Of a DNA stretch of 38,108 bases, positions 1 to 38,108 are shown piece by piece. A program made the translations under genes and the position numbers. Positions within the stretch are counted from its first letter, which is position 1; the number at the start of each line of letters is the position of its first letter. The notes under the pieces are model-generated. The model was not told where the DNA came from. It saw only the letters and a list, made by a program, of their open reading frames with translations, and did no database searches. This stretch comes from Cytophagales bacterium (GTDB lineage: Bacteria; Bacteroidota; Bacteroidia; Cytophagales; Thermoflexibacteraceae). The DNA lies in NCBI GenBank assembly GCA_947457925.1, contig CANGYA010000016.1:1-38108 (forward strand). The letters run 5' to 3'.

Positions 1-47
1 GCTCTATAAAGATGACATCTTTTAGAAAGATGTCATCTTTATAGAGC
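1..47. repeat. Perfect 22-bp inverted repeat at window edge
   Basis: Bases 1-22 and 26-47 are exact reverse complements with a 3-nt loop, so the transcript would form a long hairpin. It lies beyond the 3' end of the minus-strand gene at 119-727 and could end that transcript, but there is no strong U-tract. The AAGATGT-ATCTTT core resembles the hairpins at 15776-15806 and 21480-21512, so it may be a local terminator or repeat family. It touches the window edge and could be longer. Confidence 0.7.
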
Positions 48-118
48 TTCTTGAAGACTACGTATAACAATTCATAGCACGACACTATAAAAGATTACAC
101 CTTTAAAATTATATAATA

Positions 119-727
119 TTATTTAGGAAACTGATTAGTCGTAGCTGCTTGAATGGCTTTGTGGTAGTCCATAATGAAATAGGCAGAAATAGCTTTCACT
201 ACGTTATCCACATCAAAATTGGGAGGTGTTGTAGCACTTTTAAGGGCTGCTGCTGCCATACCATGCGAGTTGTCATAGAAAGTTCCCATTTTTCCTGTCG
301 TTTCAAAAGTGATGTCTTTCTTTTTGAGGTCATACGTAGCTACTAAGGCATCGCCTGTTGAAGTGTCCCAAGAATAATCTTTTTTCTTTGACAAGAAAAT
401 CTGCACAACGTATTTGTTTTCCGTACTTCGTTTATCTATTGTCGTGATACGACCATTATAAACCAACGAAGAAGCCCCACTTAAGACTGCCTCTATACGC
501 AACTCAAATGAATTTGCCCCTGTACTTTTGGTCGTAAAAAAGTGTGTAACGGGTGTTTTTTTCTTGCCCATTTTCCGTTCTATGGTACACTTTACAAGGT
601 TGCCTTGTGTGCCTCCACATCTGAAAAGGGGTGGGGGAGGAGTCAATAAAGACGTTTCCGCAGGCGGAGTCATGCCTAACAGCGTTGAAAAAAACAAGCC
701 TGTAGCAAAATACTTTAATGTTTTCAT
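119..727 (-). CDS. Secreted hypothetical protein
   Basis: Encodes 202 residues beginning MKTLKYFATGLFFSTLLG, a basic start followed by a hydrophobic stretch typical of a Sec signal peptide. The reading frame is open to 778, but 727 is preferred: the signal peptide starts there, and a promoter-like pair (TTG at 781-783 and TATCTTTC at 752-759 on the minus strand, 21-bp spacer) would place the transcript start near 745, inside the longer frame. The mature part is polar, rich in Thr, Lys and Asp, with no motif I recognise. It is probably periplasmic or surface located. No function is proposed. It is transcribed alone and ends near the hairpin at 1-47. Confidence 0.65.
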   Translation of the reverse strand: MKTLKYFATGLFFSTLLGMTPPAETSLLTPPPPLFRCGGTQGNLVKCTIERKMGKKKTPVTHFFTTKSTGANSFELRIEAVLSGASSLVYNGRITTIDKRSTENKYVVQIFLSKKKDYSWDTSTGDALVATYDLKKKDITFETTGKMGTFYDNSHGMAAAALKSATTPPNFDVDNVVKAISAYFIMDYHKAIQAATTNQFPK

Positions 728-751
728 GGTCAATAGAGGTTTAGACTTTTT

Positions 752-783
752 GAAAGATAGGAAAAAATCTAAAATCAAAGCAA
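752..783 (-). promoter_or_regulatory. Predicted Bacteroidota promoter for the 119-727 gene
   Basis: On the minus strand, TTG (781-783), 21 bp, then TATCTTTC (752-759). This is one mismatch from the TAnnTTTG -7 consensus. The predicted start is about 18 nt before the ATG at 727. Confidence 0.4.
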
Positions 784-849
784 GCTACTTGCTATGTTTT
801 TTTGTAGTATAACTTTTTCGGTACTGTTTTGAACAAGCTATATAAAGCA

Positions 850-877
850 AAAACTAACAGTTTTTACTGTTAGTTTT
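850..877 (-). terminator. Predicted terminator of pgk
   Basis: An 11-bp perfect stem (850-860 with 867-877) and 6-nt loop, followed on the minus strand by a T-run. It lies about 130 nt past the pgk stop, on the far side of the MITE-like element at 886-969. Confidence 0.6.
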
Positions 878-885
878 CAATAAAT

Positions 886-969
886 TAGAGTTTATGAATA
901 TTTTTTTGCTATAGCCCCACCCAACCCTCCCCATAGGGAGGGCTAAAAAGGAGTTATTCATAAACTCTA
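886..969. mobile_element. MITE-like dispersed element, copy A
   Basis: An 84-bp element with perfect 15-nt terminal inverted repeats (886-900 and 955-969) and an internal GC-rich hairpin around 925-943 (CCCTCCCCATAGGGAGGG). A near copy lies at 31898-31982, and the two share almost the whole internal sequence. It has no coding capacity. Terminal inverted repeats, small size and dispersal suggest a non-autonomous mobile element, but target-site duplications are not clear. It sits between the pgk stop and the pgk terminator. Confidence 0.7.
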
Positions 970-1006
970 TTATTTTGAAGTAAAATTCGAATTAACAACT
1001 CTTTAC

Positions 1007-2191
1007 TTATTCCAATGCTTTTACACCGGGCAATACTTTGCCTTCCATGAACTCAAGCAATGCACCACCGCCTGTAGATACATACGATACGTCATTAGCA
1101 AAACCTAATTGGTTTACGGCTGCTGCGGAGTCGCCACCGCCTATGAGTGAAAAACCACCGTTTTTAGTAGCCACTACTAAGGCTTTGGCTACGGCTATAG
1201 TGCCTGCTGCAAAATTTGGCATCTCAAATACACCCATAGGACCATTCCAAAGAATTGTTTTTGAATTGGCTATCACATCAGCATATTCTTTGGCTGCTTT
1301 GCTACCGATGTCTAAGCCCATCCAGCCGTCAGGAATGTTCATGTTGTCGGCTTCTTGGCGGTTGGCTTCGTTCTTAAAGGCATCAGCCACGATAGAGTCC
1401 ACAGGTAAAAGTAGTTTTACGCCTTTGCTTTTTGCTTTTTCTATCAATTCTTTGGCTAATTCCAATTTGTCGGCTTCTACCAACGAATTGCCAATGTTGC
1501 CACCCATTGCCTTGAAGAAAGTGTATGCCATGCCACCACCAATAATCAAGTTATCTACTTTGTCTAATAAATTGTCTATAATCAAGATTTTATCAGAGAT
1601 TTTTGCACCACCCATAATAGCTGTAAATGGTTTTGTAGGATTCGACATTACTTTTTTGCCATTTTCTACTTCGGCTTGCATCAAATAACCACAAATACGG
1701 TCTTGGAAAAACTTGGCTACAATGGTGGTAGAGGCGTGAGCCCTGTGTGCCGTACCGAAGGCATCATTCACATAGACATCACCTAATTGGGCTAATTTTT
1801 GGGCAAAAGTCTCATCGCCTTTTTCTTCTTCTTTGTAGAAACGTAGATTTTCTAACAACAATACTTCGCCAGCTTGGAGGTTAGCTGCCAATGTTTTTGC
1901 ACTTTCTCCGATACAGTCGTCTGCAAATTTTACTGATTTGCCTATAGCTGCTGCTACGTCATCTACGATATGTTTCAAAGAAAATTCTTCTTGATACCCC
2001 CCTTTCGGTCTGCCCAAATGCGACATAAGAATTACCGAACCGCCATCTGCTAAAATTTTGTTGATAGTAGTGAGGGCAGCACGAATACGAGTAGCATCGG
2101 TAACTTTAAAAGATTTGTCCAAGGGAACATTGAAATCTACACGAATTAAGGCACGTTTGCCTGCAAAATTAAATTGATTGAGGAGTTTCAT
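1007..2191 (-). CDS. pgk: Phosphoglycerate kinase
   Basis: A cytosolic glycolytic enzyme that transfers phosphate from 1,3-bisphosphoglycerate to ADP, giving ATP and 3-phosphoglycerate. Its 394 residues are the normal bacterial length. Visible family motifs are the N-terminal [11 protein letters not shown] signature, the substrate-binding [31 protein letters not shown] at the domain boundary, the nucleotide-binding [11 protein letters not shown] and the C-terminal GGGDSAAAV loop. No key residue looks missing. It is transcribed alone; pyruvate kinase, a later step of the same pathway, lies 1.7 kb away on the same strand but is separated by other genes. The upstream region carries a heptamer tandem repeat starting 40 nt before the ATG. 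Confidence 0.97.
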
Positions 2192-2230
2192 ATAAAGTTA
2201 ATGGTGAATGTTGAATAATTTTAATTAGTA

Positions 2231-2276
2231 AATTACGAATTACGAATTACGAATTACGAATTACGAATTACGAATT
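2231..2276. repeat. Tandem heptamer repeat, AATTACG x6
   Basis: Six exact copies of AATTACG (2231-2272) followed by a partial AATT. The array begins 40 nt upstream of the pgk start codon, so copy number could affect promoter spacing or the leader. Such short arrays can vary by slipped-strand replication; variation here is an inference. Confidence 0.9.
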
Positions 2277-2396
2277 TAATTTTTTGATAATCAAATAGTT
2301 AAAATTTGCTACAAAGGGCTTGTATGTTGGGGCTAAAATACACAAGATTTTGACAAAATAACAAGAGTCTATCTTGAAAAGACTAAAAAGTTTGGG

Positions 2397-2443
2397 AAAA
2401 ATAAAGCTCTAAGAGTTTACTTAACTCTTAGAGCTTTATTTTT
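2397..2443. terminator. Orphan perfect hairpin with T-tract
   Basis: A perfect 21-bp stem (2397-2417 with 2423-2443) and 5-nt loop, with A-run and T-run flanks that would terminate in either direction. It sits between two genes that point away from each other, so it is not the 3' end of either. It may insulate the promoters, end an unrecognised small RNA, or be a relic. Confidence 0.65.
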
Positions 2444-2588
2444 CTAAGTGCTGTACTATTTTTTACTAATAATTCTTTACACCTTTTTAGTATGGCTATG
2501 CCATAGATTAAGAAAATATAAAAATTGCACTATTCGAATACTAATTGTACTTTTTAAAGAATTTAACAAAATATTTTTTACCTACCTG

Positions 2589-2620
2589 TTGCACTTCAAA
2601 AAAATCCTTCGTTAGCTTTG
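2589..2620 (+). promoter_or_regulatory. Predicted promoter of lipoprotein gene
   Basis: TTG at 2589-2591, a 21-bp spacer, then TAGCTTTG at 2613-2620, an exact TAnnTTTG match. The start would lie near 2627, giving a leader of about 55 nt. Confidence 0.55.
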
Positions 2621-2681
2621 CAGTGCCTTAGTGTAAATTTTACGATTAGGCTTTTATTCACTTTTTAATTTTTTTAGTAAC

Positions 2682-3176
2682 ATGAAAAAAACAAAAATCT
2701 TGGCGGGTTTGCTCATAGCCCATGTTCTTAATTCTTGCAGTTTACTCCCTGATACCCTACCTGACGAAACCCAAAGTGGAAAAAATACTTTTGGTTGCCT
2801 CATCAACGGCAAAGTATTTACTACTACGGAAATGTCTGGTAATTTCTACGGAAATAATTTTACATTAAGAACAATAAAAGATGGTAGTGGAGTGCAATTC
2901 TACATAGAAAATCTCACACAAGATGTGCTGGGAACTTATGCTATAACTAAAGTTAGAAACCTGTTATACACTGATGGAAAATGTACACGGGGAGAGGTAA
3001 ATCCGCCAATAAAAGCCTTTGTTACCATTACCAAGTACGAAAGAGGCGAAGACAAAGCCAATAATTTGCGTTGGCTCATTATTTCAGGCACATTTGAAGG
3101 TATATTATTACCCGAAGGAAGATACACAGACACAATAAAAATTACACAAGGTCGTTTTGATGTAAAATTCCAATAA
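2682..3176 (+). CDS. Predicted lipoprotein of unknown function
   Basis: Encodes 164 residues with a lipoprotein signal: MKK, a short hydrophobic core, then the lipobox LNSC with Cys19 as the lipidated residue. After processing it should be anchored in an envelope membrane. The body begins with a TFGCLINGKVF segment followed by alternating hydrophobic and polar strands, a pattern seen in small Bacteroidota lipoproteins that are probably beta-sandwich folds. I cannot assign a family with confidence. A good promoter lies upstream at 2589-2620. The next gene starts 44 nt after the stop and may be co-transcribed. Confidence 0.75.
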   Translation: MKKTKILAGLLIAHVLNSCSLLPDTLPDETQSGKNTFGCLINGKVFTTTEMSGNFYGNNFTLRTIKDGSGVQFYIENLTQDVLGTYAITKVRNLLYTDGKCTRGEVNPPIKAFVTITKYERGEDKANNLRWLIISGTFEGILLPEGRYTDTIKITQGRFDVKFQ

Positions 3177-3220
3177 AAAATAAAGTAAATCATTTGTAAC
3201 TCTTTAAACAAAAAATACGT

Positions 3221-3562
3221 ATGTACTCGATTAAAAATTTCCAAATACTAATAGTTCTTTTTTTAGTCAATTTCCAGACTTTTGGGCAAGATAATTTCCC
3301 CCGACTAAGACAACGCCTCGATAGAGTGTTTGCTAGGATAGACAAATCCCAAATTCCTTATGGTATTTTAGAAGAATATAGCTTTGGGTTTATGAACTTG
3401 TGGCAGGTAAATACCCAGAACCCACCTACTACAGATACCACCAAATGTTTCAACAATACAGCTTGGCGTATGACATACGCCACCTTAGAACTCGTTATTC
3501 GTAGAGTTAGTGCAATGTACTCTACGGATTTTTTTAGGCAAATCTCCAGATTTTTGGTGTAA
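3221..3562 (+). pseudogene. Truncated exported protein, 5' gene fragment
   Basis: Encodes 113 residues: a signal peptide (MYSIKNFQILIVLFLVNFQTFGQ) and about 90 further residues including DKSQIPYGILEEY and NTAWRMTYATLE. From memory, these motifs resemble the N-terminal part of long exported proteins in Cytophagales in which a DKSQxPxGxLxEYG segment opens a much larger chain. Here the frame stops after RFLV and nothing downstream restores the family, so I read it as a broken 5' fragment. It is followed by a second fragment, of another gene, on the opposite strand (3637-3720). A genuine short protein cannot be excluded. Confidence 0.5.
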
Positions 3563-3636
3563 CTTGTAAGGCAGACAATTCCTATAATGTTGTTACATTG
3601 ATTATCACAAGCACCTTTAATTGTCTTATTTTCCCA

Positions 3637-3720
3637 CTATCTCCTTTGTGTGTACCACACTAAGTTAAACTCATATCCCAATCCTACAAACAATCTATTG
3701 GAATGTAAATATAAGAAATC
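3637..3720 (-). pseudogene. 3' remnant of an outer-membrane protein gene
   Basis: Read on the minus strand, this stretch encodes about 27 residues ending RLFVGLGYEFNLVWYTQRR and a stop, with an in-frame stop immediately upstream. The alternating aromatic/hydrophobic pattern resembles the last strand of a beta-barrel outer-membrane protein. It has no start and no further homologous sequence upstream, so it looks like a relic. It abuts the 5' fragment at 3221-3562 on the other strand, as if a deletion removed the parts between. Confidence 0.4.
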
Positions 3721-3795
3721 TTAACAGTCTTATAGAGCAAGTGTTCATTAGAAACAATATAAGTACAGTCGTTTTATAAACTTAGCATATTGCTA

Positions 3796-3841
3796 AAAAT
3801 ATAAAATCCTTTCTCTTATTAGAAAAAGGATTTTATATTTT
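3796..3841 (-). terminator. Predicted terminator of pyk
   Basis: A 17-bp perfect stem (3796-3812 with 3825-3841), starting 43 nt past the pyk stop, ending in a T-run when read on the minus strand. Confidence 0.65.
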
Positions 3842-3884
3842 AAAAAATATGAACCCTATTTTGAGTAAGGTTGATGGTCTTTCA

Positions 3885-5318
3885 TTAATCCACTACCCCC
3901 ACTTTTACCAAGTTCGTATGTTTATTTTCCACCACAGGCATACTTGCCGTAGTGAGGTACATATCACCTTTGGCTAATAGCCCTGCACGCACCAAAATCT
4001 GTTCGGTGTCCTCAAAAATGCCGTCTGCGGTTTCGTTGTTTTCGTAGTAATAACAACGAACTCCCCACACCAAATTGAGTTGGGTGAGCAATTTGCGGTT
4101 TGCCGTAAAAATAAAAATATGTGCCTCTGGTCTGTGCGAAGACAACTGAAAAGCCGTAAAGCCCGACTTACTCAAAGACAAAATAGCTTTTGCGTCAATT
4201 TCCTTTGCCAATTTACAAGTATTGCTTATCAAGTGTGTACTATAAAAGTCTTTGGTTACTTTTTCCTCGTAATACTTGTTGTAAATCGTAGAGATTTCTC
4301 TTTCTATAGACGAAATGATTTTGGTCATATATTGTACGGTTTCTACGGGGTATTTACCACTCGCACTTTCCGCACTCAACATTACGGCATCTGCACCATC
4401 TACCACCGCATTGGCTACGTCATTGGCTTCTGCTCTGGTAGGTCTTGACTTTTCTGTCATACTTTCCATCATTTGCGTAGCCACAATCACAGGTTTGGCA
4501 GCCATGTTACACTTCCGCACAATGTTTTTTTGCAAGACAGGCACATTTTCCATAGGCACTTCTACCGCCAAGTCGCCACGTGCTATCATCAAGGCATCAC
4601 TCAATTCTATGATTTCATCGATGTTTTTAACAGCAAAAGGTGTTTCTATTTTGGCTACTATTTTAGTAACTTTTCCGCTATCTTTGATGATGTTTTTTAG
4701 TTCCAAAATATCTGAACCCTGACGCACAAAAGAAAGAGCCACCCAGTCCAAGTCATTTTCCAAGCCAAAAACCAAATCTTCTCTATCTTTTTTCGTCAAA
4801 GAAGGTTCAGAAACATAGGTATTAGGCAAATTGATACCCTTTTTAGATTTAATTTTACCTCCATAAATCACTTCGGCGTGAACTTCATTGCCCACTACTG
4901 CCGTACAACGCAATTCTATATTGCCATCATCTATCAAAATAGGCTCACCTTCTTTCAAGTCTTGTGCAAGATTGTAAGTAGTCGTAAATCTCTCACGAGT
5001 GCCTACCCCTTCTTCATAGACTAATACTACTTTTTCTCCCGTATTCACTTCTATTCCATCTCCGTCTATGGCACGCATACGGATTTTCGGTCCTTGTAAA
5101 TCTTGTAGAATACCTACATTAAAATTGTATTTGGCGTTTAACTCTCTGATATGGCGAATCACTTGTAAATGCTGGTCGTGTGTACCATGCGAAAAATTGA
5201 GGCGAAAAATATCTACCCCAGCAATCATCAACTCCAGCAGTTTCTCTCGACTATTTGAGGCAGGTCCTACAGTGGCAATAATTTTGGTTTTGTTAAAAAC
5301 CGAATTCAAATTAATCAT
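3885..5318 (-). CDS. pyk: Pyruvate kinase
   Basis: A cytosolic enzyme of the last glycolytic step, converting phosphoenolpyruvate and ADP to pyruvate and ATP. Its 477 residues are the normal length. Motifs in order: KIIATVGPAS near the N-terminus, DIFRLNFSHG, the mobile B-domain (about 70-170), the active-site signature with its lysine, KIETPFAVKNIDEI, continuing to DALMIARGDLAVE (Mg/K-binding), then TQMMESM and PTRAEANDVANAVVDGADAVMLS. The C-terminal allosteric domain follows. All core residues appear intact. It is monocistronic, with a -7-like TATGTTTG upstream and a hairpin terminator at 3796-3841. Confidence 0.97.
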   Translation of the reverse strand: MINLNSVFNKTKIIATVGPASNSREKLLELMIAGVDIFRLNFSHGTHDQHLQVIRHIRELNAKYNFNVGILQDLQGPKIRMRAIDGDGIEVNTGEKVVLVYEEGVGTRERFTTTYNLAQDLKEGEPILIDDGNIELRCTAVVGNEVHAEVIYGGKIKSKKGINLPNTYVSEPSLTKKDREDLVFGLENDLDWVALSFVRQGSDILELKNIIKDSGKVTKIVAKIETPFAVKNIDEIIELSDALMIARGDLAVEVPMENVPVLQKNIVRKCNMAAKPVIVATQMMESMTEKSRPTRAEANDVANAVVDGADAVMLSAESASGKYPVETVQYMTKIISSIEREISTIYNKYYEEKVTKDFYSTHLISNTCKLAKEIDAKAILSLSKSGFTAFQLSSHRPEAHIFIFTANRKLLTQLNLVWGVRCYYYENNETADGIFEDTEQILVRAGLLAKGDMYLTTASMPVVENKHTNLVKVGVVD

Positions 5319-5366
5319 ATAGTTTTGGTTGTTGGTTACGTAAATTTACTCGATTTTTCAGATTTG

Positions 5367-5374
5367 CAAACATA
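5367..5374 (-). promoter_or_regulatory. Predicted -7 element of pyk
   Basis: TATGTTTG on the minus strand exactly fits TAnnTTTG, about 50 nt before the pyk ATG. The -33 position carries TTT rather than TTG. Confidence 0.45.
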
Positions 5375-5429
5375 ACTGAAATTTAATTGAATAAAAACTT
5401 GTTAATTGTTTTGTTTTACTTGCACAATC

Positions 5430-8400
5430 CTACAGTCGTACCCCCAATACTGTCATATCATCTCTCTGTTCTGTTGTTCCTTGATGTAGCTGCATAGCTT
5501 TTCGTACTGTTTGTAGTTGGGTGGTAGTTGGCATTGTAGCCATTGTGCAGAACATTTCTATCATTCGTAAAGAGCCAAATTTATCTCTATCTTTATTGGC
5601 TTGGTCTGCATAACCGTCTGTAGTCAAATACAACATCGTCCCTTTTTCCAGTGTTATTAATTCATTGGTGAAAATTTTATCTTCTTTTTGGCGACCACCA
5701 ATATTTTTTCTACTTCCTTTTAAATCAAAACATTGATTATCAACAACATAATACAAATGTCTTTTTGCCCCAGCAAACGTAATTTGGGCTGTATTTTCGT
5801 TACGTTCTATTTTGCATAAACAAATATCCATGCCATCTCTGTTGGTTGTTTCATCTTGTTTCAAGGCGTTGCGTATTTCATGGTTGATATACTCCAATAC
5901 TTCGGCAGGATTATCTATAGCTTGTTGATTAACAGCTTCATGCAATAAAGACATTCCAATCATAGACATAAAAGCACCCGGTACACCATGCCCCGTACAA
6001 TCTACTGCAGCCACCATTGCAGCCCCTTTAACTTTGCCCACCCAATAAAAATCTCCTGAAACCACGTCTTTGGGTTGGTAATACACAAAATAATCTCCCA
6101 AAATTTCTTGCATATCTCTTGCGTTAGGCAATAGGGCTTCTTGTATGGTTTTGCCATACCGAATACTGTCCATGATTTGCGAATTTTGCAAGGCAATTTC
6201 ATGGTTAGCTGCTGCTATTTGTGTATAGGCTTTTGAGTTATCTAAGGCGATGGCAATGTAAGATGCTAAGGTTTTTAGGATATTAATGTGGTTTTGCGTG
6301 TACGCATTGCGTTGGAAACTCTGCACCGTAATTACACCCACCACTTTGTTGTCTAAGAGTAAGGGCAAGTAAATTAATGAATCTGGCACATCTCCAATGA
6401 CATTTTCCAAATTAATGCTGTAGTTTGGAAAAATAGTGTAAATATCTGTTTTTAAGTCATTTATCAACACTTCTGCCTTTTCTCGAATACAATACACCGT
6501 TAAATTTTCTTCTTCGGTCATGCGGTATTCATGGTAAGGTAGCACTTCGCCTCTTTCCACAAAACCCGTATAACTTACGATTTGCCTTTCTTCGTCATAC
6601 ACACCAATTCCAAAAGCAGAGGCATACATCAAGGTATTTACGTTTTCATACACCGTACTAATCAACGTAGCCACTTCTAAGGAAGATGTGATTTTTTGAC
6701 CAATTTCACTCAAAACTGTAATGCTGTTATAGGATTTTTCTATTTCGGCTTTTTGGTGTTCCAAAATTTTATTTTTTTCTGTAATGTTGTCCCTTTGTGC
6801 CAAAATTTCCTCTTGTTGTTGGTGCAATTCTTCATTTTGCACAATGATTTCATGCTTTTGCTCCTCTAACTGTAAATTTTGTTGAGCAATAGCCGTTTTT
6901 TGTTGTTCCAACTCTTTGTTTTTATCTACCAACTCCGCAGTGCGTTGTTTCACTTGTACTTCCAATTCTTGCCTTCTTGCCTCTATTTGGTGTACCCTAT
7001 AACGATAAAAAGCCCACACCGCCAATAAAAATAAAGCCACTGCCCCACCTCTAAACCACCATCTTTCCCAAATTGGCGGGTGAATACGAATTTTAAGAGT
7101 TACGCCACTGTCATTCCACTGTCCTGCACTGTTCGCAGCTTTTACTTTGAAAACATAATCTCCTGCCGACAAATTGGTATAAGTTGCAAACCGTTTGCTG
7201 GCATCTACATAAATCCATTCTTTGTCAAACTCCTCCATTTTATATGCAAACTTATTTTTCTCAGTATTCCGAAAAGTCAAAGCCGTAAAATCAAAGGAAA
7301 AGAAGTTATCTAAATAAGACAAATTCAATTCTTTGGTTTCAGAAATGGCTTGGTTGAGCAAATAACTACTACCAATACCAACCTTTACAGATTTGTTAAA
7401 TAGCTTAAAATCAGTAATATAGATAGGTATTTCGGTAGTTTCTTCTTTAATGTTTTCGGGAAAAAAGGCTGTAAAACCATTTGTGCCACCTGCATAAAAT
7501 TTGCCCTGATTATCTGTTAAAATAGCACGTTGCAAAAACTCATTACCCTGCAAACCATCTTGCATAGCGAAGTTTCTAAAACTGCCTTTGTCAGTAGTGC
7601 CAAAAGTTTTTGGCGGTGAAAATCTACTGATGCCTTTTTGCGTAGTTAGCCAAACAAAACCATTTTTGTCTAATAAAATTCCTTCTACAAAATTTGAAGG
7701 CAAGCCATCTTCTTCTGTAAACTGATAAAATTTTTCCGCCTTACTATCAAAATAATACAAACCCGCACCAATGCTACCTATCCAAAAAGTTGTTGCAGTA
7801 ACAGATACGATTGTATTCAACTCATTGGTAGTCAAAGAATAAGGTTTTTTTTGTGAAGTATAGGTATAAAATTTATCTTTTTGTGAGTCATATTTTAGTA
7901 AACCACTTTTAGACGTAGCCCAAATAATACCATTGGCATCTTCTATTATTTCAGAAATAAGTCCATTACCTGTAGAACTAAAAACGGAAGTAGGATAGTT
8001 TTTAAAAATTCCTTTGCGTCTATTTTCTTTGTCTAATTGAGAAATTCCTTCCCAAGTACCAGCCCAAATAGTTCCTTTGCTGTCCTCAAAAATATGATTA
8101 ATGGTACTGTTAGTTAAACTTGTTGGTATGTTATCGTTATGAAAATAATTCGAAAATTCGCCTTCTTTGGTCATCATAGATAGTCCGTTGTCTGTGCCTA
8201 TCCACAACGTATTATCAATTTTACTTTCAATAATGCAGTTTACATAGTTATTTACTAAACTTTTTGGGTTGTTAGGGTTTTGTTTGTAAGTAATAAAATC
8301 TGTTTCTCCATTTGCCTTTTTTTGCATTTTAGCCAGTCCATTGTTTGTACCTATCCAAATACTGCCGTCTGCTCTTTGACAAAAAGCCCTGATATTATTA

Positions 8401-9578
8401 CTTGGTAGAGGTTGGGCTTGTCTTATTTTTTGTTGGTACAACTCAAATCTTTCTCTTTGTGGGTCAAATTTGCTCAAACCACCATGACAAGCTACCCAGA
8501 TTTGACCAAAACGGTCTTCAAAAACATATTTTGTATAGGTGGAGATAATGGTGGTTGGGTCTGCCGAATCGTGATAAAAATTTTCAAAAATTGCATTTTT
8601 CCTATTTGCCATAGACAAACGAGAAACTCCTGCATCTGCACAAGCCCACAAATTACCCTTGCGGTCAATCGAAAGGTGCTTGACATAATTATTACTTAAT
8701 GAATACGGATTTTGTGGATTGTGATTAAAAGTTTCAAATTTCCCTGCTGCTCTATTTGCTAATGTAAGTTTTGAAACGCCACCGTCAGAACCTATCCAAA
8801 TTGTACTTTCTTCGTCTATAGCCACACTCTTAATGTATCGGCTAGGAATACCGTTTTTGTTATTTTCATCAAATTGGTAAGTCGTAAATGTGCCTTGTTG
8901 TTGTTGGCTGGCTTTTAGTACGGCTAAACCTGCGTCTGTGGCTATCCAAAATGTGCCTTCATGGTCTTCTTTCAAGGCTTTTACATAATTGCTTTGTAAG
9001 CAAGTAGTTGATTGGATATGTCTTAGATAATACTTAAATTTCATAGTTTTTTTATCCAAAACAGCCAATCCTTCACCATTAGTTGCAAGCCATAACTTAC
9101 CGTTTTTGTCTTCGTAAATGCCGTTTACATCATTATGAGAAATTTCGCCATTAGCATTTTTTTCATAAATTTCATTTTCTTTACACTTATAATAGGTACG
9201 GATACGTGAAAAAGTTTGCGTAGCATGGTCGTAACGGTGCAAATCTACATCTGTACCTACCCATAAAATCCCTTCTTTGTCTTCATAGACATACCGTACA
9301 ACATTGCTAGATAATGAGGTCGTATCTTGTGGGTTATTTCTGAAGGTGTGGAAAGTATAGCCGTCAAAACGTGCCAAACCATCTCTGGTCGCAATCCAAA
9401 TAAAGCCTTTTCGGTCTTGGTAAACCTGAAAAACCTCGTTGCTCGGTAGTCCGTTATCGGTAGAATATCTTTCAAATTTTACGTTGTGGTACTGTGCAGT
9501 TGCGACATTGGCAAAATAAAAAGTGAAAAATAATAATTGTAACAGCAAAAAAGAAAAGTAGTTAGTGTGTTGTTTCAT
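5430..9578 (-). CDS. Beta-propeller sensor with GAF and SpoIIE-type PP2C output
   Basis: A membrane signalling protein of 1382 residues from the preferred start (MKQHTNYFS..., signal peptide ending near VATAQ); the frame is open to 9638. Domains in order: about a dozen Reg_prop propeller repeats of the GxxWIGTxxGLxxxD type (25-720), presumably two seven-bladed propellers outside the inner membrane; a Y_Y_Y domain (about 765-835); one membrane segment (about 842-859); a long coiled coil (865-960); a GAF domain (about 965-1115); and a PP2C/SpoIIE phosphatase (about 1150-1382). The phosphatase carries SGDFYW, DCTGHGVPGAFMS (Asp1193), DGMD, TTDGYADQ and DDMTVLG, so the metal-binding acids are present. 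It resembles hybrid two-component sensors, but with a phosphatase replacing the histidine kinase. It is divergent from the DUF4421 gene. Confidence 0.92.
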   Translation of the reverse strand: MKQHTNYFSFLLLQLLFFTFYFANVATAQYHNVKFERYSTDNGLPSNEVFQVYQDRKGFIWIATRDGLARFDGYTFHTFRNNPQDTTSLSSNVVRYVYEDKEGILWVGTDVDLHRYDHATQTFSRIRTYYKCKENEIYEKNANGEISHNDVNGIYEDKNGKLWLATNGEGLAVLDKKTMKFKYYLRHIQSTTCLQSNYVKALKEDHEGTFWIATDAGLAVLKASQQQQGTFTTYQFDENNKNGIPSRYIKSVAIDEESTIWIGSDGGVSKLTLANRAAGKFETFNHNPQNPYSLSNNYVKHLSIDRKGNLWACADAGVSRLSMANRKNAIFENFYHDSADPTTIISTYTKYVFEDRFGQIWVACHGGLSKFDPQRERFELYQQKIRQAQPLPSNNIRAFCQRADGSIWIGTNNGLAKMQKKANGETDFITYKQNPNNPKSLVNNYVNCIIESKIDNTLWIGTDNGLSMMTKEGEFSNYFHNDNIPTSLTNSTINHIFEDSKGTIWAGTWEGISQLDKENRRKGIFKNYPTSVFSSTGNGLISEIIEDANGIIWATSKSGLLKYDSQKDKFYTYTSQKKPYSLTTNELNTIVSVTATTFWIGSIGAGLYYFDSKAEKFYQFTEEDGLPSNFVEGILLDKNGFVWLTTQKGISRFSPPKTFGTTDKGSFRNFAMQDGLQGNEFLQRAILTDNQGKFYAGGTNGFTAFFPENIKEETTEIPIYITDFKLFNKSVKVGIGSSYLLNQAISETKELNLSYLDNFFSFDFTALTFRNTEKNKFAYKMEEFDKEWIYVDASKRFATYTNLSAGDYVFKVKAANSAGQWNDSGVTLKIRIHPPIWERWWFRGGAVALFLLAVWAFYRYRVHQIEARRQELEVQVKQRTAELVDKNKELEQQKTAIAQQNLQLEEQKHEIIVQNEELHQQQEEILAQRDNITEKNKILEHQKAEIEKSYNSITVLSEIGQKITSSLEVATLISTVYENVNTLMYASAFGIGVYDEERQIVSYTGFVERGEVLPYHEYRMTEEENLTVYCIREKAEVLINDLKTDIYTIFPNYSINLENVIGDVPDSLIYLPLLLDNKVVGVITVQSFQRNAYTQNHINILKTLASYIAIALDNSKAYTQIAAANHEIALQNSQIMDSIRYGKTIQEALLPNARDMQEILGDYFVYYQPKDVVSGDFYWVGKVKGAAMVAAVDCTGHGVPGAFMSMIGMSLLHEAVNQQAIDNPAEVLEYINHEIRNALKQDETTNRDGMDICLCKIERNENTAQITFAGAKRHLYYVVDNQCFDLKGSRKNIGGRQKEDKIFTNELITLEKGTMLYLTTDGYADQANKDRDKFGSLRMIEMFCTMATMPTTTQLQTVRKAMQLHQGTTEQRDDMTVLGVRL

Positions 9579-9616
9579 ACTTCTAAGGAAAGTAAGAATA
9601 TCATATTTACTCGACA

Positions 9617-9669
9617 AAATTGACTTAATACTAAACAAAAAATGGCATATTTCAAGAAATTGACTTAAT
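9617..9669. promoter_or_regulatory. 13-nt direct repeat in divergent promoter region
   Basis: AAATTGACTTAAT occurs exactly at 9617-9629 and 9657-9669, 40 bp apart, so both copies would face the same side of the helix. Copy two abuts TATTTTTG (9671-9678), a -7-like element for the plus-strand gene. Copy one, read in reverse, adjoins CAATTTTG, a weaker -7-like element for the minus-strand gene. It may be a paired operator shared by both genes. Confidence 0.45.
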
Positions 9670-9755
9670 TTATTTTTGTCATTAAACTTTCTACAATCTT
9701 ATTATGTCTTACTAATAGTTTATTTTTTGCTTATCTATTCTAACACCTGTGCCTA

Positions 9756-10793
9756 ATGCTCAAAAAAATTCCCTTTGTGTTCCTTACTCTTGTGGCTTTG
9801 TGCTGTCCTTTGTGTCTATTGGCACAAGATACTTTGCCCAAACCTGCTTATTTCCAAAGTTATGCAGATAAATTGCATATCCGTTTATACGGAATTACAA
9901 AGTACAACCGTTTTTTCTTGAATAAAGATGACATTAGTTTGAATGAAAGGTTAGGCTATTCACCCAATCGTAATTTGAACTTAGGGGCAGGTTTTAATCA
10001 CAAATGGCTGGGCATTGCTTTTGCTTTTGATTTGCCTTTTATCAACAAAGACGATAATGTAAGAGGCAATACACATTCCTTTGATTTTCTGTTAAATATC
10101 ATTACCAAAAGGCTCATTATAGATGTTTTTTATCAAGAATATTTCGGTTATTATTTCACAAGCCCACGACTTTTAGATAAAACTTGGAAAGATGGAGATG
10201 CCTATCCACAAAGAGAGGATTTAAAAACAACGTCTTACGGATTGAATGCCTATTATGTGTTTAATCATAAAAAATTTTCTTACAAAGCAGCTTTTATACA
10301 AACAGAAAGGCAGCTAAAAAGTGCAGGTTCTTTTTTGGCAAACTTCGGGGCAAATAGGTACAGGCTTTGGGGAGATTCGAGCATTGTGCCGAGTAACATA
10401 GCCAAGTTTGAGTCTACAGATAAGTTCAAAGACGGTACTTTTTATACGTTGGCTGCTACGGCGGGTTACATTCATACTTTTGTGGTGCTACAAAGGATTT
10501 ATGCAACTTTGGGAGCTACAGGTGGGTTTTCTGCCAATTACAAAGAGTATTTTGACGATAATTCGGATAAAGTGCATATAAATTGGTCTTTAGGTACAAG
10601 TATTACAGGCAGGTTTGCTTTGGGCTATAACAGCGAAAAGTTTTTTATTGGCACAAATATGTCTTTCCAAACCTACCGAGTAAACCTCAACGAAAAATTT
10701 AATTTGGGCTATGAAATAGGGGTGATGCGTATATTTTTTGGTTATAGGTTCAATACGCCTCGTCAATTAAGATTACCAAGTTTTGGTAAGTAA
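9756..10793 (+). CDS. DUF4421 family outer-membrane protein
   Basis: Encodes 345 residues: a signal peptide (MLKKIPFVFLTLVALCCPLCLLAQ) and a body that matches the pattern I know from DUF4421, a Bacteroidota beta-barrel family. Seen here are KLHIRLYGITKYNRF, LGYSPNRNLNLGAGFNHKWLGIAFAF, the long alternating strands GLNAYYVFNHKKFSYKAAF and a closing strand GVMRIFFGYRF. It is predicted to sit in the outer membrane; the function of the family is not known to me. It is transcribed divergently from the large PP2C sensor and shares with it a 13-nt direct repeat, so the two could be co-regulated. Confidence 0.8.
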   Translation: MLKKIPFVFLTLVALCCPLCLLAQDTLPKPAYFQSYADKLHIRLYGITKYNRFFLNKDDISLNERLGYSPNRNLNLGAGFNHKWLGIAFAFDLPFINKDDNVRGNTHSFDFLLNIITKRLIIDVFYQEYFGYYFTSPRLLDKTWKDGDAYPQREDLKTTSYGLNAYYVFNHKKFSYKAAFIQTERQLKSAGSFLANFGANRYRLWGDSSIVPSNIAKFESTDKFKDGTFYTLAATAGYIHTFVVLQRIYATLGATGGFSANYKEYFDDNSDKVHINWSLGTSITGRFALGYNSEKFFIGTNMSFQTYRVNLNEKFNLGYEIGVMRIFFGYRFNTPRQLRLPSFGK

Positions 10794-10917
10794 GTTTTGT
10801 GGTAATGATAGTAATAAGACCAACGGTATAGGAAAAAGTCAATTCGAAAAATGAAAATATTTCATTGGATAAATCACTTAGGTTTTTATCGAGAAATGAT
10901 TTCACCAATAACAATAA

Positions 10918-10954
10918 AATTTAGGTATTATTTTAGCTTCTTTCTACCTAAATT
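10918..10954. promoter_or_regulatory. Inverted repeat upstream of the 10998 gene
   Basis: AATTTAGGTA (10918-10927) and TACCTAAATT (10945-10954) are perfect 10-nt inverted repeats with a 17-bp spacer, 43 nt before the ATG. This fits an operator for a dimeric regulator or a leader hairpin; neither is shown. Confidence 0.4.
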
Positions 10955-10997
10955 CTAATCTTGTAAGTGTAAATCCACAAAAAGCAAAGTTATATGT

Positions 10998-12389
10998 ATG
11001 GCAAATGTTATTACAAAGCCTCCTGTTATGCTAAAACCTCAAAAACAGTTGCCTAACCAAGCCACTCGTAAAGGTATTATTGAGGATTGGGCATTGCATG
11101 ATAGCCTGAATGAAGAAGAAGTTACGGCTTTGTTCAATTTATCCTTCGAAAATATGCCACCTGATGTCCAACAGACATTACAAGCACACCTCACACAAGT
11201 TAGAGATGCTCCCGAAGGTTTTTTGAGAGATAGAGCCATTAAAAATTTACAAGACTATTTGGCAAAACAGTTTCCGTCTAACAAATGGGATTATTTTTGG
11301 ACATTGCACGGGTCAAGTATTTTGTTAGGCTTTACAACGCAAAGTATTGCTATTGTAAGCTCATTTTTTAATGTGATTGGAATTTTTGTAGCAATGGCGG
11401 GAGTGGCTTTGATTACACCACGTCCACGCGTAGCTTTAAAAATCTTGGGAGTTACTTTTCTAAAAAGTATTCCAAGAGCTACATGGCAAGTGCTTGATGT
11501 TTTACTAAAAGGAGAAGATGGTGGTAATAATGTGGTGGGGATTTTAGACAAAGAAACAATTATTGACAGAAGAGGAAAAATATTCTACAAAAGAACCATT
11601 GAAGATATATCAAGAGAAGTTACCAATCCAGTCTTGAAAATAGTGTATTGGGTGGCAAGATTAGCCGATAGGATTGCAGTAGCAGCCGATACATTTATGT
11701 TCCAAGCCAATCAAGATATGACATTGGGAAGTTTGCTTTTAACACACCAACAAAAAGTGGCTTTTCAGCATACAGACGAAGAACTCTATGAAACGGTGGT
11801 GGACAGTATGTACGCAAGCAATTATACAGCAATTTATGAACAAGCCTCCAAAGAAGTTCATGAAAAAACAGATAGAAAAGATAATTATTTTGTGTTTAGA
11901 CAAGATTTAGATATAAGACGTAGGGCGTATGAAATAGCCATACAACAAGCCACCACGCCTAGTGAAAGAGAGGAGGCAAAAGAGCTAGGATTGTTCAATA
12001 CCTTAAAAAATAAACCAGTTGGCTTGTTAGGATTGGTGGCAACAAGATTCGAATTGTTCTTAGAGAAACGAGCCTTTACAAAAACAATAGGAAGATTAGT
12101 AGTTGGTACAGATTTTATAAGAACCACCACCAATGCACTGAATTTAACTCTGGATTATTCATTATATGGATTTTGGCGAGCTTTTCGCCCAATGATACGC
12201 CAACAAACAAATAAACCTATCTTATTTTCATTTTATTACATTAAAAAACAAATGGAAATATATGAAATTAAGAGCAGTACGCAAGGCGAAACGGATAGTT
12301 ATACGCGTAAACTCCAAGTTGCAAAAGCACTGATAGGAACAGTTTATCAGTATGCCTTAGCCGATTGGGTGAGTAGTTGGTTGGGGTAA
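10998..12389 (+). CDS. Unknown protein with a central hydrophobic segment
   Basis: Encodes 463 residues with no signal peptide. The first 105 residues are polar and helical. Residues about 107-142 form a hydrophobic hairpin-like stretch (SILLGFTTQSIAIV, NVIGIFVAMAGVALI) that could be one or two membrane helices. The remainder is mostly helical, with Arg/Lys-rich segments (RKDNYFVFRQDLDIRRR) and a second mildly hydrophobic area near 360-395. I do not recognise a family. The long helical C-terminal half loosely recalls internal virion or membrane-penetrating proteins of phages, but there are no phage genes nearby. It has its own upstream inverted repeat and is followed by two more plus-strand genes with gaps of 239 and 117 nt. 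Confidence 0.7.
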   Translation: MANVITKPPVMLKPQKQLPNQATRKGIIEDWALHDSLNEEEVTALFNLSFENMPPDVQQTLQAHLTQVRDAPEGFLRDRAIKNLQDYLAKQFPSNKWDYFWTLHGSSILLGFTTQSIAIVSSFFNVIGIFVAMAGVALITPRPRVALKILGVTFLKSIPRATWQVLDVLLKGEDGGNNVVGILDKETIIDRRGKIFYKRTIEDISREVTNPVLKIVYWVARLADRIAVAADTFMFQANQDMTLGSLLLTHQQKVAFQHTDEELYETVVDSMYASNYTAIYEQASKEVHEKTDRKDNYFVFRQDLDIRRRAYEIAIQQATTPSEREEAKELGLFNTLKNKPVGLLGLVATRFELFLEKRAFTKTIGRLVVGTDFIRTTTNALNLTLDYSLYGFWRAFRPMIRQQTNKPILFSFYYIKKQMEIYEIKSSTQGETDSYTRKLQVAKALIGTVYQYALADWVSSWLG

Positions 12390-12550
12390 ATGCTTGGCAA
12401 ACTTGATGGATTGCTAAGTAATTCATCAAAATTTAAGAATAACATAAGTTGCTTAGTGTTTTTTATGTAGGCTTCAGGGTATATAAAATCAACTGAAATT
12501 TGTTCCTCTACAAATACCTATTTTTTTAATAAATACTTCACATAAAATAA

Positions 12551-12582
12551 TTTTGTTTTATCGGAAAATATTTTTAGCATTG
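12551..12582 (+). promoter_or_regulatory. Predicted promoter of the 12629 gene
   Basis: TTTTG (12551-12555), 19 bp, then TAGCATTG (12575-12582), one mismatch from TAnnTTTG. The transcript would start about 40 nt before the ATG. Confidence 0.45.
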
Positions 12583-12628
12583 TTCGTTACTCTTAACTAA
12601 AATATCACCATTAACCAAATTTATTTTT

Positions 12629-13396
12629 ATGAACCACCAAGAGCATTGCCACCCAAGCAATACGCAAGAAAATGATTGGATAGTATCTTATCCAGCCGAC
12701 AAGCCCGACCAACATGGGTTTCTAATTTCAGGACACAAGACCATTTTCCTTAATCACTTCATGATGTTTAGCATGGTCGACCACCAATACCAAGTTATTT
12801 TGGAGGCTGATTTAGGAGAAGCTCAAACCGAATTGTATTGGAGAGATTACATAGAATATCCAAACTGGGTACACGTATTAGCCAATGACCCTGACATTAA
12901 CAAAATGATTTTGCCTGATATTGTGCATGGCTATGTAAAGTCCTTTATCTATCAAATGTATAGAGGTTTCCCACCAAACCCCGCCCCTGGACAACCTCCC
13001 GTTTTGTTAGCAACAGCCCCACTCACCATTAAACGTATTGTTGCATTTAGACATTTGGATTTAGGCTATAATGCTATTTATCCACCAATGCTTACCTATT
13101 ATCTGTATGGCAAAGGCGATGAAGCACATCTTTCGCATTATGTTACAACTTCGCCTAATTTCCAACATGAACTTAATTTGAAACGAGTTCCTGAATTTTT
13201 GACACCAGAGGAATTAGAGAGAGGTGTATTCGTGTCTTTCCCCGATTTGTATTTGTCTAAAGACAAGCCTCTCATTACAGAAAATCCATTACCAGAAGGC
13301 ACGTATGAAGTGGTAGTACGAGGCAAAAAAGGTATGCACAAAATAGAAGTCGGTACTACGTTATGGTTTGATACAGAGGATATTAATAAGATGTAA
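12629..13396 (+). CDS. Conserved-looking hypothetical protein with a histidine motif
   Basis: Encodes 255 soluble residues without signal peptide or membrane segment. The notable region is residues about 30-60, SGHKTIFLNHFMMF followed by DHQYQVIL: three histidines spaced around hydrophobic strands. I recall similar FLxHxxMF...HxYQ segments in uncharacterised proteins from several phyla. Further along, VAFRHLDLGY and a C-terminal half of probable beta strands end in VVVRGKKGMHKIEVGTTLWF. A metal or ligand site formed by the histidines is an inference. The gene immediately precedes the PLP decarboxylase (117-nt gap), so a link is possible but not proven. Confidence 0.75.
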   Translation: MNHQEHCHPSNTQENDWIVSYPADKPDQHGFLISGHKTIFLNHFMMFSMVDHQYQVILEADLGEAQTELYWRDYIEYPNWVHVLANDPDINKMILPDIVHGYVKSFIYQMYRGFPPNPAPGQPPVLLATAPLTIKRIVAFRHLDLGYNAIYPPMLTYYLYGKGDEAHLSHYVTTSPNFQHELNLKRVPEFLTPEELERGVFVSFPDLYLSKDKPLITENPLPEGTYEVVVRGKKGMHKIEVGTTLWFDTEDINKM

Positions 13397-13442
13397 CATT
13401 AAAAAAATAATGTAAGTCTTACTTTTTATCCCACCTCCGACA

Positions 13443-13458
13443 CCTCTCTAAAGAGAGG
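13443..13458. repeat. Short GC-rich palindrome between two genes
   Basis: CCTCTCT-AA-AGAGAGG, inside a stretch (13428-13490) rich in CCTCC and GGAGG. It resembles the widespread Bacteroidota CCCTCTCC/GGAGAGGG intergenic repeats, and could act as a weak terminator for the preceding gene. Confidence 0.4.
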
Positions 13459-13513
13459 GTTGGAGGACTTCTCATAAAATCCTCTCTCAACACAATTTAA
13501 ACTCTTATTGAAT

Positions 13514-15760
13514 ATGATTGTTCAAAGTAGATTTTCAAAAATTAGCCATTCTTTTTTAGAGTCCTTAGAAAAACATTATCAAGAACTTCCGCAAGAACGA
13601 AAAATGTCTTTAGAAGGCAACGGAAGTGATGAATCTGGTGCTTGGTTTTTAGGTACAAGAGGACAAAACGAAGGAATATTTACAGACTTAATCATAAAAG
13701 CCATACAAAAACACGTAGAATTTCGCAATTCCTATTATCCAAACGACCCTGATTTCATTACGCCTGAAATGCAGCAAAGTGAGGAATTTAGGAGGACGAT
13801 AGACATATTACAATACGAATATGAAAAACTACTCCGCAATTTGCAAGATTCAGGACCTTTTTTCAGTATGCGAAGCATTGGACACATGCTTTGGGACGTT
13901 ACCATGCCCGGCTTGTTGGGCTATTTTGCAGCCTTGCTTTACAATCAAAACAATGTGGCTGCCGAAGCCTCACCAGTTACCACTGTATTAGAAATGTTGG
14001 TGGGCAATGATTTGTGTAAAATGTTAGGGTTTAAAGTCCAAAAAATTGTCATTCATGGCAAATCAGAAGTTACAGATAGAAATAAAATTGTAGGTTGGGG
14101 ACATATTACTTGTGATGGTTCAGTGGCAAATGCCGAAGGACTTTGGATGGCGAGAAATTTGAAATTTTATGCAGTTTCCTTAAAAAATGCTATTCTAAAT
14201 GAGCCTACATTAGCACCTCTTAAAGCCTTGCAAATCACTACATTACAAGGAGAAACAGAGCCTATTATTAAAGCCGATAATTGGACTTTGTTAAATTTGG
14301 GAATTGACTATGTGCTAAGTTTGCCACAACTTATACAAGACCAATATGGTATCAGTACCCAAACCTTAGGTAATTTGGGTAATAATTATTCGGTGCAAAC
14401 CTTAGGTTTAATTTCTTTGTATAGCAAGTATTTACGAGATATTGACAGTCCGCCTGTTGGTTTTTCGCCTGTTACCAGACACTATTCTTGGCCTAAAGGT
14501 GCAGCCATTCTTGGCATAGGTGCAGCTAATTTGCGTACGATACAAGTAGATGGACGTGCCAGAATGAAAGCCGATGAACTCGACAAAGCATTGGCAGACT
14601 GTTTGGCAAGTAAAACTCCTGTCATGACGGTTGTAGTCGTGATTGGTACAACTGAAGAAAGTGCAGTCGACCCATTAGTAGAGGTGTTGGCTTTGCGAGA
14701 AAAATACAGAAAATTAGGAATGGAATTTACTGTCCATGTAGATGCGGCATGGGGTGGTTATTTTGCGTCTATGTTGCGTAAAAAGGCTATTAACCAAGAT
14801 TTTTCAGATGTAATGGAAGATATTGACGATAGTTTTATTCCTTCTTTACCTATGAGTGAGTACGTTATTGCACAGTACAAGGCATTTTCTCATGCAGATT
14901 CTATTACTGTCGACCCTCATAAGGCGGGTTATATTCCGTATCCTGCGGGAGGACTTTGCTACAGAAATTCTGCCATGCGAAACTTAGTAGCCTTTACTGC
15001 ACCAGTGGTGTATCATGGCGGTTTTGACCCCACAGTAGGTATTTATGGCATAGAAGGTTCGAAACCAGGGGCGGCTGCGGCTGCGGTTTATCTTAGCCAC
15101 AGAGTTATCAGACCTGACCAATCGGGATATGGTAAAATTTTGGGAGAATGTTATTTTACTGCCAAACGACTTTATGCAACACTTTGCTGTTTAAATTTAA
15201 GAGAATATCCATTTATTTTTGTTCCTTTAGTACCTGTACCTGCCGAACAAGAAGGAAAAAGCATGGAGGATATTATCAAACAGTTGGTTTTTATGCAAGA
15301 ACGTATCGTAAAACCAAACAATGAGGAAATTGTGCAAGATGCGGAGGCAATGGCTTTGGTAAAGGAATTAGGGCAAGACCAAACCATTATTACTTATATG
15401 TTCAATTTCAAAAATCCTGACGGTTCAGTCAATACAGATACGAAAAAAATGTCTGATTTGAATTTTGCCTTGTACCAAAAATTGAGTTTTAGCCCCGGCG
15501 AAACGGACTTAGAAAAAACTCCGTTGGTAGTTACTGCCTCTGAATTTGACCCTAGTGCCTATGGAGCTGATTTTATGGAAAATATCCGAGTTCGGTTAGG
15601 CGTTATGGGTGATGAGCAATTACCAATAAACTTTATCATTTCTACGGTCATGAACCCTTGGCTTACAGCTACTACAGATGGTTCTTTCTTAACTACATTT
15701 GCGGATATTTTGGCTCAAACAGTTACAGAACTTGTGCATGATATTTGGAATGACAAGTAG
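13514..15760 (+). CDS. PLP-dependent decarboxylase, tyrosine decarboxylase-like
   Basis: A group II amino-acid decarboxylase, probably cytosolic, acting on an aromatic amino acid to give an amine and CO2. Its 748 residues start at the ATG at 13514. Matches to enterococcal-type tyrosine decarboxylase as I remember it: GWGHITCDGSVANAEGLWMARN, a TKHYSW-like RHYSWPKGAAILGIG, IGTTEESAVDP, HVDAAWGGY (408-416, with the PLP-ring Asp410), YKAFSHADSITVDPHKAGY with Schiff-base Lys470, and YGIEGSKPGAAAAA. It is about 100 residues longer than those enzymes, and its C-terminal segment (about 600-748) is not one I recognise. No tyrosine/tyramine antiporter gene is adjacent, unlike the acid-resistance operons of lactic bacteria, so the physiological substrate is uncertain. 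Confidence 0.88.
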   Translation: MIVQSRFSKISHSFLESLEKHYQELPQERKMSLEGNGSDESGAWFLGTRGQNEGIFTDLIIKAIQKHVEFRNSYYPNDPDFITPEMQQSEEFRRTIDILQYEYEKLLRNLQDSGPFFSMRSIGHMLWDVTMPGLLGYFAALLYNQNNVAAEASPVTTVLEMLVGNDLCKMLGFKVQKIVIHGKSEVTDRNKIVGWGHITCDGSVANAEGLWMARNLKFYAVSLKNAILNEPTLAPLKALQITTLQGETEPIIKADNWTLLNLGIDYVLSLPQLIQDQYGISTQTLGNLGNNYSVQTLGLISLYSKYLRDIDSPPVGFSPVTRHYSWPKGAAILGIGAANLRTIQVDGRARMKADELDKALADCLASKTPVMTVVVVIGTTEESAVDPLVEVLALREKYRKLGMEFTVHVDAAWGGYFASMLRKKAINQDFSDVMEDIDDSFIPSLPMSEYVIAQYKAFSHADSITVDPHKAGYIPYPAGGLCYRNSAMRNLVAFTAPVVYHGGFDPTVGIYGIEGSKPGAAAAAVYLSHRVIRPDQSGYGKILGECYFTAKRLYATLCCLNLREYPFIFVPLVPVPAEQEGKSMEDIIKQLVFMQERIVKPNNEEIVQDAEAMALVKELGQDQTIITYMFNFKNPDGSVNTDTKKMSDLNFALYQKLSFSPGETDLEKTPLVVTASEFDPSAYGADFMENIRVRLGVMGDEQLPINFIISTVMNPWLTATTDGSFLTTFADILAQTVTELVHDIWNDK

Positions 15761-15775
15761 ATTGATTTTGTTGTA

Positions 15776-15806
15776 TCTTTTGGAAAGATGTACTCTTTCC
15801 AAAAGA
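15776..15806 (+). terminator. Hairpin after the decarboxylase gene
   Basis: A perfect 12-bp stem (15776-15787 with 15795-15806) and 7-nt loop, 15 nt after the stop. There is no clear U-run after it, so termination is likely but unproven. Confidence 0.5.
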
Positions 15807-15959
15807 TTACACATTGAATAGCACCTATTTAAGACTATCAGTATAGGTACAATATTTGTAGTAGAATGACGATAGTTTTATGTAGTTATGACAGAAAAAA
15901 TAGCTGTTGTTATGGTTTTCTCTCCAAAATTTTAGACATAATAAAAATACTTAAAAAAC

Positions 15960-15989
15960 TTGTTAAATGTTGTTTTTTTAGTATGTTTG
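15960..15989 (+). promoter_or_regulatory. Predicted promoter of the kinase/PP2C gene
   Basis: TTG at 15960-15962, exactly 19 bp, then TATGTTTG at 15982-15989, an exact consensus match. Confidence 0.55.
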
Positions 15990-16177
15990 GTGTGTAAGAT
16001 TTTGTAATGCTCAAAAGTAGAGATGAGATTATGTGTATGATAGATATAGTTTGTGTATTATTCTTGTCTTTACAACATCTAAAAAAATTGCTACATAGCT
16101 TCTTGTAAGAAAAAAAAATTATTTACTTCGTTATCAACTAGTTAAAAAATATACCTCTTGTTTTATCTACTACAATT

Positions 16178-19100
16178 ATGCAAGAATTACTCTATCAAAG
16201 TGCAAAGTCAAAAATTTGGAAATCCAAATTATCTGATGGACAAAACGTGATTATCAAAGTTTTGCATACAGATTATCCAACTCAAGAAGATTTGAGCCAA
16301 CTCAAAATAGAATATGATATTACACAATCGGTTAGCTCAGATAATATAAGAAAGGCTATCAAATATGGAGATTTTGACGGAAAACCATCTCTTTGGTTAG
16401 AGTATATAGAAGGTGAAACACTAAAGAAAATTTTGGAACAAAAAGAAGCATTTTCATTGCAAATATTCCTTGAAATGGCTTTGGCAATTACTCATGCACT
16501 CCTTGAAGTTCATAAACAAAATATCATTCATCGGGACATCAACCCTAACAATATTCTGATAAATAAACAAGGGCTACCTGTATTGATAGATTTTGGTATT
16601 TCTTCCAAATTTAGTTTGAAAGAAAACCATTTCTTAAATCCAGGGCATTTAGCTGGCACGTTGATATACATTTCGCCTGAACAAACAGGGCGTATGAACC
16701 GAATTGTCGACCAACGCAGTGATTTGTATTCATTAGGCATTACGTTTTATGAAATGCTGACGCAAAAAGTGCCTTTTTATAGCCAAGATATTGCTGAATT
16801 GGTGCATTTCCATATTGCACAAGTACCCGCACCTCCACACGAGTATAACCCGAATATTCCTATATATATTTCGAATATCGTGATGAAGCTGCTCGAAAAA
16901 AATGCAGAGAACCGTTACAGTTCTGCGTATGGCTTGTACGCAGATTTACAAAAAGCACAGCAATTATTTTTAGAAGGAAATTTCGGCGAAGATTTTGAGT
17001 TGGGTACGTCTGATTTTTCTTCTAAATTTCAGATTTCTCAACACTTGTATGGACGTGAAAAAGAAAACGAAGTCTTATTATCACGATTTAGAGAAGTTAA
17101 TGAGCAACATTCCAAAGAAATTTTATTAGTAGGTGGCTATTCTGGTGTAGGGAAAACTTCTTTAATCCACGAAATTCATAAACCTATTACCGAAGAAAAG
17201 GGCTTTTTCATTGAAGGAAAGTTTGACCAATACCAAAAAAATGTGCCTTATAGTGCTTGGATTCAGGCATTTGAGATGTTTACCAATGCTTTGTTAAGTG
17301 CTGATGCAGCGACTTTAGCACAATGGAAGACAACTATTTTGGAATTTATTGGCACAAATGGAAAAGTTTTGATAGATGTAATTCCAAATTTGGAGTTAAT
17401 TATTGGTTCGCAGCCCGAAGTGGCAGAGTTAGGCTCTTTAGAGGCTCAAAACCGTTTTAATTATATTTTCCGCCAATTCTTAAAAGCCGTAACAGCTTTT
17501 GACCGTCCATTAGTCATTTTTATAGATGATTTTCAGTGGGCAGATTTGCCTTCTCTTAACTTATTGCAAGCTATTTCTGGGGCAGAGGATATTGGGAAAT
17601 TGTTAATTATTGGTGCTTATCGTGATAATGAAGTAAATGGTTCACACCCGTTTATAGAAACTATTAACAGCATAGGGAAGGACACAAGCCTTCAAATCAA
17701 CGAAATTTTCTTGCAAAACTTGCAAGTGAATGATGTAACAGCCATTATCCAAGATACCATTAAAGCTACTGAAAATGAGGCAGTTCGTGAATTAGCCGAA
17801 TTGGTTTATCAAAAAACAGGGGGCAATGCTTTCTTTGTCAATCAGTTTCTAAAAACACTTTATACAGAGTCTTTATTGACTTTTGACCACCAATTGAATA
17901 GCTGGACTTGGAACATCAAACAAATTAAACGACAAAATATAACAGATAATGTTGTGGAGTTGATGGCTTCCAAAATACAGAAACTTGCACAAGACACGCA
18001 AAACGTGCTTAAAAAAGTGGCTTGTATTGGTAATAAATTTGATTTTAGAATGTTGGAACTAATAGGGATTCCTACCAACACCATAGAAGCAATTTTGGAA
18101 GAAGCCTTGATAGAAGGAATTATTATTAGAATACGAGCTGGTAGATATAGTTTTGCTCATGACAGAATACAACAAGCTACCTATTCGTTGATTCCTGAAC
18201 AAGAAAAACAAGATTTTCACTTACAAATAGGACTTTTATTATGGAAAGACTACAAGAATGTTGAACATAGTCAATCTGTTACCATATTTGATGTAGTCAA
18301 TCAATTTAATAGAGCTATTAACCTTGTTGATAAAGATTTCCAAACAGAGTTGGCTCACTTAAATTTGCAAGCAGGCAAAGCAGCAAAATCAGCTACTGCA
18401 TACTCCACAGCTCGTGAGTACTTACAGATAGCTACTCAACTTTTTGCAAAAAATCTTTGGGAAACAGATTACCCTACAGCTTTTGAGTTATTTAATCTAT
18501 TTGCAGAAGTTGAATACTTGAATGGTGCTTTTGAAGCCTCACAAAAATTGGTAGAATATATTTTGCAACACGTGAAGACTGATGTAGAGAAAGCAGAAAT
18601 TTACAATATGCTTATCATTCAAAATACATTGTCTTCACGTTTTGATGTAGCTATAGAATTAGGTGCAAAAGGCTTGTTGTTGATGAACGAAGAGTTGGTT
18701 ACGAACAACTCTATGGACGTTTTACAGGCAGAAATTGGTAAAATGATGGGTGCTATCAATGGACGTGATATTCTTTCGTTGATAGACGAACCAGTGATGC
18801 AAGAACCTACAAAAATAGTAGCTACCAAATTATTGGTTAATCTCATTCCAACAGCCTATTTATCGGGGCAAATGCCTTTGTATGCCTTGATTAGTGCCAA
18901 AATTATCAATATCGGTTTGCAATACGGACATTCTCACGAATCTTCACACGGTTATTCCAATTACGGAGGTGTGGTAGCAGCCATGATGGGCGAATACCAA
19001 ATGGCTTATCAATTTGGACAATTAGCCCTGCAACTGACCGAAAAATTTGAAAATATGTACCTACGTTGCAAGGATTCTATGCTTTTTGCCAACTTCATGA

Positions 19101-21451
19101 GTCCGTGGGTACGACATATTAAAGAGTCTGAGGCTATCAACTTAGAAGGTTTCAAATTAGGTTTAGAATCTGGGGAATTGCAGTATCCCGGTTATATTGC
19201 TATGTTCCAAGTGATGGAACCTTTGTTTAGAGGCGAAACCTTAGCCAATGTATTAGAAAATGCCGATAAGTATTTAGATTTTACAAGCAAAACAAAACAT
19301 CAATGGGTATATGATGGAATTTTTGCTTTGAAATTGGGTATTTGTAATTTATTAGGCAAAACGACAAGCCCAGATGTTTTTGCTTTTGGCGATATTGACG
19401 AGAACAACGAATTTAAGGCATGGGTAGAACGGACAAGTTTTAATGGAGCATCTTTCTACCATATTCTTAAAGCCGAAACTTATTATCTCTACGGAAAAAG
19501 TGAATTAGCTCTGCAACATCTCAAACAAGCAGAGCCTTTCATGCCTGCCATTGCGGGTATGATTATCACTTCGTCCTATAATTTCTACCATTCATTAGTC
19601 TTAGCTGATTTGTACGGTAAGCAAATAGTGCCTGATGAAGAAATTATCACACTTATTACACAGAATCAAGTACAAATGAAAAAGTGGGCGGATAATTGTA
19701 GCCCCAATTTCTTGCATAAATACTATTTAGTAGAAGCCCAAAAAGCAAAAATACAAGGCAATATTTGGGGAGCTATTACACTCTATCAAAAAGCTATTGA
19801 GGAAGCAAGAGAACATAAATTTATTCAGAATGAGGCTATTGCCCAAGAATTATTGGCTACTTTGTGGAGAGAACAAGAACAAGAAGAATATGCAGCCATA
19901 CACTTAGAAAGAGCTTATTATGCCTATAAGGCGTGGGGGGCTATCAATAAAGTTGCTATGCTTGAAAAGCAATATACATCTTTGCAGCAAGTGAGTAAAG
20001 TAAGAGGGACAGCTTACAAGCAATATACATCTTTTCAACAAACCACCCATAAAGGTACGCACTCGACAGATGTGTATCAAACTATGGGGACAACACAAAT
20101 GCCTACAATGACGGTTATGGGAGGTTCATCGAGTATGTCTATTGACATTACAAGTGTTTTGAAAGCCTCACAAACCATTTCAAAAGAGGTAGTGTTAGAA
20201 GAGTTGTTGCGGAAAATGATTTATATTTTGGCAGAAAATGCAGGAGCTACTTCTGCTTGTTTACTGTTGCCGAAAAAAGATGAATGGTATATTGAAGCCT
20301 TGTATCAAAATGCACAAACACGCATTTTGGAAAGTATTGCGATTGAAGGCAATGCTCCACAAACAATTATCAACTATATTTTACGAGTAAATAAAAATGT
20401 GTTGTTGGGGAATGCGTATCAACAAGGTAATTTTGTTGATGATAGCTATATCAAAAAACATCAAACAAAATCCATTTTGGCAATGCCTTTGTTAAAAGGC
20501 AAAAAAGTACAAGCCATTTTGTATCTTGAAAATAACCTAAATAGAGAAGTTTTTACTAATAACCGTATAGAAACTCTTACCTTGCTGTCTTCGCAAGTAT
20601 TAATCTCTATTGAAAATGCAAGCCTTTATGCTTCGTTGGAAGAAAAAGTTGCAGAGAGAACTAAACAGCTTGCCGAAAAAAATGCGGATATTACAGCAAG
20701 TATCACGTATGCCAAACGAATACAAGAGGCATTGTTACCTCAAAAAGTACAATTACAAAAAAATCTAAAAGACTTCTTTATCTTGTTCAAACCGAGAGAT
20801 ATTGTTTCTGGTGATTTTTATTGGTGTGCTTACATCAACGAAATCAACAAAACTATTTTGGCTGCGGTTGATTGTACAGGGCATGGTGTACCGGGGGCTT
20901 TTATGTCGATGATTGGTGAGTCATTATTACAAAAAATTATTTTTGATATGCGTGTATATGAGGTTGATGCCATATTGGAGGAAATGCACAAAGGCATTAA
21001 TCGGATTTTGAAACAACACGAAACGCAAAATCAAGATGGAATGGATTTAGCATTGGTTATTATAGATGCAGTCGGCAAAAAAGTTGAATTTGCAGGGGCA
21101 AAAAATCCATTGCTGTATATCCAAAATAATACATTGCACGAAATTAAAGGCGACAAACACGCCATTGGTGGTAAACAAAGAGCAGAAACTTTGGATTTTA
21201 CGAAACACACCATAGATATTTCTACGCCTACAAATTTATATTTGTTTTCAGATGGTTACAAAGACCAGTTTGGTGGTGCATTGAATAGAAAATTTGGTAC
21301 GAAACAGTTTGGTGATTTATTACTCCAAATTCACCAAAAAGATTCAGAAACTCAACATGAAATTTTAGATAAAACATTTACAGCATGGGCATCAATAACT
21401 CATCAAAAACAAATTGATGATATTTTGGTAATTGGGGTGAAGATTTCATAA
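16178..21451 (+). CDS. Ser/Thr kinase - AAA ATPase - GAF - PP2C signalling protein
   Basis: A 1757-residue protein with no signal peptide, presumably cytosolic. Order: a Hanks-type Ser/Thr kinase (about 5-265) with VIIKVLH, HRDINPNN (H118-R119-D120), DFG (138-140) and SPEQTGRMN; an AAA16-like STAND ATPase (about 290-560) opening with YGREKE, with Walker A GYSGVGKT (320-327) and Walker B VIFIDDFQWAD; a long helical, TPR-like region (about 600-1290); a GAF domain (about 1330-1485); a coiled coil; and a SpoIIE-type PP2C (about 1510-1757) with SGDFYWC, DCTGHGVPGAFMS (Asp1565), DGMD, FSDGYKDQ and DDILVIG. Kinase-ATPase-GAF proteins ending in a histidine kinase are known in cyanobacteria and others; here the output is a phosphatase. 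All motifs look active. It is a single-gene unit with its own promoter and terminator. Confidence 0.93.
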   Translation: MQELLYQSAKSKIWKSKLSDGQNVIIKVLHTDYPTQEDLSQLKIEYDITQSVSSDNIRKAIKYGDFDGKPSLWLEYIEGETLKKILEQKEAFSLQIFLEMALAITHALLEVHKQNIIHRDINPNNILINKQGLPVLIDFGISSKFSLKENHFLNPGHLAGTLIYISPEQTGRMNRIVDQRSDLYSLGITFYEMLTQKVPFYSQDIAELVHFHIAQVPAPPHEYNPNIPIYISNIVMKLLEKNAENRYSSAYGLYADLQKAQQLFLEGNFGEDFELGTSDFSSKFQISQHLYGREKENEVLLSRFREVNEQHSKEILLVGGYSGVGKTSLIHEIHKPITEEKGFFIEGKFDQYQKNVPYSAWIQAFEMFTNALLSADAATLAQWKTTILEFIGTNGKVLIDVIPNLELIIGSQPEVAELGSLEAQNRFNYIFRQFLKAVTAFDRPLVIFIDDFQWADLPSLNLLQAISGAEDIGKLLIIGAYRDNEVNGSHPFIETINSIGKDTSLQINEIFLQNLQVNDVTAIIQDTIKATENEAVRELAELVYQKTGGNAFFVNQFLKTLYTESLLTFDHQLNSWTWNIKQIKRQNITDNVVELMASKIQKLAQDTQNVLKKVACIGNKFDFRMLELIGIPTNTIEAILEEALIEGIIIRIRAGRYSFAHDRIQQATYSLIPEQEKQDFHLQIGLLLWKDYKNVEHSQSVTIFDVVNQFNRAINLVDKDFQTELAHLNLQAGKAAKSATAYSTAREYLQIATQLFAKNLWETDYPTAFELFNLFAEVEYLNGAFEASQKLVEYILQHVKTDVEKAEIYNMLIIQNTLSSRFDVAIELGAKGLLLMNEELVTNNSMDVLQAEIGKMMGAINGRDILSLIDEPVMQEPTKIVATKLLVNLIPTAYLSGQMPLYALISAKIINIGLQYGHSHESSHGYSNYGGVVAAMMGEYQMAYQFGQLALQLTEKFENMYLRCKDSMLFANFMSPWVRHIKESEAINLEGFKLGLESGELQYPGYIAMFQVMEPLFRGETLANVLENADKYLDFTSKTKHQWVYDGIFALKLGICNLLGKTTSPDVFAFGDIDENNEFKAWVERTSFNGASFYHILKAETYYLYGKSELALQHLKQAEPFMPAIAGMIITSSYNFYHSLVLADLYGKQIVPDEEIITLITQNQVQMKKWADNCSPNFLHKYYLVEAQKAKIQGNIWGAITLYQKAIEEAREHKFIQNEAIAQELLATLWREQEQEEYAAIHLERAYYAYKAWGAINKVAMLEKQYTSLQQVSKVRGTAYKQYTSFQQTTHKGTHSTDVYQTMGTTQMPTMTVMGGSSSMSIDITSVLKASQTISKEVVLEELLRKMIYILAENAGATSACLLLPKKDEWYIEALYQNAQTRILESIAIEGNAPQTIINYILRVNKNVLLGNAYQQGNFVDDSYIKKHQTKSILAMPLLKGKKVQAILYLENNLNREVFTNNRIETLTLLSSQVLISIENASLYASLEEKVAERTKQLAEKNADITASITYAKRIQEALLPQKVQLQKNLKDFFILFKPRDIVSGDFYWCAYINEINKTILAAVDCTGHGVPGAFMSMIGESLLQKIIFDMRVYEVDAILEEMHKGINRILKQHETQNQDGMDLALVIIDAVGKKVEFAGAKNPLLYIQNNTLHEIKGDKHAIGGKQRAETLDFTKHTIDISTPTNLYLFSDGYKDQFGGALNRKFGTKQFGDLLLQIHQKDSETQHEILDKTFTAWASITHQKQIDDILVIGVKIS

Positions 21452-21759
21452 TAAAAAATGTTGCTTATGAATGGGGTGTAAAGATGTAATCTTTTTGGAA
21501 GGTTACATCTTTTGTTGTTATTAATAGACCTAACTAATTGATTATCAATGATTTTTTACTTATACAAAAAGGTATAAATTTTATAGCAATATTTGTCTGT
21601 AGAGTTAGTTGTAAGCCTTTCCCTCAGCACAAGATTATTGCAAAACAACTAAACAAGTCTTACAACAATATTACCTTCTTTTTTTACAAATAATTAAAAA
21701 AACAGCTTGCGTTTATTTTTTTATTTTTTACCTTGAACTTCTTATCACCCATCAACACA
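21452..21759. other. 308-bp intergenic region
   Basis: Contains the terminator at 21480-21512 and a TTGATTATCAA motif near 21538. A weak TTG/TACCTTGA promoter-like pair lies near 21711-21736. No gene was seen. Confidence 0.5.
21480..21512 (+). terminator. Predicted terminator of the kinase/PP2C gene
   Basis: A 10-bp stem (21480-21489 with 21503-21512) followed by a short T-rich stretch, 28 nt after the stop. Confidence 0.55.
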
Positions 21760-22545
21760 ATGGCAAAACACAAACTAAGCACTTTGTTGGCTCTTAGAGA
21801 ACGAAGTGAGAAGGAATTTAAGAACATGGTAGATGATATGTTTAGCAAGTTTAAGACTAAACAAGGCTTGTTTAAAGGCGAAAGAAAGACCTACCAAGCC
21901 AAAGAAGGCTATAATGATGTACCCGAAAAACGCAATTTTGTGAAGGTAGCCTCTACGGTCAATGAACAATTGTCTTGGCTGACGCAACACTCTTTGGAGT
22001 ATTTCAAAACGGTGTTTAATATAGAAAAAACGAATGCAAGTGGTTTGGTAAAAGCTCCTTTGATAGTAGATGGTGTGCTATTTGGCGAATACAGTTCGTT
22101 GGAATTATTGCGGTTAAAAGGGATTTTGGAGGGCAAAATGCGTGATTTATACAAAGAATTGCCTGTGCGCAGTGAGCAAATGATATGGAAAACGTCTGAA
22201 GATGACGAGTACAAGGCAAGGGGCATTGTAGAAACGGTGTTGGAGGTGAGTGATAACAAAACGACAGAAAAAAGAACACAGATTGTGTCTGACCCGCACA
22301 TCAAAGACAGCCCGAACCGTCCTCCTGTTACGCAAGAAATTTCTATGCAGGTGGTTATTGGTACGGTTACTTCGCAGCAGTTTAGTGGTGAGTTAAGTAT
22401 GTATGAAAGAGCCTCCATGCAAGTACGGCTTGAAAAATTGCTACAGGGTGTCATCATTGCCTTAGAACAAGCCAATCATACAGAAGCCTTAGAGTCTGAT
22501 TTGGGCGAAAAAATATTGAAGTACATTCATCAAGGAAATCTGTAA
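21760..22545 (+). CDS. Hypothetical protein, DUF7873-like
   Basis: Encodes 261 soluble residues from MAKHKLSTLLALRERSE (the frame is open from an earlier ATG at 21733, but the conserved-looking part begins here). The pattern resembles a family I recall as DUF7873: an N-terminal helix, then LFKGERKTYQAKEG, a VNEQL helix, NASGLVKAPLIVDGVLFG, a LLRLKGILEGKMRDLYKELPV helix followed by a Trp, then a PPVTQEISMQVVIGT strand with FSGELS and a C-terminal helix ending LEQANHTEAL. The role of that family is unknown to me, and the match is from memory. It is downstream of the kinase/PP2C gene but separated by a terminator, and is followed by a REP-like hairpin. Confidence 0.7.
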   Translation: MAKHKLSTLLALRERSEKEFKNMVDDMFSKFKTKQGLFKGERKTYQAKEGYNDVPEKRNFVKVASTVNEQLSWLTQHSLEYFKTVFNIEKTNASGLVKAPLIVDGVLFGEYSSLELLRLKGILEGKMRDLYKELPVRSEQMIWKTSEDDEYKARGIVETVLEVSDNKTTEKRTQIVSDPHIKDSPNRPPVTQEISMQVVIGTVTSQQFSGELSMYERASMQVRLEKLLQGVIIALEQANHTEALESDLGEKILKYIHQGNL

Positions 22546-22642
22546 ATACAGTTTACACATAATTCCATACAGACCTCTCCAAATAGGCTGTGCTACATTT
22601 CGCAGGGCTGCGTGAGGTCATAATAAAAAAATATTCATAAAG

Positions 22643-22686
22643 TAGAGGTTATTAAGGTTTTGTACCACAGGCTTTAATAACCTCTA
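22643..22686. repeat. REP-like hairpin with partial repeat core
   Basis: A 13-bp perfect inverted repeat (22643-22655 with 22674-22686) surrounds the sequence TTGTACCACAGGCTTT, which matches the outer arm of the REP-like elements at 24221 and 29612. It follows the 21760 gene by about 100 nt and could terminate it. Confidence 0.55.
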
Positions 22687-22786
22687 ATATGGCTTTCGTT
22701 GGTCTGAAAATATATAATAATCCTTGTTGCTATTGTATTATGTAGCACATATAAATTATATTGCTACTTATATACAACAAAAAACT

Positions 22787-23533
22787 ATGGACAAATTCAT
22801 TTTTGCTCTTTATTCCTTCAAAACAGCATGGGAATTTACGACCAAACACCGCCTTTGGGGGTATTATATCATTCCTGCTATTGTTAGCTTGCTTGTTTTT
22901 GGCACATTGCTGTTTTTTATTTGGCAATTAGCTACTTGGGTGAGTGGTATTTTTATGACACTACTCCCTGCCGACTGGTTGAGTGGGGGCTGGTTAAGTG
23001 GCTTACTTTCTGCCGTAGTTTTTGGGATAGCCTTGTTGTTTTGCCTCAAAATGTACCGTTATTTGATGCTCATACTCTTGTCGCCTGCCTTAGCCCTACT
23101 TTCCGAAAAACTACAACAAATTTGGCACAACACTCCCGAAAGACCTTTTGACCTCAGCCAACTACTAACAGACGTACTACGAGGCATACAAATTTCTCTA
23201 CGCAATTTGTTCATAGAACTATTCCTTACCATTACACTCACTATTATCGGCTTGCTACTTTCGCCTATTTCGCCTATTATAGCCCTACTAATTTTTGTGA
23301 TAGAAAGTTATTTTGTAGGTTTTTCTATGATAGACTACCGCAATGAATTTTTACGGCTGTCTGCCCGCCAAAGTCGAGAGCTAATTTGGGAAAACAAAGG
23401 TTTTACCATTGGAATTGGTATGACTTTTAACTTGCTACTTTGGATACCCGTTTTGGGAGTGCTTATAGCTCCTATGTTGGCTGTTACCGCCGCAGGAATT
23501 GGCATGAATAAATTGGCAGACAGAGCCTATTAA
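22787..23533 (+). CDS. EI24/CysZ-like inner-membrane protein
   Basis: Encodes 248 residues from MDKFIFALYSFKTAWEF, the usual opening of this family; the longer frame from 22724 adds a non-conserved leader. It has four or more membrane segments (about 25-45, 65-85, 135-165, 205-235), with the family-like elements KHRLWGYYIIPAIVSLLVF, a RNLFIELFLTITLTIIGLLLSPISPI block, and SYFVGFSMIDYRNEFLR near the end of the third hydrophobic block. EI24-domain proteins include CysZ, a sulfate permease of proteobacteria; Bacteroidota members are mostly uncharacterised, so sulfate transport is not assured. The next gene begins 12 nt after the stop, indicating one operon. Confidence 0.8.
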   Translation: MDKFIFALYSFKTAWEFTTKHRLWGYYIIPAIVSLLVFGTLLFFIWQLATWVSGIFMTLLPADWLSGGWLSGLLSAVVFGIALLFCLKMYRYLMLILLSPALALLSEKLQQIWHNTPERPFDLSQLLTDVLRGIQISLRNLFIELFLTITLTIIGLLLSPISPIIALLIFVIESYFVGFSMIDYRNEFLRLSARQSRELIWENKGFTIGIGMTFNLLLWIPVLGVLIAPMLAVTAAGIGMNKLADRAY

Positions 23534-23545
23534 CCCTTTTGCAAT

Positions 23546-24127
23546 ATGTCTTACTCAGTTTTACTTCGAAATGCTCTACTGCATGGTTTCTTACCCCTTC
23601 TAATTATCAATGTCTGGGTAATTATTTACCACTATGCACTCATGCCGTTACTCGGCAGCAATACCGTATTTGCTTGGGCAGTCATTGTATTAGGCTTGTC
23701 CGAACTACTCTATTTTTTTTATATGTTACTCAAAAAAATTATAGAAGCTGCCCGAAAAAATACGCCTATGTATATTTTTTTGGTTTTTCTATTCCTCAAT
23801 ATGCTTAACGCCATTTATGCCTTTGCATGGAACTATTGGTTGGTTTATACCAGTAATCCCAAGAGTTTTGAGGGAGTTAATCCGCAGTTTACTGCATTTG
23901 AGCAAGTTTTTGAGTTTTTTTATTTCAGTTCTCTTACTTTTTCGTACTTTGGCTACGGTGAAATTATGCCTACCACCATTCCCTCTAAACTATTGGTGAT
24001 GATGGAAATAGGCTTGTCTTTTACGACCATGATTTTTGTGTTGGCAGATTTTGTAGGTTTGCGGGAATCTTTGTTGCAAGAAAATGAAAACTTGCATACT
24101 ACAAATCATTCACATAATTCGCATTGA
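23546..24127 (+). CDS. Ion-channel-like membrane protein with unusual filter
   Basis: Encodes 193 residues with about four hydrophobic helices (15-35, 42-65, 75-100, 145-170). Between the last two lies FYFSSLTFSYFGYGEIMPTT, placed as in two-transmembrane potassium channels: a pore helix, then a filter-like GYGE (136-139) and a following helix LLVMMEIGLSFTTMIFVLADF. Canonical potassium channels read TVGYGD at this point; SYFGYGE keeps GYG but changes the flanking residues. It is probably an Ion_trans_2-type channel or a diverged relative. It starts 12 nt after the EI24-like gene, so the two membrane proteins are probably made together. The C-terminus is short and His/Asn-rich, with no regulatory RCK domain. 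Confidence 0.7.
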   Translation: MSYSVLLRNALLHGFLPLLIINVWVIIYHYALMPLLGSNTVFAWAVIVLGLSELLYFFYMLLKKIIEAARKNTPMYIFLVFLFLNMLNAIYAFAWNYWLVYTSNPKSFEGVNPQFTAFEQVFEFFYFSSLTFSYFGYGEIMPTTIPSKLLVMMEIGLSFTTMIFVLADFVGLRESLLQENENLHTTNHSHNSH

Positions 24128-24220
24128 TGCCAATTTAAGCAATTCTTTATGAAACATTTAGCCCTAAAAACCGTTGCAAGTAATAAGTTTTTGCTTTTTG
24201 AGTAGTGGGGCAAAACAAAT

Positions 24221-24293
24221 GTACCACAGACTTTAGTCTGTGAACACACAACTGTACGATAATCAACTATTCACAGACTAAAGTCTGTGGTAC
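24221..24293. repeat. REP-like double hairpin, copy 1
   Basis: Perfect 23-nt inverted repeats (24221-24243 and 24271-24293), each of which also folds on itself (CACAGACT-TT-AGTCTGTG), around a 27-nt core that includes GATAATCAACTATTC. The same unit in inverted orientation is at 29612-29683. It resembles REP/BIME elements mobilised by RAYT-type (TnpA-REP) transposases; none is encoded here. Confidence 0.75.
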
Positions 24294-24331
24294 AAATGAT
24301 TTTAATTCACTTACTAAACCTGATTTTTGCT

Positions 24332-24751
24332 ATGTTTGACCGTTTATTTAATATATTGAAAGCCAATTTGAATAGTGCTTTAGATAAGGAAGATGTGGGC
24401 GACAAAACCGTAGATGAAATTTATGCTGAATATTTGAAGAAAATGAAAGAAGAAAGTCAGCAAAGTTATACACAGACTCCGCCTAATTATCAATATCAAA
24501 ACTATCAACAACCGCCTCAACAAGAACCGCCAAAACCTCAATACTCACAAGAAGAATTAGAGGCGTGGAAGGCATTGGAATTACCGCCAAATTCGCCTTT
24601 TGACCAAGTAAAGGCAAGTTACAAGACATTGATAAAAAAATATCACCCCGACAAGTTTGCAACAGAACCAACAAAATATAAAACAGCCTTAGAAATTTCA
24701 CAAAAATTGAACAAGGCGTATGACTTTTTGGAAAAAAAATATGGCAAGTAA
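24332..24751 (+). CDS. J-domain protein with PspA-like N-terminal helix
   Basis: Encodes 139 residues from MFDRLFNILKANLNSALDKE. Residues 1-40 form an amphipathic, probably membrane-binding helix that aligns without gaps to the start of the PspA protein encoded next (11 of 17 positions identical over F-RLFN--KAN--S-LD). Residues about 45-75 are a Tyr/Pro/Gln-rich linker. Residues about 77-139 are a compact J domain with the HPD tripeptide (105-107) that activates Hsp70 ATPase. An ATG at 24287 would extend the frame, but that start overlaps the REP-like element and adds a non-conserved leader. The stop is 12 nt before pspA, so the two are co-transcribed. Inferred role: recruiting DnaK to PspA assemblies at the inner membrane, like the chloroplast CDJ2-VIPP1 pair. 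Confidence 0.85.
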   Translation: MFDRLFNILKANLNSALDKEDVGDKTVDEIYAEYLKKMKEESQQSYTQTPPNYQYQNYQQPPQQEPPKPQYSQEELEAWKALELPPNSPFDQVKASYKTLIKKYHPDKFATEPTKYKTALEISQKLNKAYDFLEKKYGK

Positions 24752-24763
24752 ACCTTTACAATT

Positions 24764-25540
24764 ATGTTAGACATCTTTAAAAGATTATTCAACTTGAGTA
24801 AAGCCAATGCCAGCAGCAAACTTGACCAAGTAGAAGACCCCGCACAACTTATAGAACAGCAGATTAGGGAACTGAAACAAGCCTTAGCCGAAAGCCTCCG
24901 AAGTTTGGCAGAGGTGAAGGCTTCGCATATACGTGCAAAAAGAGAAATAGACCAACAACTCACATTGGGCAAAGAATATGAAAAAAAGGCTATTTTATTG
25001 TTGCAAAAAGCTCAAATAGGAGAAATAGAACAACGCCAAGCAGACTTATTGGCTGCACAAGCATTGGCACGCAAAGAAGAAATAGAGCAAAGAGTAAGTG
25101 GAAATGTCAAAAACCTATCGGGCTATGAGGCAATGGTGCAAAAATTGGAACAAAACGCCATGCAGCTACGCCAACAGATAGAGGTGTGGGAACAAGAACT
25201 ACGTGCCTTGAAAGCCAGAGCCAAAGTAAGTGAGGCAACTCGCAAATTGAATGAACAGTTGGCAGGCATGAACATTAACGGCACTGTGAGTTTGATGAAC
25301 AAACTACGTGATGACGTAGAGAAACAAGAGGCTTTGGCAGAATCTTATACAACGGTGCTGGGTAACCAAAATTCCTTAGATGCAGAAATTGACAAGATTT
25401 TGGGCGGTAGTTTTTCGCCAACGGTCAATGAAAAACTGAACCAACTCAAAGCCGAAGTGAACCACGCCCCTTCACTTTCTACGAATGACGACATAGAAAG
25501 TCATTTGGAAAAACTAAAAGAAAAATTGAAGAAAAGTTAG
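24764..25540 (+). CDS. pspA: PspA/IM30 (Vipp1) family membrane-scaffold protein
   Basis: Encodes 258 residues starting MLDIFKRLFNLSKANASSKL, the amphipathic N-terminal helix of the family. The DQVEDPAQLIEQQIREL segment that follows is the classic family signature. The rest is almost entirely coiled coil (AEVKASHIRAKREID through RKLNEQLAGM), followed by a C-terminal tail from about 195. PspA/Vipp1 proteins form ESCRT-III-like helical or ring assemblies that support damaged membranes. No PspF, PspB or PspC gene is visible, so regulation differs from Escherichia coli. It is the second gene of the J-domain operon and is followed by a strong terminator at 25569-25603. Confidence 0.92.
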   Translation: MLDIFKRLFNLSKANASSKLDQVEDPAQLIEQQIRELKQALAESLRSLAEVKASHIRAKREIDQQLTLGKEYEKKAILLLQKAQIGEIEQRQADLLAAQALARKEEIEQRVSGNVKNLSGYEAMVQKLEQNAMQLRQQIEVWEQELRALKARAKVSEATRKLNEQLAGMNINGTVSLMNKLRDDVEKQEALAESYTTVLGNQNSLDAEIDKILGGSFSPTVNEKLNQLKAEVNHAPSLSTNDDIESHLEKLKEKLKKS

Positions 25541-25568
25541 TTGTTAAAGCTAAATACTGAAAGTATAT

Positions 25569-25603
25569 AAGGTGTTATCTCTAAAAAGATAACACCTTTT
25601 TCA
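25569..25603 (+). terminator. Predicted terminator of the J-domain/pspA operon
   Basis: A 12-bp perfect stem (25569-25580 with 25587-25598) followed by TTTTTC-type U-tract, 29 nt after the stop. Confidence 0.75.
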
Positions 25604-25647
25604 TTTATTCAACCAAGCTACTTACTTAACTTTTTTAAGAAACCCTG

Positions 25648-25678
25648 TTGCAAGTGCAGCAAGTATATTTTACTTTTG
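25648..25678 (+). promoter_or_regulatory. Predicted promoter of the macrodomain gene
   Basis: TTG at 25648-25650, 20 bp, then TACTTTTG at 25671-25678, an exact TAnnTTTG match. The leader would be about 12 nt. Confidence 0.6.
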
Positions 25679-25696
25679 GTGAAACATTGAAAAAAG

Positions 25697-26230
25697 ATGA
25701 ACATAGAGCTAAAATTAGGAGATATAACCGCAATACCTGTAGATGCGATTGTAAATGCAGCTAATACTTCGCTGTTAGGTGGCGGTGGTGTAGATGGTGC
25801 TATTCACCGCAAAGGGGGACATGAAATTTTTGAAGATTGTGTAGTGCTAAGTACACAACACGGTGGCTGCAAAGTAGGCGAAGCTGTTTATACCAGAGCA
25901 GGGAAATTACCTGCCCAGCACGTTATTCATACGGTAGGTCCTATTTGGTATGGAGGTGTGAAAAACGAAGAAAAACTGTTGAAAAGTTGCTACATCAAAG
26001 CCTTGCAAGTAGCCAATAAGTTAGGAGCAAAAACAGTGAGTTTTCCTAATATTAGTACGGGAGTGTACCGTTTTCCGAAAGAAAAAGCAGCTCAAATAGC
26101 TCTGCAAAGCATAAAAGATTATGAAGAAATTATCGCAAACGCACAAACGGCAAACAGTGTAAGCACAGTGATTTTTGTGTGTTTTGAGCAAGTAAACTAT
26201 GATATTTACAAAAATTTGTTGGGAATTTAG
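25697..26230 (+). CDS. Macrodomain protein (MacroD/YmdB type)
   Basis: Encodes 177 residues, essentially a single macrodomain. The diagnostic segments are AIVNAANTSLLGGGGVDGAI near 20-40 (ADP-ribose binding and catalytic loop), HVIHTVGPIWYGG, and SFPNISTGVYRFPKEKAAQIA (about 115-135), which closes over the ligand. MacroD-type enzymes hydrolyse O-acetyl-ADP-ribose and remove ADP-ribose from proteins or nucleic acids. It is likely cytosolic and active. It has its own promoter and is separated from pspA by a terminator. No ADP-ribosyltransferase is encoded nearby, so the link to a particular modification is unknown. Confidence 0.93.
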   Translation: MNIELKLGDITAIPVDAIVNAANTSLLGGGGVDGAIHRKGGHEIFEDCVVLSTQHGGCKVGEAVYTRAGKLPAQHVIHTVGPIWYGGVKNEEKLLKSCYIKALQVANKLGAKTVSFPNISTGVYRFPKEKAAQIALQSIKDYEEIIANAQTANSVSTVIFVCFEQVNYDIYKNLLGI

Positions 26231-26368
26231 ATTTTTGCAAACCAAAATAATGGACAAAAGTTTATAGGAACAGAAAAGTCTTATAAAACTATTTTTCTAA
26301 AATTTCCAATATTCACTCGTAAAACTCTATATTCGCACATCAAAAAAACTTAACTATATCTCAATACT

Positions 26369-27061
26369 ATGGATTGGATAATTGCTACGTTCAGAAGTAC
26401 CATAGGACGCAAAGTCATTATGGCTCTTACAGGCTTATTCCTGTGTACCTTTTTAGTAGTTCACTTGGCGGGTAACTTGCAGTTGCTCAAGGCAGATGAT
26501 GGGCAGGCATTTAATATTTATGCCCAATTTATGACAAGTAACCCACTTATAAAGTTTATTTCTTATGGCAACTACGCTATCATTTTGTTGCACGTTTTTG
26601 ATGCCTTAGCATTGACAATGTATAACAAAAACGCAAGACCTGTGCAGTATGGCTACCAACAACCTACTTCGGGGACAACTTGGAGTTCTCGTAACATGGG
26701 CATTTTGGGTACAATCATCTTAATATTTTTGATTGTTCACCTTAAAAATTTCTGGTACGAAATGCACTTTGGTAGCTTAGAGTTCGCAATGTATGAGGGC
26801 AAAGAGTACAAAGACCTTTACAAAGTAGTAAAATTTGCGTTTTCGGGTTCAGAATATTCGGCATTGTACGTAGGTTTTTATACCTTGTCTATGTTGGCAT
26901 TGGGCTTCCACTTAGTACATGGTTTTGCAAGTGGTTTCCAAACTTTGGGCTTGCATCACGGAAAATATACTCCATTGATTAAGAACTTAGGTTATGCTTT
27001 TGCAGTCATTGTACCTGCTTTATACATCTTAATTCCTGTTTATATGTTTGTGGTAAGATAA
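26369..27061 (+). CDS. sdhC: Succinate dehydrogenase cytochrome b subunit
   Basis: Encodes 230 residues with five membrane helices, the single-subunit cytochrome b type (Bacteroidota SdhC/FrdC). Visible features are RKVIMALTGLFLCTFLVVHLAGN in helix I, LLHVFDAL in helix II, IFLIVHLKNFWYE in helix III and LALGFHLVHGFASGFQTLGLHHG in helix IV; their histidines are the expected ligands of two b hemes. It would anchor the SdhAB catalytic subunits and reduce menaquinone. Unusually, no sdhA or sdhB follows: a strong terminator comes 20 nt after the stop and the next gene is porZ. The catalytic subunits must be encoded elsewhere, or have been separated by rearrangement. Confidence 0.93.
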   Translation: MDWIIATFRSTIGRKVIMALTGLFLCTFLVVHLAGNLQLLKADDGQAFNIYAQFMTSNPLIKFISYGNYAIILLHVFDALALTMYNKNARPVQYGYQQPTSGTTWSSRNMGILGTIILIFLIVHLKNFWYEMHFGSLEFAMYEGKEYKDLYKVVKFAFSGSEYSALYVGFYTLSMLALGFHLVHGFASGFQTLGLHHGKYTPLIKNLGYAFAVIVPALYILIPVYMFVVR

Positions 27062-27081
27062 CCGCAAGCAACAAAACAGTT

Positions 27082-27119
27082 AAAAGCCTTTCTTCTGTGC
27101 ATGAAGAAAGGCTTTTTTT
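27082..27119 (+). terminator. Strong terminator of sdhC
   Basis: A 14-bp perfect stem (27082-27095 with 27103-27116) followed by a run of T. Confidence 0.85.
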
Positions 27120-27129
27120 ATTACATATC

Positions 27130-27162
27130 AAACCTATAAGGTTTTCAAAACCTTATAGGTTT
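27130..27162. repeat. Near-perfect 33-nt palindrome
   Basis: Arms 27130-27145 and 27147-27162 are exact reverse complements around a single C (AAACCTATAAGGTTTT / AAAACCTTATAGGTTT). This type of palindrome is, from memory, dispersed in many Bacteroidota intergenic regions. It lies directly after the sdhC terminator and upstream of the porZ promoter. Confidence 0.7.
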
Positions 27163-27179
27163 AAGCAAAACCTATTATA

Positions 27180-27210
27180 TTGCAGTTGTTAGTAATTATT
27201 CATAGCTTTT
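27180..27210 (+). promoter_or_regulatory. Predicted promoter of porZ
   Basis: TTG at 27180-27182, 20 bp, then TAGCTTTT at 27203-27210, one mismatch from TAnnTTTG. The leader would be about 13 nt to the ATG at 27230. Confidence 0.45.
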
Positions 27211-27229
27211 TAACCTATTGACTATCAAA

Positions 27230-29530
27230 ATGAAAAATAGTAGTTTTAAAAAATATTATTTATTTTGCTTAATCTTTTTATTGTGCAATAATTTTTTGTT
27301 GGCTCAAATTCCTATGGGAACTTGGCGAACTCACTTGACTTACCACAATGCCCGCAGTTTGGCTATTACGCCTACACGCATTTATGCTGTATCCGATAAC
27401 GGTTTGTTTTATGTGGACAAACAAAGTAATGAAATAGTGATTGTCAATAAATCTGATGGTTTGACTGATAACCAATTTGCGAAAATAGCCTATCACAAAA
27501 CCCTCAAAAAGCTATTGATTACGTACAGAAACGGCAATATTGATATTTTAAAAGATGCTGATAATCAATTACTTGTTAAAAATTTACCTGAAATAGCTAA
27601 TAGTAATAGACTTTCAGCTAAAGGCATTAACCATATTGTATTTTACAAAAATTTGGCGTATTTATCCACAGATTTTGGGGTGGTACAAGTAGATATGGAA
27701 AGAGAAATTATAGCCGAAAGTTACTTGCAATTAGGTACGAATGGCAGCACTTTGAAGATTTGGGCAAGTGCTGTGGCACAAGACAGCCTTTTTTTGGCTA
27801 CAGGTACAGAAGGACTTTTAGCTGCATCTTTAGCCCCAACAGTCAATAGATTGGATTTTAGAAATTGGAAAAAATTAACATTAAATACAGTAAGAGTACG
27901 AAGTATTGCTTCTAAAAATGATAAACTCTATTTTAGTGATGATGGTTTGGGTATTTTTGAATATGATAAAGGACGAGCAAGTTTTTTGAATATCCCTGCC
28001 TTAGCTGCCCGCAATTTTAATAACATATCGTCGAGTTCGGACAATCAAAAAATTATTGTTTGTGCAGCCCAACTTTTAGTAAGTATAGATGCCAGCAATA
28101 CCGCCCAGTCATTCAGTTCTACAAACCTTATTTCTCCACAAGAAGCTGATTATGAAGGAAATACGCTGTGGGTAGCAGATAGCAACAATGGTGTATTGAA
28201 AAATGCAGATGGTTCGCAGTTTTTGCCCAATTATCCCAGAGGCACGTACAATTTACAAGCCTCACATTTAGCCTACATGAATGAAAAAATTGTGGCTACT
28301 TCGGGAGGTTTTATGCCTACATTGCAAGCCCAGAACCGCCTATTAGGTTTTTATGTTTTTGACAGTAATCTATGGACAAATTTTAATGGTGTGGATAAAA
28401 TTTTACAAGGTATCGTATTCATTCCCACTGTTAGAAATTTGGTAACGCCTACGTATGCTACGCAAGAGCAAAAACTTTATTTTGCTACCCTGAATGATGG
28501 AATTTTACAAGCAGATTTGGCAAAAAAGCAATTTTCAGTGATAAACACCGCCAATGGCAATTTGCCCAATAACCAAGTTACAAGTGTTTTGATAGATAAC
28601 AGAGGCATTTTATGGGCAGGAGTGCAGCAGGGTAGGGGAGATAACTCCTTGATTTACAGACAAAATACGAATGGAACTTGGCAGCCGTTTCCTATTGGAA
28701 GTGTCAATCAAGGTAACGTACAAATCCCCGTACAATTATTGGCAGACGAAGGCAATAACATTTGGGTATTGTTCAAATCCCCAACGGACAATTCGGGAGT
28801 GATAGCCGTTTTGAATGAAAATGGTACTGTGAAAGTCTTAGAAAACATAGATTTGCCCAGCAAAAACATTAATTGTATGGTTTTGGACAAGGAAGGTAGC
28901 TTGTGGATAGGCACAGACAAAGGGCTGCGTTACATCATTTCGGCAGCAGCAGCTCTTACTCGTAGCCAAGTACAAACTTCTTTGGTAGTTTTTGAGCAAA
29001 GACCCTTGTTTAGAGATGAAAATGTTACAGCTTTACAAATAGATGGTGGTAATCGGAAATGGATAGGCGTAGGAGGGAAAGGGGCTTGGTTGTTTTCGCC
29101 AGACGGTTCAGAAAATTTACTACATTTTACTGCCCAAAATTCACCTTTATTAGCTAATACTATTCAGAACATTGCGGTCAATGGCAAAGATGGTGAGGTG
29201 TTTTTTGCTACGGAGGCGGGCATTGTTTCGTATAGAAGTGATGCTACCGAAGCCAGTAACGACTTTGGTACGGTGAGAATTTTCCCTAATCCTGTGCCAC
29301 CAAATTTTCAGGGAGTCATTACTATAGACGGTTTAGCAGAGAGCAGTTTCATCAAAATTACAGATGTTACGGGCAGGTTGGTGCATGAAACGCAGGCGGT
29401 AGGTGGTACTGCCGTTTGGCGAGGTACAGACTATACGGGCAGGCGGGCAGATACAGGCGTGTACTTGGTGTTTTGTACCAATAAAAATGGTGAACAAAGT
29501 TTGGTAGGAAAAATTGCATTTATCAATTAA
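27230..29530 (+). CDS. porZ: Type IX secretion system protein PorZ
   Basis: Encodes 766 residues from the ATG at 27230; the frame also begins at a TTG 12 nt earlier. The signal peptide is MKNSSFKKYYLFCLIFLLC...LLAQ, followed by PMGTWRTHLTYHNARSLAITPTRIYAVSDNGLF, the usual opening of PorZ. Two beta-propellers occupy about 25-670 (repeats such as GTEGLLAASL, GILWAGVQQG, GSLWIGTDKGLRYI). The C-terminal 85 residues are a T9SS-type beta-sandwich (VRIFPNPVPP, ITDVTGRLVHE, DTGVYLV). In Porphyromonas gingivalis PorZ is a surface member of the PorU-PorV-PorQ-PorZ attachment complex and binds anionic LPS. porU lies 3.8 kb downstream on the same strand. The length is close to that of the known protein. 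Confidence 0.88.
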   Translation: MKNSSFKKYYLFCLIFLLCNNFLLAQIPMGTWRTHLTYHNARSLAITPTRIYAVSDNGLFYVDKQSNEIVIVNKSDGLTDNQFAKIAYHKTLKKLLITYRNGNIDILKDADNQLLVKNLPEIANSNRLSAKGINHIVFYKNLAYLSTDFGVVQVDMEREIIAESYLQLGTNGSTLKIWASAVAQDSLFLATGTEGLLAASLAPTVNRLDFRNWKKLTLNTVRVRSIASKNDKLYFSDDGLGIFEYDKGRASFLNIPALAARNFNNISSSSDNQKIIVCAAQLLVSIDASNTAQSFSSTNLISPQEADYEGNTLWVADSNNGVLKNADGSQFLPNYPRGTYNLQASHLAYMNEKIVATSGGFMPTLQAQNRLLGFYVFDSNLWTNFNGVDKILQGIVFIPTVRNLVTPTYATQEQKLYFATLNDGILQADLAKKQFSVINTANGNLPNNQVTSVLIDNRGILWAGVQQGRGDNSLIYRQNTNGTWQPFPIGSVNQGNVQIPVQLLADEGNNIWVLFKSPTDNSGVIAVLNENGTVKVLENIDLPSKNINCMVLDKEGSLWIGTDKGLRYIISAAAALTRSQVQTSLVVFEQRPLFRDENVTALQIDGGNRKWIGVGGKGAWLFSPDGSENLLHFTAQNSPLLANTIQNIAVNGKDGEVFFATEAGIVSYRSDATEASNDFGTVRIFPNPVPPNFQGVITIDGLAESSFIKITDVTGRLVHETQAVGGTAVWRGTDYTGRRADTGVYLVFCTNKNGEQSLVGKIAFIN

Positions 29531-29545
29531 AAAAATAATATTGTG

Positions 29546-29567
29546 CTAACCTTATTTTTAAGGTTAG
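29546..29567 (+). terminator. Hairpin after porZ
   Basis: A 9-bp stem (29546-29554 with 29559-29567) and TTTT loop, 15 nt after the stop. The U-tract is weak. Confidence 0.5.
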
Positions 29568-29611
29568 TAGTTGCTCAACCTTTACTAAGAGATTGTCTAA
29601 GAGGTAGCTTT

Positions 29612-29683
29612 GTACCACAGACTTTAGTTTGTGAATAGTTGATTATCAAATAGCTAATTTTCACAGACTAAAGTCTGTGGTAC
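29612..29683. repeat. REP-like double hairpin, copy 2
   Basis: Same unit as 24221-24293 but inverted: arms 29612-29634 and 29661-29683 differ at one position, and the core begins ATAGTTGATTATC as in the reverse complement of copy 1. It lies upstream of the 29732 sensor gene. Confidence 0.75.
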
Positions 29684-29731
29684 AACTCTATTTCTTGGAC
29701 AGACTTATATAGTTTTAAGTTTTTATTTACC

Positions 29732-30640
29732 ATGAGAGAGTTTCCTAAACGTATTTTTATTGGTTTTTTGATTTACTCCAGCATTTCTCTGATGGTGTCT
29801 GTGGTGAGTTTTGAGTTATTTAGGAGAATGGAAAGTACCGAACAGCTTACGAGTTATGCAAATACGTTGTTCAATAAAACGGTTCATGCCATTAAGTTAG
29901 GGCAAGATTTTATGTTGTATGAAATTTATCAAGATGATTTTTTTCAAACAAGACATAGTTATTCCCTTACAAAATATGAAAAACTGCTGAAAGACGTAGA
30001 TACCTTACATATTAAGATTGCCACACTCAAAAATATTCAGAAAAAAGAACTTGTAACAGAGGTAAGTCATTTGGATAGACTAATGAACAAATATGACAGC
30101 ATTTTTCGGCTAATTGTACAAAAAGAAATTCAAAGAGGTTACAAAGAGTATGGTATGGAAGGTAAAATGAGGCGGAATATTACAGAGTTAGAAGCACACC
30201 CTTTTATAAGTACCGAAAAAATACTACAAATGCGTAAATATGAAAAAGATTATCTACTAAGGAAAGACACTTTTTATATTACTAACTTGCGTGCTGTTTA
30301 TATGTCTATAGAACAAGATTTGTCTATTAATCAAAAATTGCATGAGTTAGAAAAGCAGCATTTGAGAGAGGCTTTGAGCAACTATATGAGTGCCTTTTTG
30401 CAAATAGCAAGCCTTGAAAGAGAAATAGGACATAGTATTCATGACAAAGACGGTTTGAGTTCGCAACTCAAACAGATTGTAGATGAAGTAGATATTACAG
30501 TAGATAAGATTAACGTGTTATTAATTTTTCAAAAAGAAAAAATTAATGCAACTATTAAAGTCGTTTTTCTATCTATTATTACAGTGTCTGTGTTATTGAT
30601 ACTCCTTATGGCTATTGCGTTTAAGGCGGTGATTGGTTAA
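29732..30640 (+). CDS. Membrane-anchored helical sensor module without output domain
   Basis: Encodes 302 residues: a short cytoplasmic start, a membrane helix at about 9-29 (IFIGFLIYSSISLMVSVVSF), about 240 residues of helical periplasmic sequence, and a second membrane helix at about 276-300 (VVFLSIITVSVLLILLMAIAF), then a stop four residues later. The periplasmic part contains KILQMRKYEKDYLLRKDTFY, which matches the (R/K)xxEKDxLLRKD pattern of helical-bundle input domains in chemoreceptors and sensor kinases. Those proteins continue into HAMP and a signalling domain; here nothing follows. It is either a truncated receptor or a stand-alone sensor for a partner. It converges on the PP2C gene, with only 17 nt between the stops. 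Confidence 0.75.
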   Translation: MREFPKRIFIGFLIYSSISLMVSVVSFELFRRMESTEQLTSYANTLFNKTVHAIKLGQDFMLYEIYQDDFFQTRHSYSLTKYEKLLKDVDTLHIKIATLKNIQKKELVTEVSHLDRLMNKYDSIFRLIVQKEIQRGYKEYGMEGKMRRNITELEAHPFISTEKILQMRKYEKDYLLRKDTFYITNLRAVYMSIEQDLSINQKLHELEKQHLREALSNYMSAFLQIASLEREIGHSIHDKDGLSSQLKQIVDEVDITVDKINVLLIFQKEKINATIKVVFLSIITVSVLLILLMAIAFKAVIG

Positions 30641-30657
30641 GGTGTAAGGAAAAAGAA

Positions 30658-31947
30658 TTACTGGTTCACCTTAAACCCTAATAACAAAATATCATCAGTC
30701 TGTTTTTCATCTTCTTTCCATTCGGCAAAAGTGAACTTAAACTTGGGTCTTTGTTGTACCAATGGTAAGTTGTGATACCGCATGATAGTTTCTCTCAACC
30801 TTCTTCGCAAAAACTTCCCATACACAGGGCTAAATTGGCTTTGGTAGCCATCTGTGGTCATGTAAAAAATATCATTGGCTTCGTAAGGAATCACAAAATT
30901 TTGGAATTTTTTTGGAACAGGGAGTTCATGCCCACCTATCGGAAAAATAGAGCCTTTAATTTCATGTAAAGTTTGTTGGCGAACATGATACAAGATGTGT
31001 TTTGCCCCTGCAAAGGTCAAAGTTCTTGCTTGTGTGTCAATACAAACTACGGAGATGTCCATACCGTCATGTGTGCTATCTTTGCCTTGCATCAAAGAAA
31101 GAGTTACTTTCCTGTCCAACATATCCAATATTTGTTCGGGTGAACTAATTTGATTGGTATTTACAATCTCGTCGAGCAAGGCATTCGCCATGATAGTCAT
31201 AAAAGCACCCGGTACACCATGCCCCGTACAGTCGCCTACAATGAGTAGCTGTTGGTGCTGCACTTCAGCATACCAAAAAAAGTCGCCAGATACAATATCT
31301 AAAGGCTGATGAAACACAAAAAATTCTTGGAAATAGTCAGCTATCTTATGGCGTGTGGGCAATAAGGCATTCTGAATTTTCTTTGCACGTTGAATAGCTG
31401 CATGGTGATTGACATGAACTTTTTTTAGCTCTTCGGTCTGTTGTTCCAGTAAACTATAGGCTTCTTGCAACTCCAAAGACATAGCCACTATTCGTTCACT
31501 TTCTTGTAACAGTTCTTGTGCTGCCCGTAGTTCCTCGTAGGCTACCTCTAAAGCATTTTTTTGCCTCAATAACTCTTGATTAACCGTAGAAAGTTCTTGC
31601 GAACTTATGTCCATCGTGTGTTCTATCAAAAGACGGTCATCTTCATACTGTTTGTAAGTGTCGCTAATAGCTAAAAATAATCCAAGATATTCTTCAGGAA
31701 GCACAGCCTCTTTACCCAAAAATTTGCGTATTTGCCGTTCTAATACTTTGTGATAAGTACCTTTCATTCTGTGTTCCATGTAGTAGAGTGCTGATTGAAA
31801 GATTTTGTAAGATTCTAAAAAAGTTTGTAGTTGGTAATAGCTAACTACCGTAAAAATTAGCTTGTGAATTTCGCTAAATTTAAGAAATATATTAGCATAG
31901 AGTTCATGAATAATTTTTTGTTGTAGCCCCAACCCAACCCTCCCCAT
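30658..31947 (-). CDS. SpoIIE-type PP2C phosphatase with helical N-terminus
   Basis: Encodes up to 429 residues. Parts: an uncharacterised helical region (about 18-90), a long coiled coil (about 95-190) and a PP2C phosphatase (about 195-429) with AKKIQNALLPT, DIVSGDFFWY, DCTGHGVPGAFMT (Asp239), DGMD, TTDGYQSQ and DDILLLG. The catalytic acids are present, so it should dephosphorylate Ser/Thr. The start is uncertain: the first ATG lies inside MITE copy B, so residues 1-17 are encoded by the element; no later in-frame ATG occurs before Met57. The FIST gene ends 41 nt upstream, nearly all MITE sequence, so FIST and PP2C were probably a tight operon. No membrane segment is present. Confidence 0.85.
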   Translation of the reverse strand: MGRVGLGLQQKIIHELYANIFLKFSEIHKLIFTVVSYYQLQTFLESYKIFQSALYYMEHRMKGTYHKVLERQIRKFLGKEAVLPEEYLGLFLAISDTYKQYEDDRLLIEHTMDISSQELSTVNQELLRQKNALEVAYEELRAAQELLQESERIVAMSLELQEAYSLLEQQTEELKKVHVNHHAAIQRAKKIQNALLPTRHKIADYFQEFFVFHQPLDIVSGDFFWYAEVQHQQLLIVGDCTGHGVPGAFMTIMANALLDEIVNTNQISSPEQILDMLDRKVTLSLMQGKDSTHDGMDISVVCIDTQARTLTFAGAKHILYHVRQQTLHEIKGSIFPIGGHELPVPKKFQNFVIPYEANDIFYMTTDGYQSQFSPVYGKFLRRRLRETIMRYHNLPLVQQRPKFKFTFAEWKEDEKQTDDILLLGFKVNQ

Positions 31948-31982
31948 AGGGAGGGCTAAAAAGGAGTTATTGATAAACTATA
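31898..31982. mobile_element. MITE-like dispersed element, copy B
   Basis: An 85-bp near copy of 886-969, with imperfect 15-nt terminal inverted repeats (31898-31912 and 31968-31982) and the same internal hairpin CCCTCCCCATAGGGAGGG. It fills the gap between the FIST gene and the PP2C gene and extends 50 nt into the PP2C reading frame, supplying its first ATG. Confidence 0.7.
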
Positions 31983-31988
31983 GTATAG

Positions 31989-33128
31989 TTATTTTTCTGT
32001 CATTAATGTTACCGTCATGGTTTGGTTGTGCAGTAAACAAGGCTTAAATTGCTTGTAGGGGGCTAATTCTCCATAAGAATAAAAGCCTGTGATTGTAGTT
32101 GCATCGCCTACTACAGCTCTTACCGCCTCCAATTCGTCTTCTATTCGCTGTGCCATCACAAGTTTCCGCCCTACACAACTTACTAAAATAGCCAAATCTG
32201 CGTCTGCTCCCAAAAGTTCTTGGCTCAATTCGCTGGCTTGTTCTGCTCCATCTACTAATTTTTCAAAATTGGCTTTCATTAATCTTACTTTACAACCTTG
32301 TGGAATATCTCCTGCAAAAGTCATACTTTGTGCGGCTTCGTCTATACTTAAAATAGTGCGTACCAATAAGTTATTAGCTGCATCTTTATTTTCCAAACTC
32401 AACGGGAATAACAAGGCGGTGGCGGGCAAGCCTGCTGCTTTTTCGCCTAAATACGTCTTGTAAAGTTCTAAGGCTGGTTTTCCGTCTAATTCATACAAGA
32501 CATTGCCTTCTGATTTTGTAACCAATCTTTCTGCTCCAAATGCCTCCCAACCACCAATAGACACATAACCCAACTGAATGTGGTCGCCGTATAAACCAAA
32601 AGCTACTACTTTTTTGGGTGTAGGTACTTCGTTAAGTCCTACTAAAGTAAGTTCAAAATTGGCTGCATCTCCCGCCAAACCGCCTGTGATGACCACGTCT
32701 GCGGGCAACACACTGTATAAACCATCTACTAAATCCGAACCATTGACGGCTAAACCATCAGAAAGCACAAAAACGTGCTTGAGATTATCTCCTAAAAGTG
32801 CTGCTGCTAATTCCTTCCCTGCTGCTTCGCTGTTTTGGTCTTCTGTAATGTGTGTTTGAGCTACTTTAAATGGTGTTTTCTCAAAATAAATGGCAGTAGC
32901 TATGATACTATTATCATGAACTTCTATATCTATTATTTCCCCTGCCGTAGAACCTAATAACAAGTGAGCTTGTGGGTACATTGCTCTCAAATCCGCAAAT
33001 TTTTGGGCATCTTGTAGGGCTTGTCGGCTACCAAAGACCAAAACTAATTGGGCAGAATCTTTGAGTTGCTGTCCTTTGGTGCTTATCCAACCTGTGGTAT
33101 TTTTCCAATGGTGTTGTTCTGTTTTCAT
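31989..33128 (-). CDS. FIST domain sensor protein
   Basis: Encodes 379 soluble residues comprising FIST_N (about 25-200) and FIST_C (about 215-360). Family features are LVLVFGSRQALQD, HLLLGSTAGEI, VFVLSDGLAVNGSDLVDGL, VVITGGLAGD, GLYGDHIQLGYVSIGGWEAFG and the C-terminal TITGFYSYGELAPY...LHNQTMTVTLM. FIST domains are thought to be cytosolic small-molecule sensors, possibly of amino acids, usually found in or beside signalling proteins. It is the first gene of a probable two-gene operon with the PP2C protein, so it likely controls that phosphatase. It is divergent from porU, with 195 nt between the starts. Confidence 0.92.
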   Translation of the reverse strand: MKTEQHHWKNTTGWISTKGQQLKDSAQLVLVFGSRQALQDAQKFADLRAMYPQAHLLLGSTAGEIIDIEVHDNSIIATAIYFEKTPFKVAQTHITEDQNSEAAGKELAAALLGDNLKHVFVLSDGLAVNGSDLVDGLYSVLPADVVITGGLAGDAANFELTLVGLNEVPTPKKVVAFGLYGDHIQLGYVSIGGWEAFGAERLVTKSEGNVLYELDGKPALELYKTYLGEKAAGLPATALLFPLSLENKDAANNLLVRTILSIDEAAQSMTFAGDIPQGCKVRLMKANFEKLVDGAEQASELSQELLGADADLAILVSCVGRKLVMAQRIEDELEAVRAVVGDATTITGFYSYGELAPYKQFKPCLLHNQTMTVTLMTEK

Positions 33129-33323
33129 ATACGAATAGTAATACCTTTGTATGTTATTTCAATATTGGAAAGAAAGACTAAAAAAGCAAGTAAGGCATAG
33201 AATTTTTGTATTTCTCAAAATAAAACTAATAGGTACAACAAAACGGTTTTGTGTAACTATAAATTTGTTTTGTTGTTACAAAAACTGAAAACTATCGTAT
33301 CTTTAAGTAAAAATTTGATAACT

Positions 33324-36300
33324 ATGTGGCATTTTCAAATCAAAAAATATTTCCTACAGTTAAGTTGTTTAGCTTGTAATCTATTGTTAATGAATGATTT
33401 AACTGCACAAAATTCTGTTTTGTCGCAAGGCACATTCTACAAGTTAGCCATTCCTACTTCGCAAAGAGGAATTTACAAAATAGATAAAAACTTGCTTACG
33501 CAATTAGGCATAAATACTGCTCAAATTAATCCGCAGAACATTCAGATTTTTGGCAATGGTGGCGGTATATTGCCCCAAGCCAATCAAACTCCCCGACCTG
33601 TGGACTTGCAAGAAAATGGAATATGGGTAAGTGGCGAAGATGATGGCAAATTTGATGACAATGATTTTGTATTGTTTTATGCCGAAGGTGCTAATAAAAT
33701 TTATTATGATGCTACTCAAGATTTGATACGCCACGAAAATAATTTTTATGATGATAATAATTATTATTTTTTAACGATTGGATTAAAAAAAGGAAAAAGA
33801 ATCAGTGTAGCACCTATTCCACAAGGAGAAAGTCCAGCCATTACGACTTATGACGAGATAGACTACTTCGAAAAAGACGTAACCAATATAGAAAATGGCG
33901 GTAGAACATGGTTAGACACACGCCTCACAGACTTTGTGCGTACACAAACTATCAATTCTACGCTGCGTATGGAAGGCGTGGCAGACAACGGCACAGCCAA
34001 ATTATACATCAAGGCTTTTGGGGCTTCTCGTACTAACCAACTGAAAATCAAGGCACAAATTAACGGAAAAGATGCCACAGAACTTAGCGTAACTCCCTAT
34101 CCAGCCTTTGACCCAAGATATGCTAACTATGTTCCGAAAGGCAGAGAAGTGAGTAGTTTGACTACCTTAAAAGCCAATGACTTTTGGACAGCCAATAGTA
34201 CAGCCACAACTGTTCGGCTTGATTTTGACAACGGACAAGACGGCAACGCATTTGCTTGTTTGGATTTTTTGGTGTTGAATGTAGAAAGAAAATTGCAATT
34301 ATACGGCAATCAAACTTTGTTTAGAAGTATAAAAAGTTTGCGTAATGCCATAAGCACTTACCAATTTGCACCAAACACCCCTACAACTATGCAAGTTTGG
34401 GACGTTACTACGCCTTACAACGCCACCCGCCAGCAAGTCAATAATTTGACTTTTAAGAGAGAAAGTAATACGTTAAGAGAGTTTATCGCCTTTAATCCTA
34501 CAGCTAATTTCCCCAACCCACAAGCAGTTGGCAAAGTTACTACGCAGAATTTGAGGGGTATGGCTACAGCAGATTTATTGATAGTTTGCCACCCTCTGTT
34601 TCGCCAAGAAGCACAAAGATTGGCAGATTTTCGTAAAAATAATGACAAATTAATAGTAGCTGTAGTAACAACCGAAGAAGTTTATAATGAATTTTCATCT
34701 GGAAGAAAAGATGTTTCGGCTATTAGAGATTTTGTAAGATTTTTATATTTAAAAGACAAGAAATTAAAATACTTATTGCTCTTTGGCAATGCGTCTTTTA
34801 AATATAAAGGCAATGAAGATTTAGTACCTACCTACCAATCAGTAGAATACATAGACCCTGTTTTTAACTATTGCTCAGACGATTATTTTGCTTTATTAGA
34901 TGAAAATGAAGGCGAATGGGCAGAATTTGGCGTGATAGACCAAGCAAAAATGGAAATAGGCGTAGGTCGTTTGCCTATTCGCCGAAGTGCTACAGAGATA
35001 GAAATGTTAAGAGAGGCTGCGGTCATGGTCAATAAACTGATAGCCTACAGCAGTACAAACAGTATGGGAATGTGGCGAACTAATACGGTATTTTTAGCAG
35101 ATAATGATGATGATAAAAGAGGACTTTTTCAAGCTGAATCTAACCTATTGGCAGAGAATATTTCCAGACAATTCCCTGTGATACAGACCGAAAAACTACT
35201 AATGGACGCATATCCTACGGAGTCTGTAGGGAGTGCAGTCATTTCTCCGCAAATTCGCCAAAAAGTGGACAGAGCCGTAGAAAAAGGTAGCCTTATTATT
35301 AACTACATTGGGCATGGTTCGGAGTCGGGTTGGGCATCAGAAAGGGCTTTAACAGCCAGCAGTGCCTCACGTTGGCAAGGCGGATTGAACAATATGCCCT
35401 TGTTTATGACAGCTACCTGCGAGTTTGGACGGTATGATGGCACACTCCGCACCGCAGCCGAATATTCCTTGAACAACCCCGAAGGCGGAGCTATAGGTAT
35501 GCTTACGACCAGCCGACCTGTTTACAATACCAATAATTCATTTGTGAATGAGGCTTTTTGGGAGGCAGTTTACCAACCTTTGCCCAATGGCGAAATGCCT
35601 CGTTTGGGAGATGTGATACGCATTACCAAAAATAACAGTTTGCGAGGAGCAGCTAACCGTAATTTTGTTTTGTTGGGCGACCCATCTATGCGGTTGGCGT
35701 ATCCTGCCCAAGACATTGTTTTCACACAAATTAGTGCAGACGGTAAACCTACACAGCAACTTGCTGCCCTTAATCAAGTAACAATACAAGGCGAAATTCG
35801 CAATAAAGGTGTACTCAATACAGCTTTTAGTGGAACGGCTACAGTAGTAGTGTTGGACAAAAAGTATAACGTACAAACATTAGGCGTATTAGATGCGAAA
35901 ATGACTTTTAGCCGACAAGACAATATTCTTTTTCAGGGACAAGCAAGTGTTACAAATGGTAAATTTTCGTGTTCATTCATTGTGCCTAAAAACATAGATT
36001 ACCAAAATGGCGAGGGTAAAATCTATGCTTATGCCGTAAATAATAACAAAACCATAGATGCAACGGGAGCAAGTACCGCCATTACAATAGGCGGAAGTCG
36101 CAACAATGCACCTGTAGATAACACTGCCCCGACAATACAGCTATTTGTTGAAAATGAACAGTTTAAGAACAATGATGTAGTACCTGCCAATACACAATTG
36201 ATTGTAAAATTAGGAGATGCTAACGGTATTAATGTTTCGAATGCAGGTATAGGGCAAGACATTGTAGCTACGTTAAACGGTACAACTACTTTTGTACTTA

Positions 36301-36767
36301 ACTCTTATTACATAGCAGATAAAGATAATTTTACAAAGGGAAGTATTTATTTTCCATTAAGAAATTTAGCTGCGGGCAAATATACTTTACAGCTACAAGT
36401 CTGGGATACGTACAATAATCCTGCAACGGCTACCGTTACTTTTTTTGTAAATTTGCCACCTTTGACCGTACAAACAACTGCCAGCCCGAATCCTTTTACA
36501 GACAAAGTAGTGGTTACAGTGGAGCAAAACCGCACAGATGTAGCTATGCAAGCCGAATTTGCTATTTACAATACGACAGGGCAGTTAGTTTGGCAATTCA
36601 ATGAAAACTTTGAGTTTGTTCCGCAAACTTTTACCTATGAATGGCGTGGACAAAACGAAGCAGGGCAGTTTTTGGAAAATGCTTTATACATTTATCATGT
36701 AGTCTTAAAGGACTTGCAGACAGGTGAAGTGGTAAAAAGTGTGGGGAAATTGGCTTTGTTGCGGTAA
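33324..36767 (+). CDS. porU: Type IX secretion system sortase PorU
   Basis: Encodes 1147 residues from MWHFQIKKYF (signal peptide, ending near LTAQ). The frame is open to 33249, but a promoter-like TATCTTTA at 33298-33305 lies inside that extension. PorU removes the C-terminal signal of T9SS cargo at the cell surface and attaches the cargo to anionic LPS. The N-terminal region opens YKLAIPTSQRGIYKI; the C25 gingipain-like peptidase domain spans about 410-770, with catalytic His664 in NYIGHGSESGW and Cys699 in MTATCEFGRYDG. A C-terminal beta-sandwich of T9SS type follows (ASPNPF, FAIYNTTGQLVW, ALYIYHVVLKD). The length is normal. porV, often next to porU, is not present downstream here. Confidence 0.95.
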   Translation: MWHFQIKKYFLQLSCLACNLLLMNDLTAQNSVLSQGTFYKLAIPTSQRGIYKIDKNLLTQLGINTAQINPQNIQIFGNGGGILPQANQTPRPVDLQENGIWVSGEDDGKFDDNDFVLFYAEGANKIYYDATQDLIRHENNFYDDNNYYFLTIGLKKGKRISVAPIPQGESPAITTYDEIDYFEKDVTNIENGGRTWLDTRLTDFVRTQTINSTLRMEGVADNGTAKLYIKAFGASRTNQLKIKAQINGKDATELSVTPYPAFDPRYANYVPKGREVSSLTTLKANDFWTANSTATTVRLDFDNGQDGNAFACLDFLVLNVERKLQLYGNQTLFRSIKSLRNAISTYQFAPNTPTTMQVWDVTTPYNATRQQVNNLTFKRESNTLREFIAFNPTANFPNPQAVGKVTTQNLRGMATADLLIVCHPLFRQEAQRLADFRKNNDKLIVAVVTTEEVYNEFSSGRKDVSAIRDFVRFLYLKDKKLKYLLLFGNASFKYKGNEDLVPTYQSVEYIDPVFNYCSDDYFALLDENEGEWAEFGVIDQAKMEIGVGRLPIRRSATEIEMLREAAVMVNKLIAYSSTNSMGMWRTNTVFLADNDDDKRGLFQAESNLLAENISRQFPVIQTEKLLMDAYPTESVGSAVISPQIRQKVDRAVEKGSLIINYIGHGSESGWASERALTASSASRWQGGLNNMPLFMTATCEFGRYDGTLRTAAEYSLNNPEGGAIGMLTTSRPVYNTNNSFVNEAFWEAVYQPLPNGEMPRLGDVIRITKNNSLRGAANRNFVLLGDPSMRLAYPAQDIVFTQISADGKPTQQLAALNQVTIQGEIRNKGVLNTAFSGTATVVVLDKKYNVQTLGVLDAKMTFSRQDNILFQGQASVTNGKFSCSFIVPKNIDYQNGEGKIYAYAVNNNKTIDATGASTAITIGGSRNNAPVDNTAPTIQLFVENEQFKNNDVVPANTQLIVKLGDANGINVSNAGIGQDIVATLNGTTTFVLNSYYIADKDNFTKGSIYFPLRNLAAGKYTLQLQVWDTYNNPATATVTFFVNLPPLTVQTTASPNPFTDKVVVTVEQNRTDVAMQAEFAIYNTTGQLVWQFNENFEFVPQTFTYEWRGQNEAGQFLENALYIYHVVLKDLQTGEVVKSVGKLALLR

Positions 36768-36794
36768 AAAAACTACTCCTTCTTTGTTTGAGAG

Positions 36795-36830
36795 AACCAT
36801 CGGCAGTGGTCGAAGACCCTGCCGATGGTT
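36795..36830 (+). terminator. Predicted terminator of porU
   Basis: A 12-bp perfect stem (36795-36806 with 36819-36830), 27 nt after the porU stop. A very similar hairpin (CCTCGGCAG/CTGCCGAGG) lies at 37763-37797; both also sit beside the 3' ends of related minus-strand sequences. Confidence 0.6.
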
Positions 36831-36836
36831 TATAAC

Positions 36837-37022
36837 TTACTCCTCCAAAAACCTCTTCGCCTGCTCCACCAACACAGGCTGTTTGGTGGGGACTTGTTTC
36901 GCTACTACCTCTGCCAAATTTTTTAAAAATATTTCTTTGTCTGTTTTTCCCTCATTATTTATTTCATTTTTGTATTGAATATAAAGCCATAACTCTATCC
37001 CATAATTTGCTAAACCTTTGCA
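36837..37022 (-). pseudogene. 3' fragment of a TPR-type gene
   Basis: The minus strand encodes, without a start codon, about 60 residues ending in RFLEE and a stop. The last 48 align without gaps to the end of the gene at 37805-38108: both have QYKNE...EGKT-KEIFL, VP-K-P--VE and RFLEE. The preceding part (GLANYGIELWLYI) only loosely matches the TPR of the intact copy. It is therefore a duplicated and decayed C-terminal fragment. It lies directly upstream of the nuclease-like gene, and the two copies flank that gene. Confidence 0.7.
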
Positions 37023-37055
37023 GTTTTTTTGTTTTACAATCTTAAAGTCTTTTAT

Positions 37056-37063
37056 TATCTTTG
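37056..37063 (+). promoter_or_regulatory. Predicted -7 element of the 37079 gene
   Basis: TATCTTTG, an exact TAnnTTTG match, 15 nt before the ATG at 37079. The nearest TTG (37029-37031) is 24 bp upstream, longer than usual. The position argues against the earlier in-frame start at 37061. Confidence 0.5.
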
Positions 37064-37078
37064 TTAAAAGAATACTTT

Positions 37079-37750
37079 ATGGCAAGGCGAAAAAAAATAG
37101 ATGAAGAAGAAGGCAGGGATTGGACAGAAGCCGAATTGGTCTTACAGTTTAATCTCAAAAGGATTGTAGAATATCAAACCCTCTTGATGAAAGAATGGCT
37201 TGATATAGAAAGCCCTATTTTAAATAATTTTGAACAAGCCCTTTTTGATTTAATTTATGTGAGAGGACTTGAAAATATGTCCACTTGGTCGGAAGAAGAC
37301 CTTAAAATGAAATTTATTACCTATGTTTTGGAATTAGGGAATTTGAAAGATGAAAATGGTGTTGTTGGCTATTTTGACAAACTCATTTGGGCAAAAATAG
37401 AGGGAATCATGCTCAAAGTAAAATCAGATTTTATGTTGGCAAAAGGCTACTTGAACCTTCATAAAAATCCATATTTTCATTTTCAAGAGTACAAACCCAA
37501 TATCAAACCGTCTGGCGAACCTATGGCACAACTTTTAGAGGCTTTTCTGATAGGGCAAGCCAAAAATGAAAAGCCAATTCCTTTGTATGGTGTAGAAATC
37601 GTAGGCGAAACTTGGCGTTTTATTATTATGGACGGCAAAGAGTATTGTATTTCTAAATCTTTTTCAGCTACTGAAAAAGATGATTTGCTAAAAATTATTG
37701 CCATTCTCCGCAAATTTAAGCATATTTTGTTTACACGACTAATTTTATAA
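37079..37750 (+). CDS. PD-(D/E)XK nuclease-like hypothetical protein
   Basis: Encodes 223 residues starting MARRKKIDEEEG. The core contains LKVKSDFMLAKG (Asp117) and, about 20 residues later, FHFQEYKP (Glu137, Lys139), an arrangement compatible with the D...ExK active site of the PD-(D/E)XK nuclease fold. It continues with MAQLLEAFLIGQAKN, PLYGVEIVGETWRFIIMDGKEYCIS and a C-terminal helix. I recall many Bacteroidota proteins with this DFMxAKG...EYKP...GQLL...YG...WxF pattern, usually annotated only as hypothetical. Nuclease activity is an inference. It is flanked by duplicated 3' ends of a TPR-type gene, so it may be an inserted or shuffled cassette. Confidence 0.7.
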   Translation: MARRKKIDEEEGRDWTEAELVLQFNLKRIVEYQTLLMKEWLDIESPILNNFEQALFDLIYVRGLENMSTWSEEDLKMKFITYVLELGNLKDENGVVGYFDKLIWAKIEGIMLKVKSDFMLAKGYLNLHKNPYFHFQEYKPNIKPSGEPMAQLLEAFLIGQAKNEKPIPLYGVEIVGETWRFIIMDGKEYCISKSFSATEKDDLLKIIAILRKFKHILFTRLIL

Positions 37751-37762
37751 AACTCATTTCAT

Positions 37763-37797
37763 AACCTCGGCAGGGCTAAAAAGCCACTGCCGAGGTT
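37763..37797. terminator. Bidirectional hairpin between convergent genes
   Basis: An 11-bp stem (37763-37773 with 37787-37797) plus an inner GGCT/AGCC stem. It serves the convergent genes at 37079-37750 and 37805-38108. Confidence 0.6.
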
Positions 37798-37804
37798 GAA
37801 AAAG

Positions 37805-38108
37805 CTACTCCTCCAAAAACCTTATCATTTTCTCCACATCTGAGGGTTTCTTTGCGGGGACTTTTGCCTCTGCTACGGCTCGCAAATCTCCTAAAAATAT
37901 TTCTTTGCCTGTTTTGCCTTCGCTATCTTTTTCATTTTTATATTGGGCATAAATAGCTTTTGCTTTGTCGTAATCTCCATTATAGAGATAACCCATAGCC
38001 AAATTAGATAAAAAACCTATTTCTTTTCCGCCACTTGCTACATACCTTTCTCCTGCCCAAATAGTCCCTTCAAAACAATGGGCAAAAACAAAATACCAAG
38101 ACAAAATA
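37805..38108 (-). CDS. TPR-type protein, partial (C-terminus only)
   Basis: The frame is open through the right edge of the window, so the start is missing; the only in-window start is a TTG and is probably internal. About 100 residues are visible. They include a tetratricopeptide-like pair of helices (GFLSNLAMGYLYNGDYDKAKAIYAQYKN), then EGKTGKEIFLGDLRAVAEAKVPAKKPSDVEKMIRFLEE. Such tails close large repeat proteins in Cytophagales, whose exact roles are unknown. A decayed copy of this 3' end lies at 36837-37022. Confidence 0.7.
   Translation of the reverse strand, partial: ILSWYFVFAHCFEGTIWAGERYVASGGKEIGFLSNLAMGYLYNGDYDKAKAIYAQYKNEKDSEGKTGKEIFLGDLRAVAEAKVPAKKPSDVEKMIRFLEE

What the first reader, a model, noticed from the sequence alone, without database searches (positions are those of the whole stretch)
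24332..25540. J-domain protein that carries a PspA-type membrane helix, in an operon with PspA
Seen: the first 20 residues of the J-domain protein (MFDRLFNILKANLNSALDKE) align with the N-terminal amphipathic helix of the PspA/IM30 protein encoded 12 nt downstream, with 11 of 17 aligned positions identical. The rest is a Tyr/Pro/Gln-rich linker and a J domain with an intact HPD. Known: PspA/Vipp1 N-terminal helices bind membranes and help assemble ESCRT-III-like polymers, and in chloroplasts the J protein CDJ2 with HSP70 acts on VIPP1 oligomers. Inference: a bacterial version in which the co-chaperone uses the same helix as its client, either to co-assemble into the polymer or to find the same membrane patch, so that DnaK can disassemble it. 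I do not know of this pair as a described system.
Basis: partly seen in the sequence, partly recalled or inferred. Interest (0 to 1): 0.78.

Follow-up and report, generated by a model that had tools for sequence, protein, structure and literature searches.

The report
J-protein bearing PspA's membrane helix
A small bacterial Hsp70 helper protein carries at its front end a copy of the membrane-gripping helix of the membrane-repair protein PspA, and in many bacteria its gene sits beside the PspA gene, which suggests (but does not prove) a dedicated way of steering the Hsp70 chaperone to PspA assemblies.

Summary
Window 24332-24751 encodes a 139-aa J-domain protein (HPD intact), 12 nt ahead of pspA. 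Its first 19 residues match PspA's N-terminal helix (11 of 19 identical). A profile of canonical PspA helices, run over 98 whole genomes, found at E<=0.01 only PspA proteins, ten of these J proteins, and an internal stretch of an Nramp transporter in two genomes. Scores far exceed shuffles that keep the amphipathic pattern. Of 74 such J loci, 46 have pspA within 1.5 kb (eleven with a CesT/Tir gene between), against 0 of 47 other J-domain loci; twelve more lie with a rhodanese. All 28 genomes without the adjacency still have a PspA-family match.

Best reading: a Psp-system J co-chaperone that brings DnaK to stressed membrane where PspA polymers sit, to remodel or disassemble them, working like chloroplast CDJ2-HSP70 on VIPP1. 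Binding, membrane association and DnaK activity are untested. New variant of a known kind.

The parts
24332..24751 (+). alpha0-J gene: 139-aa J-domain co-chaperone with a PspA-type N-terminal helix (stop codon included)
   Evidence: start codon supported by homologue N-termini
24332..24388 (+). residues 1-19, PspA/Vipp1-type amphipathic helix alpha0 (MFDRLFNILKANLNSALDK)
   Evidence: hydrophobic moment 0.50 for residues 1-18; helix 3-18 in the AF2 model, low confidence
24389..24547 (+). variable Tyr/Pro/Gln-rich linker, residues about 20-72
   Evidence: 1.48 bits per column for residues 19-72, against 2.48 for the helix (1-18) and 2.89 for residues 75-136; mostly low pLDDT
24566..24736 (+). 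J domain, residues 79-135
   Evidence: Pfam DnaJ E=1.1e-8; top Foldseek hits are J domains, best E=0.049
24644..24652 (+). HPD motif, residues 105-107
   Evidence: invariant in the 41 aligned relatives
24764..25540 (+). pspA: PspA/IM30 (ESCRT-III superfamily) protein, 258 aa
   Evidence: Pfam PspA_IM30 111.5 bits; AF2 model, Foldseek best match Vipp1 6zvr E=6e-6
24764..24826 (+). PspA helix alpha0 region, residues 1-21
25569..25598 (+). terminator-like hairpin after pspA

Best explanation
The protein is a dedicated Psp-system J co-chaperone, provisionally 'alpha0-J'. Its N-terminal 18-22 residues are a canonical PspA/Vipp1 helix alpha0, joined by a variable linker to a J domain with intact HPD. 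Proposed working: alpha0 folds on stressed, negatively charged or curved membrane, the kind that recruits PspA; the tethered J domain then brings DnaK (one full-length copy in this genome) to PspA assemblies there and triggers ATP-driven remodelling or disassembly, so that PspA can be recycled. Shown here: architecture, helix similarity, conservation, gene linkage and co-occurrence with PspA. Known from the literature: isolated PspA/Vipp1 alpha0 binds membrane; HSP70 with the J protein CDJ2 assembles and disassembles VIPP1. Inferred: every step of the function in these bacteria.
For: Helix: 36 of 40 distinct J N-termini outscore all 4349 background N-termini on a canonical PspA alpha0 profile, and again 36 of 40 when the two profile rows from PspAs beside J genes are left out. 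In 98 whole genomes the whole-genome form of that profile (16 rows, those two included) finds at E<=0.01 PspA, 10 J proteins and, in 2 genomes, an internal stretch of an Nramp-family transporter; in 39 further genomes, all chosen because they carry the J gene, it finds PspA, 9 J proteins and nothing else at that line. Shuffles that keep hydrophobic/polar or charge classes: real mean 14.7 bits for 69 N-termini, shuffled means 0.3 and 2.9, 0 of 100 sets reach it. The helix is conserved above the linker. Linkage: pspA within 1.5 kb of 46 of 74 alpha0-J loci, 43 of them downstream on the same strand, against 0 of 47 other J loci (Fisher p=3.7e-14, loci not independent), and 0 of the 36 controls with at least 1.4 kb on both sides; of the 46, eleven have the order J-CesT/Tir-PspA and one PspA-PspC-J. 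Co-occurrence: 41 of 42 genomes with a strong J match have PspA, 18 of 56 of the rest; 28 of 28 genomes of the non-adjacent loci have a PspA-family match, 27 over the cut-off. The J domains of alpha0-J cluster on a tree made without the helix: 6 label changes, shuffled mean 40, forks poorly resolved. Mechanism: isolated alpha0 binds negatively charged membranes and senses curvature (PMC13051332); alpha0 helices line the Vipp1 ring lumen (PMC8281802); HSP70/CDJ2/CGE1 disassembles VIPP1 rods with ATP and E. coli DnaK can replace the algal HSP70 (PMC6882379).
Against: No binding, membrane or ATPase data for any member. Pfam PspA_IM30 sees the helix in only 2 of 41 members, with weak E-values (0.14 for the window protein, best 0.0065). 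The J helix does not track its neighbour's helix, which speaks against matched lattice contacts. In 16 of 74 loci no Psp-related neighbour was found within 1.5 kb, and in 12 the neighbour is a rhodanese, with a sigma-54 activator in 10, rather than pspA. In one search the J proteins of 30 of 39 genomes miss E<=0.01, and four of 40 J N-termini do not beat the background. The 42 strong J genomes include some whose J protein lacks the helix. The AF2 model gives the helix low confidence, and no heteromer was modelled.
Confidence: 0.6

Rival explanations
1. Membrane co-targeting only. The helix is a general anchor for stressed membrane; alpha0-J brings DnaK there to rescue misfolding or mistranslocated membrane proteins, beside PspA but not acting on it.
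For: Isolated alpha0 is sufficient for membrane binding (PMC13051332). The J helix does not match its neighbour's helix. In two opened f52 loci the J-rhodanese-sigma-54 cluster runs on into SecD and SecF genes, a secretion theme. 28 of 74 alpha0-J genes are not next to pspA.
Against: Repeated linkage with pspA in separate lineages, alone and with CesT/Tir or PspC, and co-occurrence with PspA in all 28 non-adjacent cases point to PspA itself.
Confidence: 0.22
2. Regulatory mimic. alpha0-J uses the helix to compete with or tune PspA in signalling, for example control of a PspF-like activator, and DnaK resets that complex.
For: In 10 loci a sigma-54 activator lies downstream. The three full-length ones examined begin directly with the AAA+ domain, as PspF does; the two scanned with Pfam end in a Fis-type HTH.
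Against: These activators miss the PspF cut-off (276 to 289 bits against 443.55) and score higher with other sigma-54 activators. No such gene lies directly beside the J-pspA pair in the window.
Confidence: 0.08
3. Convergence. The N-terminus is an ordinary amphipathic helix that resembles PspA's by chance or composition, and the gene linkage is incidental.
For: Amphipathic helices are common; the helix is short; Pfam detects it only weakly and in 2 of 41 members.
Against: Class-preserving shuffles lose the similarity; whole-genome scans single out these J proteins; linkage against 0 of 47 control J loci.
Confidence: 0.05

Closest known systems
Chlamydomonas CDJ2-HSP70B-CGE1 acting on VIPP1
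   Same: J protein plus Hsp70 acting on a PspA/Vipp1-family polymer; E. coli DnaK can stand in for the algal HSP70 (PMC6882379).
   Different: CDJ2 is reported without a cyanobacterial homologue (PMC3720927). I did not compare CDJ2's sequence with alpha0-J; whether CDJ2 has a PspA-type helix was not tested. The function of alpha0-J is unproven.
PSP systems catalogued by Ravi et al. 2024 (PMC11237479)
   Same: PspA with CesT/Tir-type chaperone partners and PspC; the window's genome has a CesT_Tir-PspA pair on another contig.
   Different: Its main text holds no occurrence of DnaJ, J-domain, J domain, HSP40 or rhodanese ([quoted passage not shown]
ESCRT-III disassembly by Vps4
   Same: An ATPase is recruited to an ESCRT-III-type polymer to take it apart (as proposed here).
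   Different: Vps4 is an AAA-ATPase (PMC13051332); here the ATPase would be DnaK, recruited through a J domain.
DjlA and other membrane-bound class C J proteins
   Same: J domain at the C-terminus, membrane-directed N-terminus; DjlA is the best NCBIfam match of the window protein, far below cut-off (37.7 against 162 bits).
   Different: alpha0-J has a PspA-type amphipathic helix, not DjlA's architecture (DjlA's transmembrane anchor is recalled, not tested).
Auxilin-Hsc70 clathrin uncoating (the analogy to IM30 is drawn in PMC6882379)
   Same: A J protein that targets Hsp70 to a membrane coat.
   Different: Unrelated coat and targeting module (recalled).

Membership tests
J-domain proteins (class C: J domain without the DnaJ client-binding domains) | J domain with HPD | tested here: met
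   Pfam DnaJ E=1.1e-8; DnaJ matched in 41 of 41 members; HPD invariant
J-domain proteins (class C: J domain without the DnaJ client-binding domains) | no further DnaJ domains (G/F, zinc finger, C-terminal domains) | tested here: met
   139 aa; no other Pfam family over its cut-off
J-domain proteins (class C: J domain without the DnaJ client-binding domains) | stimulates an Hsp70 ATPase | not testable with these tools
   one full-length DnaK in the genome; no assay
PspA/IM30 family (the J protein itself) | ESCRT-III-type helices alpha1-alpha5 and PF04012 over its cut-off | tested here: not met
   12.1 bits against 33.9, residues 2-43 only
PspA/IM30 family (the neighbouring gene) | PF04012 over cut-off and PspA/Vipp1 fold | tested here: met
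   111.5 bits; Foldseek 6zvr E=6e-6
PspA-type helix alpha0 (as a module) | sequence similarity to canonical PspA/Vipp1 alpha0 beyond amphipathicity | tested here: met
PspA-type helix alpha0 (as a module) | membrane binding and curvature sensing | not testable with these tools
   inferred from PMC13051332
Psp-system partner | conserved gene neighbourhood with pspA | tested here: met
   46 of 74 loci against 0 of 47 controls
CDJ2-type VIPP1 co-chaperone | orthology to CDJ2 | not tested
   CDJ2 sequence not fetched; paper PMC551482 not held
CDJ2-type VIPP1 co-chaperone | Hsp70-dependent assembly/disassembly of a PspA/Vipp1 polymer | not testable with these tools
   needs biochemistry

The most novel reading that the evidence does not exclude
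A bacterial Hsp70-based substitute for Vps4: the J protein supplies a canonical alpha0 in trans to PspA polymers, many of whose own subunits (in the J-linked PspAs) have a drifted or shortened alpha0. It would insert into the luminal alpha0 layer as a minority subunit and so build the DnaK disassembly trigger into the ESCRT-III-like coat. The PspA lattice would then be a two-component polymer with ATP-dependent turnover controlled by the J:PspA ratio.
Probability: 0.25. Interest if true: 0.88.

Novelty: new variant of a known kind. Interest (0 to 1): 0.76.

Why it matters
PspA and Vipp1 are bacterial ESCRT-III proteins. Eukaryotic ESCRT-III is taken apart by Vps4, but how PspA without an associated AAA ATPase regulates assembly was stated to be unknown in 2024 (PMC11237479). 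[quoted passage not shown] A conserved J protein that wears PspA's own membrane helix and travels with psp genes turns this into a directly testable question, with a ready internal control (HPD mutant) and a separable targeting module (the helix).

Tried and rejected
Tight mimicry of the neighbour's helix: tested and not supported across 29 pairs, though the window's own pair is unusually close. Chance or plain amphipathicity: rejected. A PspF identity for the sigma-54 activators beside some alpha0-J genes: not met. Other hits of the helix profile: in both f7 genomes the match lies inside an Nramp-family transporter (L233 and L234; Pfam Nramp for L233); the hit of G098 just above the line (E=0.0101) lies inside a 640-aa ORF, not at its N-terminus. 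The first background test was spoiled because extra copies of J ORFs lay in the background; it was redone with 167 J- or PspA-like ORFs excluded. The canonical profile holds two rows (L111, L114) from PspAs that lie divergently beside a J gene; the background test was repeated without them, the whole-genome scans could not be (cap reached). With profiles of other PspA groups the J family does less well: 19 of 40 beat the background on the second PspA group, 18 of 40 on the J-linked PspAs. No heteromer was predicted, as the tool folds single chains; the two structure jobs went to J and PspA. I did not compare CDJ2, nor study transcript or proteome data.

Rows dropped before the count of 74: L031 and L032 (judged the same genomes as L002 and L010), L092 and L095 (the window again), L147-L152, L154, L156-L158 and L160 (genomes already counted through L033-L038 and L045), L164, L167, L168, L170-L178 and L180-L185 (no PspA-like N-terminus; mostly dynamin-J proteins), L207 and L209 (no such N-terminus), and matches for which no locus was returned. 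L188 was kept although its start codon could not be placed; L018, L027, L028 and L040 were kept although their helices score below the best background. L165 has only 277 nt on one side. The 47 controls are J-domain loci alone, 11 of them with under 1.4 kb on one side.

Full report
What is in the window. The J gene runs from 24332 to 24751 on the plus strand (139 aa) and pspA from 24764 to 25540 (258 aa), with 12 nt between them. Pfam gives DnaJ (E=1.1e-8, residues 79-135) for the first and PspA_IM30 (E=5.9e-32) for the second. BLASTP aligns J residues 1-19 with PspA 4-22, 11 of 19 identical, E=1e-4 for that single comparison. A terminator-like hairpin follows pspA at 25569-25598. A longer GTG-started frame exists, but homologue N-termini support the ATG at 24332.

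Is the helix similarity real? Three tests say yes. First, PF04012 run over the whole own genome gives five matches: three PspA-family proteins over the cut-off, one other weak hit, and this J protein at profile positions 2-40, E=1.6, below the cut-off. Second, profiles made from canonical PspA N-termini of other loci, with no J protein in them. On a set of N-termini the window J scores 24.0 bits (E=5.8e-6) and 36 of 40 distinct J N-termini outscore the best of 4349 background N-termini, which reaches 6.2 bits; the four below are L028, L027, L018 and L040. Two of the 17 profile rows come from PspAs that lie divergently beside a J gene; without them it is again 36 of 40, window J 25.8 bits, best background 5.7, and the four below are L018, L021, L027 and L040. 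Run six-frame over 98 whole genomes of the same order, the 16-row form finds at E<=0.01 PspA proteins, ten J proteins (G000-G004, G007, G013, G032, G035, G089) and, in two f7 genomes, a stretch inside an Nramp-family transporter. In 39 more genomes, chosen because they have the J gene, it finds PspA, nine J proteins and nothing else at E<=0.01, so in 30 of 39 the J falls short of that line; the next hit, at 0.0101, is internal to another ORF. Third, shuffling residues within hydrophobic/polar classes, or within charge classes, drops the mean score of 69 distinct J N-termini from 14.7 bits to 0.3 and 2.9, and none of 100 shuffled sets reaches the real mean. Against this, plain Pfam scanning sees PspA_IM30 in only 2 of 41 J proteins, weakly: the module is short.

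How widespread is it? With the window protein as query, 53 of 98 genomes of the order have a match at E<=0.001, some of them generic J domains; 42 are at 1e-8 or better by my count of the listing, and these still include some J proteins without the helix. In a 395-genome sample of the phylum, 28 genomes match the family profile at E<=1e-16; of the 27 loci newly fetched, 25 were counted as alpha0-J and two were not. In a 292-genome sample of the phylum of a Gastranaerophilales MAG, 260 have a match at E<=1e-9, mostly generic J domains; PspA-like N-termini were read in small genomes like those of Gastranaerophilales and in four larger ones. Single cases come from contigs labelled Wallbacteria and Chitinivibrionales, and one labelled Clostridia is so like the Gastranaerophilales ones that a mislabelled bin is possible. 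On a tree of the J domain alone, built without the helix columns, the alpha0-J label needs 6 changes against a shuffled mean of 40; few columns, so the forks are poorly resolved, but the helix goes with a coherent J-domain lineage.

Neighbourhood. In 74 alpha0-J loci (30, 11, 8, 25) pspA lies within 1.5 kb in 46: 43 downstream on the same strand, one upstream on the same strand (L197), two divergent (L018, L027). In 47 loci of other J-domain proteins, all, it is 0 (Fisher p=3.7e-14, but loci are related to each other); 36 of the 47 have at least 1.4 kb on both sides. Among the 46, eleven have the order J, CesT_Tir, PspA, and one has PspA, a PspC-domain protein, J, then an S-adenosylmethionine decarboxylase. 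Twelve other loci have a rhodanese with a hydrophobic N-terminus, ten of these also a sigma-54 activator. Two opened f52 loci run on into SecD, and in the one scanned for it SecF. Sixteen of 74 have none of these. All 28 genomes of the non-adjacent loci have a PspA-family match, 27 over the cut-off (six, two, twenty). In the 98 genomes, 41 of 42 with a strong J match have PspA against 18 of 56 without; this is not corrected for kinship.

If the J helix had to fit the neighbour's helix, cognate pairs should be more alike than shuffled ones. They are not: 24.3 for 29 cognate pairs, 23.3 for non-cognate pairs of the same clade, 24.6 across clades; 105 of 2000 within-clade permutations reach the cognate mean. 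Against canonical PspA helices of other loci the J helices average 51.1 (best) or 43.9 (median). The window's pair is an exception at 56, with 60 against the best canonical helix. So the J protein carries the canonical helix, and many J-linked PspAs have drifted from it. The published start of the helix is MGLFDRxxRV (PMC13051332, passages); several J proteins begin with LFDRL or LFKRI.

Proposed mechanism. Isolated PspA and Vipp1 alpha0 peptides bind negatively charged membrane and sense curvature, and alpha0 is unstructured without lipid (PMC13051332), which agrees with the low-confidence helix in the AF2 model. In Vipp1 rings alpha0 lines the lumen and stacks between rungs (PMC8281802, passages). 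HSP70 with CDJ2 and CGE1 assembles and disassembles VIPP1, and E. coli DnaK can replace the algal HSP70 (PMC6882379, passages). The economical reading is that alpha0-J docks on the same stressed membrane as PspA and presents its J domain to DnaK, of which this genome has one full-length copy, so that PspA assemblies are remodelled. Whether the helix also enters the polymer is open; the lack of cognate matching lowers but does not exclude it.

Relation to what is known. The J protein is a class C J-domain protein by architecture and is not a PspA family member. It works, by inference, like CDJ2; membership in the CDJ2 family was not tested. The 2024 PSP survey (PMC11237479) has CesT/Tir partners but no mention of DnaJ, J-domain, J domain, HSP40 or rhodanese in the main text (passages; supplements not read). 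Searches of the open-access library for PspA, Vipp1 or IM30 with J-domain, DnaJ, DnaK or Hsp70 terms (listings and abstract starts, at most 20 papers shown per search) showed no description of this family; subscription papers and preprints are hardly covered.

Papers seen: PMC11237479, PMC8281802, PMC6882379, PMC13051332 and PMC3720927 as passages; the rest as search listings; PMC12798727 and PMC551482 not held. On checking, two facts were mended (the two divergent-neighbour rows in the helix profile, and 28 rather than 20 genomes checked for PspA); neither changes the odds.

Noticed in passing
L164, L167 (also L168, L170-L176, L178, L180, L182, L183): Long ORFs of the cyanobacterial-phylum sample join a dynamin-family GTPase part to a C-terminal J domain (Pfam Dynamin_N and DnaJ in the two scanned; the others by similar sequence): a second membrane-remodelling protein linked to Hsp70. 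One paper search listed nothing on it; SynDLP (PMC10104851, listing only) was not compared.
   Followed up: partly
L194, L198-L206, L208, L210: alpha0-J genes followed by a rhodanese with a hydrophobic N-terminus and, in 10 of 12, a sigma-54 activator; the three full-length ones examined lack an N-terminal regulatory domain but miss the PspF cut-off; two opened f52 loci continue into SecD.
   Followed up: partly
L165, L166, L169, L179: Larger genomes of the cyanobacterial phylum carry alpha0-J-like proteins (MGDIFKRLVNLAKAEISH... in L165 and close variants) away from pspA; in L166, L169 and L179 next to a deaminase-like ORF (Pfam deaminase for L169; the others by eye). Each of the four genomes has one PspA-family match.
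   Followed up: partly
window 24212-24302 and about 29615-29680: Palindromic repeat (core CCACAGACTTTAGTCTGTG) just upstream of the J gene and again at 29.6 kb; 82 forward and 82 reverse matches genome-wide with up to 1 mismatch, 0 for the reversed control. Looks like a REP- or MITE-type element.
   Followed up: partly
window 23546-24127: Ion_trans_2 channel gene 204 nt upstream of the J gene on the same strand. The 2024 PSP survey mentions a potassium channel in one PspA operon class. Its conservation next to the J gene was not tested.
   Followed up: no
L241:201-1451 (contig C56 of the window's genome): A second PspA of the same genome, starting MGIFSRLFNIGKAEAHNAID, sits behind a CesT_Tir_1 gene, while in other lineages J, CesT_Tir and PspA lie together in one gene row.
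   Followed up: partly
L039, L041, L043, L046, L050: Related J proteins of Cytophagales and other Bacteroidota records share a different N-terminus (MLTKMLLEIFQAIAEDP... and close variants) and have no pspA within 1.5 kb: a sister family with another targeting part.
   Followed up: no
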